DNA of 64,000 bases. It comes from Neomesorhizobium albiziae. Its GTDB lineage: Bacteria; Pseudomonadota; Alphaproteobacteria; Rhizobiales; Rhizobiaceae. Positions within the stretch are counted from its first letter, which is position 1, and the number at the start of each line of letters is the position of its first letter. The stretch spans positions 1-64,000 of the forward strand of contig NZ_FOSL01000019.1 of NCBI RefSeq assembly GCF_900114255.1. The letters run 5' to 3'. Positions 1 to 64,000 of this stretch are shown here, in pieces. The notes below the pieces were generated by a model. That model searched no databases. It worked only from the letters and a program-made list of their open reading frames with translations, and was not told the DNA's origin. A program made the position numbers and the translations under genes.

Positions 1-1176
1 ATGGCCAAAGGTAAATTCGAGCGTAATAAGCCTCATGTGAACATTGGCACGATTGGTCACGTTGACCATGGCAAGACGTCGCTGACGGCGGCGATCACCA
101 AGTATTTTGGCGAGTACAAGCCTTACGACCAGATCGATGCGGCACCTGAGGAGAAGGCGCGCGGCATCACGATCTCGACGGCGCATGTCGAGTACGAGAC
201 GCCGGCCCGTCACTATGCCCATGTCGACTGCCCCGGCCACGCCGACTATGTGAAGAACATGATCACCGGCGCTGCGCAGATGGACGGCGCGATCCTGGTT
301 GTTTCGGCAGCCGACGGCCCGATGCCGCAGACCCGCGAGCACATTCTTCTGGCCCGCCAGGTCGGCGTTCCGGCGATCGTGGTGTTTTTGAACAAGGTCG
401 ACCAGGTCGATGACGCCGAGCTTCTCGAGCTGGTCGAGCTTGAGGTGCGCGAGCTTCTGTCGAAGTACGAATTCCCCGGCGACGACATTCCGATCGTCAA
501 GGGTTCGGCGCTTGCAGCGCTCGAAGACTCCAACAAGGAGATCGGCGAGAACGCGGTGCGCAAGCTGATGGAAGAGGTCGACGCCTACATCCCGACGCCG
601 GAGCGTCCGATCGACAAGCCGTTCCTGATGCCGATCGAGGACGTGTTCTCGATCTCGGGCCGTGGCACGGTCGTCACCGGCCGCGTCGAGCGCGGCATCG
701 TCAAGGTCGGCGAGGAGCTGGAGATCGTCGGCATCCGTCCGACCACCAAGACGACCTGCACGGGCGTGGAAATGTTCCGCAAGCTGCTCGACCAGGGCCA
801 GGCCGGCGACAACATCGGCGCGCTGTTGCGCGGCGTCGACCGTGAAGGCGTCGAGCGCGGCCAGGTTCTGGCCAAGCCGGGCACGGTGAAGCCGCACAAG
901 AAGTTCAAGGCGGAAGCCTACATCCTGACCAAGGAAGAGGGTGGCCGTCACACGCCGTTCTTCACCAACTACCGTCCGCAGTTCTATTTCCGCACGACGG
1001 ACGTGACCGGCATCGTGACGCTGCCGGAAGGCACCGAGATGGTGATGCCTGGCGACAACATCACGGTCGATGTCGAACTGATCGTGCCGATCGCCATGGA
1101 AGAGAAGCTGCGCTTCGCCATCCGCGAAGGCGGCCGCACCGTCGGCGCCGGCATCGTCGCCAGCATCGTAGAGTAA
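1..1176 (+). CDS. tuf: Elongation factor Tu
   Basis: GTPase that carries aminoacyl-tRNA to the ribosomal A site in the cytoplasm. The 391-residue product has the usual family length and all three domains. G1 motif GHVDHGKT lies at residues 19-26, DCPGH at 76-80 and NKVD at 131-134; the C-terminus ends in IVASIVE. The ATG is the first base of the window, so its ribosome binding site and any upstream partner are not visible. It sits upstream of tRNA-Trp-secE-nusG, the position of the second tuf copy (tufB) in many proteobacteria, and has its own terminator. Whether another copy exists elsewhere cannot be seen. Confidence 0.98.
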
Positions 1177-1198
1177 GTAACGATCCGAGTTTCGAGAA

Positions 1199-1228
1199 TA
1201 AAGGGCGGCCTTCGGGTCGCCCTTTTTC
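1199..1228 (+). terminator. Rho-independent terminator after tuf
   Basis: The inverted repeat AAGGGCG / CGCCCTT closes a short loop around TTC and is followed by a T-rich run, 20 bases after the tuf stop codon. It should end the tuf transcript before the exported protein gene downstream. Confidence 0.85.
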
Positions 1229-1308
1229 TTGGGTGCAAACAGCCAAATCAAACCCGGTTGCAAGGCCTGGATACGTTGCTAGTATAGGCTGTATCGGGTT
1301 GATGTATC

Positions 1309-2967
1309 GTGGGGGCGATGCGCTTGGCTGGACTGAAGTGGCTTAACGACAGTCGATTGTTGCTGGCGGCTTTGGCAGCTGCTTTCCTCTTGCAATTCAC
1401 GCTCATCGCTGAGGCTGCGGCGAAGAAGGCAGAGCCCGTTCTGGGCGACATCGACCGGCCTATGCAGTTCGTCATCGTGCGCAGCAGCACGCCGGCTTGC
1501 GAACCGTTATGTCCTGAATGGATATGGGCGCGCGGCGAGATCACCGCTGCAACGCCCAAGGCCTTCAAACGCTTCCTGAAGAAGATCGGCAAGAAGCGGT
1601 TGCCCGTGCTGGTCAGTTCGCCGGGTGGGAGTGTCGATGCCGCGATGGCCATTGGTCGTCTGATCCGCGAACGGAAATTGGATACGGGCGTGGGCACCGC
1701 CTACCTTACGGGATGCGCCCCGACCGAAAAGGATTGCCTGGCAAAGCAGAAGAAGAGCGGCGTCTACAACGGCCGAATAACTTTGGGAGGCGCCTTCTGC
1801 AACTCAGCCTGCCCGTTGATCCTTGCCGGCGGCGTCAACCGCATTGCGGGTTCCGCCTTTGTCGGCGTCCACCAGATAACCACCACCTATTACCAGGAGA
1901 AGATCTTCTACCGGGAAAAATACAAGGTGGTGAAAGGCAAGAAGAAGGTGGTGAGCAAGAAGATCGTCAGCCGCAAGCGGGTTGGCACCTACAATTCTAC
2001 CGACCTGCCGAAGGCATTGGAACGGCAGATGCTCGCCTACCTCAAGGAAATGGGCATCGACAAGACCTACTTCACCATCTCTCAAGGCGTGCCAGCAAAA
2101 GACATCCGGCAGCTGGGCCCCGGTGAAATGTCGGCAATGAAGCTGACGACCGTCAGCGATCACGCTTATGTTTTCGCCGGTCTAGGGCGGTGTACGCAAC
2201 ATCAGCTATCCGAGAACTGTATCGAGGACTTAGATCGCGCAGTCTCTACCAAAGAGCCCGTTCCCGCCGTTGTCTCCAGCAAGACTCCCGCCAGAGTTGT
2301 GGCACCACCTATGCGGTTTGCCGTCGTGCGCTCCAGCGAGACCGGCTGTGAACCGATGTGCCCAGGCGCGATCAGTGCCGAAGCGCCAGTGCTGTTGGCG
2401 CAAATCCTGCAAGGTCTCGGAGGACGGCGCCTTCCAATTGTCCTTCGGTCACCGGGCGGCGATGCAGACGCCGCAATGGCTCTTGGCCGCGTGATAAGGC
2501 AGCACGGATTGGCTGTTGCCTTGGGCAAGACGACCTTCAGCGGTTGCGGGCCAGGCGAGGCGGACTGCCATGCGGGTGAAGGAAAGGAAGGGCAATTCCT
2601 GGGACGCGCCGGCCAATACCAAAACTACTGTGCGTCCGAATGTGCTTTGGTCATGGCCGGGGGCACCCGGCGTTTCGCCACGGAAGAATCCTTAGTCATC
2701 CTGCGTTACAAAGGTCCCGAGCCGGATCCGGCGCTGAAGCAGCGGCTTGCAGAGTACTTGATTGAGATGGGCGTGGAAAAAATGCTTCTGACGGTCGCGT
2801 TGGGACCGGTTGGTAGCGATTTCGATCCGCCGACGCTCGCGCAGATGTACAGGATGAAACTCGCTACAGACACGCGCGACGTCGACACATTGACCGCGGC
2901 AAATACGTGCGCAGTTTTGTCCGGCCCTGACAGTTGCAGCTCCCCCAGAACACAGAACGGGCTATAG
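1309..2967 (+). CDS. Exported two-domain ClpP-fold protein (COG3904-like)
   Basis: Unnamed 552-residue protein. An N-terminal hydrophobic segment (about residues 17-38) suggests export or membrane anchoring. Two homologous halves follow. Copy 1 (about 53-300) and copy 2 (about 335-530) both hold F-x-V-V/I-R-S-S with a CEPxCP cysteine pair, an SPGG motif (104-107 and 381-384) with AAMA-x-GR after it, and a C-x-S-x-C segment (164-168 and 441-445). This pattern matches COG3904-type periplasmic proteins related to the ClpP/SppA fold. Copy 1 has His188 after the serine and a lysine-rich loop (about 196-226). Copy 2 lacks both: an ungapped alignment puts Leu465 opposite His188. GTG at 1309 is used; ATG at 1318 is the alternative. 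Substrate unknown. Confidence 0.7.
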   Translation: MGAMRLAGLKWLNDSRLLLAALAAAFLLQFTLIAEAAAKKAEPVLGDIDRPMQFVIVRSSTPACEPLCPEWIWARGEITAATPKAFKRFLKKIGKKRLPVLVSSPGGSVDAAMAIGRLIRERKLDTGVGTAYLTGCAPTEKDCLAKQKKSGVYNGRITLGGAFCNSACPLILAGGVNRIAGSAFVGVHQITTTYYQEKIFYREKYKVVKGKKKVVSKKIVSRKRVGTYNSTDLPKALERQMLAYLKEMGIDKTYFTISQGVPAKDIRQLGPGEMSAMKLTTVSDHAYVFAGLGRCTQHQLSENCIEDLDRAVSTKEPVPAVVSSKTPARVVAPPMRFAVVRSSETGCEPMCPGAISAEAPVLLAQILQGLGGRRLPIVLRSPGGDADAAMALGRVIRQHGLAVALGKTTFSGCGPGEADCHAGEGKEGQFLGRAGQYQNYCASECALVMAGGTRRFATEESLVILRYKGPEPDPALKQRLAEYLIEMGVEKMLLTVALGPVGSDFDPPTLAQMYRMKLATDTRDVDTLTAANTCAVLSGPDSCSSPRTQNGL

Positions 2968-3129
2968 CCTGTCCATCTCGGCAGGTTGCGGGCTGGGGCT
3001 AGCTCCGCGATCCTACCAGCCCCCGATTGTTGCAGGAATGGATAAGACGGACGATACTCTGCAAAGCACTCTTTACAGACGCGCGGGAAATCCTTAGGAA
3101 GCGCCTGCCGTGCAGTGATGCGCCGCAAT

Positions 3130-3205
<76 letters not shown>

Positions 3206-3462
3206 AAATCCGCCAAGAGCGGCAGAACATATAGGCAGGTGAGGGACGATTGGATGGTTCCTGCCTGGCGCCTCGGCACAAAAGCGACCTTTGGCACTTG
3301 CACTGCCGGGGAATCGGTTTTATGTAGGCGGAACAGACACGCGGTGCGTGGAGCTGGATAGCCAGCTTTACGCGCCCGAATTGCATGTCTGGAACATCGG
3401 CGCTGATTCGAGCGATAGGTTCCGGACATGAACGAAAAAACCCGGCAGCGGGCATAACAAAA

Positions 3463-3485
3463 GAAGCTCCGGACAACGGAGCTTC
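3463..3485 (+). other. Stem-loop just upstream of secE
   Basis: GAAGCTCCG and CGGAGCTTC form a perfect 9-bp stem with a 5-base loop, ending 16 bases before the secE start. No U-tract follows, so it is not a classical terminator; it may set the processed 5' end of the secE message after tRNA-Trp is cut out, or modulate translation. The rest of the 296-base tRNA-secE gap holds a smaller CCCGGCAGCGGG hairpin and no convincing gene. Confidence 0.5.
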
Positions 3486-3501
3486 GCAAAAAGAGCGGCA
3501 A

Positions 3502-3705
3502 ATGGCGTCAAAGACCAGCAATCCCTTCGTTTTTCTTCAGCAAGTGAGGAGCGAAACCGCGAAGGTTACCTGGCCGTCGCGGCGCGAGACGATGATCTCG
3601 ACAGCCATGGTTCTGGCGTTTGCCTTCATTGCGGCGATTTTCTTTTTCGCCGCCGATCAGCTGATGGCTTACGGGGTCGAGTTGATCCTCGGCATCGGGC
3701 GATAG
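3502..3705 (+). CDS. secE: Preprotein translocase subunit SecE
   Basis: Small essential inner-membrane subunit that clamps SecY in the SecYEG protein-export channel. The 67-residue product begins MASKTSNPF. It carries the conserved amphipathic stretch KVTWPSRRET (residues 21-30) followed by one transmembrane helix (about 31-51), the short single-helix form usual in alphaproteobacteria. The frame is open upstream to 3385, but homology begins at this ATG, which has an AAAGAG-type ribosome binding site. It lies directly before nusG, as in most proteobacteria, and is probably co-transcribed with it. Confidence 0.95.
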   Translation: MASKTSNPFVFLQQVRSETAKVTWPSRRETMISTAMVLAFAFIAAIFFFAADQLMAYGVELILGIGR

Positions 3706-3730
3706 AACCGGCGATTACGGAGAGCATCTG

Positions 3731-4258
3731 ATGACTGCGCGGTGGTACATCGTCCACGCCTATTCGAATTTCGAGAAGAAGGTTGCCGAGGACATCGAGA
3801 ACAAGGCCAAGCAGAAGGGCCTCTCCGGTGACATCGAGCAGATCGTCGTGCCGACCGAGAAGGTCGTGGAAGTGCGTCGTGGCCGCAAGGTGGACGCCGA
3901 GCGCAAGTTTTTCCCGGGCTACGTCCTGGTTCGCGCCAATCTGACCGACGCCGTGTTCTCGCTGATCAAGAACACGCCGAAGGTCACCGGTTTCCTCGGC
4001 GATTCGAAGCCGGTGCCGATTTCGGACAAGGAAGCCGACCAGATCCTGCATCAGGTGCAGGAAGGCGTCGAGCGGCCGAAGCCGTCGGTCACCTTCGAGA
4101 TCGGCGAGCAGGTCAGGGTTTCGGATGGTCCGTTCGCGTCGTTCAACGGCGTCGTTCAGGAAGTCGACGAGGAGCGGGCGCGTCTCAAGGTGGAAGTGTC
4201 GATCTTCGGCCGCGCCGTGCCGGTCGATCTGGAATTCGGTCAGGTCGAAAAGGGCTGA
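3731..4258 (+). CDS. nusG: Transcription termination/antitermination factor NusG
   Basis: Elongation factor that binds RNA polymerase, suppresses pausing and links it to Rho or ribosomal protein S10. The 175-residue protein has an N-terminal NGN domain (opening RWYIVHAYSNFEKKV, with FFPGYVLV near residues 59-66) and a C-terminal KOW domain (EQVRVSDGPFASFNGVV near 128-144). Length is typical. It starts 25 bases after secE, giving a secE-nusG unit upstream of the L11 operon. Confidence 0.97.
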   Translation: MTARWYIVHAYSNFEKKVAEDIENKAKQKGLSGDIEQIVVPTEKVVEVRRGRKVDAERKFFPGYVLVRANLTDAVFSLIKNTPKVTGFLGDSKPVPISDKEADQILHQVQEGVERPKPSVTFEIGEQVRVSDGPFASFNGVVQEVDEERARLKVEVSIFGRAVPVDLEFGQVEKG

Positions 4259-4422
4259 CCGTGAACCTCCGCCGCCGGCGTGCCGGTGAGGCGGGGATGA
4301 CGAAGCAGGCTTCGTCGAATTGGTGGAAGGCGAGGGCGGCTTAGCCGGCTGTCTGAACCGCACCACCGAACTGCAACCGCCGGCAAGACATCAGTCCGGC
4401 ATGAAAAAGAGGCAGACAAGAG
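4259..4422 (+). promoter_or_regulatory. nusG-rplK intergenic leader
   Basis: This 164-base region separates nusG from rplK. In many bacteria the L11 message leader here carries the site at which L1 represses rplK-rplA translation. The sequence is rich in short GC hairpins (for example around 4266-4295) and ends in AGAGATG at rplK. I cannot draw a reliable L1-binding structure by eye, so the regulatory role is inferred from position only. Confidence 0.35.
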
Positions 4423-4851
4423 ATGGCTAAGAAAATTGCAGGCCAACTCAAGCTCCAGGTAGCCGCGGGCTCGGCGACGCCGTCGCCCCCGATCGGTCCT
4501 GCGCTTGGTCAGCGTGGCATCAACATCATGGAATTCTGCAAGGCGTTCAACGCGCAGTCGCAGGAAATGGAAAAGGGATCGCCGATCCCGGTCGTCATCA
4601 CCTACTATCAGGACAAGTCGTTCACCTTCGTCATGAAGACGCCGCCGGTGAGCTACTTCCTGAAGAAGGCCGCCAACCTGAAGTCGGGTTCCAAGGAGCC
4701 GGGCAAGGTCAAGGCTGGCACGATCGCTCGCGACAAGGTTCGCGCGATCGCTGAGCAGAAGATGAAGGACCTGAACGCAAACGACATCGAAGCGGCCATG
4801 CGCATGGTCGAGGGCTCTGCCCGTTCGATGGGCCTGGAAGTGGTGGGCTAA
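4423..4851 (+). CDS. rplK: 50S ribosomal protein L11
   Basis: Binds 23S rRNA in the GTPase-associated centre and contacts elongation factors. The 142-residue product has the normal length. The N-terminal domain holds the proline-rich [17 protein letters not shown] signature (about residues 23-39), and the C-terminal RNA-binding domain ends [17 protein letters not shown]-type ribosome binding site precedes the ATG, and rplA begins 4 bases after the stop, so translation of the two is probably coupled. Confidence 0.98.
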
Positions 4852-4855
4852 GACG

Positions 4856-5554
4856 ATGGCAAAGATTGCAAAGCGTGTAGCCAAGTCCCGCGAAGGCATC
4901 GACCCGAACAAGGCCTACGGCCTCGGCGAGGCGATCGAACTGCTGAAGAGCCGTGCGACCGCGAAGTTCGACGAGACCGTCGAAGTTGCGATGAATCTCG
5001 GTGTCGACCCGCGCCATGCCGACCAGATGGTCCGCGGCGTGGTCAACCTGCCGAACGGCACCGGGCGTACCGTCCGCGTCGCGGTTTTCGCGCGTGGCGA
5101 CAAGGCTGAGGAAGCCAAGGCTGCTGGTGCCGACATCGTCGGCGCCGAAGAGCTGGTGCAGACCGTGCAGGGTGGAACCATCGAGTTCGACCGCTGCATC
5201 GCTACTCCGGACATGATGGGCCTGGTCGGCCGCCTCGGTAAGGTGCTCGGCCCGCGCGGCCTGATGCCGAACCCGCGTGTTGGCACGGTGACCATGGATG
5301 TCGCCGCCGCCGTCAAGGCGTCGAAGGGCGGCGCCGTCGAGTTCCGCGTCGAGAAGGCCGGTATCGTTCACGCCGGCGTCGGCAAGGCTTCTTTCGACGC
5401 CAAGGCGATCGAAGAGAACGTCCGCGCTTTCGCCGACGCAGTGATCAAGGCCAAGCCGACGGGCGCCAAGGGCAACTACGTCAAGAAGGTGTCGGTCACC
5501 ACGACGATGGGCCCCGGCCTCAAGATCGACGTCGCGACCCTGGCGGTATCGTGA
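4856..5554 (+). CDS. rplA: 50S ribosomal protein L1
   Basis: Primary 23S rRNA-binding protein of the mobile L1 stalk and, in characterised bacteria, translational repressor of its own L11 operon. The 232-residue protein has typical length. The conserved segment [15 protein letters not shown] lies near residues 128-142, and [14 protein letters not shown] near 156-169. It follows rplK after 4 bases and is followed by a strong hairpin and the long rplJ leader. Confidence 0.98.
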
Positions 5555-5564
5555 TCTGAAGTTT

Positions 5565-5589
5565 CCGGACCGGGCGCCGCCCGGTCCGG
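5565..5589 (+). other. Stem-loop after rplA (attenuator or processing site)
   Basis: CCGGACCGGGC and GCCCGGTCCGG form a perfect 11-bp stem with a 3-base loop, 11 bases after the rplA stop. No U-tract follows. It may stabilise the upstream message or mark an RNase III-type cut between the L11 and L10 parts of the operon. A second imperfect hairpin lies at about 5597-5624. Confidence 0.6.
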
Positions 5590-5913
5590 CGAAGAATTCC
5601 GAACTCCCCTAAAGAGTTCGGATTCCGGAAGCCCGCAAGGGTTTTCGGACATCCTGTCCGAGATTGCAGGCGGCTCGCCTTAATTCATATGGGCCTGCAT
5701 GAGACGGGTGAAGACCCGACAAAGGAGCGACATGCTCCAATGAAAGGTTCGAACCGTGTTTGCCTTTTGTCTGCGCACCGGGTTTCCGGTGTGGCGAAAG
5801 GGGGCAGGATCCTCGAGCGCCGTTCGGGAGATCCAGAGTGTTTTGGATAGCCCGCCGGCAAAAGGCAACCAGGCAGTCTTCCCTGATGGAAGATTGTCAA
5901 CTGGAGATAGGCA
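5590..5913 (+). promoter_or_regulatory. rplJ leader, candidate L10/L12-binding autoregulatory RNA
   Basis: This 324-base stretch has no gene but many pairings. CGGACA-TCC-TGTCCG is at 5646-5660. GCAGGC (5666-5671) pairs with GCCTGC (5693-5698) around an internal CTTAAT segment. Further pairs are CGGGT/ACCCG near 5705-5718, GGAGC/GCTCC at 5724-5738 and a 9-bp hairpin at 5874-5896 just ahead of the rplJ ribosome binding site. A structured leader bound by L10-L12 upstream of rplJ is well established in bacteria, and this fits in position and size. The exact fold is not confirmed here. Confidence 0.5.
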
Positions 5914-6432
5914 GTGGACAGAGCGGAAAAACGCGAACTCGTCACGGGCCTGAATGATGCGTTCTCGAACGCCGGTTCAGTCGTCGTGGCCCACTACGCC
6001 GGTATCACCGTCGCGCAAATGAACGACCTTCGGTCGAAAATGCGCGCTGCCGGTGGCACCGTCAAAGTCGCGAAGAACCGTCTCGCCAAAATCGCTCTTC
6101 AGGGCACGGAATCCGAGAAGATCATCGACCTGTTCAAGGGACAGACGCTGATCGCCTACTCGGAAGATCCGATTGCGGCGCCGAAGGTGGCATCCGATTT
6201 CGCCAAGGGAAATGACAAGTTGGTCATTCTCGGCGGCGCGATGGGTGCGACCTCGCTCAACGCCGACGGTGTGAAGGCACTCGCCACACTGCCGTCGCTC
6301 GACGAGCTGCGCGCCAAGCTGGTTGGCATGATCGCCACGCCGGCAACCCGGATCGCCCAGATCGTCAATGCGCCCGCGGCTTCGGTCGCGCGTGTCATCG
6401 GCGCTTACGCCCGGAAGGACGAGGCGGCATGA
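5914..6432 (+). CDS. rplJ: 50S ribosomal protein L10
   Basis: Forms the base of the ribosomal stalk; its C-terminal helix binds L7/L12 dimers and its N-terminal domain binds 23S rRNA. The 172-residue product starts at a GTG, with GGAG 8 bases upstream, and reads [10 protein letters not shown]. Conserved [17 protein letters not shown] (about residues 23-39) and [10 protein letters not shown] (about 53-62) are present. It precedes rplL by 54 bases and is probably controlled by the long leader upstream. Confidence 0.97.
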
Positions 6433-6486
6433 GGCCGTTCCTCGCTGTCACCAACACTTGTTCGAACTTTTGAAGGAAAATGAAAA

Positions 6487-6864
6487 ATGGCTGATCTCGC
6501 AAAGATCGTAGACGACCTGTCGAGCCTCACCGTCCTCGAGGCGGCTGAACTCTCGAAGCTTCTGGAAGAAAAGTGGGGCGTTTCCGCCGCTGCTCCGGTG
6601 GCTGTTGCCGCTGCTGGCGGCGCTGCCGCTGCCGCTGCTCCGGCTGAGGAAAAGACCGAATTCGACGTCATCCTCACCGACGCCGGCGCCCAGAAGATCA
6701 ACGTGATCAAGGAAGTGCGCGCTATCACCGGTCTCGGCCTCAAGGAAGCCAAGGACCTGGTGGAAGCCGCTCCGAAGCCGGTCAAGGAAGCCGTGTCGAA
6801 AGCCGATGCCGACAAGTTCAAGGCACAGCTGGAAGCAGCCGGCGCCAAGGTCGACTTGAAGTAA
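6487..6864 (+). CDS. rplL: 50S ribosomal protein L7/L12
   Basis: Multi-copy stalk protein that recruits translation GTPases. The 125-residue product has an N-terminal dimerisation domain (about 1-33), an alanine-rich hinge (about 38-56) and the C-terminal factor-binding domain with [20 protein letters not shown] (about 55-74) and [25 protein letters not shown] gives a good ribosome binding site. It is the last ribosomal gene before rpoB. Confidence 0.98.
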
Positions 6865-6875
6865 GCGTTTCGCGT

Positions 6876-6908
6876 GAACCGGCGGGTGGCATGCCCGTCC
6901 GCCGGTTC
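6876..6908 (+). other. rplL-rpoB intergenic hairpin
   Basis: GAACCGGCGG (6876-6885) pairs perfectly with CCGCCGGTTC (6899-6908). A second GC hairpin (GGCCGG-AA-CCGGCC near 6946-6959) follows. In enterobacteria this gap holds an attenuator and an RNase III site that set the ratio of ribosomal protein to polymerase synthesis; an equivalent role is inferred. No U-tract is present. Confidence 0.5.
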
Positions 6909-7100
6909 GTCGCGATCGAGTTTGTTCGAAAACCTCTTTCCTGAGGGCCGGAACCGGCCTTCCGGAAACGGGTTTTCAACCGTTTTGGCCCGGCTCCGAG
7001 TGGCGGCGGGCAGATCGAAGGATGACCGCGGGCGGAGCGGTCATAAATTGCAAGGCGAGCCGCGCGAGGCGCGCCCCAAGAGAGGCAGCAAGGAGCGACG

Positions 7101-11237
<4,137 letters not shown>

Positions 11238-11427
11238 GGAAAACGGCGCGCCGCGAGGGTTTGGTCTTCGCGGCGCTCCGGACTAAAGAATTTACGGCCA
11301 TCGATGCGGCCGGTAATGGATCCGGAAAGTTGCGCGCCAAGGCGCTGCGGGCGCCGGATCACCGAAGGGTGGCAACGCCCTTGAATGTTCGAAAAGGGGC
11401 CTTCCCAGCCCCGCAAAGGAGAACGGC

Positions 11428-15624
<4,197 letters not shown>

Positions 15625-15648
15625 CCGCGGTTCGTTTTCCCAATAACA

Positions 15649-15682
15649 AAAGGCCGCCGGCAAATCACCGGCGGCCTTTTTC
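15649..15682 (+). terminator. Rho-independent terminator after rpoC
   Basis: AAAGGCCGCCGG (15649-15660) pairs with CCGGCGGCCTTT (15668-15679) around a 7-base loop and runs into TTTTTCG. This is a textbook intrinsic terminator and closes the rpoBC unit. Confidence 0.95.
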
Positions 15683-15786
15683 GTTTGTTAAGAAGCACTT
15701 AACTCAGGCGTTTCACGGCTGAGTCACGCAGGTTGGGTTCATGTCGCCCAGCGGATGATCGGGTCGTTGACCCCTCTACGCCATTA

Positions 15787-15820
15787 CCGCCCGGCATGTG
15801 CCCCATCCGGGCGGTTTTTT
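15787..15820 (+). terminator. Second terminator downstream of rpoC
   Basis: CCGCCCGG (15787-15794) pairs with CCGGGCGG (15807-15814) and is followed by six Ts. It lies 105 bases beyond the rpoC terminator with no protein gene between, so it may end a small RNA made from 15683-15820, act as back-up for rpoC, or stop antisense transcription. The next gene runs on the other strand. Confidence 0.8.
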
Positions 15821-15860
15821 GGCGCACTCCGCTCGTTGAGTACGCGGCAGCGCAACCGAC

Positions 15861-16322
15861 TTAAGCCGCCGCCCGCAACTTCTTTTCGCCCGGATGCACA
15901 CTGCGGAAGCCGATGGAGATTCGGTTCCATACGTTGATCGCGCCGATCAGCAAGGTCAGCTTGACCAGTTCTTCTTGCGTGAATTCGCTCGCCGCCAGCT
16001 GGTAGTCGGCGTCCGGTGCATGCGTTTGGGAAATCAGCGTCAGGGAATCGGTCCAGGCGAGGGCGGCGCGCTCGCGCGGCGTGTACAGGGTCGATTCATG
16101 CCAGGCATTGAGCAAATCGAGCCGCTCCGGGGCCTCGCCTTCGGCGCGGGCATCCGCAGCGTGCATGAAAAGGCAATAGGCGCAACCGTTGATCTGCGAG
16201 GCACGCATCTTCACCAGATGGATCAGGCTGTGCTCCAGTCCGCTGTTCTTGACGTAGGTCTCCAGTGCGAGCATCGCCTTGATGGCGTCAGGCGCCGCGG
16301 CTGAGGGATCGAGACGGGACAT
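15861..16322 (-). CDS. AhpD-like carboxymuconolactone decarboxylase family protein
   Basis: The 153-residue protein has the CMD/AhpD fold signature: MRASQINGCAYCLFMHAADA (about residues 39-58), with the redox CxxC pair in NGCAYC and the nearby His. Relatives reduce peroxides through the CxxC thiols using a partner disulfide reductase; here substrate and partner are unknown. An AGGAA ribosome binding site precedes the ATG. It is transcribed divergently from the PAP2-like gene. Oxidative stress defence is the likeliest role, by family. Confidence 0.85.
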   Translation of the reverse strand: MSRLDPSAAAPDAIKAMLALETYVKNSGLEHSLIHLVKMRASQINGCAYCLFMHAADARAEGEAPERLDLLNAWHESTLYTPRERAALAWTDSLTLISQTHAPDADYQLAASEFTQEELVKLTLLIGAINVWNRISIGFRSVHPGEKKLRAAA

Positions 16323-16334
16323 TGTCGGTTCCTT

Positions 16335-16384
16335 TCACAAGTTGGTCCTCCACATCGATGACGAGATTGCCGGCTGACTTGTGA
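16335..16384. promoter_or_regulatory. Inverted repeat in divergent promoter region
   Basis: TCACAAGT (16335-16342) is the exact inverse of ACTTGTGA (16377-16384), 34 bases apart, in the short region between the divergent AhpD-like and PAP2-like genes. It could be two half-sites of a regulator controlling both, or chance. Confidence 0.3.
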
Positions 16385-16469
16385 CATGCACAGCGAATTT
16401 TTTTTGGTGCGCATTTCACGCAGCCTTAACCCGGCACAGTCTATCGTAAGCTGGGTTTTGGAGGGGAAG

Positions 16470-17423
16470 GTGCTGCGGTTTCATCCTGCCGAGCGGACGA
16501 TCATGTTGGCAACTGCCGCGCTCGCGGTTGCATGTTTCGTCCTTGCGTATCTGAAAGATGTTGGGATCGAGCCGTGGACATTCACCGCAACCGGCATTTT
16601 CGCTGTCGTCGCCATTGCGCTCGGCCAGTTTTATCGAATTGTGCGAGACGGCGAACGTATTGCACTCACCGCGATAGCGATTGGATTGTTCGCTCCTTGG
16701 ACATTCGTGGGTTGGACATACAACATACTGCTTCTGCCTAGATATGCCGCGCCGATTGACCCTATCCTGGTGCAGGCCGATGCACTGTTCGGTTATTCCT
16801 GGCCCGCAATCTGCGCCTGGATTGCCCAGTATCCGCAAATTTCCGAGTTGCTGCGTCAGGTCTACAATCTGACCCTGGTGCAACTCCTGTTTACCTTCAT
16901 GTTCCTGGGGTTCGCTCTTGATAGACCACGTCTCCACGCCGCTGCCATGGCAATGGTTTTGGCGTCATTGATGACGATCTTTTGCTGGGGCATGTTCCCG
17001 TCGAACGGAGCCTCGGCGTACTGGACACTGGATCCAGCCATCGACCGTATTGTGCGTCCGGTGGTCGATTCATCCTACGGGGCCGAGCTCAATCGGCAAC
17101 TCGTGGAGGGAGTCCGTTCGGTTTCGGACGTCAAGGCGACCGGCCTCATCGGCTTTCCGTCATTTCATACGGTGATGGCGCTTATGACGCTTGTCGCCGC
17201 CTGGCCCTATCGCATCGCCAGGTTGGTGCTGATTGTTGTGAATGCGGCGCTTTTTCCCGCCATCCTTATCCACGGCGGGCACAATTTGATGGACGTGTTC
17301 GGAGGCGTCGCGGTTACCTTGATATCGTGGTTCCTGGCCGTCAGAATTTACGGGGCCCAGGACGCCCACGAAAAGGCCAGAACCGGCGCGGCGCTGGCCT
17401 CTTCACCTGTCCAGGCGGCGTAG
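16470..17423 (+). CDS. PAP2-like multi-pass membrane phosphatase/transferase
   Basis: Integral membrane protein of about 317 residues with six or more hydrophobic helices. Late in the protein it has GFPSFHTVMALM and, about 40 residues on, HGGHNLMDVFGG: the S-x-x-H and H-x3-D catalytic elements of the PAP2/inositol-phosphorylceramide-synthase-like superfamily. Such enzymes dephosphorylate or transfer lipid-linked phosphates at the membrane; the substrate here is not predictable. GTG at 16470 is chosen because GGAGGGG sits 3-9 bases before it. The frame is open to an ATG at 16386, which lacks a ribosome binding site. Confidence 0.75.
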   Translation: MLRFHPAERTIMLATAALAVACFVLAYLKDVGIEPWTFTATGIFAVVAIALGQFYRIVRDGERIALTAIAIGLFAPWTFVGWTYNILLLPRYAAPIDPILVQADALFGYSWPAICAWIAQYPQISELLRQVYNLTLVQLLFTFMFLGFALDRPRLHAAAMAMVLASLMTIFCWGMFPSNGASAYWTLDPAIDRIVRPVVDSSYGAELNRQLVEGVRSVSDVKATGLIGFPSFHTVMALMTLVAAWPYRIARLVLIVVNAALFPAILIHGGHNLMDVFGGVAVTLISWFLAVRIYGAQDAHEKARTGAALASSPVQAA

Positions 17424-17861
17424 TTATCCCACGGTTTCGAGCGCGGCCCTTATCTTTTCGGCATTGGCCGAGAGGATTTCCGGTTTCTCCATCTGGCCCG
17501 TGTGCGGCTTCAGCGCAATGCCCTCGAAGCGGGGAATGATGTGAACGTGCAGATGGAAAACCACCTGGCCGCCGGCGGTCTCATTGAATTGCTGGACTGT
17601 TACGCCGCCAGCCGAAAAGGCCTTCATCACGGCGCGCGCCAGCTTCTGCGTGGTGCGCATCACCGCGGCGAGGCTGTCGTGTTCGACGTCGAGGATGTTG
17701 CGGGACGGCTTTTTGGGGAGCACCAGGCAGTGCCCGTCGCCGCGCGGCATGATATCCATGAAGGCGAAGGTGTCGGCGTCCTCGTAGAGCTTGTGGGATG
17801 GCATCTCGCCGCGCAGGATCTTGGCGAAGATGTTGTTGGGGTCGTAAGCGGAAGTCGCCAT
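17424..17861 (-). CDS. HIT family nucleotide-binding protein
   Basis: The 145-residue protein has the histidine triad HLHVHIIPR near its C-terminal third, preceded by the GGQVVFH strand. It also carries the N-terminal FAKILRGEMP and DIMPRGDGHCLVLPKK segments of the HINT branch. These enzymes hydrolyse nucleoside phosphoramidates or dinucleotides, with the central His forming an adenylylated intermediate. MATSAYDPN is taken as the start, with GAGG upstream; longer in-frame starts to 17918 are possible. The gene ends against the end of the convergent PAP2-like gene. Confidence 0.92.
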   Translation of the reverse strand: MATSAYDPNNIFAKILRGEMPSHKLYEDADTFAFMDIMPRGDGHCLVLPKKPSRNILDVEHDSLAAVMRTTQKLARAVMKAFSAGGVTVQQFNETAGGQVVFHLHVHIIPRFEGIALKPHTGQMEKPEILSANAEKIRAALETVG

Positions 17862-17930
17862 CATTGCCTCATGAAAATGTTTCGTGGACATACTTCGTGG
17901 CGATCCGCCTGCCGTCAACCTCGGATAGGG

Positions 17931-19157
17931 TCATTCGCCCGTTTGTAGCGGGCCTTTGCGGAAAGGGCTGTGCGCCTCGAGATAGTCGCCGACATGCGCG
18001 ACGTCGCGCCGCTCGCGCTTGAGATAGTCGGCGACGGCGTTTCTCAGGCCTGCATGCGCGATGTAGTGGGCGGAGTGCATGGTCACCGGCTTATATCCAC
18101 GCGCCAGCTTGTGCTCGCCCTGTGCGCCGGCTTCGACCACCTTCAGCTTCCTGTCGATGGCGAAGTCTATCGCCTGGTGATAGCAGACCTCGAAATGCAG
18201 GAACGGATGGTCCTCGATGCAGCCCCAGTTGCGGCCATAGAGCGCGTCCGAGCCGATGAAGTTGATGGCTCCGGCGATATGACGGCCGCCACGCTTGGCC
18301 ATCACCAGCAGGATGTCGTCGGCCATGCGTTCGCCGATCAGCGAGAAGAAACGGCGGTTGAGATAGGGGCGGCCCCATTTGCGGCCGCCGGTATCCATGT
18401 AGAACGCGAAAAAATCGTCCCACGCCGATTCTGTCAGGTCCTTGCCTGTCAGCCAGTCGATCGAAATGCCGCAGGAAAGCGCTTCACGACGCTCCTTCTT
18501 CAGGGCCTTGCGTTTTCGCGAGGCGAGGGTGGCGAGAAAATCATCGTAACAGGCATAACCGTCGTTGAAGAAATGAAACTGCTGGTCGGTTCGGTGCAGG
18601 AAACCCGCCTCCTCGAGCGCTGCAACATCCGCTTGCGGCGCGAAAGTCACATGCGCCGACGAGACGCCGAGTTTGTCGGTCACCGCCTTCAATCCCGAGG
18701 CCAGCGCTCTTCTCACCACGTCCGGATCCACACCCGCACGTCGCACCAGAAGGCGAGGGCCGGTGACCGGGGTAAACGGCACCGAAACCTGCAGCTTGGG
18801 ATAATAGTGGCCGCCGGCACGCTCGAAAGCATCCGCCCAGCCATGGTCGAAAACATATTCACCCTGGCTGTGGGATTTCGCGTAACATGGCACCGCACCG
18901 AGCAACGCCCCGTCCGGCGCTTCCAGCCGGAGATGATGGCCCTGCCAGCCGGAGCGGCCGATAGCGCAGCCGGACTCTTCCATGGTTTTCAGGAAATTGT
19001 ATGAAATGAAAGGGTTATAGCCGTTTTTTGCATCATCTCGCGTGGTTCCCGCAAGACTGTTCCACTCATCTTCCGTGAATGCGCTGATGCTGGCGGCAGC
19101 ACGGATGGCGTATTCGTCATCGGTCTTCTCCCTACTGCCGTCGCCGTTCCGTTCCAT
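17931..19157 (-). CDS. COG3146-type predicted N-acyltransferase
   Basis: The 408-residue soluble protein matches the pattern of the COG3146/DUF482 family, a large GNAT-fold group related to peptidoglycan-bridge (Fem) type acyltransferases. Visible family features are NPFISYNFLKTMEESG near residue 48, GWQGHHLRLE, the central SRKRKALKKERREAL segment, and the C-terminal GAQGEHKLARGYKP motif. Acceptor and donor are unknown. It lies in a run of minus-strand housekeeping genes (HIT, this gene, phosphodiesterase, RidA) spaced by short gaps, possibly one transcript. Confidence 0.85.
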   Translation of the reverse strand: MERNGDGSREKTDDEYAIRAAASISAFTEDEWNSLAGTTRDDAKNGYNPFISYNFLKTMEESGCAIGRSGWQGHHLRLEAPDGALLGAVPCYAKSHSQGEYVFDHGWADAFERAGGHYYPKLQVSVPFTPVTGPRLLVRRAGVDPDVVRRALASGLKAVTDKLGVSSAHVTFAPQADVAALEEAGFLHRTDQQFHFFNDGYACYDDFLATLASRKRKALKKERREALSCGISIDWLTGKDLTESAWDDFFAFYMDTGGRKWGRPYLNRRFFSLIGERMADDILLVMAKRGGRHIAGAINFIGSDALYGRNWGCIEDHPFLHFEVCYHQAIDFAIDRKLKVVEAGAQGEHKLARGYKPVTMHSAHYIAHAGLRNAVADYLKRERRDVAHVGDYLEAHSPFRKGPLQTGE

Positions 19158-19210
19158 CGACTTTAGATACGTCGCCTATCGCCATGTGCAAGGTCGCAAC
19201 GCATCGTCGT

Positions 19211-19939
19211 TCACCCGATCAGCGCCGGATCAGGTTCGAACCCTTCGAAGGTCATCTGGTCGGCCTCGGCGAAGGTTTTTTCCACCATCGGCTGGTCCCG
19301 TACGGTCCAGGTGATCACCGGCATGTTCAGCTTGTCGCGCACGAAGGTGATGAACGGGTTGGGCAGGTGCACGACACTGTAGGAAACGAACGAAATGTTG
19401 TGGGCAAGCATCGAGAAATGCGCTTCCACCTCGTGCTGCAGGTCGCCCCAGGCGGTCAAGCCGGCAGGAATGTCGGGCATGTGGACCGGAAATTCGCGGA
19501 TCAACCAATGATCGAAAGACATGATGGCGACCTTGCCCTTGTAGCCCTTGAGCACCTCCGCCACCTTGGCGACCAGCCCGGCATCGTGGCCGGGTATGCC
19601 TTTCAGTTCGATGACCAACGGCACGCGGCCGCGCACCAGCGCCAGCAGTTCGGCCAGCGTCGGCACATGGGCATCGGTGCCGCCGACGCGCAGCGCGGCA
19701 AGTTCCGCGGCTGTACGTTGCCAGACGAAACCTTCGGTGCCAGTCAAACGCTTGAGATCATTGTCGTGGAAGACGATGACGTCGCCGTCGAGTGTCAGGT
19801 GGACGTCGCACTCGATCGCATAACCCTTGTCGACCGCTGCCTGGAACGCGGGGAGGGTGTTCTCCCAGCGCGTTTTGTTCATGTCGTGGAGGCCGCGATG
19901 CGCGACCGGGCGTTTCTTCAGCCAGGAAATGCCGCTCAT
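19211..19939 (-). CDS. Glycerophosphodiester phosphodiesterase
   Basis: Hydrolyses glycerophosphodiesters to glycerol 3-phosphate and an alcohol. The 242-residue protein has the GDPD signature: AHRGLH (13-18) followed by ENTLPAF, IECDVHLTLDGDVIVFHD (metal-binding E, D and H) and the later VIELKG strand. There is no signal peptide, so a cytoplasmic UgpQ-like enzyme is most likely. The start MSGISWLKK fits the family; the frame stays open upstream into ridA sequence, which is not coding in that frame. Confidence 0.93.
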   Translation of the reverse strand: MSGISWLKKRPVAHRGLHDMNKTRWENTLPAFQAAVDKGYAIECDVHLTLDGDVIVFHDNDLKRLTGTEGFVWQRTAAELAALRVGGTDAHVPTLAELLALVRGRVPLVIELKGIPGHDAGLVAKVAEVLKGYKGKVAIMSFDHWLIREFPVHMPDIPAGLTAWGDLQHEVEAHFSMLAHNISFVSYSVVHLPNPFITFVRDKLNMPVITWTVRDQPMVEKTFAEADQMTFEGFEPDPALIG

Positions 19940-19961
19940 GATTCGTGTCCGACGTCTGCGC

Positions 19962-20426
19962 TCACTTGGTTTCGATGATGGCTTCGATTTCGACCGCCGC
20001 GTTGAGCGGCAGCGAGGCGGTGCCGACCGCGGAGCGTGCATGTTTGCCGGCATCGCCAAGGGCTGCCGCCAGAAAATCGGAGGCGCCGTTGGCAACGAGA
20101 TGCTGCTCGGTGAAGTCCGGCGAAGAAGCGACGAAAACGGTGATCTTGACCAGGCGCTTGATCTTCTCCAGGTCGCCGAGTGCCGCCTTTGCCTGCGCCA
20201 GGATGTTGATCGCACACAGTTTTGCGGCTTCCTTGCCGGCAGCCACGTCGACGTCGCGCCCGAGCAGGCCGGAAACGGCGAGCTTGCCGTCCTTCAGGGG
20301 CAATTGGCCGGCGGTGAAGATGAGGTTGCCGGTCTGCATGAACGGTACGTAATTTGCCGCAGGCGCCGCGGCGGCCGGCAATGAGACGCCGAGATCGGCC
20401 AGCCGTTTGTCGATTGTATCACCCAT
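19962..20426 (-). CDS. RidA family protein (YjgF/endoribonuclease L-PSP)
   Basis: The 154-residue protein has the YjgF/YER057c/UK114 fold: an FTAGQLPLKDGKL strand pair and a C-terminal ARSAVGTASLPLNAAVEIEAI stretch with the family proline-rich loop. Canonical RidA deaminates reactive 2-aminoacrylate imines; this longer form belongs to a subgroup (RidA-like with about 150 residues) whose substrate is less certain, and the usual catalytic Arg context is not exact. ATG at 20426 is preferred over the GTG one codon earlier. Likely co-transcribed with the phosphodiesterase 22 bases downstream. Confidence 0.88.
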   Translation of the reverse strand: MGDTIDKRLADLGVSLPAAAAPAANYVPFMQTGNLIFTAGQLPLKDGKLAVSGLLGRDVDVAAGKEAAKLCAINILAQAKAALGDLEKIKRLVKITVFVASSPDFTEQHLVANGASDFLAAALGDAGKHARSAVGTASLPLNAAVEIEAIIETK

Positions 20427-20566
20427 CACGTCACCCTGTGTTCTGTGTTTGGTATCCGGAAGGCGCCGAAGGTGCTATTTTTGCCTCGCTTCCGCCATGA
20501 CTTTTTTTATTGTAGGCCATCTTTGATTGCGGCTGCCCGATGGTCGCGCCGAGTGGAGTCGTTTTC

Positions 20567-21394
20567 ATGCGCGCAACGCGCCTTGCCTTGTCTGCCTTCG
20601 CCGCCTCTTCCGCACTGACCGCAATGCCTGCCTTGTCTGCGCCGCTGCTGGCGCCGCACCGCGCCGTTTACGACCTGGCGCTCGACAAGGCATCCGACCA
20701 ATCCGGCATAACCGGACTTTCCGGCCGCATGGTCTACGAGTTCAACGGTTCGCCTTGCGAGGGTTACACCGTGACCTTCCGTTTCGTGACGCGGATCGAC
20801 ACCGGTGAAACGTCGCAACTGACCGACCAGCAGACGACAACCTTTGAGGACGGTGAAGGCAAGACCTTCTCCTTCGTGACCAAATCCTTCGTCGACCAGA
20901 ATCTCAAGAAAGAGGTCAAGGGCATCGCGACGCGCGAAAAGTCCGGACTGACCGTCGATATTGAGAAACCCGAGGAGGAAACTGTCGACCTCAAGGCGAC
21001 CCAGTTCCCGACCCAGCATATGATCGAACTTCTCGATAAGGCAGAGAAGGGCGAGAGTTTCTACGAAACGAACCTGTTCGATGCATCCGAGGATGCCGAC
21101 ACGGTGATGACCACGACGGTGGTCATCGGCAAGCAGGAAAAGGCGGAAGAGGGCGACCCTGAACTGCCGGCGCTCGCCAGCCTGGACAAGGATGCCTACT
21201 GGCCTGTCGACATCGCCTATTTCGACGAATCGCAGGAAGGCGGCGAGGAAACGCCGGAATACCGCATCAGCTTTAAGATGCATGAAAACGGGCTGACCCG
21301 CGACCTGATGATGGACTACGGCGACTTTTCGATGAAGGGCAAGCTGGTCAACCTGTCGCTCTTCGACAAGCCGAAACCCTGCACACCCAAATAA
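20567..21394 (+). CDS. eipB: Cell-envelope integrity protein EipB (DUF1849)
   Basis: Periplasmic protein of about 275 residues. A signal peptide (residues 1-25, ending PALSA) precedes a beta-rich domain beginning HRAVYDLALDKA, with GRMVYEFNGSPCEGY following. In Brucella the DUF1849 protein EipB forms a beta-spiral, holds a disulfide between an early and a C-terminal cysteine, and is needed for envelope integrity and virulence. The same two cysteines are visible here (Cys64 and Cys272). ATG at 20567 has a GGAG ribosome binding site; the in-frame ATG at 20540 does not. Confidence 0.88.
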   Translation: MRATRLALSAFAASSALTAMPALSAPLLAPHRAVYDLALDKASDQSGITGLSGRMVYEFNGSPCEGYTVTFRFVTRIDTGETSQLTDQQTTTFEDGEGKTFSFVTKSFVDQNLKKEVKGIATREKSGLTVDIEKPEEETVDLKATQFPTQHMIELLDKAEKGESFYETNLFDASEDADTVMTTTVVIGKQEKAEEGDPELPALASLDKDAYWPVDIAYFDESQEGGEETPEYRISFKMHENGLTRDLMMDYGDFSMKGKLVNLSLFDKPKPCTPK

Positions 21395-21412
21395 GCCCGC
21401 TGGAAATCGGGC

Positions 21413-21727
21413 ATGGCCGTCTATGTCGACGACGCGATCTGGAACTGGGTCGGCAAGCGTTGGTGTCACATGCTTGCCGACGATGTCGAGGAACTGCACC
21501 GCTTCGCGGCTATTCTGGGCGTTCATCGGCTCGTCTATCAGGGACCGCCCAAAACCTCAGCGCCGCATTACGACATAACCGCCTATGAACGGCAGCGCGC
21601 CATCGTATTGGGCGCGGTGCCTTGCACACGCGAGCAGATCGTCGGGGTATTCCGTCGGGTGCGCGTAAGCAACGGCAAGGTTCACAAGCCGACTGGAAAC
21701 GCGCCGCGCGTCCTGGCCAAGTGGTAG
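21413..21727 (+). CDS. DUF4031 domain protein
   Basis: The 104-residue soluble protein opens MAVYVDDAIWNWVGKRWCHM, the recognisable start of the DUF4031 family, and continues with conserved HYDITAYERQRAIVLGA and VPCTREQIV. The family is small, widespread in Actinobacteria and Proteobacteria and of unknown function. It starts 18 bases after eipB and is probably in the same transcript. No catalytic residues can be assigned. Confidence 0.8.
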   Translation: MAVYVDDAIWNWVGKRWCHMLADDVEELHRFAAILGVHRLVYQGPPKTSAPHYDITAYERQRAIVLGAVPCTREQIVGVFRRVRVSNGKVHKPTGNAPRVLAKW

Positions 21728-21784
21728 GCGCTTTCGCCGTCGCCCCGGTCTGTCGGGGCGGCGGCATAAGCGAGATGGCGTGTA

Positions 21785-23233
21785 TTACGCTCGGTTCATC
21801 AACACCGAATGGCGACGGCCATAGAGAAAATAGATCGCCATGCCGATCGCCAACCAGATAATCAGCCGCAACCAGGTGTCGAGCGGCAGGCTGACCATCA
21901 GAACCAGACAGAAGAAGATGCCGAGCACTGGCACGAAAGGCACACCGGGTGTCCGGAATGGCCGCGCCACGTCAGCGTCGCTCTTGCGGAGGTAGATCAC
22001 GGCGCCGCAGACCAGGATGAAGGCGAACAGCGTTCCGATTGCAACCATATGGCCGAGTGTTTCAATCGGGGTCAGTGCTGCAACAATCGCTACTACACTG
22101 CCGATTATAAGCTGGCTTTTCCAGGGCGTGCGCAAGGTTGGATGCACCTGGCTGAACAGCGGTGGCAACAGACCGTCCTTTGAAATGGTGAAGAAAATGC
22201 GGCTTTGGCCATAAAGCAGAACCAGGATTACCGTCGTCAGACCGGCAAGTGCGCCGACCTTGATTAGGATGGAAAACCAGGTCAGGCCGGTGATGTCCAC
22301 CGCCTTCGCAATCGGGTCGGCAACACCGAGCTGGGAATATGGCACGATTCCGGTCATAACCGCCGAGACAGCGATGTAAAGCAATGTACAGATGATCAGC
22401 GATGCCAAGATGCCGATCGGCAGATCACGCTGCGGGTTTTTCGCTTCCTGAGCCGCGGTTGAAACCGCGTCGAAACCGATGAAGGCGAAGAACACGACGC
22501 CAGCCGCGCGCATGACGCCGCTCCAGCCAAACTCGCCGAAATCACCGGAATTGTTCGGTATGAAAGGTTGCCAATTGTCGGCGTTGATGTACCGCACGCC
22601 GACTAGGATGAACGCGAGTACTACCGCCAACTTGACCACCACCATGATGTTGTTGAGGCGGGCCGATTCCTTGGTGCCCATGATCAACAGTATGGTCAGC
22701 AAGCCGATAATGGCGGCGGCGGGCAGATTGACGACGCCATAAATCACCGTGCCGTCAGGCAATGTCTCGGCAACCGTGCCTGGTGCAGACGCAAACTGTG
22801 CCGGGATGTCGATGCCTACATTGTGTAGTAGGCTGCGGAAATAGCCTGACCAGCCCACCGCAACGGTCGCCGCGCCCATCGCGTATTCGAGTATCAGGTC
22901 CCATCCGATGATCCATGCAAATAGTTCACCGAGCGTTGCATAGGTATAGGTGTAGGTGCTGCCCGAGACCGGCAACAGCGCGGCCAACTCTGAATAGCAC
23001 AAGCCGACGAAAGCACAGGCAAGGCCGGCGAGAGCAAAGGACAAGACGACCGCCGGGCCTGCATTGTTAGCCGCCGCGGTGCCGGTTAGAACGAAAATAC
23101 CGGCGCCGATGATACAGCCGATGCCGATAAAGGTAATGCTAAGCGCCCCCAGGCTTTTCGAAAAACCGGTATGTTCGATATCACTGATAATCTCAGCGAT
23201 CGGCTTTCTGGTCATCAAACCAGTCATTGCCAT
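21785..23233 (-). CDS. APC superfamily amino acid permease
   Basis: Inner-membrane transporter of 482 residues with about 12-14 hydrophobic helices. The first helix has IGIGCIIGAGIFVLTG, the unwound GxG substrate-binding motif of the amino acid-polyamine-organocation superfamily. Further on are FFAFIGFDAVSTAAQEAKNP and RPFRTPGVPFVPVLG, signatures of the cationic amino acid transporter (YhdG/CAT-like) branch. The likely role is proton-coupled amino acid uptake; the exact substrate is open. It runs alone, opposite to its neighbours, with a GGAGGA ribosome binding site. Confidence 0.93.
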   Translation of the reverse strand: MAMTGLMTRKPIAEIISDIEHTGFSKSLGALSITFIGIGCIIGAGIFVLTGTAAANNAGPAVVLSFALAGLACAFVGLCYSELAALLPVSGSTYTYTYATLGELFAWIIGWDLILEYAMGAATVAVGWSGYFRSLLHNVGIDIPAQFASAPGTVAETLPDGTVIYGVVNLPAAAIIGLLTILLIMGTKESARLNNIMVVVKLAVVLAFILVGVRYINADNWQPFIPNNSGDFGEFGWSGVMRAAGVVFFAFIGFDAVSTAAQEAKNPQRDLPIGILASLIICTLLYIAVSAVMTGIVPYSQLGVADPIAKAVDITGLTWFSILIKVGALAGLTTVILVLLYGQSRIFFTISKDGLLPPLFSQVHPTLRTPWKSQLIIGSVVAIVAALTPIETLGHMVAIGTLFAFILVCGAVIYLRKSDADVARPFRTPGVPFVPVLGIFFCLVLMVSLPLDTWLRLIIWLAIGMAIYFLYGRRHSVLMNRA

Positions 23234-23458
23234 TGTGTCCTCCTCCTTGTTCGGCGGGCGGGACAGTCAAGAGTCCGGCCCCCCTATCCACGATGCAGAA
23301 GGCGCCGGCGAAATGAGCGCAACGGAACTCCTGATCCGCACGTCCCAGTTGTCCATCCCGAAATTTTGGACGATCGGATAAAAATGATACAACCATGAAA
23401 AGAGCCGACGAGTCGAGTTCAACCACAGCCGGCTAACTTAATTTCCGGAAATCAACTG

Positions 23459-23695
23459 TTGTCGCGCAATCGTCATACCGCGGTTGGGCTTGTCGAAGCG
23501 TTTGGAAAATTGCGGCCGCCACGGTTGCACTCCGATACGGTCGATGTCGCCATGGAAGCGCGCGGGCTGGCGCCCGGCGGCGCTCGCACTGTCATCGCCA
23601 CGCCGGCATTCGGGCCGGGCGACGCGGTTTTTGTCGTCCTCGCACTGGGTACATTGGCTGTTTGTTTTGCGGCAGTAGCCACATCGCCCGGCTGA
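23459..23695 (+). pseudogene. Possible relic of an EcfT/CbiQ transporter C-terminus
   Basis: Open frame of 78 codons with only a TTG start. Its C-terminal half (from VDVAMEARGLAPGGARTV through a hydrophobic VFVVLALGTLAVCFA helix) looks like the end of the transmembrane subunit of energy-coupling-factor vitamin or metal transporters, where an AMEARG motif before a basic loop and a last helix is characteristic. Nothing upstream continues the protein, and no EcfA genes are next to it, so I read it as a decayed fragment. Otherwise the 654-base gap between the permease and rpsB holds only the permease promoter region and the rpsB leader. Confidence 0.35.
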
Positions 23696-23887
23696 GCAAA
23701 CACCCGGGCGCGGCCCGATAGGCAGGCAGCGCTTGCTTTCTTGCAGCGCAACATCTATATGCGCGCTCATTCCACACACGGACTTGGTTTCCGACCGGGA
23801 GAAATCCGGAGGCGACCGCCGGTGGCGAGACGGGAAGTCCCGATATCGTCGATGTCCGTGGAGGCCAACCGGAAAGGAAAGAAAAGA
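23696..23887 (+). promoter_or_regulatory. rpsB leader region
   Basis: Non-coding stretch before rpsB with several short GC hairpins (for example CGGAGGCGACCGCCGG near 23807-23822) and ending in a purine-rich GGAAAGGAAAG ribosome binding site. S2 message leaders are autoregulatory in several bacteria; a similar role here is inferred only from position. Confidence 0.3.
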
Positions 23888-24670
23888 ATGGCTCTGCCAG
23901 ATTTCAGCATGCGCCAGCTTTTGGAAGCTGGTGTTCACTTCGGCCACCAGACCCACCGCTGGAACCCGAAAATGGCGCCCTACATCTACGGCGCCCGCAA
24001 CAACATCCACGTCATCGACCTCTCGCAGACCGTGCCGCTGCTGCACCAGGCGCTGAAGCAGGTTTCCGACACCGTCGCCAAGGGCGGCCGCGTGCTGTTC
24101 GTCGGCACCAAGCGTCAGGCTTCGGAAATCGTTGCCGACGCCGCGCAGCGTTCGGCTCAGTACTACGTCAACTCCCGCTGGCTCGGCGGCATGCTGACCA
24201 ACTGGAAGACGATCTCGAACTCGATCGCCCGTTTGCGCAAGCTCGACGAGATGCTGGCCGGCGAAGCCCAGGGCTTCACCAAGAAAGAGCGCCTGAACCT
24301 CGACCGCGAGCGCGAGAAGCTCAACAAGGCGCTGGGCGGCATCAAGGACATGGGCTCGACGCCCGACCTGATGTTCGTGATCGACACCAACAAGGAAGCG
24401 ATCGCCATCCTCGAGGCCAAGCGCCTCGGCATTCCGGTCGTCGCCGTGATCGATTCCAATTGCGATCCGGACAAGATCGACTTCCCGATCCCGGGCAATG
24501 ACGACGCGCAGCGCGCCATCTCGCTCTACTGCGATCTGATCGCCAAGGCGGCGCTGGACGGCATCGCCCGTCAGCAGGGCTCGCTGGGTGTGGACATCGG
24601 CGCCTCGGTCGAGGCTCCGGTCGAGCCGACCCTCGACGAGACCCCAGCCGGCGAAGCCCCGGCCGCTTGA
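23888..24670 (+). CDS. rpsB: 30S ribosomal protein S2
   Basis: Small-subunit protein needed for S1 binding and translation initiation. The 260-residue product has signature segments [22 protein letters not shown] (start at residue about 12), [24 protein letters not shown] and [21 protein letters not shown]. The C-terminal tail ([19 protein letters not shown]) is a typical alphaproteobacterial extension. GGAAAGGAAAGAAAAG precedes the ATG; the open frame upstream has no homology. Confidence 0.98.
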
Positions 24671-24674
24671 TCCT

Positions 24675-24692
24675 GAAGGCCGACCGGCCTTC
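24675..24692 (+). other. Hairpin between rpsB and tsf
   Basis: GAAGGCCG and CGGCCTTC form a compact stem 4 bases after the rpsB stop, followed by ACATTAAT rather than a U-run. It may partly attenuate transcription so that S2 and EF-Ts are made at different levels. Confidence 0.5.
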
Positions 24693-24787
24693 ACATTAAT
24701 CCTGGACTTGGCGCGCTATAGCGCCTGCGACCGGCGCATCATCGAGTTTCGGTGGTGCGCCCTCGTATTTCGAACAAAGAGGCGACA

Positions 24788-25711
24788 ATGAGCATTACGG
24801 CAGCACAGGTGAAGGAACTTCGCGAGCTCACCGGCGCGGGCATGATGGACTGCAAGGCAGCCCTCAACGAAACCAACGGCGACATGGATGCCGCGGTCGA
24901 CTGGCTGCGGAAGAAGGGTATCTCGAAGGCCGACAAGAAGGCGAGCCGCACCGCGGCGGAAGGCCTGATCGGCGTCGATGCCGGCCTGCGCGAGGCGGTC
25001 GTGGTCGAGGTCAATTCCGAGACCGACTTCGTCGCCCGCAACGATGCTTTCCAGGAGATCGTGCGCAACGTTGCCAAGGTCGCGCTTGCACATGGCGGCG
25101 ACCACGCGAAGACGTCGGCTGCGAAATACCCGCACGGCGACAAGTCGGTCGCGGACACCATCAAGGATGCAGTTGGCACGATCGGCGAAAACATGAGCTT
25201 CCGCCGTTCGGCGCGCCTCGGCGTCGAGCATGGCGTTGTCGCCACCTATGTCCACAACTCGGTCGCCGACAACCTGGGCAAGCTCGGTGTGCTGGTTGCC
25301 ATCGAGACGACCGGCGATGCCAATGCCGCAAAAGCGTTCGCACGCCAGGTTGCCATGCACGTGGCGGCCACCAACCCGCTGTCGCTGACCCCGGAAGAGG
25401 TCGACCCGGCAGCCGTCGAGCGCGAGAAGGCGATCTTCTCCGACCAGGCCCGCCAGTCCGGCAAGCCGGAAGCCATCATCGAGAAGATGGTCGAGGGCCG
25501 CCTGCGCAAGTTCTATGAGGAAGTCGTGCTCTTGAAGCAGGCCTTCGTCATGAACCCCGACGTCACGGTCGAAAAGGCGCTGAAGGATGCCGAGAAGGAC
25601 ATCGGCGCAGCGGCCAAGATCACCGGCTTCGTTCGCTTCGCTCTCGGCGAAGGCATTGAGAAGGAAGAGACCGACTTCGCAGCGGAAGTCGCGGCCGCTG
25701 TCAAAAAGTAA
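24788..25711 (+). CDS. tsf: Elongation factor Ts
   Basis: Guanine nucleotide exchange factor that recycles EF-Tu. The 307-residue protein shows the N-terminal [18 protein letters not shown] motif (about residues 11-28), the [10 protein letters not shown] core signature and the C-terminal region with [23 protein letters not shown] is chosen as start with GAGGCGAC upstream; the frame extends 12 codons further without homology. Its partner gene tuf is at the other end of the window. Confidence 0.98.
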
Positions 25712-25740
25712 GACGCTTCAAAAGCTTCTACAGATTGTGT

Positions 25741-25772
25741 GAAGGGCACCGCGTGACATCGCGGTGCCCTTC
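25741..25772 (+). other. Perfect 13-bp stem-loop between tsf and pyrH
   Basis: GAAGGGCACCGCG pairs with CGCGGTGCCCTTC around a 6-base loop, 29 bases after tsf. The following GTGTATCG is not a U-tract, so this is either a weak terminator, a Rho-linked pause or a processing/stability element that separates the rpsB-tsf message from pyrH-frr and the lipid genes. Confidence 0.65.
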
Positions 25773-25865
25773 GTGTATCGCAAGCCGAATTTCCCGAGCA
25801 TTCGTCGGCAACGCTGAACCCAGCGATGCGTTGGCGCAGCTGCGAGACAGCGAGACGAGGACACG

Positions 25866-26588
25866 ATGACGGCAACCCCAATCTACCGGCGCGTATTGTT
25901 GAAAGCTTCCGGTGAGGCCCTGATGGGCGAGCAGGGGTTCGGCATTGACGTTTCCGTCGTCGACCGCATCGCCGGCGATATCGCCGAAGCGCGGGCGCTG
26001 GGCGTCGAGGTCGGGGTCGTCATCGGCGGCGGCAACATTTTTCGTGGCGTCGCCGTGGCCTCGAAGGGTGGCGACCGGGTCACCGGCGATCACATGGGCA
26101 TGCTGGCGACCGTCATCAATTCGCTGGCGCTCAGGACATCGCTGGTCAAGATGGGCGTCGATGCGGTGGTGCTTTCGGCCATAGCCATGCCGGAAATCTG
26201 CGAGAGTTTTTCACAGCGCCAGGCGACCGCCTACATGGATGCGGGGAAGGTCGTGATCTTCGCCGGCGGCACCGGCAATCCGTTCTTCACCACCGATTCG
26301 GCTGCGGCGCTGCGGGCCGCCGAAATCGGCGCCAATGCTCTGTTCAAGGGCACCCAGGTCGATGGCGTCTATTCGGAAGATCCGAAGAAGAACCGCAATG
26401 CGACGCGCTACGACCGCATCAGCCACGAGGACGTGTTGAAGCGCGGCCTGTCCATCATGGACACTGCGGCAATTGCGCTTGCGCGCGAAAATCACATCCC
26501 CATAATCGTCTATTCGATCCACGAAAAAGGCGGTTTCGGCGACATTTTGAAGGGCAAGGGCCACTGCACCGTCGTCGCGGATAGCTGA
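25866..26588 (+). CDS. pyrH: UMP kinase
   Basis: Phosphorylates UMP to UDP in pyrimidine synthesis; the bacterial hexameric amino acid kinase-fold enzyme, normally activated by GTP and inhibited by UTP. The 240-residue product has [13 protein letters not shown] (phosphate-binding Lys), the GGGNIFRG loop and the [20 protein letters not shown] segment. GAGGACACG precedes the ATG. It lies between tsf and frr, the standard order. Confidence 0.97.
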
Positions 26589-26635
26589 GGCGCGCGGTAC
26601 GGGCAGCACGAGAAGAACTGACAAGGAGACAAGCG

Positions 26636-27196
26636 ATGACGAACGGCGTTGATTTCAAGGATCTGCAGAGGCGCATGGACGGCGCCATCAACGCTTTCAA
26701 GCACGACCTCGCGTCGCTCCGCACCGGCCGCGCCTCGAGCAACCTGCTCGATCCGATCCAGGTGCCGGCCTACGGCAGCACGATGCCGATCAACCAGGTC
26801 GCGACCGTGTCGGTGCCGGAGCCGCGCATGATCTCGGTGTCGGTGTGGGACAAGTCGATGGTCGGCGCCGTCGACCGCGCCATCCGCGAAGCCAATCTCG
26901 GCTTCAATCCGATCATGGACGGCACAACGTTGCGCATTCCATTGCCCGAACTCAACGAGCAGCGGCGCAAGGAGCTGGTCAAGATCGCGCACAACTATAC
27001 CGAAAACGCCAAGGTGGCTGCCCGCCATGTGCGCCGCGATGGCATGGACAGCCTGAAGAAGGCTGAAAAGGACAATGTCATCAGCGAGGATGACCACAAG
27101 GTCCAGTCGGATCGCGTACAAAAAATGACCGACGAGACGATTTCGATCATCGACAGCTTGCTTACGGAAAAGGAAGCCGAGATCATGCAGGTTTGA
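26636..27196 (+). CDS. frr: Ribosome recycling factor
   Basis: With EF-G, splits post-termination ribosomes. The 186-residue product has the standard length and motifs: [18 protein letters not shown] near residue 23, [12 protein letters not shown], and the C-terminal coiled helix bundle with [28 protein letters not shown] supplies a strong ribosome binding site. uppS starts 31 bases after the stop. Confidence 0.97.
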
Positions 27197-27227
27197 CGCG
27201 GGCCGCCGGGGGCTCGGGAGCCATTCG

Positions 27228-27947
27228 ATGACAACGCCTGCGCATGTCGCGATCATCATGGACGGCAATGGCCGCTGGGCCAAGGCGCGCGGCCTGCCGC
27301 GCGTCGCCGGGCACCGCGCCGGCGTCGAGGCGCTGCGGCAGACCGTGCGGGCCGCCGGCGAGTTGGGGGTATCCTGGCTGACCGTATATGCGTTCTCCAG
27401 TGAAAACTGGTCGCGGCCCAAATCGGAAGTCAGCGACCTCATGGGTCTGCTCAAGCTTTTCATCCGGCGTGATCTTGCCGAATTGCATCAAAGCGGCGTC
27501 AGGGTCCGTATCATCGGCGACCGCAGCGGCCTCGAAGGCGACATAAAGGCGCTGCTTGAGGAAGCCGAAACGCTGACGCGCGGCAACTCCGCGCTCAACC
27601 TGGTGATCGCTTTCAACTACGGCTCGCGCGACGAGATTGTCCGGGCGGCGCGCAAGATCGCCGCTGCCGCTGCTGCTGGCGACGTCACGCCCGAAGCCAT
27701 CACCGCCGAATCATTCGCGGCATTGCTCGACACGGCGGAAATTCCCGATCCCGACCTGGTCATCCGCACCAGCGGCGAGATACGGCTGTCGAATTTCCTG
27801 CTCTGGCAAGCCGCCTACAGCGAATTCGTCTTTCTGCCGTGCTTCTGGCCGGATTTCGGCCGCGCGCATCTTGCCGAGGCGCTGCAGGCCTTTGCCGCGC
27901 GCGAGCGCCGTTTCGGCGGTGTCATCGCGCACGGCGCCGCGTCATGA
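27228..27947 (+). CDS. uppS: Undecaprenyl pyrophosphate synthase
   Basis: Cis-prenyltransferase that extends farnesyl diphosphate to the C55 carrier needed for peptidoglycan and O-antigen. The 239-residue protein opens [14 protein letters not shown]; Asp12 is the catalytic magnesium ligand. [20 protein letters not shown] and the C-terminal [20 protein letters not shown] signature (with the Arg and Ser that bind isopentenyl diphosphate) are intact. Its stop overlaps the cdsA start (ATGA), so the two are translationally coupled. Confidence 0.97.
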
Positions 27948-28813
27948 CTGGCAGCGCCGAAGTGCCGCCTGGCAAGGCGGGCAGCGGACAATCCAGGCAA
28001 ATGAGCAATCTTCAGCTGCGTGTCGTTTCGGCGGTGGTCCTGGCAGCCATCGTGCTCGGTCTCACCTGGGTTGGCGGCTTACCATTCAGGCTTCTCGCGG
28101 CGGCTATGGCATGCGTCATCTTCTATGAATGGACGCGCATGTCGCGGACGCGAGCTGCGGCAAGCCTCGGATTTCTCCCGGAGGCCTTGATGCTTGTCTG
28201 CGCGGGCGCCGTCGTCGGGGGCGCTCCAGCCTGGGCGCTTATGCTGTTGATCGCGGTTGCGGTGGCAATCCTGCTGTTTGCCGCTCAGATGCGCGGCGCA
28301 GGACAATGGGAGCCCGCCGGCCTCGCTTACGCCGCTCTTTCCGGCATTTCGCTTGCGCTGCTGCGGGACGACGACAGCGGCGGGTTCTGGGCGATCCTGT
28401 TCCTCTTCGCCGTCGTCTGGGCAACTGATATCTTGGCCTATTTCGTCGGCCGGGCTTTCGGTGGGCCAAAGCTGGCGCCGTCGATTTCGCCTGGCAAGAC
28501 CTGGAGCGGCGCTCTCGGCGGAGCGCTGGGCGGCGTCATCGCCGGGGTCATTCTGGTTGTTTTTGCCGGCGGTAGCGTCTCGGTTGGCCTGATTCTCATC
28601 GCCTTGTTGCTGTCGGCCGTCTCGCAGGCCGGCGATCTCTTCGAATCATGGGTGAAGCGGCGCAACGGCGTAAAGGACTCCGGAAACCTGATTCCGGGTC
28701 ATGGTGGCGTCATGGATCGCGTCGATGGACTTGTCGCGGCGGCTTTTGCCCTGTACCTGATTGGCTGGGCTTTTGGCGGGGATCACCCAGCAGGTGTGCT
28801 GTTTTCCGTCTGA
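27944..28813 (+). CDS. cdsA: Phosphatidate cytidylyltransferase
   Basis: Inner-membrane enzyme that makes CDP-diacylglycerol from phosphatidic acid and CTP, the branch point for all phospholipids including the substrate of Pcs encoded at 41.4 kb. The 289-residue product has a short hydrophilic N-terminus, about seven helices and the CDS signature near the C-terminus ([20 protein letters not shown] followed by GVMDRVD). It overlaps uppS by 4 bases. Confidence 0.95.
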
Positions 28814-28933
28814 CAGGTAATAAAACCACAATGACCGCGGTGTTATCCCATCGACACGGGTGCGCCATGGATTTGCCGGCATTGGCGCGGGTAGTATCTG
28901 CGCTTGCTTCCGGGCTTTGACTGAGGACGTATC

Positions 28934-30073
28934 TTGACGGATTTTCTCGCTTCGATCGTTGGTTCGGAAAGCCTTCTGGTCGGCACCGTCATCCCGTTTC
29001 TTTTCGTGCTTACCGTCGTCGTCTTCGTCCACGAAATGGGCCACTACCTCGTCGGGCGCTGGTGCGGCATCGGCGTCAACGCGTTTTCCATAGGATTCGG
29101 ACCCGAGCTTGTCGGATTTACCGACCGGCGCGGTACACGCTGGAAGCTCTGCGCCATCCCTCTGGGCGGTTACGTCAAATTCGTCGGAGACATGAACGCG
29201 ACGAGCACGCCCGACGCCGAGGAGATCGACAAGCTTTCGCCGGCCGAGCGCCGCATCGCATTCCACACCCAGCCGGTCTGGAAGCGGGCGCTGACCGTGG
29301 TGGCCGGGCCAATGTTCAATTTCCTGCTGACGATCGCGGTTTTCGCGGTGTTTTTCTCGGTCTACGGCCGCGTGGTCTCCGAACCGATGGTGGCGGAAGT
29401 TCGCGCCGGTACTCCGGCGGCGGCCGCCGGCTTCATGCCCGGCGACCGATTCGTCACCGTGGATGGCCACCAGATTGAAACCTTCGACGATGTCCGGCGC
29501 TTTGTCTCGGGCCGCACCGGCGATCCGCTGGTCTTTGTCATGCTGCGCGACGGCAAGGAGATCGAGCTCAAGGCGACGCCTGAAGTGATGGAGCAGGAGG
29601 ACGCGCTCGGCAACAAGGTCAAGGTCGGCGTCATCGGCGTGGTCAACAGCCAGGAACTCGGCCAGCCCCGGATTATCACCTACAGCGTGCCGGGCGCGCT
29701 CGCCGAAGCAGTGCGCCAGACCGGCCAGAGCCTTGAGCGCATCGGGAATTTCCTGAAGCGGTTCGCAGTCGGTCGCGAGGACAAATGCCAGCTCGGCGGG
29801 CCGATCAAGATTGCCAAGATGTCAGGGCAGGCGGCCAATCTCGGCTTCGAGATGCTGGTGCAGCTCGTGGCCGGGCTTTCGCTGGGGATCGGATTTCTCA
29901 ACCTTCTTCCCATTCCCCCGCTTGACGGCGGCCATCTTGTTTTTTACGCCGTCGAGGCTGCTATCGGGCGTCCGGTATCCGAGCGGGCGATGGAGATGGT
30001 CTATCGCGTGGGGTTTTTGATGGTACTCGGCTTCATGGGATTCGTTTTCTGGAACGATCTCTTTGGATGTTGA
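28934..30073 (+). CDS. rseP: Site-2 membrane metalloprotease RseP/MmpA
   Basis: Intramembrane zinc protease that cuts membrane-bound anti-sigma factors or signal peptides. The 379-residue protein has the zinc motif HEMGH at residues 33-37 in the first helix, a single PDZ domain (about 125-200), and the third zinc ligand in PPLDGGH (Asp331). E. coli RseP has two PDZ domains; one is common in alphaproteobacteria. TTG at 28934 is the start, with GAGGA 6 bases before it. The dxr gene that often stands between cdsA and rseP is missing; the 120-base gap holds no recognisable remnant. Confidence 0.95.
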   Translation: MTDFLASIVGSESLLVGTVIPFLFVLTVVVFVHEMGHYLVGRWCGIGVNAFSIGFGPELVGFTDRRGTRWKLCAIPLGGYVKFVGDMNATSTPDAEEIDKLSPAERRIAFHTQPVWKRALTVVAGPMFNFLLTIAVFAVFFSVYGRVVSEPMVAEVRAGTPAAAAGFMPGDRFVTVDGHQIETFDDVRRFVSGRTGDPLVFVMLRDGKEIELKATPEVMEQEDALGNKVKVGVIGVVNSQELGQPRIITYSVPGALAEAVRQTGQSLERIGNFLKRFAVGREDKCQLGGPIKIAKMSGQAANLGFEMLVQLVAGLSLGIGFLNLLPIPPLDGGHLVFYAVEAAIGRPVSERAMEMVYRVGFLMVLGFMGFVFWNDLFGC

Positions 30074-30194
30074 ATTTATGAAAGAAATGGGCTTCGGGAT
30101 GACCCGGATTGAGACTGCGTTTACCATCACGGCGGATATGCGTGACCCGAATGTCACGCTTCGGGCTTTAGTAAATACAAATTAACCAGAAGCC

Positions 30195-30222
30195 TTGCGT
30201 GTAAGGAAAATCTGGCTAATAC
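30195..30222 (+). promoter_or_regulatory. Possible bamA promoter
   Basis: TTGCGT (30195-30200) and TAATAC (30217-30222) are 16 bases apart in the 220-base rseP-bamA gap, about 70 bases before the bamA start. They resemble a housekeeping promoter. The gap also has a GCTTCGGG-type inverted pair but no terminator. Read by eye only. Confidence 0.35.
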
Positions 30223-30293
30223 GGTATGCTTCTGGTACCGCGACGTCCGGATTTCTCGCCGTGGGGACTACGAGAAAAGGCTTTGAGAACTCA

Positions 30294-32684
30294 ATGAAGG
30301 CAGCTTCCAGTTTTATGAGCGCCGCTTCGGCGGTGGCTTTATCCGCAGCGCTGGTCGTTCCCGGCGCGGTTGCGGTGCAATTTGTTTCGGTTTCTGTCGC
30401 TCAGGCCGCCGTAGTTAGCAGCATTGAGGTGCGGGGTAACAAACGCGTCGACGCGGAGACCATCCGCAGCTATCTCGGCATTACGCCGGGCAAGTCTTTT
30501 TCGAATGCCGACATTGACGAGGCGGTGAAGCGGCTGTTCGGCACCGGCATGTTCTCGGATGTCCGCATCAACCAGTCCGGCTCGACCCTGGTGGTTCAGG
30601 TCGAGGAACATTCGATCGTCAACCAGGTGCTCTTCCAGGGCAACAAGAAGATCAAGGACGCCCAGCTGGCGCAGACTGTTCAGCTGAAGCCGCGCGCCGC
30701 GTTCTCGAATTCGGCGATGGAAGCCGATGCCGACGCGATCCGCCAGGCCTACAGCCGGATCGGCCGCGATGACGCCGTCGTCAACACGCAGGTCATGGAT
30801 CTCGGCGAAGGCCGGGTCAACGTGGTCTACGAGATCACTGAAGGCGGCCGCACCAAGATCGCCCGCATCGATTTCAACGGCAACAACGCATTCTCCGATC
30901 GCCGCCTGGCCGATATCATCTCGACCAAGCGTTCGACGATTCTCTCCTTCCTGCTGCGCGACGACGTCTATGACGAAAATCGCCTGCGCGCCGACGAGGA
31001 GGCGCTGCGTCGCTTCTACTTCAATCGAGGCTATGCCGATTTCCAGGTGATCTCGGCAACCGGCGAACTCAACGAATCGACGAATGAATACGTCGTCTCG
31101 ATCACCGTTGACGAAGGCGAGCGTTATACGTTTGGCGACGTTTCCGTCGAAAGCACCATTGAGGGCGTCGATGGCGAATCGCTCCGTTCGCTGGTGCAGA
31201 CCAACTCTGGCGCCGTCTACAGCGCCAAAGAGGTGGAAGACACCATCATCGCGCTTACCGAGCACGTGGCCGGCCTCGGCTATGCCTTCGCTCAGGTGAC
31301 GCCGCGCGGCGACCGCAATTTCGAAAACCGCACCATCTCGGTCACCTATACGATCGACCAGGGTCCGCGCACCTATGTCGAGCGCATCGAAATCCGCGGC
31401 AATGCGCGCACGCGTGATTATGTCGTGCGCCGCGAGTTCGACGTCAGCGAAGGCGACGCCTTCAACCAGGTTCTGATCCAGCGCGCGAAGAAGCGGCTGG
31501 AAAGGCTTGGATACTTTGAGACCGTCGAGATTTCGACGGCTCCCGGCTCTGAGCCGGACCAGGTCATTCTGGTGGTCGACCTCGTGGAGAAGTCCACGGG
31601 TGAATTCTCCATCGGCGCCGGCTATTCGACCGGTGGCGACACGGCCGGTCCGTCGATCGAAGGTTCGATCACCGAGAAGAACTTCCTCGGCCGCGGCCAG
31701 TACATCAGGCTCTCGGCCGGTGGTGGCGAGAATTCACGCGATTTCATGCTGTCGTTCACCGAGCCCTATTTCCTCGGTCGCCGCATTGCTGCCGGCTTCG
31801 ACATCTTCCGGCAGACGCGGCGTTACAACAACTACGAGAGCGAAACGAACGGCGCGACCGTGCGCTTCGGTTTGCCCATCACGGAAACCCTGTCGACGCA
31901 GATCGCCTACAACTACTCGGAAGAAAAGTACGAGTTCCGCGACAGCTGTCTTGATGATGGCGGCACGCCGCAGGTTCCAAGCTGTAACGTCTCGCAGGCC
32001 ATCATCGATGGCGTGGCCAACAGCCCTTGGACGAAGTCGTCGGTGAGCGGCACGCTGCTCTACAACACCATTGACGATATGAAAAACCCGCACGCGGGCC
32101 TCTACGCGACGTTCACGACTGAGTTTGCCGGCCTGGGCGGCGATGCGGAATATCTGAAGCTGACTGGCCGTGGAACGTATTATTACACGCTCTCCGAAGA
32201 GATGAACCTTGTGAGTCTTCTCACCGCAGGTGCCGGCCATATTTCGCCTACAGGCGGCAGCGATCTGCGTGTGTTCGACTACTTCAAGAGCAGCGATCGC
32301 ATAATCCGCGGTTTCGAGTACAACGGCATCGGACCTGCTGCCGCGCTGTCGAACGGCGATTTCGATCACCTCGGCGGCAGCACCTACTTCAGCGCTTCAG
32401 CCGAAGTGCAGTTCCCGGTTCCGGTCATCCCCGAGAGCTTTGGCCTGAAGGGAGCGCTCTTTGCCGACGCCGCCACGCTCTATGGCAACGATGTTCGCAA
32501 CTCGACGGACGGCCAGCTTTCCGCGACTGCATCGCGTGATCTGGAATGGCGTGCATCCGTGGGTGCCGGCCTTATCTGGGCGTCGCCGTTCGGTCCGTTG
32601 CGCGTCGATTACGCTGTGCCAATCAAGAAAGAGGACAGCGACGAAGAGCAGAATTTCAATTTCGGCATCTCGACCCGCTTCTAG
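30294..32684 (+). CDS. bamA: Outer membrane protein assembly factor BamA
   Basis: Central subunit of the BAM complex that folds beta-barrels into the outer membrane. The 796-residue product has a signal peptide (residues 1-38, ending VAQA), five POTRA domains (about 40-370, beginning VVSSIEVRGNKRVDAETI), and a C-terminal 16-strand barrel ending NFNFGISTRF with the terminal aromatic. The conserved loop-6 motif appears as IRGFEYNGIGP. ATG at 30294 gives a good signal peptide; the longer frame from 30195 does not. Confidence 0.96.
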   Translation: MKAASSFMSAASAVALSAALVVPGAVAVQFVSVSVAQAAVVSSIEVRGNKRVDAETIRSYLGITPGKSFSNADIDEAVKRLFGTGMFSDVRINQSGSTLVVQVEEHSIVNQVLFQGNKKIKDAQLAQTVQLKPRAAFSNSAMEADADAIRQAYSRIGRDDAVVNTQVMDLGEGRVNVVYEITEGGRTKIARIDFNGNNAFSDRRLADIISTKRSTILSFLLRDDVYDENRLRADEEALRRFYFNRGYADFQVISATGELNESTNEYVVSITVDEGERYTFGDVSVESTIEGVDGESLRSLVQTNSGAVYSAKEVEDTIIALTEHVAGLGYAFAQVTPRGDRNFENRTISVTYTIDQGPRTYVERIEIRGNARTRDYVVRREFDVSEGDAFNQVLIQRAKKRLERLGYFETVEISTAPGSEPDQVILVVDLVEKSTGEFSIGAGYSTGGDTAGPSIEGSITEKNFLGRGQYIRLSAGGGENSRDFMLSFTEPYFLGRRIAAGFDIFRQTRRYNNYESETNGATVRFGLPITETLSTQIAYNYSEEKYEFRDSCLDDGGTPQVPSCNVSQAIIDGVANSPWTKSSVSGTLLYNTIDDMKNPHAGLYATFTTEFAGLGGDAEYLKLTGRGTYYYTLSEEMNLVSLLTAGAGHISPTGGSDLRVFDYFKSSDRIIRGFEYNGIGPAAALSNGDFDHLGGSTYFSASAEVQFPVPVIPESFGLKGALFADAATLYGNDVRNSTDGQLSATASRDLEWRASVGAGLIWASPFGPLRVDYAVPIKKEDSDEEQNFNFGISTRF

Positions 32685-32699
32685 GCGGTCGAGGCTGTG

Positions 32700-32724
32700 C
32701 TTCCGGGCCGTTCTGGCCCGGAAG
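32700..32724 (+). other. Hairpin between bamA and lpxD
   Basis: CTTCCGGGCC pairs perfectly with GGCCCGGAAG around GTTCT. The following AAAAGG provides the lpxD ribosome binding site rather than a U-tract, so this looks like a message-processing or attenuating stem inside the operon. Confidence 0.55.
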
Positions 32725-32735
32725 AAAAGGCTCAT

Positions 32736-33788
32736 ATGACAGATCCGGTCTTTTTTGCGCCGTCACGCCGGTATTCCACCGCTGAGATAGCCACCCTGAC
32801 CGGTGCCGAATTGCTTGATCCCGCTCAGGCGGACGTGATCGTCACCGATATTGCATCCGTCACCGTTGGTGGCGAGGGAATGCTTGTGTACGTCGACGGC
32901 AAGCGAAATGCCGGACTGCTCGAGGGCCGGGTCGCCGCGGCGATTCTCTGCACCGCCGATGTCGTAAAGTCGGTGCCGCCCGGCATCGCGATCCTCGTTA
33001 CGCCCAAACCGCAATTGGCTTTTGCCCAGATCGGCCGGCTTCTGCATCCAAATGCAGCCATTCCACGGTCCCTGACCGGTGAAACCGGCGTGTCGGAGAG
33101 GGCGCACGTTTCCAAGGATGCACGGATCGAACCCGGCGCCATCATCGAGGCCGGCGCCGCCGTCGGACCGGGAGCTTCTGTCGGGCGGGGTACCATCATA
33201 GCCCCCAACGCCGTCATCGGCGCTGGGGCGCAGGTCGGCCGCGACTGTTTCATCGGCCCGGGGGCAAACATCCAGTATGCCCTGGTTGGCAACCGGGTGA
33301 TCGTTCACGGCGGCGCGCAGGTCGGTCAGGACGGTTTCGGCTTCGTCGGGGGAGCGCGCGGTCCCGAGCGCATCCCGCAGATCGGCCGCGTCATCATCCA
33401 GGACGACGTCGAGATCGGCGCCAATACCACTGTCGACCGCGGCGCCATGGCCGACACCATCATCGGCGAAGGCACCAAGATCGACAATCTGGTGCAGATT
33501 GCACACAATGTACGTATCGGGCGTGGATGCGTTATCGCTGGTCATTGCGGTCTCTCGGGGTCGGTGACCCTCGGCGACTTCGTGATGCTGGGCGGACGCG
33601 TCGGTATCGCAGATCATATTTCGATCGGATCGTTCGCGCAGATTGCGGCTTCATCCGGGTTGATGCATGACGTTCCGCAAGGCGAACGCTGGGCTGGGTC
33701 CCCGGCGCGCCCCATGCGTGATTTTTTCCGTGAAGTTGCCGCCATCCGCGGCCTGACCAAACCCAGGAAGGGCGACGATAATGGCTGA
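32736..33788 (+). CDS. lpxD: UDP-3-O-acylglucosamine N-acyltransferase
   Basis: Third step of lipid A synthesis: adds a hydroxyacyl chain from ACP to UDP-3-O-acyl-glucosamine. The 350-residue protein has the N-terminal uridine-binding domain (about 1-100) and a long left-handed beta helix of hexapeptide repeats (about 105-310) containing the catalytic His region in [11 protein letters not shown]. The C-terminal helix ends in [12 protein letters not shown] at 32736 follows AAAAGG. It overlaps fabZ by 8 bases. Confidence 0.96.
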
Positions 33789-34251
33789 CAATGCCGCAAC
33801 GGTTCTGGAGACGGTTGACATCATGCAGCTGATGAAGCTGCTGCCGCACCGCTATCCCTTTCTGCTTATTGACCGCGTCGTCGAGATCGACGGGGACAAT
33901 TCAGCGGTCGGCATCAAGAACGTGACCGCCAATGAACCGCATTTTCAGGGGCATTTCCCCGAACAGCCGGTGATGCCGGGTGTGCTCATCGTCGAGGCGA
34001 TGGCGCAGACCGCCGGAGCGATCTGCATCAAGACAGCCGGGATGGACAGGCCGTCGCTGGTCTACTTCATGACCATCGACAACGCGAAGTTCCGGCGTCC
34101 GGTCGTGCCCGGCGACCAGCTCAGAATTCACGTCAAGAAACTGAAGCAACGGGGCAATATCTGGAGATTCGCTTGTGAGGCCAAGGTCGATGACGCCAAG
34201 GTCGCGGAAGCCGAAATTTCCGCGATGATGTCCCCCAAGCAGTCCGGCTGA
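33781..34251 (+). CDS. fabZ: 3-hydroxyacyl-ACP dehydratase FabZ
   Basis: Dehydrates beta-hydroxyacyl-ACP in fatty acid elongation, competing with lipid A synthesis for the same substrate. The 156-residue hot-dog-fold protein has [14 protein letters not shown] (20-33) and the active site [15 protein letters not shown] with His58 and Glu72. Its start lies inside the end of lpxD, so the two are translationally coupled, and lpxA follows after 12 bases. Confidence 0.97.
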
Positions 34252-34263
34252 CCGGCGACGTCG

Positions 34264-35097
34264 ATGCAAGCAGAAACTTTCATTCATCCGATGGCCGTGG
34301 TGGAATCCGGCGCCAGGCTCGGGGCAGGGGTTCGCATCGGACCGTTCTGCCATGTCAGCGCCGACGCGGTCCTGGGCGACAACGTCGAGCTGGTCAGCCA
34401 CGTCTCCGTCTTGGGCGCTACCGACATCGGCGAGGGCTGCAAGGTCTTCCCGCAGGCGGTGCTGGGTGCTGCGCCGCAAAATCTCAAGCATCGCGGCACG
34501 CGCACGACGTTGACGATCGGCAGGAACACCACCATCCGTGAAGGTGTCACGATGCATGTCGGTTCGGACACCAACCATGGCGCGACGAGCGTCGGCGAGA
34601 ACGGCTATTTCATGGCCTATTCGCATGTCGCTCACGACTGCATCATCGGCAACAACGTCACGCTTGCAAATGGCGCGATGCTGGCCGGTCACTGCGAGAT
34701 CGGCGACAATGTTGTGATTGGGGGGCTGACGGCCGTCCATCAGTTCGCGCGCATCGGCAACAATGCCTTCCTGTCCGGATGTTCGGCCATTCCCGGAGAC
34801 GTGATTCCGTTTGGCTTCGCGCGTGGCAATCTTGCCAAACTGCGCGGCCTGAATGTCATCGGCATGCGGCGTTCGGGCATGTCGAAATCCGACATCCAGC
34901 TTGTACGCCAGGCCTACCGCACGATCTTCGACCGGTCGCGAACCATGGCCGAAAACCTCGAAATCGCCCGACGCGATTTCGCCGGTTCGCCGGTCGCCAT
35001 GAGCCTGGTCGAATTCCTGTCCAAGCGCGGCACGCGTTATTTCGTGACGCCTCCTCTCGACGATGCTGGCGATGACGGCACCGATGGCGACGACTGA
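34264..35097 (+). CDS. lpxA: UDP-N-acetylglucosamine O-acyltransferase
   Basis: First step of lipid A synthesis. The 277-residue protein is a left-handed beta helix (hexapeptide repeats about 5-190) with the catalytic His in AYSHVAHDCIIGNNVTLANG and the HQFARIG segment. The C-terminal helical domain follows, ending in an unusual acidic Asp/Gly-rich tail. Its 3' end overlaps lpxI. Confidence 0.96.
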   Translation: MQAETFIHPMAVVESGARLGAGVRIGPFCHVSADAVLGDNVELVSHVSVLGATDIGEGCKVFPQAVLGAAPQNLKHRGTRTTLTIGRNTTIREGVTMHVGSDTNHGATSVGENGYFMAYSHVAHDCIIGNNVTLANGAMLAGHCEIGDNVVIGGLTAVHQFARIGNNAFLSGCSAIPGDVIPFGFARGNLAKLRGLNVIGMRRSGMSKSDIQLVRQAYRTIFDRSRTMAENLEIARRDFAGSPVAMSLVEFLSKRGTRYFVTPPLDDAGDDGTDGDD

Positions 35098-35977
35098 GGT
35101 CGGCCGTATCGAGCTCGGACCGACGGATCGCATTGCGCTGATCGCCGGCAGCGGGCAACTGCCGGTTGATGTGGCCGAAGGGCTGGCGAAGGCCGGCAAA
35201 CCGCCTTTCGTGATTGCCGTTGGGGGCCAGGCGGTCGAGCCCGCCGCCTTCCAGCCATATGAGCATGTGACGCTTCCGCTCGAAGCGCTCGGCGATCTGG
35301 TCCCGCTCCTGAAGCGTAACCGCATCACTCATCTGGTGCTTGCGGGTGGCGTGTCAAACCGCCCGAATCTCCGCCGCATCAAATGGAGCCTGTCTCTGCT
35401 CAGGTTCCTGTCCAAGCTCGTCTATATGCTCGCGAAAGGCGACAACGCATTGCTGAGCGCTTTGGTTTCGCATCTTGAGAAAGACGGCTTCAAGGTGGTG
35501 GGCGCGCATGAAATCGTGCCCGACCTTCTGGCGCGGCAGGGCGTCCTTGGCAAAACGCAGCCGTTGGCCGCCGACTGGCGCGACATCGATGCGGCGCTGG
35601 AAGCGGCACTCGCCATCGGTCGGCTCGACATTGGCCAGGCCGCGATCGCGGTGGGTGGCCGGGCAATCGCGCTGGAGGGTGTCGAAGGGACCGACGCGTT
35701 GCTCGAGCGCACGAAGGGCCTTCGAAGCAATGGCCGCATCGCAGGCATCAAGCGTGGCGTTCTGGTCAAGTGCGCCAAGCCCGGGCAGGAGTTGCGAGCC
35801 GATTTGCCGACGATCGGACCCAACACCATTGAACGCGCGCACGCCGCCGGTCTGGCTGGCGTGGCGGTCGAGGCCGAGCGGGCGCTTGTTCTCGAATTCG
35901 GCAAGACCATTGATCTTGCCGACAAGCTCGGTCTCTTTGTGATCGGTCTCGACAAGGTCGCAAACGATGAGCGCTGA
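35084..35977 (+). CDS. lpxI: UDP-2,3-diacylglucosamine pyrophosphatase LpxI
   Basis: Makes lipid X from UDP-2,3-diacylglucosamine; the alphaproteobacterial replacement for LpxH, formerly DUF1009. The protein (about 297 residues) has IALIAGSGQLPVDVAEG near the N-terminus, LVLAGGVSNRPNLR, and the C-terminal AGLAGVAVEAERALVL and DLADKLGLFVIGLDK segments. The start is uncertain: ATGs at 35063, 35072 and 35084 all overlap the lpxA end and none has a clear ribosome binding site. It overlaps lpxB by 11 bases. Confidence 0.93.
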   Translation: MATTEVGRIELGPTDRIALIAGSGQLPVDVAEGLAKAGKPPFVIAVGGQAVEPAAFQPYEHVTLPLEALGDLVPLLKRNRITHLVLAGGVSNRPNLRRIKWSLSLLRFLSKLVYMLAKGDNALLSALVSHLEKDGFKVVGAHEIVPDLLARQGVLGKTQPLAADWRDIDAALEAALAIGRLDIGQAAIAVGGRAIALEGVEGTDALLERTKGLRSNGRIAGIKRGVLVKCAKPGQELRADLPTIGPNTIERAHAAGLAGVAVEAERALVLEFGKTIDLADKLGLFVIGLDKVANDER

Positions 35978-37139
35978 ACGTCCCCTTCGGATCGCAATCG
36001 TCGCCGGGGAAGAGTCCGGCGACCTGCTTGGCGCCGACCTCATCCGGGCGCTCGAAACCGCTCGCGGCGGCGCCGTCGAACTGATCGGCGTCGGCGGGCG
36101 CCACCTCCAGGTTCTCGGTCTGAAATCGCTGTTCGATCCCGCCGCGATCGCGCTTATGGGCGCTTCGGCGATCGTCAGGGATCTGCCGCGGCTGATCGCG
36201 CGCATCCATTCGACGGCCAAAACGATAGCGGATGCTGAGCCGGATTGCCTTATCACCATCGACAGCCCGGAATTCACCTTGCGCGTCGCCAAGAAAGTGA
36301 GGGCAAGGAACCCGAAGATCCCGATCATCCACTATGTCTGCCCGAGCATCTGGGCCTGGCGTCCGTCGCGGGCAGCGGAAATGCAGCCCTATGTCGACCA
36401 TGTGCTGTGCGTGCTGCCGTTCGAGGTCGACGAATTGAGAAGGTTATCCGGGCCGCCCGGCACCTATGTCGGTCACCGCCTGACCTACGACACCGGCATC
36501 CTGCACGCCGCCCGCCACCAGTCCGAACGCCAGAAACCCTCGTCTCAGGACGAAAAAACGCTGCTCGTGCTGCCCGGCTCGCGCAAGAGCGAGGTGAGGG
36601 GGTTGCTCGGCGCCTTCGGCGAGACGATCGACATTCTGCGGCAGCGCGGCAATCGGCTGCGGCTCTTGATCCCGACGGTGCCGCATGTAGCCGAACTCGT
36701 CGAAGCCGAAACCGCGAAATGGCCGCAGCACCCGGAGATCATCCTCGACCCCGCCCGGAAATGGCAGGCTTTCGGCGAGGCCGACGCGGCGCTCGCCGCT
36801 TCCGGCACCGTGTCGCTGGAACTCGCGCTGTGCCGGGTGCCGCTGCTCGCATGCTACAGGGTGGACCGGCTGATGCGGCTGTTCCTGGGCCTGATCACCG
36901 TCTGGTCGGCATCCCTGCCCAATCTGATCGCCGACAGGGCAGTGGTGCCCGAATATTACGACTTTTCAATTCGGCCGGGCATGCTTGCGCGGCAGATCGA
37001 ACAGTTGATGACCACGGACAGCGATGCCCGGCGCCTGCAGTTGAACGGCTTCACCGAGATCAAGAAACGCATGACGACCATGCGCAGGCCGGGTGCGGTC
37101 GCCGCAGACGTCGTACTCGGCTATATCCAAGCGAAATGA
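35967..37139 (+). CDS. lpxB: Lipid-A-disaccharide synthase
   Basis: GT19 glycosyltransferase that joins lipid X and UDP-diacylglucosamine into the lipid A disaccharide at the inner membrane. The 390-residue protein opens with RIAIVAGEESGDLLGADLI and has HYVCPSIWAWRPSRA and LLVLPGSRKSEVRGLL, with the nucleotide-binding region near SGTVSLELALC. It overlaps lpxI and is the last gene of the cluster; no clear terminator was seen before the convergent hspQ. Confidence 0.97.
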   Translation: MSAERPLRIAIVAGEESGDLLGADLIRALETARGGAVELIGVGGRHLQVLGLKSLFDPAAIALMGASAIVRDLPRLIARIHSTAKTIADAEPDCLITIDSPEFTLRVAKKVRARNPKIPIIHYVCPSIWAWRPSRAAEMQPYVDHVLCVLPFEVDELRRLSGPPGTYVGHRLTYDTGILHAARHQSERQKPSSQDEKTLLVLPGSRKSEVRGLLGAFGETIDILRQRGNRLRLLIPTVPHVAELVEAETAKWPQHPEIILDPARKWQAFGEADAALAASGTVSLELALCRVPLLACYRVDRLMRLFLGLITVWSASLPNLIADRAVVPEYYDFSIRPGMLARQIEQLMTTDSDARRLQLNGFTEIKKRMTTMRRPGAVAADVVLGYIQAK

Positions 37140-37182
37140 GTGGGCGAGGCGCGCGGCAGCGGCGTTTCATTCTCGCCCGTCG

Positions 37183-37515
37183 TCAGTGATGGATTTTGGC
37201 CTTGGGCGCGTAGCTGCCGTCGGGCGCCCTGTCGAACATCTCGCGCAGCTGAGGGTGGCGGACCGGCTCGCCGGTCTCGTCCTCGAGCAGGTTCTGCTCC
37301 GACACATAGGCGATGTATTCGGTCTCGGAATTTTCGGCGAGCAGGTGATAGAACGGCTGGTCCCTGCGTGGCCGCACGTCAGCCGGGATCGCCTCGTACC
37401 ATTCCTCGGTGTTGTTGAACTGCGGGTCGACATCGAAAATGACGCCCCGGAACGGAAAAAGCCGGTGGCGAACCACCTGGCCGATTCTGAATTTTGCAGT
37501 CTTCACGTCGTTCAT
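37183..37515 (-). CDS. hspQ: Heat shock protein HspQ (YccV family)
   Basis: The 110-residue protein matches HspQ/YccV, known in E. coli as a hemimethylated-DNA-binding heat-shock protein and Lon specificity enhancer. Signature segments are FRIGQVVRHRLFPFRGVIFD (9-28), QPFYHLLAE and IAYVSEQNLLED. A GAGAGG ribosome binding site precedes the ATG. It is convergent with lpxB and divergent from the AEC transporter, so it is its own transcript. Confidence 0.93.
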   Translation of the reverse strand: MNDVKTAKFRIGQVVRHRLFPFRGVIFDVDPQFNNTEEWYEAIPADVRPRRDQPFYHLLAENSETEYIAYVSEQNLLEDETGEPVRHPQLREMFDRAPDGSYAPKAKIHH

Positions 37516-37630
37516 CTTAAACCTCTCGCGCTATTTGGCGCAGCCGGCTCAGCATTTCAATCCCGTACGCCTTGACGCGCTGTTCAACAACGCGATAGCG
37601 CGGCTGAAAGTTTTACCGCTGGGATAGAAC

Positions 37631-38593
37631 ATGACGGACGTCATCGGCCTCGTACTGCCGTTCTTCGGGCTCATTTTCCTGGGTTTCGCGGTGGCGCGCA
37701 TTACCCGGCAGCCACTCGAAGCGCTGGGCTGGATGAACACGTTCATCATCTACGTGGCGCTGCCGGCGCTGTTTTTCCAGCTTCTCGCCAAGACGCCGAT
37801 CGAGCGCCTGACCGAGTGGAGCTATATTTTCGGTTCGGTGTTTTCCACCTTCGTCATCTTCGTGCTGATGTTTTCGATCTCTGTCGCCGTGGCGCGCGGC
37901 GCGATTGCCGAAGCGACCATCAAGGGCCTGGCCGCGGCTTACGGAAACATCGGCTACATGGGGCCGGGGCTGGCGCTGCTTGCCTTCGGCGAAGAGGCGG
38001 CGGTGCCGGTAGCGCTGATCTTCTGCTTCGAGAATATCATGCATTTCGCTATCGCGCCGATGATGATGGCGCTGTCCGGCGGGGAGAAAGCGCCTCCGGG
38101 CGTATTGGTGCTAAGCGTCGTGAAGAAGATCGCGCTGCATCCTTTCATCATCGCTACGGCAATCGGGGTTTTCGCCGCGTATTTGGAATTCCGGCCGCCG
38201 ATGCCGGTCGAGCGCCTACTCGATTATCTGGCGCGCGCGGCAGCACCTTGCGCGCTGTTTGCCATGGGCGTGACCCTGGCGCTGCGTCCGCTCAACCGGG
38301 TACCGCACGAACTCGGGCTGATCGCGGCGCTGAAACTCGTCCTGCATCCGCTGCTTTGTTACGTGGTGCTGAGCTGGGTCGGCAAGTTTTCCGAGATATG
38401 GCTGTTTTCGGCAGTGCTGCTTGCCGCACTGCCGACCGCCACAAACGTCTTCGTCATTGCCCAGCAATATGGTGTCTGGGTGCAGCGCGCCTCGGCAAGC
38501 ATCCTGCTGACCACGGTTCTCTCCGTCGGCACGGTGACGGCGCTTCTCTACATGATCAAGACGGGCATTCTACCGCCGGATCTGTTTCCGTAG
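37631..38593 (+). CDS. AEC family transporter
   Basis: Inner-membrane protein of 320 residues with about ten hydrophobic helices in the auxin-efflux-carrier/AEC pattern: an N-terminal VLPFFGLIFLGFAVARI helix, the central YGNIGYMGPGLALLAFGE crossover helix, and a C-terminal ALPTATNVFVIAQQYG motif. Family members move malonate, malate or other organic anions; substrate unknown. Its last 24 bases overlap the convergent monooxygenase gene. Confidence 0.9.
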   Translation: MTDVIGLVLPFFGLIFLGFAVARITRQPLEALGWMNTFIIYVALPALFFQLLAKTPIERLTEWSYIFGSVFSTFVIFVLMFSISVAVARGAIAEATIKGLAAAYGNIGYMGPGLALLAFGEEAAVPVALIFCFENIMHFAIAPMMMALSGGEKAPPGVLVLSVVKKIALHPFIIATAIGVFAAYLEFRPPMPVERLLDYLARAAAPCALFAMGVTLALRPLNRVPHELGLIAALKLVLHPLLCYVVLSWVGKFSEIWLFSAVLLAALPTATNVFVIAQQYGVWVQRASASILLTTVLSVGTVTALLYMIKTGILPPDLFP

Positions 38594-39769
38594 ATCGGAA
38601 AAGACCGAACGCAGGCCGCTGCCCGTGCGCAGCCCTTCGCGCATGAACAGCGCGCGCAGCGGCGCAAAGCCTCCAAGCACGGTCAGCCCGGCGCTGCGCA
38701 GCAACTGCGCGGGGATAACATTCGACAGCAGCGACAGGTTGAGCAGGTTCACCGCGCCAGTGCGGGCAAAGATATCCGGGCGGCGGCGACGATCATAAGC
38801 GGCAAGCGCTCGCTTGAAACCTGGATCATCGACGTTTTCGGAAGCAATACCAATAAGTTCCTGCACGTCCCTGATGCCGAGGTTAAGCCCCTGCGCCCCA
38901 ATGGGCGGGAAGATATGCGCGGCTTCGCCTATCAACGCGACGCGGTTCTGGGCAAAACGTGCCGGCAGGCCCGCCGACAGCAGGTAGACCTGGCGGCCGG
39001 GTTCGACCGTCACGCGTCCAAGCATCGACTGCATGCGGTCTTCGACGCGCCGCGACAGTTCGGCGTCGTCCAGCGCCGACAGTTCTTCGGCTTCGGCCGG
39101 CTTGACCACCCAGACAAGGCTCGACCGCTCACCCGGCAGCGGCACCTGCGTGAACGGGCCGGTCTCGGTATGGAACTCGGTGGATGTGTCGGCGTGCCCA
39201 CGAGCATGGGAGAACGTCAGCACCAGCGCCGCCTGTTCGTAACGGTGCATCGTGGTGGTGATTCCGGCGGCCTCGCGCGCCGCCGAGCCGCGCCCATCCG
39301 CCGCGACGGCAAGAGCTGCGGCGACAGCGGTTCCATCGTCAAGATGTGCGGTGACGTTGTCGTCGGCGATATCCCAGCGTGTCACCAGGGCTTTGCGCCA
39401 ACCAATATTCGGCTCAGCGACCACCGCGTTTTCCAGCGCATCACTTAAAACTCCGTTCGGGATGTTCAGCCCGAAAGCCTGCTCGCCGATTTCACTGGCA
39501 CGGAAGGTGACAACCGGGCTGCGGATCAGCCGTTTCGTGGCGTCGACGATACGCATGACGCGCAGCGGCGCCGTTTTCGCCCGAATCGGCTCGATGACGC
39601 CGAGGCCGTCGAGAAACTGGATCGCCGGATTCATCAGCGCAGTGGTGCGCCGGTCGTCCTTGCGGATCTCTGGGCCGATCAGGGTGATGGCGAAGCCGGC
39701 CCTGGCGAGGCCGAGTGCCGCGATCAGGCCGGCAGGCCCGGTTCCGGCGACGAGGATTTGCGGTGGCAT
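38570..39769 (-). CDS. UbiH/VisC-family FAD monooxygenase
   Basis: Flavin hydroxylase of the ubiquinone-synthesis type, about 399 residues. The N-terminal GTGPAGLIAALGLARAGF binds the FAD ADP moiety, and the DG motif appears as AADGRGSAAREAAGI. The second FAD signature reads RVALIGEAAHIFPPIGAQG followed by LNLGIRD, with Glu in place of the usual GDAAH aspartate. Likely a ubiquinone ring hydroxylase (UbiH/UbiF/UbiL-like), but the position cannot be told from sequence. MPPQILVAG is chosen as start; the frame extends 32 codons upstream. Confidence 0.88.
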   Translation of the reverse strand: MPPQILVAGTGPAGLIAALGLARAGFAITLIGPEIRKDDRRTTALMNPAIQFLDGLGVIEPIRAKTAPLRVMRIVDATKRLIRSPVVTFRASEIGEQAFGLNIPNGVLSDALENAVVAEPNIGWRKALVTRWDIADDNVTAHLDDGTAVAAALAVAADGRGSAAREAAGITTTMHRYEQAALVLTFSHARGHADTSTEFHTETGPFTQVPLPGERSSLVWVVKPAEAEELSALDDAELSRRVEDRMQSMLGRVTVEPGRQVYLLSAGLPARFAQNRVALIGEAAHIFPPIGAQGLNLGIRDVQELIGIASENVDDPGFKRALAAYDRRRRPDIFARTGAVNLLNLSLLSNVIPAQLLRSAGLTVLGGFAPLRALFMREGLRTGSGLRSVFSDLRKQIRR

Positions 39770-39891
39770 CGATGTGTTCAAGGCAATGACCGGCAGTTGC
39801 ACCGCATGGCGGCGCTGGAATACGAACAACGCTGCGTATATGGCAGCATGAGTGCGTGTCATCAACGCGGCGTTTCATCCCAACGGGCATC

Positions 39892-40776
39892 ATGGCCGAC
39901 GATAACGGCAGTTTCGAGAATCTCGACCGGGCAGGGCAGGTAACCGCCAGTGTCGTCCGGCGCCCCCGGTTCGCCGTCAATCTGGTGCTGGCGCTCGCCG
40001 TCTCGCTGTCCTGGTTTGTGCTCATAGCGATGTCGGTGCGCAGTGCGACGGTTGCGCCGGGCGAAAGCGGGCCCGGCGCTGAACTCCTGCCTTCCATGCC
40101 GTTTCCGTTGCCGGCATTTCTCGAGCAATTCCTGCAATTGTGCCTGACGCCAAACCCCGTGGGCGGATCCCTCGCCAGCTACGCCGCGCTTTCGCTGATG
40201 TGGTTTTTGATGGCTCTGGCGATGATGCTGCCGTCGGCTGCACCGATGATCCGCACCTATTGCGAAATCGCAGACACCGCGCGGGCAAGGGGCGAAAAGG
40301 TGGTGCATCCGCTGGTTCTCGTCGCGGGTTATCTCCTGGTCTGGCTCGTCGCCTCGCTGGGCTTTGCCGGGCTTTCGCTGGGGGTGCAGGCGATGGCGGC
40401 AACGCCCGCGCTCACACCCGTGCAAGGCATGGCCGGAGCTGCGGCGTTGATTGTTGCGGGGCTTTACCAGTTCAGCGGGCTGAAGGAGGCTTGCCTCAAG
40501 AAATGCCGCAACCCATTCACCACACTGTTTTCCCGCTGGAGCACGCGTCCGTCCCGCATCTTCCGGCTCGGCATCGATCAGGGTGTGTGGTGCCTCGGCT
40601 GCTGTTGGGGGCTGATGCTGGTGATGTTTGCCGCCGGGCTGATGAACGTGTTCTGGATGGCGTTGCTTGCGCTGTTTACCACCGTGGAAAAACAGGTTGA
40701 TGGCAGGTTTCCCGGCCGCGTGGCGGGTGCAATACTGCTTGTATGGGCGGCGGCGCTGCTATTAATCTCCGCCTGA
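39892..40776 (+). CDS. DUF2182 multi-pass membrane protein
   Basis: Integral membrane protein of about 294 residues, function unknown. Hydrophobic helices flank conserved DUF2182 elements: LMALAMMLPSAAPMI, the cytosolic QFSGLKEACLKKCRNPFTTL loop with a Cys-x3-Cys, and the late QGVWCLGCCWGLMLVMF segment with C-x2-CC. The cysteine-rich loops suggest metal or thiol chemistry, but this is inference. It is followed after 15 bases by DUF1326, a common partner, then pcs and a quinone oxidoreductase. The start is uncertain (ATG 39856 or 39892). Confidence 0.8.
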   Translation: MADDNGSFENLDRAGQVTASVVRRPRFAVNLVLALAVSLSWFVLIAMSVRSATVAPGESGPGAELLPSMPFPLPAFLEQFLQLCLTPNPVGGSLASYAALSLMWFLMALAMMLPSAAPMIRTYCEIADTARARGEKVVHPLVLVAGYLLVWLVASLGFAGLSLGVQAMAATPALTPVQGMAGAAALIVAGLYQFSGLKEACLKKCRNPFTTLFSRWSTRPSRIFRLGIDQGVWCLGCCWGLMLVMFAAGLMNVFWMALLALFTTVEKQVDGRFPGRVAGAILLVWAAALLLISA

Positions 40777-40791
40777 GACGAGGGACGTAGG

Positions 40792-41406
40792 ATGAAAGAG
40801 CAGAGCTGGGCGATGAAGGGGGAACTCGTCCTCTCCTGCAATTGCACGGTTTTCTGCCCATGCGTGCTGTCGCTTGGCGGCCATCCGCCGACCGAAGGTT
40901 ATTGCCAGACCTGGGCTGGCTTTCGCATCGATGCCGGTCATTTCGGAGAGGTCGATCTTTCCGGCCTCAATCTCGGCCTGATCATGGAAATTCCGGGCTA
41001 TATGAGCCGCGGCAACTGGACAGCCGGCCTGTTCATCGACCAGCGCGCCTCGATTTACGCCGTGAAGGCGATCAGCAAGATTTTCACCGGCAAGGCCGGC
41101 GGCACCACCTCGCTTTTGTCGATCCTGGTCGGCAAGTTCCTCGGTGTCGAACAGGTGCCGATCACTTACGAGACAAAGGACAAGACTCGTGTCTTCCAGA
41201 TTCCAAAAATCATCGACGGCGCCATCACGCCCGTTCCCGGCAAAAGCCGCGATGCAGACACCGTGATCAGCAATTCGGAATACTGGATCGCGCCTGAAAT
41301 CATCGTGGCGAAGTCCGACAAGAGCAGGCTGAGGGCCTTCGGTCGCAACTGGAATTTCGCCGGACGCTCGGCTGAGATCTGCAAGCTTGATTGGCGCGGC
41401 CCGTGA
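40792..41406 (+). CDS. DUF1326 protein with N-terminal four-cysteine motif
   Basis: Soluble 204-residue protein. Near the N-terminus it has SCNCTVFCPCVLSLGG with Cys16, Cys18, Cys22 and Cys24, plus Cys38 in EGYCQTW: a likely metal or redox-thiol centre shared by the DUF1326 family. Function is unknown. Its neighbour upstream is DUF2182, also cysteine-rich, and the pair recurs together in many proteobacteria to my knowledge, suggesting one pathway or complex. The 3' end is immediately followed by pcs. Confidence 0.82.
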   Translation: MKEQSWAMKGELVLSCNCTVFCPCVLSLGGHPPTEGYCQTWAGFRIDAGHFGEVDLSGLNLGLIMEIPGYMSRGNWTAGLFIDQRASIYAVKAISKIFTGKAGGTTSLLSILVGKFLGVEQVPITYETKDKTRVFQIPKIIDGAITPVPGKSRDADTVISNSEYWIAPEIIVAKSDKSRLRAFGRNWNFAGRSAEICKLDWRGP

Positions 41407-41423
41407 GCAAGCGCTCAGATGCC

Positions 41424-42221
41424 ATGAAAGCTGGCAAAAAGCTCGCCGACCGCATCCCGCGGCCGAAAAAGAAGGTGACCTGGCCGCAGGCGAGGGCGTT
41501 TTCCGTTCATCTGCTGACGGCCTCCGGCTCGTTTCTTGCATTCCTGTCGCTGGTGGCGGCAAGCGAAGAGAGCTGGACGTTGATGTTCCTGTGGCTCGGA
41601 CTGGCGCTGTTGGTGGATGGCATTGACGGGCCCATCGCGCGCAAACTCGACGTCAAGGAAGTTTTGCCGACCTGGTCGGGCGAACTCCTCGACAACATCA
41701 TCGACTATGTGACCTACGTCATCATTCCCGCATTCGCGCTCTACCAGCGCGGCTTCATGGGTGAGGGGCTTTCGTTCCTTTCAGCGGCGATCATCGTGGT
41801 GTCGAGCGCCATCTACTATGCCGACACCGGAATGAAGACGAAGGAGAACTTCTTCAAAGGGTTTCCGGTGGTCTGGAACATGGTGGTGTTCACTCTGTTT
41901 GTCATCGAACCCGGGCAATGGGTGTCCTTCGCCGTCGTGGTGATCGCTGGTATTCTCACCTTCGTACCGATAAATTTCCTGCATCCGGTGCGCGTGGTCA
42001 GGCTGAGGCCGCTCAATCTCGGCGTGACGCTTCTGTGGTGCGCTTTCGGCGCGCTGGCGCTCGCGCAATCGGCGATGGCGCAGTTCTACAATCAGATCGG
42101 CGTGCTCGGCGAGCACGTCAGTGTGGTGACCAAGATCGGCATCTCTGTCACCGGCATCTATCTCTTCGCCATCGGCGGCATCATGCAGCTTTTCCCCACT
42201 CTCGGCCTGAAGAAGACCTGA
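41424..42221 (+). CDS. pcs: Phosphatidylcholine synthase
   Basis: Condenses CDP-diacylglycerol with host- or soil-derived choline into phosphatidylcholine, a one-step route typical of rhizobia, Brucella and relatives. The 265-residue membrane protein has about eight helices and the CDP-alcohol phosphotransferase motif in the Pcs form: DGIDGPIAR (65-73), then WSGELLDNIIDY with Gly86, Asp90 and Asp94. The ATG at 41424 follows the DUF1326 stop by 17 bases; a TTG at 41391 inside DUF1326 is the longer alternative. Confidence 0.93.
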   Translation: MKAGKKLADRIPRPKKKVTWPQARAFSVHLLTASGSFLAFLSLVAASEESWTLMFLWLGLALLVDGIDGPIARKLDVKEVLPTWSGELLDNIIDYVTYVIIPAFALYQRGFMGEGLSFLSAAIIVVSSAIYYADTGMKTKENFFKGFPVVWNMVVFTLFVIEPGQWVSFAVVVIAGILTFVPINFLHPVRVVRLRPLNLGVTLLWCAFGALALAQSAMAQFYNQIGVLGEHVSVVTKIGISVTGIYLFAIGGIMQLFPTLGLKKT

Positions 42222-42224
42222 ACC

Positions 42225-43202
42225 ATGTCCAAAGCCATCCAGATTGCCGCCCATGGCGGTCCCGAAGCGTTGCGTTATGTCGATGTGGATCCCGGCACGC
42301 CCGGCAAGGGTGAGGTGCTGATCCGCCATGCGGCGATCGGGTTGAACTTCATCGACGTCTACTACCGCACCGGTCTCTATGCCGCGCCGAACGGCCTGCC
42401 GCTGATCCCGGGCGGCGAAGCCGCCGGCGTCGTGCTCGAACTGGGGGAGGGCGTCTCGGACCTCAAGGTCGGCGACCGCGTCGCTTATGCCGTGGGTCTT
42501 GGCGCCTACTGCGAGCAGCGCACCATCGCCGCCGAAAAGCTGGTGAAGGTACCCGACGGTGTTTCCGACGAGCAGGCCGCTGGCATGATGCTAAAAGGCA
42601 TGACAGCCGAATATCTCCTGCGGCGGACGTTCAAGGTGAAGCCTGGCGATACGATCCTGTTTCACGCAGCCGCCGGCGGGGTAGGGCTCATTCTCGGCCA
42701 ATGGGCCAAACATCTCGGCGCCACCGTCATCGGAACCGCCAGTTCCACCGAAAAGATCGAACTCGCCAAGGTGCACGGCTTCGATCATGTCATCAACTAC
42801 CGCGACCGCGATTTCGTCGCCGATGTGAAGGAAATCACCGGCGGCAAAATGTGCGACGTCGTCTACGATTCGGTCGGCAAGGATACATTCCCCGGCTCGC
42901 TCGATTGCCTGAAACCGTTCGGGCTTTTCGCAAGTTTCGGCCAGTCGTCGGGTCCGATCCCGCCGTTTAATCTGGCGCTGCTTGCCCAAAAAGGCTCGCT
43001 CTATGCAACGCGGCCGACCTTGTTCGTCTACAATGCCAAGCGCGAAGCTCTGGTAGCCTCGGCCGAGGCACTGTTCGACGTGGTCTCGCAAGGCATCGTC
43101 AAGATCAAGATCAATCAGCGTTTCCAGTTGAAGGATGCAGGCCAGGCGCACGCCGATCTCGAAGCGCGAAAAACCACGGGAACGACAATTCTTCTTCCTT
43201 GA
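42225..43202 (+). CDS. qor: NADPH:quinone oxidoreductase (zeta-crystallin family)
   Basis: Zinc-free medium-chain dehydrogenase that reduces quinones with NADPH. The 325-residue protein has the GroES-like N-terminal domain (GLNFIDVYYRTGLY near residue 38, PLIPGGEAAGVV) and the Rossmann signature HAAAGGVGLILGQWAKHLGA (about 148-167). No zinc-binding Cys/His set is present, as expected for QOR. It begins 3 bases after pcs, so it is probably in the DUF2182-DUF1326-pcs transcript. Confidence 0.93.
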   Translation: MSKAIQIAAHGGPEALRYVDVDPGTPGKGEVLIRHAAIGLNFIDVYYRTGLYAAPNGLPLIPGGEAAGVVLELGEGVSDLKVGDRVAYAVGLGAYCEQRTIAAEKLVKVPDGVSDEQAAGMMLKGMTAEYLLRRTFKVKPGDTILFHAAAGGVGLILGQWAKHLGATVIGTASSTEKIELAKVHGFDHVINYRDRDFVADVKEITGGKMCDVVYDSVGKDTFPGSLDCLKPFGLFASFGQSSGPIPPFNLALLAQKGSLYATRPTLFVYNAKREALVASAEALFDVVSQGIVKIKINQRFQLKDAGQAHADLEARKTTGTTILLP

Positions 43203-43322
43203 GTTTCCGCTGAAATTCTTGAAGCTCTTTCAAGATGACCCACGCTTTGCGTTGTGTGGCAAGCGCGCATACCATGTTTGCGGGAACACAGAACAATATC
43301 TGGAAAACAGATTGGAGGCACC

Positions 43323-44894
43323 GTGCGTGCTTTAGACGGTAGCGAAACCGCGAACCTGCTTGAGGTTCGGGGGCTCACGAAGATATTCGGAACCCTGAAA
43401 GCGTGCGACGCGATCGACCTGACGATCGCCAAGGGCGAGATTCACGCGCTTCTCGGAGAAAACGGCGCCGGTAAATCCACCCTCGTCAAAATGCTGTTCG
43501 GCTCCCTTGAGCCGCACTCCGGCGAAATCTCCTGGAACGGCCAGCCCGTCCGCATCGCCAGTCCGCATGCTGCAAAAAAACTCGGCATCGGCATGGTTTT
43601 CCAGCATTTTTCGCTGTTCGAGGCGCTGACGGCAGCCGAAAATATCGCCTTGTCGCTGAACGAGGATACACCGATCAGCACGATTGCGGCGAAGGCCAAG
43701 GCGCTATCTTACAGCTACGGCCTGCCGCTTGATCCCTATTCGCTGGTCGGTGATCTCTCCGTCGGCGAACGCCAGCGCATCGAGATCATCCGCTGCCTGC
43801 TGCAGACGCCGGAGTTAATAATTCTGGACGAACCGACCTCGGTGCTCACCCCGCAGGAGGCCGACAAGCTGTTCGAGACGCTGGAGCGGCTGCGTTCCGA
43901 GGGCAAGTCGATCCTCTACATCTCCCACCGCCTCGAAGAGGTGAAGAGAATGTGCGACCGAGCAACCGTGCTGCGCCACGGCAAGGTTGTCGGCCACTGC
44001 GATCCCCGCAAGGAAACGGCCGCCTCGCTCGCCCGGATGATGGTCGGCAACGAGGTCAAGCCCGTGGTGCGCCCGCCTTCGGAAGGCATAGAGAAGGCTG
44101 CTTCGCTTCTGGAAGTCCGCGGCCTCAGCCGCAAGCCGGCAACGCCGTTCTCGATCCCGCTGCGCGACATCAAGCTCGACGTCCGCGCCGGCGAGGTGAT
44201 CGGCATCGCCGGTGTCGCCGGAAACGGCCAGGGCGAGTTTTTCGAGGCGGTGTCGGGTGAAGCCTTGCAGGACGATGGCGCAACGGTGCGCATCCGCGGC
44301 AAGGATGCCGGTCGTCTGTCGATCTCCGGACGGCGATTGCTCGGCGCCGCATTCGTGCCGGAGGAACGGCTTGGCCACGGCGCGGCTCCCCGCATGCGGC
44401 TTTCGGAAAATCTTCTCCTGTCGCGCCACACGACGGACCGTAAAGCATTTCTGGGTCCTGCCGGGCTGGTGCAAAGCGGTGCCGTCAAGGCGGCCTCGCA
44501 GCGCATTGTCGAGGAGATGGATGTGCGCAAGAGCGCGGTCGATCCCGAGGCGGCCGCTCTCTCGGGCGGCAATCTGCAGAAATTCATCATCGGACGGGAA
44601 CTCGACCGCCAACCGGCGGTGATGGTGGTCAACCAGCCAACCTGGGGCGTCGATGCGGGGGCGGCTGCACACATTCGCCAGGCGTTGATCGAGCTGGCGC
44701 GCAGCGGCTCGGCCGTCCTCGTCATCAGCCAGGATCTCGACGAACTGTTCGAAATCTCCGATGCCATCGCCGTCATGCACAATGGCGAACTGTCGAAACC
44801 GCTGCCGCGCGCCGAAGCAACCTTCGAAAAGATCGGCCTGCTGATGGGCGGCGCCGAGCCCGGCCATGTCGAACCGGCGCTGGAGGTGGCGTGA
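43323..44894 (+). CDS. BMP/nucleoside-type ABC importer, double ATPase subunit
   Basis: The 523-residue protein holds two ABC ATPase domains in one chain. Domain 1 has Walker A GENGAGKST and signature LSVGERQRIEI with LDEPTSVL; domain 2 has a degenerate P-loop GVAGNGQGE, signature LSGGNLQKFIIGREL and the NQPTWGVD Walker B. This layout is that of sugar/nucleoside (CUT2-like, YufO/NupA) importers. GTG at 43323 is used because GGAGG sits 7 bases before it; the frame opens further to 43254. Two permeases and a binding protein follow. Confidence 0.94.
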   Translation: MRALDGSETANLLEVRGLTKIFGTLKACDAIDLTIAKGEIHALLGENGAGKSTLVKMLFGSLEPHSGEISWNGQPVRIASPHAAKKLGIGMVFQHFSLFEALTAAENIALSLNEDTPISTIAAKAKALSYSYGLPLDPYSLVGDLSVGERQRIEIIRCLLQTPELIILDEPTSVLTPQEADKLFETLERLRSEGKSILYISHRLEEVKRMCDRATVLRHGKVVGHCDPRKETAASLARMMVGNEVKPVVRPPSEGIEKAASLLEVRGLSRKPATPFSIPLRDIKLDVRAGEVIGIAGVAGNGQGEFFEAVSGEALQDDGATVRIRGKDAGRLSISGRRLLGAAFVPEERLGHGAAPRMRLSENLLLSRHTTDRKAFLGPAGLVQSGAVKAASQRIVEEMDVRKSAVDPEAAALSGGNLQKFIIGRELDRQPAVMVVNQPTWGVDAGAAAHIRQALIELARSGSAVLVISQDLDELFEISDAIAVMHNGELSKPLPRAEATFEKIGLLMGGAEPGHVEPALEVA

Positions 44895-45991
44895 TGCGCA
44901 TCGAACTCGTCAAGCGCCCGGAGCAATCGAAGCTTTTCAGCGCGCTGTCGCCTTTCATTGCGCTGGGCCTGACCCTTGTCGCCGGCGCGATCATGTTCTC
45001 GCTGCTCGGCAAGAACCCGCTCGACGCGCTCTATTACTATTTCATCGATCCGCTGCGCGAGGTGTGGTCGCTGCACGAACTGGCGATCAAGGCCGCGCCG
45101 CTGATCCTCATCGCGGTCGGCCTCTCGGTCTGCTACCTCTCCAACAACTGGAACATCGGCGCCGAAGGTCAGTTCACAATCGGCGCGATTACCGGCTCCA
45201 TCCTGCCGGTGTTGTTTCCTCAGTTCCAGAACTGGACGGTTTTGCCCATGATGCTGATCATGGGCATGGCCGGCGGTGCGGCCTATGCGTCGGTGCCGGC
45301 CTTCCTCAAGGCGCGCTTCAACACCAACGAGATCTTGACCAGCCTGATGCTGGTCTATGTGGCGCAGCTGTTCCTCGACTGGCTGGTGCGCGGCCCCTGG
45401 CGCAACCCGGAGGGCCTGAACTTCCCCGAAACGCGCAATTTCCACGAATATGCGGTGCTGCCCGAGATCTGGTCGGCATCCGGCCGCGCCAATTGGGGTT
45501 TTGTCTTCGCGCTGGTTGCCGCCGTGGCGTTGTGGTTCATGCTGTCGCGCACGTTGAAGGGTTTCGAGGTCAAGGTGCTTGGCCAGAGCCCGCGCGCGGG
45601 AAAATTCGCCGGTTTCTCCTCGTCGAAAATGGTGTTCTTCGCCTTCCTGCTGTCCGGCGCATTGGCTGGCCTAGCCGGCATCTCGGAAGTCTCCGGCGCC
45701 ATTGGCCAACTTAGGCCGACGATTTCGCCGGGCTACGGCTTTGCCGCGATCATCGTCGCCTTCCTCGGTCGCCTCAATCCGCTCGGCATCATCGCGGCCG
45801 GGCTGGTTCTGGCATTGTCCTATCTCGGCGGCGAGGCAGCGCAGATCTCGATCGGCGTCTCGGACAAGGTGGTCCGTGCGTTCCAGGGCATGCTTTTGTT
45901 CTTCGTGCTCGCCTGCGACACGCTCATCCATTACCGCATCCGCTTCATCGGGATGCCGGCCAAGACCGGGGAGGCCGCTCAAAATGTTTGA
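44894..45991 (+). CDS. BMP/nucleoside-type ABC importer permease 1
   Basis: Inner-membrane subunit of about 365 residues, matching the YufP/NupB branch of BPD_transp_2 permeases: LIAVGLSVCYLSNNWNIGAEGQFTIGAITG (split signature near residue 76), NTNEILTSLMLVYVAQL and LAGISEVSGAIGQL. ATG at 44894 overlaps the ATPase stop codon by one base, with GGAGG upstream; GTG 44891 is the alternative. It overlaps the second permease by 8 bases. Confidence 0.93.
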   Translation: MRIELVKRPEQSKLFSALSPFIALGLTLVAGAIMFSLLGKNPLDALYYYFIDPLREVWSLHELAIKAAPLILIAVGLSVCYLSNNWNIGAEGQFTIGAITGSILPVLFPQFQNWTVLPMMLIMGMAGGAAYASVPAFLKARFNTNEILTSLMLVYVAQLFLDWLVRGPWRNPEGLNFPETRNFHEYAVLPEIWSASGRANWGFVFALVAAVALWFMLSRTLKGFEVKVLGQSPRAGKFAGFSSSKMVFFAFLLSGALAGLAGISEVSGAIGQLRPTISPGYGFAAIIVAFLGRLNPLGIIAAGLVLALSYLGGEAAQISIGVSDKVVRAFQGMLLFFVLACDTLIHYRIRFIGMPAKTGEAAQNV

Positions 45992-46898
45992 ATCCATCCT
46001 GATCACCATTGCCACCGCCGCGACGCCGCTGCTGATCGCCTCGATTGGCGAACTGGTGGTTGAACGCTCCGGCGTGCTCAATCTCGGCGTCGAAGGGATG
46101 ATGGTGATGGGCGCCGTCACCGGCTTCGGCGTTGCGTTGGCGACCGGCTCGCCCTGGCTCGGCGTGCTTGCCGCGGTGCTTGTCGGCGCCTTGTTCTCGC
46201 TGCTTTTCGGCTTCCTGACGCTGACGCTGGTCACCAACCAGGTGGCGACCGGCCTTGCATTGACGCTGCTCGGCCTCGGCCTTTCCGGGATGATCGGCGA
46301 AAGTTTCGTCGGCTTGCCCGGCGTCAAGATGAGCTATCTCTACATTCCCTACCTCACCGACATTCCCTATGTCGGCAAACTTCTGTTCGGCCAGGACCCG
46401 CTTTTCTACGTGTCGATCCTTCTGACGGCCGGTGTCGCCTGGTTCCTGTTCCGCTCGCGCGCTGGCCTCACGCTGCGCTCGATCGGCGACAACCACACGT
46501 CCGCCCATGCGCTCGGCATCAATGTCATCGGCATCCGTTATCTGGCCGTAATGTTCGGCGGTGCCTGCGCGGGGTTGGCCGGCGCCTACCTGTCGCTGGT
46601 CTATACGCCGCAATGGATCGAGAACATGACCGCCGGGCGTGGCTGGATCGCGCTGGCGCTGGTCGTATTCGCCTCCTGGCGGCCGTGGCGGGTGCTTGCC
46701 GGCGCCTATCTGTTCGGCGCCGTATCGATCGGCCAGTTGCATGCACAAGCGCTGGGGATAGGCGTTCCCTCGCAGCTACTTTCTTCACTCCCCTATCTGG
46801 CAACCATCGTCGTGCTTGTTCTAATCTCGCGCAACCGGCGACTGACAATGGTGAACACACCGGCTTCTCTGGGGCGGCCGTTTGTGCCAGATCGCTAA
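45984..46898 (+). CDS. BMP/nucleoside-type ABC importer permease 2
   Basis: Second inner-membrane subunit, 304 residues (YufQ/NupC branch). It shows IASIGELVVERSGVLNLGVEGMMVMGA in two parts near residue 19, NQVATGLALTLLGLGLSGM, and the cytosolic RSRAGLTLRSIGDN coupling loop. GAGG precedes the ATG, which lies inside the end of permease 1. Long upstream reading frame (to 45702) is a shadow of permease 1. Confidence 0.93.
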   Translation: MFESILITIATAATPLLIASIGELVVERSGVLNLGVEGMMVMGAVTGFGVALATGSPWLGVLAAVLVGALFSLLFGFLTLTLVTNQVATGLALTLLGLGLSGMIGESFVGLPGVKMSYLYIPYLTDIPYVGKLLFGQDPLFYVSILLTAGVAWFLFRSRAGLTLRSIGDNHTSAHALGINVIGIRYLAVMFGGACAGLAGAYLSLVYTPQWIENMTAGRGWIALALVVFASWRPWRVLAGAYLFGAVSIGQLHAQALGIGVPSQLLSSLPYLATIVVLVLISRNRRLTMVNTPASLGRPFVPDR

Positions 46899-46951
46899 TC
46901 AAAAAATCGATGGGATAGTGCCCCCGGCAACACTGAAAGAGGACGAACGAA

Positions 46952-48022
46952 ATGAAAAAGACTGTTCTATCGCTTGCCGCCGCAGCCGCTGTGCTGTCGT
47001 TTGGCAGCATGTCCGCCCAGGCGGCGACAAAGGCCTGCTTCATCTATGTCGGGCCGATCGGCGATTTCGGCTGGTCCTATCAGCACCACAAGGGCCTGGA
47101 AGAGATGAAGGCCGCGCTCGGCGATCAGGTCGAGACCGCCTATCTGGAAAGCGTGCCGGAAGGCGCGGATGCCGAGCGCGCTATCGAGCGTTTCGCCCGC
47201 TCCGGCTGCAACATCATCTTCACCACTTCCTTCGGCTACATGGATCCGACCAACAAGGTCGCGGGTAAATTCCCGGACGTGAAATTCGAGCACGCCACCG
47301 GCTACAAGCGCGAGCATCCCAATGTCGCGACCTACAATTCGAAATTCCATGAAGGCCGCTACGTGCAGGGCGTCATCGCTGCCAAGATGTCGAAGGCGGG
47401 TGTTGCCGGTTACATCGCATCCTTCCCGATTCCGGAAGTCGTGATGGGCATCAATTCGTTCGTGCTCGGCGCGCAGTCGATCAATCCCGATTTCAAGGTC
47501 AAGGTGGTATGGGCCAACACCTGGTTCGACCCGGGCAAGGAAGCCGACGCCGCCAAGGCGCTGATCGATCAGGGCGTCGACATCATCACCCAGCACACCG
47601 ATTCCACCGCGCCGATGCAGGTTGCCACCGAACGCGGCATCAAGGCGTTCGGCCAGGCTTCCGACATGATCAAGTTCGGCCCGACCACCCAGCTCACCTC
47701 GATCGTCGACGACTGGGGTCCGTATTACATCGAGCGCGTCAAGGCGGTGATCGACGGCACCTGGAAGCAGCAGGACGTCTGGGGTGGCATGAAGGAAGGT
47801 CATGTCGTGATGGCGGCCTACGCCAACATGCCAGACGACGTGAAGAAACTCGCCGAAGAGACTGAAGCCAAGATCAAATCCGGCTCGTTCAACCCCTTCA
47901 CCGGCCCGATCACCAAGCAGGACGGCACCGAATGGCTGAAGGCAGGCGAGGTTTCCGACGACGGCACGCTGCTCGGCATGAACTTCTACGTCAAAGGCGT
48001 AGACGACAAGCTGCCGCAATAA
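46952..48022 (+). CDS. BMP family periplasmic binding protein
   Basis: Substrate receptor of the importer, 356 residues, with a signal peptide (1-24, ending SAQA) and the Bmp domain: AAtKACFIYVGPIGDFGWSY start, the FTTSFGYMDPTNKVA strand and DIITQHTDSTAPMQVA. No lipobox cysteine is placed right after cleavage, so a soluble periplasmic protein is expected. Characterised BMP/PnrA proteins bind purine nucleosides; the exact ligand here is inferred. An intrinsic terminator closes the operon. Confidence 0.93.
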   Translation: MKKTVLSLAAAAAVLSFGSMSAQAATKACFIYVGPIGDFGWSYQHHKGLEEMKAALGDQVETAYLESVPEGADAERAIERFARSGCNIIFTTSFGYMDPTNKVAGKFPDVKFEHATGYKREHPNVATYNSKFHEGRYVQGVIAAKMSKAGVAGYIASFPIPEVVMGINSFVLGAQSINPDFKVKVVWANTWFDPGKEADAAKALIDQGVDIITQHTDSTAPMQVATERGIKAFGQASDMIKFGPTTQLTSIVDDWGPYYIERVKAVIDGTWKQQDVWGGMKEGHVVMAAYANMPDDVKKLAEETEAKIKSGSFNPFTGPITKQDGTEWLKAGEVSDDGTLLGMNFYVKGVDDKLPQ

Positions 48023-48039
48023 CCGGCGCGGCCGACACC

Positions 48040-48073
48040 AAAAAAGGGCGTCCGGAAGCGGGCGCCCTTTTTT
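48040..48073 (+). terminator. Terminator after the BMP importer operon
   Basis: AAAAAAGGGCG and CGCCCTTTTTT flank a short loop, ending in a run of six Ts. It stands 18 bases after the binding-protein stop. The symmetric A and T runs mean it could act on both strands. Confidence 0.92.
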
Positions 48074-48154
48074 GCTGCCGAAATCCCGATGCTGACATGG
48101 ATTGTCAGCATGCCTCCGCTATGTCTTCCGTCGGACAAGAGGAGATTTGAGCCG

Positions 48155-48781
48155 ATGCTGAAATTCTACCACTCGCCATGGTCGCGTTCGTCGGGGGTTT
48201 TCTGGCTGCTGGAGGAACTCGGCCAGCCATACGAAATCGAGCTTGTCGACATCCGCGCGCCCGGCGGCGTGCCCGAAGCCTACCGCGCCGTGCAACCCAA
48301 CAAGAAGGTACCGGCAATCGAACATGACGGTGTGGTCATCACAGAACGTGCTGCGATCTCAGTCTACCTGGCCGACCGTTTTCACGAGGCCGGGCTTGCG
48401 CCGGCGATTGGCGAAGAGGCGCGCGGTCCTTATCTCACGACGCTCGTCTATTGCGATTCCGTCTTCGATCCGGCCATCAGCGCAAAGGCACAGGGATGGA
48501 CATACCAGAGCAACAACTTTTCGTTCGGCCTGTTCGACGACATGGTGAAGTATGTCGAGAAAAAGCTGACGGCGCACCCATATGCCGCCGGCGACACTTT
48601 CACCGCCGCCGACACGCAATTGGCGAGCGGCATCGGTTTCACGATGAATATCCTGAAGGTTTTGCCGGCCTTGCCGGTGTTTACCGACTATGTCGCGCGC
48701 ATAAGCGAACGCCCTGCCTATCAGAGGGCACAGGCCAGGGATGCCGAACTCATCAAGCAGGTAACCCCACCGCAGTTCTGA
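48155..48781 (+). CDS. Glutathione S-transferase family protein
   Basis: Cytosolic GST-fold enzyme of 208 residues. The N-terminal thioredoxin-like domain (about 1-80) has SPWSRSSGVFWLLEEL in place of the usual Ser/Cys site and the cis-proline NKKVPAIEHDGVVITERAAI that binds glutathione. The helical C-terminal domain ends YVARISERPAYQRAQARD. Detoxification substrate unknown. GGAGA precedes the ATG at 48155; the frame is open 22 codons upstream without homology. Confidence 0.92.
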   Translation: MLKFYHSPWSRSSGVFWLLEELGQPYEIELVDIRAPGGVPEAYRAVQPNKKVPAIEHDGVVITERAAISVYLADRFHEAGLAPAIGEEARGPYLTTLVYCDSVFDPAISAKAQGWTYQSNNFSFGLFDDMVKYVEKKLTAHPYAAGDTFTAADTQLASGIGFTMNILKVLPALPVFTDYVARISERPAYQRAQARDAELIKQVTPPQF

Positions 48782-48814
48782 GGGCAACGCACCTTGATGG
48801 ATGAAATTCGCAGT

Positions 48815-48847
48815 GATACTGTGAGGAATGAAAAATATCACAGTTTC
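48815..48847. promoter_or_regulatory. Palindrome over the vapB-like start codon
   Basis: GATACTGTGA (48815-48824) and TCACAGTTTC (48838-48847) are inverted repeats matching at 9 of 10 positions, separated by 13 bases that contain the antitoxin ATG. Antitoxins with ribbon-helix-helix domains usually repress their own operon by binding such a site, so this is a candidate VapB(C) operator that also covers the ribosome binding site. Confidence 0.55.
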
Positions 48848-49064
48848 AGTGGATGACGACACTTATCGCCGTGCGCGCATGCAGGCTGCGGAGCGCGATA
48901 CCTCCGTTTCTGCGATGGTTCGCGAATACCTGACGGAACTTGCCAACACGGAAACGGAATTTGAGAGGCTGAAAAGCAAGGAAGCGGCATTGAGATCAGC
49001 AATCGGTGGTTTTAGTGCCGCCGACCGCCTGTCACGCGATGAAGCGCACGAGCGCAATCGCTGA
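48828..49064 (+). CDS. vapB: VapB-like ribbon-helix-helix antitoxin
   Basis: The 78-residue protein starts MKNITVSVDDDTYRRARMQA, a beta strand plus two helices typical of the Arc/MetJ (ribbon-helix-helix) DNA-binding fold. An acidic and basic C-terminal tail (about 45-78) follows, the region that usually wraps the toxin. It is 2 bases ahead of a PIN-domain gene, so it is read as the antitoxin of a type II pair and likely autorepressor at the palindrome over its start. Identification rests on fold pattern and neighbour. Confidence 0.82.
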   Translation: MKNITVSVDDDTYRRARMQAAERDTSVSAMVREYLTELANTETEFERLKSKEAALRSAIGGFSAADRLSRDEAHERNR

Positions 49065-49066
49065 CC

Positions 49067-49477
49067 GTGCCGGTTTTTCTCGACACCAACATATTGCTCT
49101 ATTCCGTCAGCACAGCGCCGGAAGAATCCGCGAAGCGCGAGAAGGCGCGGTTGTTGCTCGATGGCGACGATTGTGCGTTGTCGGTCCAAGTGCTGCAGGA
49201 GTTTTACGTTCAGGCAACGCGAGGGTCGCGTCTGGGTGCCTTGTCCCACGCCTTGGCGGTGGATTTCATAAGCACCTGGATGCGCTTTTCGGTGCAGGAC
49301 AACACGCTCGCACTATTCCAGGATGCGCTTCAGGTGAAGACTATTTGCGGGTTCTCGTTCTGGGATTGTTCGATCCTTGCGGCTGCGCGCGCCCAGAATT
49401 GCCGAGAACTCATGACGGAAGATCTCGCGCACGGCCGCGAAATCGCAGGTGTGCGAATCAACAACCCGTTTCTCTGA
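49067..49477 (+). CDS. vapC: VapC-like PIN-domain ribonuclease toxin
   Basis: The 136-residue PIN-domain protein, GTG start, carries the acidic metal-binding set expected for an active nuclease: Asp6 in FLDTNIL, Glu45 in VLQEFYV, Asp100 in SFWDCSI and Asp119 in MTEDL. VapC toxins cut tRNA or rRNA and are held in check by VapB. Start and stop codons of the pair are 2 bases apart, giving coupled synthesis. The next gene, rimO, runs the other way and its end lies 4 bases away. Confidence 0.88.
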   Translation: MPVFLDTNILLYSVSTAPEESAKREKARLLLDGDDCALSVQVLQEFYVQATRGSRLGALSHALAVDFISTWMRFSVQDNTLALFQDALQVKTICGFSFWDCSILAAARAQNCRELMTEDLAHGREIAGVRINNPFL

Positions 49478-49481
49478 TCGT

Positions 49482-50798
49482 TCAGACCGCCTGGCCGTAG
49501 AGGTCGTAGGCGTCTGCACGGTCGATCTTGACCGTGACGATGTCGCCGGCCCTCAACGGGCGCCGCGACTGGATGTGCACCGAACCGTCGATTTCCGGCG
49601 CGTCATATTTGGTGCGACCCTTGGCGGACGTTCCGTGCGCCTCGTCGATGATGACCGGCAGCCGCTTGCCGACCTTTTTCATCTGCTGGGCGGCCGAAAC
49701 CTTCTGCTGGCGTTGCATGAAGCGGTGCCAGCGGGCTTCCTTGATTTCCTGCGGCACCTCCGGAAGGCCGAGATCGTTGGAACGGGCGCCTTTCACCGGC
49801 TCGTATTTGAAGCAGCCGGCGCGATCGATCCTGGCCTCGTCCAGCCAGTCGAGCAGCATCTCGAAATCGTCGTCGGTCTCTCCGGGGAAGCCGACGATGA
49901 AGGTCGAGCGCACCGCCAGGTCAGGGCAGATTTCGCGCCAGCCACGAATACGTTCCAGTGTCTTTTCGTTGTGTGCCGGGCGGCGCATGTTCTTCAGCAC
50001 CTGCGGGGAGGCGTGCTGGAACGGGATGTCGAGATAAGGAAGGATCTTGCCCTCGGCCATCAGCGGAATGACATCGCTGACATGCGGGTAGGGGTAGACG
50101 TAATGCATGCGCACCCACATGCCCATCTCGCCGAGCTCGCGTGACAGGTCGAGGAATTTGGCGCGCACCTCGCGATCCTTCCACACGCTCGACTGGTATT
50201 TGATGTCGATGCCGTAGGCTGACGTGTCCTGCGAGATGACAAGCAGTTCCTTTACTCCGGCGTTTGCCAGTTTTTCGGCTTCACGCAGCACGTCGGCTGC
50301 CGGGCGCGAAACCAGGTCCCCGCGCAGGTCCGGAATGATGCAGAAGGTGCAGCGGTTGTTGCAGCCTTCGGAAATCTTCAGGTAGGCATAGTGGCGTGGC
50401 GTCAGCTTCACGCCTTGCGGCGGCAGCAGGTCGACATAGGGATCGTGCGCCGGCGGCACCGCCTCGTGAACGGCGGCCATGACGCTTTCGTAGGCCTGAG
50501 GGCCGGTGATCGCCAGCACGTTCGGGTGCTTTTCGCGGATCAGCTCCGGCGTGGCGCCCATGCAACCCGTGACGATGACCTTGCCGTTTTCCTTCATCGC
50601 GGTGCCGATGGCGCCAAGCGATTCATCGCGCGCGGAATCCAGGAACCCGCAGGTGTTGACCACGACGAGATCGGCTCCGTCGTGCTTGCGCGCGATCTCG
50701 TAACCCTCGGCCCGCAGCCTGGTGATGATGCGTTCGGAATCGACGAGCGCCTTCGGGCAACCAAGGCTGACGAAACTGACGCGGGGTGCTGCGGACAT
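49482..50798 (-). CDS. rimO: Ribosomal protein S12 methylthiotransferase
   Basis: Radical-SAM enzyme that adds a methylthio group to the conserved aspartate of ribosomal protein S12. The 438-residue protein has three domains. The N-terminal UPF0004 domain holds cluster cysteines Cys14, Cys50 and Cys79; the radical-SAM core has CNNRCTFC (Cys146, Cys150, Cys153); the C-terminal part is a TRAM domain (KRLPVIIDE to the end). [12 protein letters not shown] and NTCGFLDSA distinguish RimO from MiaB. MSAAPRV is chosen as start with GAGAAG upstream. Confidence 0.96.
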
Positions 50799-50818
50799 CG
50801 TACTTCTCAAAGGCTATT

Positions 50819-50920
50819 GCATCGGCCCGAAAATCGGAGTCGATTTTCGGAAAAGCACGATGCGTGGATTCAAAGTCTTAGAACGTCCTTGGCGCGTCCT
50901 AAAGGACGCTCAGCGCTCTA
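50819..50920. repeat. RIME-like dispersed intergenic palindromic element
   Basis: Two nested structures lie in the rimO-terC gap. GCATCG (50819-50824) pairs with CGATGC (50858-50863) outside CCGAAAATCG-GAGT-CGATTTTCGG. A second hairpin has GCGTCC-TAAA-GGACGC (50894-50909) inside AGAACG / CGCTCT (50880-50919). Mosaic palindromes with these bodies are scattered through rhizobial genomes; that this is one of them is from memory of such sequences, not a search. Confidence 0.65.
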
Positions 50921-51009
50921 ACGGCCGAACGCTGTGCGGTCCGGCCCTGGCAAAATCTCAGTTCGGGCGGCGCAATATCACACTTGGCGCGCCGAGAAAA
51001 CCCGCCGTC

Positions 51010-51723
51010 TCAGTGGCCCATCTGGCCCGGCGCACCGAACCAGGCGCTCAGGAACGAAAGTTGCTCCGGCCACTGGCCGTAGGCGCCCTTCAGCGTCATC
51101 TCGATGGCGACGTAGAGAATGACGAGCAAGCCGACATAGGCGATCCAGCGGTGCTTGTGCAGCAGGCGAGCGATGAAGGAGGCGGCGAAGCCCATCAGCG
51201 CGATAGACAGCGCCAGGCCGATGATCAGCACCGTCGGGTGATCCATCGCCGCGCCGGCAACCGCCAGAACGTTGTCGAGCGACATCGAGACGTCGGCGAT
51301 GACGATCTGCCAGACCGCCTGTCCGAGGGTTTTTGTCTTGGCCTTGCCGACTGTCCCTTCGGCCTTGCCGACTGTCCCGTCGGCATCGTAGTCGGTATCC
51401 GAGAGCGCCTCGGTTGCCTCTTCCTCGTCCTCATGCGACGTGCGCAACTCGCGCCACATCTTCCAGCACACGTAAAGCAGCAGCAGGCCACCACCGACCA
51501 GCAGGATCGGTCCGATCTGCAACAGTTGCTGAGTGACCAGCGCAAAGAAGATGCGCAACAGCGTCGCCGCGATGATGCCGATGAGGATTGCCTTCTTGCG
51601 CTGTTCGGAAGGCAGACCCGCGGCGGCAAGGCCGATCACGATGGCGTTGTCGCCGGCCAGAACGAGGTCAATGGCGATGACCTGCAGAAGGGCTGAAAAA
51701 CCGGCGGCGGTGAAGATTTCCAT
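51010..51723 (-). CDS. TerC family membrane protein (YjbE type)
   Basis: Inner-membrane protein of 237 residues with seven or so helices. The duplicated acidic helix motif of the TerC/LysE-like family appears twice: IDLVLAGDNAIVIGLAA (about 18-34) and IADVSMSLDNVLAVAGAA (about 141-158). The YjbE/Alx group is linked to manganese or pH homeostasis. An unusual cytosolic loop (about 92-132) is acidic and holds the near-tandem repeat GTVGKAE-GTVGKAK. No yybP-ykoY riboswitch was seen upstream; instead there is a palindrome. Confidence 0.88.
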   Translation of the reverse strand: MEIFTAAGFSALLQVIAIDLVLAGDNAIVIGLAAAGLPSEQRKKAILIGIIAATLLRIFFALVTQQLLQIGPILLVGGGLLLLYVCWKMWRELRTSHEDEEEATEALSDTDYDADGTVGKAEGTVGKAKTKTLGQAVWQIVIADVSMSLDNVLAVAGAAMDHPTVLIIGLALSIALMGFAASFIARLLHKHRWIAYVGLLVILYVAIEMTLKGAYGQWPEQLSFLSAWFGAPGQMGH

Positions 51724-51751
51724 CGATCATCGACCCTTCTTTGCTCGCGAG

Positions 51752-51775
51752 CACTGTACTAGACGCCGTACAGTG
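51752..51775. promoter_or_regulatory. Perfect palindromic operator candidate upstream of terC
   Basis: CACTGTAC (51752-51759) and GTACAGTG (51768-51775) are exact inverse copies, 8 bases apart, centred about 40 bases before the terC start. On the minus strand a TTGACG lies about 17 bases upstream, so the palindrome would overlap a -10 region and could block transcription when a dimeric (TetR-like) regulator binds. No regulator gene is adjacent. Confidence 0.5.
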
Positions 51776-51875
51776 TAGGGTCGTGTTACGTCAAGTGCGG
51801 GCGCCGTCGGCATCTGACCGCATTTGTGAAAGCTAACGGCGGTGGCCATTGCGGGATGTTGGAACCTATTGTCGA

Positions 51876-52586
51876 CTATGGTACCGCCGGCCGCGCCGCA
51901 AACTGCCAATATCCCTGAGCGCGCAACTCGCAGGCCGGACACTGACCGCAGCCCCAGCCCCAATCATGATGGTGAACGCGATCGCCCTGGTAGCAAGTGT
52001 GCGTCTCGTCGCGGATCAAATCCACCAGTTCATCCCCACCCAGAACGCGGGCCAGCCGCCATGTCTCAGCCTTGTCGATCCACATCAAGGGTGCGTGAAC
52101 GGCAAAGCGCGCATCCATGCCCAGATTGAGGGCGAGTTGCATTGCCTTCATAGTGTCGTCCCGGCAATCGGGATAACCGGAATAGTCGGTTTCACAAACG
52201 CCCGTCACGATGTGCTTGGCGCCCCGCCGGTACGCAATGGTGGCCGCAAAGGTCAAGAAGAGCAAATTCCGTCCCGGCACAAAAGTGTTCGGAAGACCAT
52301 TTGCCTGCATGGCGATTTCGACATCGCGGGTAAGCGACGTGTCGCTGAGCTGGCCGAGCACCGCAACGTCGATCAGGTGGTCTTCGCCGAGTTTTACGGC
52401 CCAATTTGAAAACCGCTCCCGAAACGCATTCAACACCACCGGCCGCACATCCAGTTCAACAAGATGCCTTTGGCGATAGTCAAAGCCGATTGTCTCGACA
52501 TGTGCAAAACGGTCGAGCGCCCAGGCCAGGCACGTGGTTGAGTCTTGTCCACCCGAAAAAAGAACGATGGCCTTAGAATCGTTCAT
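51876..52586 (-). CDS. queC: 7-cyano-7-deazaguanine synthase
   Basis: ATP-dependent enzyme that turns 7-carboxy-7-deazaguanine into preQ0, on the path to queuosine in tRNA. The 236-residue protein has the PP-loop SGGQDSTT (11-18), [11 protein letters not shown], and the C-terminal zinc site [22 protein letters not shown] is the start. Its first codons overlap queD by 4 bases, so the order is queE-queD-queC, each coupled to the next. Confidence 0.96.
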
Positions 52587-52957
52587 TGCATGCTCCCGGC
52601 AACGGTGCCTTCGTATTCCGCCCAGCAGTCCGGCGTCTCGAAAACGACCACAGCGGTCGTCTGGGGAAGAAGCGGTTTGACACGTTCCCATATCCAGATT
52701 GCGATATTCTCGGCCGTGGGGTTCTGCAGCCCTTCGATGTCGTTGAGGCAATAGTGGTCAAGCCGCTTCAGCAGCGGCCCGAAGGCTGCCTCCACATCAA
52801 AGAAATCGACAACGAAGCCCGTATGAGGATCGACAGGCCCTTCCAACCGCAGTTCGACGCGGTACGAATGCCCATGCATCCGATGGCAACGGTGCGTGTC
52901 CGGTACGTTCGGCAAGCGATGCGCCGCTTCAAAGGTGAATGCCTGTACGATTTTCAT
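52583..52957 (-). CDS. queD: 6-carboxytetrahydropterin synthase
   Basis: Second step of queuosine precursor synthesis: makes 6-carboxytetrahydropterin from dihydroneopterin triphosphate. The 124-residue protein has zinc ligands His13, His28 and His30 and the catalytic Cys24 in [40 protein letters not shown], with Asp-His, lies in the centre. It overlaps queE and queC by 4 bases each. Confidence 0.96.
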
Positions 52958-53589
52958 CGAATTCCCAGCTGTTTGTGTGTTTGAAGGCAGAGTTGCCAGC
53001 GAGGATTAGCCAAGCAGAATTCTAACGCTGCCTGGGTATTGGGTATGCGCGCAGATCCATCCATCGGCTGAAGTAGGAAATGGTCGAACTCCAACGCCTC
53101 GAACCGCTCCGGCTCGGCGCCGGCCTGCGGAAACACCAACTTGAGTTCGTTCCCACGTGTCAGTTTGACTGGCGCACCGGCTTTCGGGCTTACGCAGATC
53201 CAGTCGATGCCGGGAGGCGGCGTCAATGTGCCGTTCGTCTCAACTGCAATTGCAAAACCTTCGGCATGAAGCGCCTCGACAAGAGAGGTGTCGAGTTGAA
53301 GCAGTGGTTCGCCCCCTGTGAGAACGGCGAAGCGTCGTCTTGTGTCGCCGGACGACCATTTTTGTGCGATTGCCTGGGCGAGGTCGTTAGCGGTAGCAAA
53401 GCGACCGCCGCCATCGCCATTGGTTCCGACAAAGTCGGTGTCACAGAACTGGCAGATCGCCTTTGATCGGTCGGCCTCGCGACCTGACCAGAGGTTGCAC
53501 CCGGCAAACCGGCAGAAAACAGCTGCACGTCCGGCATTCTGGCCCTCGCCTTGCAGTGTGTAGAAGATTTCCTTGACCGCATACGCCAT
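52954..53589 (-). CDS. queE: 7-carboxy-7-deazaguanine synthase (radical SAM)
   Basis: Radical-SAM enzyme that rearranges 6-carboxytetrahydropterin into 7-carboxy-7-deazaguanine. The 211-residue protein opens VKEIFYTLQGEGQNAGRAA. It binds its cluster with the CX14CX2C variant: Cys31, Cys46 and Cys49, instead of the common CX3CX2C. This spacing is known for the proteobacterial QueE type. LTGGEPLLQ and AVETNGTL follow. First gene of the que unit; folE and queF are not nearby, so preQ0 reduction must be encoded elsewhere. Confidence 0.95.
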   Translation of the reverse strand: MAYAVKEIFYTLQGEGQNAGRAAVFCRFAGCNLWSGREADRSKAICQFCDTDFVGTNGDGGGRFATANDLAQAIAQKWSSGDTRRRFAVLTGGEPLLQLDTSLVEALHAEGFAIAVETNGTLTPPPGIDWICVSPKAGAPVKLTRGNELKLVFPQAGAEPERFEALEFDHFLLQPMDGSARIPNTQAALEFCLANPRWQLCLQTHKQLGIR

Positions 53590-54037
53590 CGCGTCAAGCT
53601 GCCCCTATCGTTCGCCGCAGGCTCATTTCAGCCCCTGCGCAATGTGTCTCGACAATTGTCGAATGTCTGAGGAAACATTCTGCCGCGCGTTCAAACACCG
53701 GTTGTGCTCGAATGCCGCCCACCTGAACTCCAAGTGGTGGGTCCCTTCAAAGGCCATCGCGCCCAGGCGAAGGACTCTCGACTGGCTGTCGCCTAGCATC
53801 ACATGCAGCGCGTAGACAAGTGCCTTCAGAGCTGGCCGTTGCCGCCATCTGGCGAGGGCAGCAACGCGAAGCTTGCTGAATTGGGAACGGCATGATGATC
53901 GGATCGGGAGAATTGTATTCGGTTTTGCGGGGTTGCGCCGGTTGCGGGAGACGGCGAGCCTTGCCAAGGGATGCCGCTCAAAAGCAGCTTTTGCGACCTG
54001 TAACACGGGAAATGAAGATGAAATGATCGCGATGCGC
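53590..54037. other. 448-base gap between queE and kdpE, no convincing gene
   Basis: Only weak frames are present. The longest is a 127-codon minus-strand frame (53623-54006) whose product matches nothing I know and has scattered basic and aromatic content; no ribosome binding site stands out. The region should hold the queE promoter near its left end and the end of the kdp transcript on the right, where I could not find a strong terminator. A decayed gene is possible. Confidence 0.3.
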
Positions 54038-54730
54038 TCAGTTGCCCTCGCTCAGCCGATAGCCGACACCCGTCTCGGTCCTGATGTAGCGCGGCTGTTC
54101 CGGGTTCGGCTCGATCTTCTGGCGCAGTTGCCTGACATAGACGCGGAGGTACTGTACGTCATAGGCATTGCCCCAGACCTGCTTCAATAGGAAATTGTGG
54201 GTTAGCACCTTGCCGGCATGCTGCGCCATCACGCGCAAGATATCGTATTCCTTGGGCGACAGTTTTATCTCCTCGTCACCGACCTTGACGATGCGCCGGA
54301 CCAGGTCGATCGACAGGTCGCCGGTCTGGAATACCGGTTTTTCGCCCTGCTGCTGCAGCCTGTGGCGAAGCGCGACACGGATGCGGGCAAGCAGCTCGTT
54401 CACGCCGAAGGGTTTTGTCACATAGTCGTCGGCGCCAAGCTCCAGCGCGTCGACGATGCCAGCCTCGTCGGTACGGCTGGACAGGATGATGACCGGTACG
54501 AGATTGTTTGCATCGCGCCAGCGCCGCAGCAACTCATGCCCCTGGATGTCCGGCAACCCGAGGTCGAGGATGACGAGATCGGGTGCGCTGTCCTCCATCC
54601 GCTCGAGCGCCGTCTTGCCGTTGGTTGCTTCAATGGCCGTATAATCCTGTGTCGTCAGGCCGACACGCAGAAGTTTGCGGATTGGCGGTTCGTCGTCGAC
54701 GATGAGAATCCTGACGGGTGGAGCGCTCAT
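54038..54730 (-). CDS. kdpE: KDP operon response regulator KdpE
   Basis: OmpR-family transcription activator of the kdp operon. The 230-residue protein has a receiver domain with acidic pair Asp12-Asp13 and phospho-acceptor Asp56 (VILDLGLPD), and a winged-helix DNA-binding domain with LTHNFLLKQVWG and VYVRQLRQKIEPNP. It is the last gene of the minus-strand operon and overlaps kdpD by 4 bases, so sensor and regulator are coupled. Confidence 0.96.
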   Translation of the reverse strand: MSAPPVRILIVDDEPPIRKLLRVGLTTQDYTAIEATNGKTALERMEDSAPDLVILDLGLPDIQGHELLRRWRDANNLVPVIILSSRTDEAGIVDALELGADDYVTKPFGVNELLARIRVALRHRLQQQGEKPVFQTGDLSIDLVRRIVKVGDEEIKLSPKEYDILRVMAQHAGKVLTHNFLLKQVWGNAYDVQYLRVYVRQLRQKIEPNPEQPRYIRTETGVGYRLSEGN

Positions 54731-57423
54731 GCGGGCAGGGCCTTTCGTTCGGCGTCGCCGGGCAGCGGCATCCTGATCGTGAACACCGCGCCGCTTCGGT
54801 CCGTGCGGTTGCCGGCGGTTATCGTGCCGTTCATCGCCTCGATGAAGCCGCGGCAGATTGCGAGCCCGAGCCCGGTTCCGGCGCGCACGCTGTCGCCTTT
54901 CTGGGCGCGGGTGAATTTGCCGAACACCCGTTCCAGGTCTTCCTCGGCGATGCCCGGCCCTTCGTCTAGCATCTGCAGCGTCACCGCCCCCGTGTCGGCA
55001 AATGCCTGGACACGGATACGTGAATTAGGTTCGGAATATTTGCCGGCATTGTCGAAGAGATTGAACAGCACCTGCTCGAACAGCACCGGGTCGACCCGGA
55101 TCAGCGGCAGGTTTTTCGGCAGATCGACATCAACCTGGTGGGACGCGAGGATTTTCTTGGCCCGCGACAGAGCCGTTCCGACGATTTCGTTGAGTTCGAG
55201 CATGCCGTAATTCGGTTCGATCGCTCCCGATTCCAGCCGCGTCATGTCGAGCAGGTTGGCGATGAACCGGTTCAGCCGCTCGGCTTCGTCCTGAATGGTC
55301 CCCAGCAGGTCTTCCTTGGTCGGGTCGTCCAGCGCTTTGGGAAATTCACGCAGCGTTCCCGCGGCGCCCATGATCGAGGCGAGGGGGGTTTTGAGATCAT
55401 GCGATATGGAAGTGAGCAGCGCCGAACGCAGTCGGTCCGCCTCGACCGCCAGCTTCGCGTTGTCGAGATCCTCGACCAGGTTGACGCGTTCGATGGCAAG
55501 GGCCGCCTGGTCCGTCAGGGCATCCATCAGCCGCCGCCGCTCCGGCGTCAGCAGCGGCCCTTGCCGGTCGTCATCGATGCCGACAACGCCGATGGCGCCG
55601 CGCGCCGTGCGCACCGGCAGGAAGAGTCGCTTGGCGCCGGGCAACGTGTCGGCGCCGCGTCCGGCCGGCCGGTCGTTTTCCCAAGCCCATTTCGCGGCGG
55701 CGATATCGGCCTGGCCGAGCGTATCCTCTGGCGGGTAGCCGGCCTTCACGGTGATGACGCCCTGTTCCGGCATCAGCAGGACGACGCGCACCTTCAGCAT
55801 CGACGCGATCTGGAAAGCGGTTGCCCACAACACGTCGTCAAGCGTCGCGGTTGCCGCAAGCTTCTTCGAAAAGAGATAAAGGTCCTCGGTGACGCGCACC
55901 CGCTGCCTGGCCGCCACTGCCTGGCCACGCACGCGCGCCGTCAGATTGCTGGCGATGACTGCGACGATGAGGAAGAAGACGAAGGTGACGACGCTTTCCG
56001 GGCTCCCCAGCGTCAGCGTGTAGAGCGGTGGCAGGAAGAAGAAATTGAAGGCCAGCGCGCTGACGATGCTGGTGAAGATCGCCGGCGCCAGCCCATACCA
56101 AAGCGCGCTGGTCAGCACGCCCATCAGGAAGACGATGCCGATGTTGTCGACATCCAGAAACTGCCGCAGCAGCAGGGCGCAGCCCAGTGCCAGAGCGGTG
56201 ATCGCGACGGATGAAACGTAAGGCGTCGGCGAAAACTCGGTCTGGTTGCCGAGCTGCACCGAGCCCTTCGGCTCGTTGGCAGCCTTCTCGTTGCCGGAAA
56301 CGACATGCACGCTGACGTCGCCCGCGATACGGATAAGGTCGTGCGTCGCGGAACCTTCGAGCCATTCGCGCCAGCGCCCTTTGTCCGAGCGGCCGATGAC
56401 GATATGCGTCACATTGTGCTCGCGCGCATAACGCATGACTTCTTCTGCGACGTTGCGGCCGGGCAAAGTCGCCGCCTCGGCGCCCAGTGTCTCGGCCAGC
56501 CGCAGCGAAAGCGCGACACGGTCGCGCTCGGCTTCGGAAAGCCGCGCCGATCGCGTCGTCTCGATGGTAATCGCCGACCAGGGCGCGCGTAGGCGCTCCG
56601 CCAGCCGCCTGCCGTAGCGCACCAGTGCGGGCGAGCGCGCCGCTTCGTCAATGCAGACCAGCACGCGGTCGCCGGCGGCCCACGGACCGGAGATCGCGTG
56701 CTCCTGCATGTGTCGGACGAGTTGCTCGTCGACCCGTTGCGCCGTGCGCCTCAGCGCCAGTTCGCGCAGCGCCGTCAAATTGCCAGGCGAGAAATAATTC
56801 TCGATGGCGCTCTTGGCAGTCCTTGGAAGATAGACCTTGCCTTGCTTCAGCCGCTCGATCAGGTCGCCCGGCGTCAGGTCGATGACTTCGATATCGTCGG
56901 CGCGGTCGATGATAGAGTCCGGCACGGTTTCACGCACCCTGATGCGGGTGATCTGGGCGACGATGTCGTTCAGGCTCTCGACGTGCTGGATGTTGACGGT
57001 GGTGTAGACATCTATGCCTGCCGCCAGCAGTTCCTCGATGTCGAGATAGCGTTTCGGATGCCGGCTACCGGGCGTGTTGGTATGCGCGAGTTCGTCGACC
57101 AGCACCAGCGCCGGCCTGCGCGCCAGAATCCCGTCGAGATCCATCTCATCCAGCGCACGGTCCTTGTAGGTAACGGCGACGCGCGGAATGATCTCGAAAC
57201 CCTGGACGAGTGCCTCGGTCTCCTTGCGTCCGTGCGTCTCGACCACGCCGATGACAACATCGACGCCCTCGGCCTTGCGGGCACGGCCGGCGAGCAGCAT
57301 TTCGTAAGTCTTGCCGACGCCAGGTGCAGCGCCCAGGAAGATGCGTAGCCTGCCGCGCACCTCGCGTTCGGCGGATTCGAGAAGGGCGTCCGGGGAGGGA
57401 CGCCGGTCGGCTTCATCGGCCAT
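54727..57423 (-). CDS. kdpD: Osmosensitive K+ channel sensor kinase KdpD
   Basis: Membrane sensor kinase for potassium limitation, 898 residues. Domains in order: KdpD N-terminal ATP-binding domain (about 20-230) with Walker A GAAPGVGKT and LVDELAHTN; universal-stress domain (about 250-370); four transmembrane helices (DUF4118, about 395-500); GAF domain (about 520-640); HisKA with phospho-acceptor His675 in SISHDLKTPLASIMG; and HATPase with FDNAGKYSEP and GTGLGLAICRGF. MADEADRRPSP is the start. Gene order A-B-C-D-E is as in E. coli. Confidence 0.96.
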   Translation of the reverse strand: MADEADRRPSPDALLESAEREVRGRLRIFLGAAPGVGKTYEMLLAGRARKAEGVDVVIGVVETHGRKETEALVQGFEIIPRVAVTYKDRALDEMDLDGILARRPALVLVDELAHTNTPGSRHPKRYLDIEELLAAGIDVYTTVNIQHVESLNDIVAQITRIRVRETVPDSIIDRADDIEVIDLTPGDLIERLKQGKVYLPRTAKSAIENYFSPGNLTALRELALRRTAQRVDEQLVRHMQEHAISGPWAAGDRVLVCIDEAARSPALVRYGRRLAERLRAPWSAITIETTRSARLSEAERDRVALSLRLAETLGAEAATLPGRNVAEEVMRYAREHNVTHIVIGRSDKGRWREWLEGSATHDLIRIAGDVSVHVVSGNEKAANEPKGSVQLGNQTEFSPTPYVSSVAITALALGCALLLRQFLDVDNIGIVFLMGVLTSALWYGLAPAIFTSIVSALAFNFFFLPPLYTLTLGSPESVVTFVFFLIVAVIASNLTARVRGQAVAARQRVRVTEDLYLFSKKLAATATLDDVLWATAFQIASMLKVRVVLLMPEQGVITVKAGYPPEDTLGQADIAAAKWAWENDRPAGRGADTLPGAKRLFLPVRTARGAIGVVGIDDDRQGPLLTPERRRLMDALTDQAALAIERVNLVEDLDNAKLAVEADRLRSALLTSISHDLKTPLASIMGAAGTLREFPKALDDPTKEDLLGTIQDEAERLNRFIANLLDMTRLESGAIEPNYGMLELNEIVGTALSRAKKILASHQVDVDLPKNLPLIRVDPVLFEQVLFNLFDNAGKYSEPNSRIRVQAFADTGAVTLQMLDEGPGIAEEDLERVFGKFTRAQKGDSVRAGTGLGLAICRGFIEAMNGTITAGNRTDRSGAVFTIRMPLPGDAERKALPA

Positions 57424-57473
57424 CAACGCGAGTCGGGCTCCCGGGCAACAGTTCGCCTTATTGGTCGTGCAAA

Positions 57474-57499
57474 GCCGCCCCGGCGTCAACCGGAGCGGC
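57474..57499. other. Hairpin between kdpC and kdpD
   Basis: GCCGCCCCGG and CCGGAGCGGC form a stem with one mismatch around CGTCAA in the 90-base gap between kdpC and kdpD. This is the only sizeable gap inside the operon and may lower expression of the kinase genes relative to the pump. Confidence 0.4.
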
Positions 57500-57513
57500 G
57501 AAAGCAGGATGCG

Positions 57514-58116
57514 TTAATTCGCCGTGGCATCGAGCGCGCGGTTGAGCGCCAGAACGTTGACCACCGGCTCGCCAAGAACGCCCAGGATGCGGCCCTGGGT
57601 GTGCTCGGCGATCAGCCCCTTGAGCTGGTCTTCCGAGATGCCGCGGGCCTTGGCGACACGTGGCGCCTGGAAAAGTGCCGCTTCCGGCGAGATGTGCGGG
57701 TCGAGACCGCTGCCGGTCGTAGTGACGAGGTCGATCGGCACCGGTTGCGACGGGTTTTCGGCCTTCAGACGCTCGAGATCGGCCTTGACGCGCTCAATCA
57801 TAGCTGCGTTGCCCGGCCCAGCGTTCGAGCCCATCGAATTCACCGCATTGTAAGGAACGGTTGTCGTCTTCGACGGGTCTGCCGGATCCGGCCCGAGGGT
57901 CACCGATGGCCGGCCATGGAAATAGCGTTGGTCGGTGAAGTTCTGGCCGATCAGCTCAGAGCCGACGACCGTGCCGTTTTCGACGATCAGGCTGCCGCTG
58001 GCCTGGTGCGGGAACAGCGCGCCGGCGACGCCGGTCATCGCCAGGGGATAGGCGAGGCCGGTGATCGCCGTGAGCGCGACGATCATGACGAGGGCGGGAC
58101 GAAGTTGCTTCAACAT
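57514..58116 (-). CDS. kdpC: K+-transporting ATPase subunit KdpC
   Basis: Small membrane-anchored subunit that helps KdpB bind nucleotide in the KdpFABC pump. The 200-residue protein has one N-terminal helix (about 8-30, [20 protein letters not shown]) and a periplasmic domain with [20 protein letters not shown], the [15 protein letters not shown] motif and [11 protein letters not shown] at the end. It follows kdpB by 11 bases. Confidence 0.96.
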
Positions 58117-58127
58117 GTTGTTAGTCC

Positions 58128-60227
58128 TTAAGCGAGGCCGAGAGCCGAGACGACCATGTCGATCGCCTTGATGCCGGCGAACGGCACCAGAATGCCGCCG
58201 AGGCCGTAGATGAGGAGGTTGCGGCGCAACAGCGAGGCCGCGCCCACGGCACGATATTTGACGCCGCGCAGCGCCAGCGGGATCAGCGCAACGATGATCA
58301 GCGCATTGAAGATGATCGCCGAAAGGATCGCCGATTGAGGGGTCGAAAGACCCATCACGTTCAGCACCTGGAGCTGCGGGTAGAAGGCCACAAACATCGC
58401 CGGGATGATGGCGAAATATTTGGCGATGTCGTTGGCGATGGAAAACGTCGTCAACGCTCCGCGCGTCATCAGCAGCTGCTTGCCGATCTCGACGATTTCG
58501 ATGAGCTTGGTCGGGTCGCTGTCGAGGTCGACCATGTTGCCGGCCTCGCGGGCGGCCACCGTGCCGGTGTTCATGGCGACGCCGACGTCGGCCTGCGCAA
58601 GTGCGGGCGCATCGTTGGTGCCGTCACCGCACATGGCGACAAGCTTACCCTTGGCCTGTTCCTCACGGATCAGGCTAAGCTTGTTTTCGGGCGTCGCCTC
58701 GGCCAGGAAATCGTCGACGCCGGCTTCGGCGGCGATCGCCGCTGCGGTCATCGGGTTGTCGCCGGTGATCATCACCGTGCGGATGCCCATGCGGCGGAGT
58801 TCCGCGAAACGCTCGCGGATGCCGCCCTTGACGATGTCCTTCAGGTAGACCACGCCGAGCAGACGGCCATCACGCGCCACGGCGAGCGGCGTGCCGCCGA
58901 CCTTGGCGATCTCGTCGGCGATGGCGCGAATGTCGCGAACGCTCTCAGCGGAGGCCTGTGTCTTGAGGAGGGTGGCCGTGCCGCTTGCCACCGCCACTGT
59001 CGGATTGGCGCCGACATGGGCGAGCACTGCATCGACGGCGCCCTTGCGGATCGAACTGCCGTCGACATCGACGCCGCTCATGCGGGTCTGTGCGGTGAAC
59101 GGAACGAAATGCGCATGCAGCGAGCGCATGTCGCGCTCCCTTATGCGGTATTTTTCCTTGGCCAGCACAACGATCGAGCGGCCTTCCGGCGTCTCGTCGG
59201 CAAGCGAGGCCAGCTGGGCAGCGTCCGCGAGTTCCTGCTCGGTAACGCCCTTGATCGGCCGGAATTCCGTCGCCTGGCGGTTGCCCAGCGTGATGGTGCC
59301 GGTCTTGTCGAGTAGCAGCGTATCGACGTCGCCGGCCGCTTCGACGGCGCGGCCGGACATTGCCAGCACGTTGAAGCGCACCAGACGGTCCATGCCGGCG
59401 ATGCCGATCGCCGAGAGCAGCGCGCCGATGGTGGTCGGGATCAGGGTGACGAACAGCGCGACCAGTACGACGATCGGGATCGAGCCGCCGGCATAAGCGG
59501 CGAAGCTCGGGATCGTCGCTACCGCCAGCACGAAGATCAGCGTCATGCCGGCAAGCAGGATGTTGAGCGCGATCTCGTTCGGCGTCTTCTTGCGCTGTGC
59601 GCCTTCGACGAGGCTGATCATGCGGTCGAGGAAGGTGTTGCCGGAAGCCGCGGTGATGCGGACGCGGATCCAGTCGGACAGCACCTGGGTGCCGCCGGTG
59701 ACGGCCGAACGGTCGCCGCCGCTTTCGCGGATGACGGGCGCGGATTCGCCGGTGATCGCCGCTTCGTTGACCGAGGCCACGCCTTCCACGACTTCGCCGT
59801 CGGAAGGAATGATGTCGCCCGCCTCGACGACCACCAGGTCGCCGACCTTGAGGCTGGTCGCAGGCACGATCTCGTAGCTCGACCTGCCGTCGGCGGAGAG
59901 CAGCTTGGCGGTGGTTTCGGTACGTGTACGGCGCAGCGCATCGGCCTGCGCCTTGCCGCGGCCTTCCGCTACTGCTTCGGCGAAATTGGCAAACAAAACG
60001 GTGAACCACAGCCAGATGATGATCTGCAGCGTGAAGCCGTATTGGGCGCTGCTGCCCAGCACCACGTCTTTGATGAACAGGAGGGTGGTCAGGGCGGAAA
60101 CGACGGCGACGACAAACATCACCGGATTTTTCGCCAGCGAACGCGGATCGAGCTTTCTGAAGGAAGCCCCGATCGCCGGAATGAGGATGCCGGCATCCAA
60201 GATGCTGGCGGATTGTAGCTTGCTCAT
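58128..60227 (-). CDS. kdpB: K+-transporting P-type ATPase KdpB
   Basis: Energising subunit of the Kdp pump, 699 residues. It has the P-type phosphorylation motif DKTGTIT with Asp307, the actuator motif TGES (159-162, including the Ser that is inhibited by phosphorylation in E. coli) and [17 protein letters not shown] in the P domain, plus the helix bundle. [10 protein letters not shown] is the start; its ATG overlaps the last 4 bases of orf66, so translation of the two is coupled. This is a departure from the usual direct kdpA-kdpB junction. Confidence 0.97.
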
Positions 60228-60424
60228 TGGAACTGTCCCGGGTTTTCGATCTGCATGGCAGAAACGAGATAGGCGGCGCCCTCGACGCAGAGGGCGCTTA
60301 TGGCGAGAACGATGACCATGCCGAGGATCAGGTCGGACACGGCGAACTGCGGCCGACTGTCCCGCGCCTTGTCGGCGCGGGCAGGCAACAGATAACGCAG
60401 GCTGCTCAGCGGATAGTGTGACAT
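60224..60424 (-). CDS. 66-residue single-helix membrane protein between kdpA and kdpB (orf66)
   Basis: No family recognised. The protein has a basic N-terminal half (residues 1-27, with seven Arg/Lys) and one transmembrane helix (about 29-55, [20 protein letters not shown]), then a short polar tail. It starts 8 bases after the kdpA stop; its GAGG ribosome binding site overlaps that stop. Its own end overlaps the kdpB start by 4 bases. Length and sequence differ from KdpF (29 residues, present further upstream). Tight coupling on both sides argues for a real part of the pump operon; an accessory subunit is inference. Confidence 0.8.
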
Positions 60425-60432
60425 CGCGGGCC

Positions 60433-62136
60433 TCAGAAGCTCTGGCCGGACAGGATCGCCAGATGTTCGGCGATCGGGCCAAGCGCCAGCGCCGGCAAGA
60501 AGGTGAGGCCGCCGACGATCAGGATCACGCCGACCAGCAGGCCGACGAACAGGCCGCCATTGGTCGGAAATGTTCCGAGCGACACAGGAACCGTCTTCTT
60601 GGCGGCCAGCGAGCCCGCGATGGCAAGTGCCGGGATGATGATCAGGAAGCGGCCCATCAGCATGGCGATGCCGAGCGTGATATTGTACCAGGGCGTGTTG
60701 CCGGTGAGGCCGCCCAAGGCCGAGCCGTTGTTGGCCGCCGCCGATGTATAGGCGTAGAGGATTTCCGAAAATCCGTGCGGCCCCTGATTGGCGATCGAGG
60801 CGACCGCCGACGGCATCACCACGCTGATGGCGGTGAAGCCGAGCATCGCGAGCGGCAGGCTGAGCAATGCCAGCATCGCCATCTTGACCTCTTTGGCCTC
60901 GATCTTCTTGCCAAGATACTCTGGCGTGCGCCCGACCATCAGGCCGGACACGAAGATCGCGACGACGACGAACAGAAGGATGCCGTAGAGACCGGCACCG
61001 ACGCCGCCGACAATGACCTCGCCAAGCTCCATGTTGATCAGCGGGATCATGCCACCGAGCGCGGTGAAACTGTCATGCAACGCATTCACCGCGCCGCAGG
61101 AGGCTGCGGTGGTGATCACGGCGAAGAGGGCCGACATGGCAATGCCGAAGCGCACTTCCTTGCCTTCCATGTTGCCGCCCTCGAGGCCGAGCGCATGCAT
61201 CAGCGGGTTGCCGGAAGCTTCCGCCCAATAGGCGAAGAGGACGCCGGCAATGAACAGCACGCCCATTGCGGCGAGGATCGCCCAGCCCTGCCGCTGGTCG
61301 CCGACCATGCGGCCGAAAACGTTGGTCAGCGCCGCGCCGATCGCAAAGATCGAAACCATCTGGATGAGGTTGGTCAGGGCATCCGGGTTCTCGAAGGGAT
61401 GCGCCGAATTGGCGTTGAAGAAACCGCCGCCATTGGTGCCAAGCATCTTGATTGCAAGCTGCGAGGCGACCGGGCCGACTGCAATCGTCTGCTTGCCGCC
61501 TTCCAGCGTCGTCGCGTCGACATAGGCGCCAAGTGTTTGGGGAACGCCGAGAAAGACATAGACGAGCGTCAGCACCACGCACAGCGGCAGCAGCACGTAG
61601 AGTGTCGAACGCGTGAGGTCGACCCAGAAATTGCCGATCGATTTCGACGACGCGCGTGCAAATCCGCGGATTAATGCGACCGCAAGCGCCATGCCGGTCG
61701 CCGCGGAAACGAAGTTCTGCACGGTCAGGCCGGCCATCTGCACGAGATAGGACATCGTGCTTTCGCCGCCGTAGTTCTGCCAGTTGGTGTTGGTGACGAA
61801 GCTGACCGCGGTGTTGAAGGACAGTTCCTGCGGAACAGCCGCCATGCCGGCGGGATTGAAGGGCAGCCCGGCCTGGAAACGCTGCAGGAGATAAAGCACC
61901 AGGAAACCGAGCAGGTTGAAGGCGAGCATGGCGCCGACATAGGTCGTCCAATGCTGTTCCTCGCGCTCGTTGGTGCCGGCGACGCGATAAAGCAGCCGCT
62001 CGAACGGCGCCAACAGGAAGCCGAGAAAAGTGCGTTCGCCCGTATAGACGCGCGTCATGTAGCCGCCGAGCGGCCTCACCAGGAGAATGACGATGCCGCA
62101 GAAAATGAGGATCTGGATCCAGCCGTTGAGTGTCAT
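60433..62136 (-). CDS. kdpA: K+-transporting ATPase subunit KdpA
   Basis: Potassium-selective channel-like subunit of the KdpFABC pump, from the superfamily of K+ transporters. The 567-residue protein has about ten helices and the four filter-loop regions, for example [20 protein letters not shown] near residue 106, [18 protein letters not shown] and [13 protein letters not shown]. It ends just before orf66 and starts 37 bases after kdpF. Confidence 0.97.
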
Positions 62137-62172
62137 GGCTTTTCAGCTTTCGAAATCATGAAAAAGGCGCCG

Positions 62173-62262
62173 TCAGAAACGTTCGGGACGGATCAGCGCG
62201 TAGACGAGATAAGCGGTGAGCAGGACGGTCACGCCACCTGCCAGTATGTAGTCGATCAACAT
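62173..62262 (-). CDS. kdpF: K+-transporting ATPase subunit KdpF
   Basis: Smallest known subunit of the Kdp complex; stabilises the KdpABC assembly. The 29-residue protein begins MLIDYILAGGVTVLLTAYLV and ends YALIRPERF, a single helix with the L-x-RPE-x-F tail typical of KdpF. AGGAA sits 8 bases before the ATG, overlapping the stop of the 27-residue upstream frame. It is too short for most gene finders. Confidence 0.93.
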   Translation of the reverse strand: MLIDYILAGGVTVLLTAYLVYALIRPERF

Positions 62263-62272
62263 TTTCGGGTTC

Positions 62273-62356
62273 CTAGAGGTGGTCGCAGGCCGACACGTAG
62301 GCGAAGAACAGCACAAACGCGGCGACACCGGATGCGAGCAGGATGATATCCAGCAT
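62273..62356 (-). CDS. 27-residue single-helix membrane protein upstream of kdpF (orf27)
   Basis: No named family. The product reads MLDIILLASGVAAFVLFFAY and ends VSACDHL: one helix with a short C-terminal Ala-Cys-Asp tail. AAGG lies 9 bases before its ATG; its TAG stop is part of the kdpF ribosome binding site and is 10 bases before the kdpF start. I have the impression that similar short proteins with a Y-V-x-A-C-D end occur beside kdp in other proteobacteria, but cannot confirm. It may be a second small Kdp subunit or a leader peptide. Confidence 0.7.
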   Translation of the reverse strand: MLDIILLASGVAAFVLFFAYVSACDHL

Positions 62357-62491
62357 TGATTTTGCCTTTGACGGCGCGGGCGTAGCGAACTGGCCGCGCG
62401 CGCCCCGCGCGATATTCACTGCAATGACGGCCGGCGCTCAAAAGCTCCGGCCGCGTTTCGTCGATACGGAGTGGAATGTCGTCAAAACGGC

Positions 62492-62540
62492 ATAAAGGTT
62501 CGAGACGCGCCGCGCGGCGAATATATAAAATTCCTATAAA
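62492..62540 (-). promoter_or_regulatory. Conserved block A upstream of the kdp operon
   Basis: Holds ATAAAGGTTCGAGACG (62492-62507, plus-strand reading), which recurs exactly in block B. The flank to about 62540 is also similar (GCGG, then an AT-rich ATATA segment, then TTCC or CTCC and ATA). On the minus strand the core is 136-151 bases before the orf27 start. Likely a shared promoter or operator; which sigma or regulator uses it is unclear, and it does not match a promoter consensus I trust. Confidence 0.5.
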
Positions 62541-62604
62541 GACTGCTAGCCACTACCACTGATTGTGATTGGAGTATTGTGCAGCCAGGTGGACGCCACA
62601 GTGA

Positions 62605-62814
62605 TCAAAACGCAAGCGCGGCGAGCATGCCGCCCGCGGCAATCGCAACGCCCGCGACGAGAAAAACACCGGCGATGAAATCGAGTCCCGCGGTTTTGCC
62701 GGACTTGGGCGCCGTCGTGGTTTGGGCAGCCTTTGCACGGGCGCGCCTGGCGGCCACCGCCTGGGCGCGCTCCTGCTGCTTCAGCATCTGGTCGAAATGG
62801 GTCGTACGCATCAT
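62605..62814 (-). CDS. 69-residue single-helix membrane protein (orf69)
   Basis: Unrecognised small protein. The N-terminal 43 residues are basic and alanine-rich with predicted helix (QQERAQAVAARRARAKAA); one hydrophobic segment (about 45-67, FIAGVFLVAGVAIAAGGMLA) follows and ends the protein. AAGGA precedes the ATG. It lies just upstream of the kdp operon on the same strand, and carries a copy of the conserved block before its start, so joint control with kdp is possible. Function unknown. Confidence 0.65.
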   Translation of the reverse strand: MMRTTHFDQMLKQQERAQAVAARRARAKAAQTTTAPKSGKTAGLDFIAGVFLVAGVAIAAGGMLAALAF

Positions 62815-62876
62815 CGCTGCTTCCTTTGTGGTCCGTGCCGAAAAGAGGGCACGGGCCGAAAGCTAGCCACGGCGAT

Positions 62877-62930
62877 ATAAAGGTTCGAGACGAGGCGTCT
62901 GCGGAAGATATCAAGGCTCCATAGGAGCAC
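62877..62930 (-). promoter_or_regulatory. Conserved block B upstream of orf69
   Basis: Second copy of the element at 62492-62540, with the identical 16-base core at 62877-62892 and a related AT-rich flank ending near CTCCATAGG. The core is 63-78 bases upstream of the orf69 start on the minus strand. It ends close to the downstream end of the DUF982 gene. Confidence 0.5.
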
Positions 62931-62950
62931 GTGCCGCAATCACCGAAGTA

Positions 62951-63196
62951 TCAGCGCTTGCCCAGAATATGCGCCTCGCGTGCGGCGGCAACAAAGGCCC
63001 GGCGTGCCTCCACAGTCGATTGCCAGCCGTCGAGGGCATCGCGGCAGGCGCGCAGCGCCGCGCGGTAGCGAGGGCCGGGCTTGATCGGCTGAATCTCGGA
63101 CAGGAACTCGATTCCTTCCCACACACTTGCGATGCTGCGTCGGTGGTCGGGGTCGAGCTCTATCTCGACGGGGGCGGAAAAATGGCGGTCGTTCAT
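62951..63196 (-). CDS. DUF982 family protein (1)
   Basis: The 81-residue soluble protein shows the DUF982 pattern: FSAPVEIELDPDHRRSIASV near the N-terminus, then a GPRYRAALRACRDALDGW helix and VEARRAFVAAAREAHIL at the end. The family is largely confined to rhizobia and relatives, often in many copies, with no known function. GGAGG is 3-7 bases before the ATG. A second DUF982 gene lies 50 bases upstream on the same strand. Confidence 0.8.
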   Translation of the reverse strand: MNDRHFSAPVEIELDPDHRRSIASVWEGIEFLSEIQPIKPGPRYRAALRACRDALDGWQSTVEARRAFVAAAREAHILGKR

Positions 63197-63246
63197 ATCA
63201 TCCTCCGGTTTGCCGAAGGCTTGTCGAGCGTGGTTATCGGAATTCG

Positions 63247-63537
63247 TCAGACGGCGATCCAATCGCTTGCTGCAAGCATCGCTGCATCGGCTAGCGCATC
63301 GGGCGCCAGCATGCCGCGGGCGCGGGCAAACGCCTCGAATGCAAGACGCGCTGTCTCGGTCTCGGCTTGCCCGGCCAGCGCCGCCAGGCAAACATTCAGC
63401 GCGGTGGTGTGCATGGGGCCGCGCGCTCCGGTCCACTCGTTAAGCACCTGAAAGGCTTCGGTGAGAGTTTCCACGTCGCGCGGGAAACCGATCCCGACGA
63501 AGATCGAAACGGGTTGGGCGAAGCGGACAGCGGGCAT
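63247..63537 (-). CDS. DUF982 family protein (2)
   Basis: Paralogue of the next gene, 96 residues: FAQPVSIFVGIGFPRDVETL, then TEAFQVLNEWTGARGPMHTT and a TARLAFEAFARARGML helix. It matches the DUF982 layout more closely than its neighbour (IFVG then a W, GP and an AF-x-AF pattern). A GGAG site precedes the ATG. The two were probably made by an old tandem duplication, now well diverged. Function unknown. Confidence 0.8.
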   Translation of the reverse strand: MPAVRFAQPVSIFVGIGFPRDVETLTEAFQVLNEWTGARGPMHTTALNVCLAALAGQAETETARLAFEAFARARGMLAPDALADAAMLAASDWIAV

Positions 63538-63779
63538 AGGGAACTCCGGGCGTCGTGATGCTTTGACTGTAAAGCGGTGCCAGACAACGCGCGACTTGGC
63601 TCTGGGTTGCAGCGGCCATATCCAAAGGTGGGTGACCAATCCGAAAGCGTACGGTCACGGCAGCCGAACCGGCACGCCTGACGCCATTATGGTTGAACCT
63701 GGGGCATGAAGTGTCCCATTTCAGGAGGATTGCGTTGGCATCGAAGATGCATGTGTCAGGTTGCCGGCGTCTCGCCGGT

Positions 63780-63840
63780 TCTGATCGTCGATCAGAATGT
63801 GGAGCTCGCCGGGGGAGGGGCGGGGTTTCTTGCCCCCGGC
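63780..63840. other. Two inverted repeats in the last non-coding gap
   Basis: TCTGATCG-T-CGATCAGA (63780-63796) is a perfect palindrome, and GCCGGGGG (63808-63815) pairs with CCCCCGGC (63833-63840). Both lie in the 327-base gap 63538-63864, downstream of the partial gene that ends at 63865 on the minus strand. The second may be its terminator-like stem, though no T-run follows in that direction. Nothing else was recognised in the gap. Confidence 0.4.
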
Positions 63841-63864
63841 GGGTTCCGCTAGATGTGAAGCGAC

Positions 63865-64000
63865 TTAAAACCTGCCCCGGACCAGCAGTGCCTCGGAGAT
63901 CGCGTTTCGCACGGTCGGCGCAGAGGGCGACCAGATACGCAGCCAGAGTTCCCGGGCCTCCGGTGTGTCGGAATCCGTCGGCCCCAATGTGATACGTTCG
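63865..64000 (-). CDS. C-terminal end of an unidentified protein (runs off window)
   Basis: The last 44 codons of a minus-strand gene, ending in TAA at 63865-63867. The visible end reads ERITLGPTDSDTPEARELWL, then RIWSPSAPTVRNAISEALLV and RGRF. It uses GC-rich third positions like its neighbours, unlike the overlapping frames, which supports coding. The start and most of the protein lie beyond the window, so no family is assigned. Confidence 0.55.
   Translation of the reverse strand, partial: ERITLGPTDSDTPEARELWLRIWSPSAPTVRNAISEALLVRGRF

Follow-up and report, generated by a model that had tools for sequence, protein, structure and literature searches.

A small single-pass membrane protein gene tied to kdpB in rhizobial kdp operons, a candidate accessory protein of the Kdp pump

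The kdp operon described here lies on the minus strand of a 64,000-nt stretch of DNA from Neomesorhizobium albiziae (the window). On that strand it reads, in order, a 27-aa ORF, kdpF, kdpA, a small gene that we call X, kdpB, kdpC and a kdpD-like ORF. X (60224–60424) has an ATG start and encodes a single-pass membrane protein of 66 aa, as judged from its ORF and translation, its profile membership and the selection seen in its homologues. Its neighbours kdpA (60433–62136, 567 aa) and kdpB (58128–60227, 699 aa) were matched by PF03814 and TIGR00680 and by TIGR01497, respectively; the position of X given in a first-pass annotation of this DNA is confirmed. Downstream of kdpB lies kdpC (57514–58116, 200 aa; PF02669), followed by an ORF (54727–57489; true start probably inside) which, from its place in the operon, we take to encode a KdpD-like sensor kinase; its product matches a frame beyond kdpC in other kdp loci. 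At the other end of the operon, kdpF (62173–62262, 29 aa) ends in RPERF and matches PF09604 (E=2.3e-9) and TIGR02115. The second small hydrophobic ORF upstream of kdpF (62273–62356, 27 aa, ending ACDHL) found no match in Pfam or NCBIfam. A hydrophobic ORF of 26–27 aa ending C-[DEG]-x-[LI] recurs in this place, and by motif was seen in 32 of 56 loci with an ORF between kdpA and kdpB and in 28 of 118 without one.

X is closely fitted between its neighbours. It starts 8 nt past the kdpA stop and is preceded by GAGG (60431–60434), the likely ribosome binding site, which lies within TGAGG and overlaps that stop. At the other end, the TGA of X shares the 4-nt sequence ATGA (60224–60227) with the kdpB ATG. 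The coordinates, the length and both overlaps had been read correctly in the first-pass annotation, according to the sequence and the ORF reading. Across 49 loci, X starts a median of 8 nt past the kdpA stop and an SD-like motif is present in 30, while ATGA is shared with kdpB in 12, including the window; this tight overlap is not general among X loci.

The predicted protein has one hydrophobic core (residues 29–47), with a net charge of +3 before it and −2 after it, in agreement with the single helix and basic N-terminal half noted earlier. A single-sequence AlphaFold model (mean pLDDT 75.7, pTM 0.44) places helices at residues 6–23 (less sure) and 25–60, with pLDDT values of 89–95 in blocks of residues 31–60 and 56–67 in the N-terminal third. 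In 83 of 87 members of the X family the net charge is higher on the N-terminal than on the C-terminal side. By the positive-inside rule, the N-terminus would therefore be cytoplasmic, followed by one membrane helix. X is thus a short protein with a single membrane helix, as are regulators of the MgtU/MgtS type. It matched no Pfam family, and the one NCBIfam row returned was leptolysin (E 0.14), far below cut-off.

Single-sequence searches with X gave no clear relative in the contigs of its own genome, 60 relatives and two genomes of the genus, nor in plasmids. Among 247 family genomes, the best match outside the window (E 0.009) lay inside a 996-aa frame, and a match in genome G235 (E 0.836, 25%) is actually a positional homologue of X. 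Plain protein search fails because the protein diverges fast. Relatives were found by reading kdpA–kdpB junctions after KdpA searches, not by searching for X directly. The search proposed in the first-pass annotation thus returned no clear relative in its plain form, and the homologues emerged from the junctions. KdpA was found in 120 of 247 family genomes, in 79 of 394 at E≤1e-245 and in 47 of 289 class genomes.

The junction gaps were mostly of two kinds, either 8–75 nt without an ORF or 113–453 nt with an ORF that starts close to the end of kdpA and whose product has a basic N-terminus and a single hydrophobic helix. A gap of 80–222 nt without a hydrophobic ORF was present at 15 of 251 junctions; gaps above 75 nt without such an ORF numbered 5 of 107, 8 of 67 and 2 of 77 in the three groups of loci that follow. 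Among loci whose KdpA is at least 66% identical to that of the window, 55 of 107 readable ones have a hydrophobic kdpA–kdpB ORF (50 of them at least 40 aa long), and 48 of the 107 score at least 20 bits with profile A1, its own members included. Where KdpA is 57–66% identical, one of 67 loci has a hydrophobic junction ORF and none reaches 20 bits; that ORF (L131, KdpA 60%) scores 2.1 bits and was rejected as unrelated to X. From named genomes, 80 loci were fetched with KdpA and 77 were readable, of which 65 have the ORF and 57 reach 20 bits. Unreadable junctions (L178–L181, L202, L318, L357, L362) were dropped.

Positional homologues of X occur in Rhizobium, Sinorhizobium/Ensifer, Mesorhizobium, Phyllobacterium, Agrobacterium genomosp. 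13, Mangrovicella and Bosea. Profile scores were weaker for junction ORFs of Methylobacterium and of Microvirga, where two of three loci score low (L310, 14.3 bits; L332, 11.8) and the third reaches 30.7 bits (L309). In genus g30, to which the Rhizobium johnstonii 3841 sequence was assigned by its coordinates, 108 of 148 genomes encode a relative of the R. johnstonii protein (E≤0.001), and in g127 a relative of another X homologue was found in 16 of 26 genomes; the 46 loci fetched on the basis of these searches all have the ORF between kdpA and kdpB. The expectation that related species carry homologues in the same place is therefore borne out by the junction survey. Homologues are 44–85 aa long in 50 of 55, 58 of 65 and 46 of 46 ORF-bearing loci in three surveys, and share the consensus A-S-x-I-x-L-x-M at the start of the helix, with no invariant column. 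S. fredii CCBAU45436 has X beside kdpA. The S. meliloti records listed have a KdpA about 62% identical to that of the window, a type in which X was not seen (67 loci, KdpA 57–66%). Outside the family, those 47 class genomes contain 50 kdpA places, of which 29 were fetched besides the window's and 28 were readable. The lone hydrophobic kdpA–kdpB ORF among these 28 (L183) scored 5.1 bits against the profile, which is not significant, with 13 of 200 shuffles scoring as well. A Methylobacterium locus (L365) has an ORF similar to that of L183 (10.6 bits), and both are possible distant members on sequence grounds.

In annotated records, X appears as a hypothetical protein (R. johnstonii 3841, RL_RS40320, WP_165447751.1; Phyllobacterium zundukense, WP_157929631.1), and elsewhere it is unannotated or bears another name. 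In R. beringeri and one R. leguminosarum plasmid record (H86–H90) the X region is annotated as phosphoenolpyruvate carboxylase, which is probably a misannotation. Nine loci (L059, L060, L062, L171, L329, L330, L338, L342, L360) have a hydrophobic ORF of 25–28 aa in the place of X, of the type ML[KN]PS[SN]CILSIL, which looks as if it were X minus its basic N-terminus; the last five are named Ochrobactrum/Brucella.

Membership of the window's X in this family was assessed with profiles trained without it. Against a profile of 33 positional homologues it scored 23.7 bits (E=4.1e-6 among 2128 targets), a score reached by none of 1000 block-shuffled versions. Among 1127 background ORFs of the window, the sole other high scorer was the stop-to-stop frame that contains X; the next best reached 8.0 bits. 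When each of the 33 homologues was left out in turn, 30 beat all 200 of their own shuffles, and 1, 3 and 13 of 200 shuffles did as well for L067, L078 and L183, in a lenient test where near relatives of the left-out row stayed in the model. With a 31-row profile, X (E=2.4e-4) was the single match at E≤0.01 among the candidates scored in its own genome (18 and 34 of 307 first-look candidates). By profile, the window's X is a member of the family, and on this evidence it is no chance ORF.

The 31-row profile gave at least 42 matches at E≤1.5e-6 in 356 family genomes; in most of the listed genomes, scoring covered 18 candidates. Comparison with kdpA positions and junction readings showed that 40 of these 42 strong matches adjoin kdpB, in the kdpA–kdpB junction or immediately ahead of the gene, so X is co-encoded with the pump. 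In one genome (G366, L281), X occurs a second time, about 480 nt ahead of kdpA. In another (G327, L280), X lies at a contig edge and the kdp contig ends about 580 nt upstream of kdpA, consistent with the same upstream place. In 190 class genomes, the 11 weak matches besides the window (E 0.001–0.01), mostly within long open frames, were taken as noise.

Substitution patterns indicate that X encodes a protein. Pooled dN/dS was 0.37 for 430 pairs from 30 Rhizobium loci and 0.41 for 97 pairs from 15 loci of g127. Five smaller sets, of between 1 and 12 pairs each, gave 0.17–0.45, and one of 3 Sinorhizobium pairs gave 0.77. Shifted frames of all eight sets gave at least 0.85, save 0.61 in the Sinorhizobium set, and kdpA and kdpB of the same loci gave 0.02–0.33. 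Pairs with dS below 0.05 or over half-saturated were omitted, as was L252, and some Rhizobium and g127 starts were trimmed to a common one. Seven of eight sets thus show purifying selection on X, which is less strong than that on the pump genes. A ratio near 1 across relatives, which would have spoken against a gene, was not found in these seven sets; the exception is the value from 3 pairs. By this measure, X is a selected protein-coding gene that evolves fast under constraint. Within the Rhizobium sequences, dS is 0.17 at residues 25–38, compared with 0.39 and 0.46 on the flanks, which perhaps reflects constraint at the nucleotide level.

The presence of X is patchy. Mapped on a tree of KdpA from 106 loci (54 with X), its distribution needs 14 changes (shuffled mean 35.7), of which 11 are forced by well supported branches; the tree counts changes without telling gain from loss. 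A duplicate locus (L159) was left out of the trees. Two loci (L041, L304) hold homologous sequence in altered frames; L041 was counted with X in the KdpA tree and without X in the KdpB tree, and L304 without X in the junction survey. Remnants were also found: one locus (L050, gap 65) reads as retaining the first codons of X, the copy in G754 has an internal stop and the two parts of that in G714 lie in different frames. In R. phaseoli Bra5 (gap 62), nothing of X could be recognised. Because of the remnants, the patchy presence argues for repeated loss. The sister clade of the window's KdpA (four rows, 84–88% identical) has a 15-nt gap throughout and no X. X is lacking from many close operons and is therefore not essential to the Kdp pump as such. 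Over hundreds of tests, no KdpA or KdpB column tracked the loss of X beyond chance (best p ~0.01).

Whether X always lies between kdpA and kdpB had been raised as a check in the first-pass annotation, and the answer is no. Twelve loci (L268–L279) are rearranged and read X, kdpB, a 26-aa hydrophobic ORF, kdpA, kdpC and kdpD, so that X is upstream of kdpB and kdpA is downstream. Compared with the window, KdpB is 81–84% identical in these operons, KdpA 44–45% and KdpC 34–42%; the KdpD encoded downstream is 58–72% identical. Nine of the 12 also have a KdpF-like ORF ahead of X, and the 26-aa ORF between kdpB and kdpA, present in all 12, most often ends in D-R-A or D-K-A. Nine loci were found through a KdpA 44–48% identical to that of the window, regardless of X, and five of these have X; the other seven of the 12 were chosen because of an X match. 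The X homologue of L268 found no match in plasmids. Taken together with four rearranged loci that lack X (L282–L285), the hybrid operons show KdpB at 80–84% identity (one 66%), KdpA at 44–46% and KdpC at 34–42%. For rearranged copies of X, dN/dS was 0.18–0.43 in five of seven pairs, some at saturated dS, and above 1 in two, both involving L269; L277 was read from inside its frame, its start being unsure. Selection appears less clear in these copies.

X is kept with a similar KdpB beside a divergent KdpA and KdpC, and so goes with KdpB and not with KdpA or KdpC. In line with this, loci of ordinary order with a 57–66% identical KdpA have a KdpB of 62–70% identity (two 75–76%) and no profile-supported X. 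A KdpB tree (FastTree, 189 rows) contains a 92-row clade with local support 99 that holds 52 of 53 ordinary-order carriers of X and all 12 rearranged ones. Among the rearranged operons without X, the KdpBs of L283 and L285 fall outside this clade and those of L282 and L284 inside. At the level of operon content, these comparisons show that X stays linked to KdpB even where KdpA and KdpC have changed. The simplest reading would be that an X–kdpB block, perhaps with kdpF, came to adjoin another kdpA and kdpC, and that X was kept. Hitchhiking by physical linkage alone is a possible explanation of the co-inheritance, though it accounts less well for the retention.

The first-pass annotation had proposed that X could be an extra subunit or regulator of the Kdp ATPase. 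What stands of this is a selected gene tied to the kdp operon and linked to KdpB, while a role in the pump remains an interpretation. Our preferred reading, which we consider reasonably probable, is that X is a dedicated accessory single-pass protein of the motor subunit KdpB which would bind and stabilise or modulate it, in the manner of MgtU and MgtS. Within one branch of the Kdp pumps of Hyphomicrobiales, X would be translated from the kdp mRNA immediately ahead of KdpB, and we infer that this holds in the window's own organism too. One helix would be inserted in the membrane with the basic N-terminus in the cytoplasm. Within the membrane, X would most likely pack against the membrane helices of KdpB and stabilise KdpB or tune its activity or turnover, as MgtU does for MgtB and MgtS for MgtA. 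More tentatively, the rhizobial Kdp pump might have five subunits, with X as a stoichiometric KdpB-bound helix that moves with kdpB and adds a control that the E. coli complex lacks; this control might be one of stability or a K+ dependent inhibition. In S. fredii CCBAU45436, the kdpA–kdpB intergenic region is co-transcribed with the operon, as seen by RT-PCR, and a kdpBC mutant does not grow at 1 uM K+ (PMC9239096). The accessible parts of that study do not mention X, and the main text of a ribosome-profiling paper on the S. meliloti small proteome, as far as available, does not contain 'kdp'.

Since KdpF and KdpD also stay with X in the rearranged operons, they may be partners as well. Like KdpF, X is short, has one helix and is encoded together with kdpA and kdpB. 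Its size, its single helix and its usual place beside kdpA would suit a second KdpF-like helix acting on KdpA, KdpF or the KdpA–KdpB interface; KdpF, itself a small helix of the pump, lies upstream of X in most of the rearranged operons. The two proteins nevertheless differ. KdpF of the window has 29 aa, ends in RPERF and precedes kdpA in the usual order, whereas X precedes kdpB, has a long basic N-terminus and the helix-start consensus described above, and coexists with KdpF. X was rejected as KdpF itself, having no match to PF09604 or the NCBIfam KdpF family alongside a separately encoded KdpF, as the first-pass annotation had held. It was also rejected as a replacement: a search by end motif located KdpF ahead of kdpA in every one of the 56 loci with a kdpA–kdpB ORF (a count that includes the unrelated ORF of L131, the duplicate locus L159 and the altered frame of L041). 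The persistence of X beside a KdpA of 44–45% identity argues further against such a partnership, which we regard as unlikely. KdpG is a name used for cyanobacteria; the literature found uses KDPG for a metabolite. A role with the sensor kinase KdpD, in signalling or in inhibitory phosphorylation of KdpB and not as a component of the pump, is a live rival because KdpD too is kept, all 12 rearranged X operons encoding it downstream. In E. coli, Ser162 of KdpB is a phosphorylation target of KdpD (PMC11018627), and the KdpB of the window keeps the TGES motif. Yet X adjoins kdpB and not kdpD in both layouts, the rearranged loci without X (L282–L285) keep KdpD too, and at the Phyllobacterium zundukense locus, which has X, the gene after kdpC is annotated as an alpha/beta hydrolase and not as kdpD. 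We give this role little weight.

A different kind of explanation is that X couples translation: a ribosome finishing kdpA would translate a short membrane segment and hand over to kdpB, the peptide having no lasting role. The short distance from the kdpA stop, the SD-like motifs and the ATGA overlaps would fit such an element. Purifying selection at the level of residues does not, nor does the motif that homologues share close to where the helix enters the membrane, and many loci have about 30–95 nt between X and kdpB. Moreover, X is retained ahead of kdpB even in operons where it does not adjoin kdpA, and many relatives have a kdpA–kdpB gap of 8–40 nt and no ORF. Coupling alone thus seems quite improbable. 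An X without function, as a chance ORF or one in decay, would be in keeping with its low conservation, patchy presence and some broken copies, but dN/dS and the profile results, together with its position, speak strongly against this, and we consider it very improbable.

The potassium pump KdpFABC is a much studied model of a P-type pump and is described as having four subunits (PMC6255902). In the open-licence literature as far as accessible, no description of a gene between kdpA and kdpB was found. The present comparison suggests something new, a Kdp pump whose operon includes one more small gene, linked to KdpB and without a family in Pfam or NCBIfam. In S. fredii, kdp contributes to nodulation as well as to growth at low K+ (PMC9239096). 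As a fifth conserved kdp gene in well-studied rhizobia, namely R. johnstonii 3841 and S. fredii NGR234 and CCBAU45436, X would change how the rhizobial pump should be purified, modelled and genetically dissected. Small subunits that evolve fast escape homology search but appear on reading gene junctions.

Small membrane proteins that act on transporters offer several comparisons for the proposed accessory role of X at KdpB. Phospholamban and sarcolipin are single helices that act on SERCA, a eukaryotic P-type ATPase, and the N-terminus of phospholamban is basic and cytoplasmic. X is like both in its single helix and like phospholamban in its basic N-terminus, by way of analogy. AcrZ and YajC bind and modulate AcrB (PMC10710835), a transporter of another class; like X, they are small proteins. 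Nearer to X are MgtU, MgtS and MgtR, small proteins which, like X, are encoded alongside a P-type pump (MgtA or MgtB). MgtU binds and protects MgtB, and MgtS binds MgtA and stabilises it against FtsH-mediated degradation (PMC10710835). At 28–31 aa, these proteins are shorter than X with its 66 aa, and the comparison is one of kind and place. By this analogy, MgtU and MgtS would be the closest working analogues of X.
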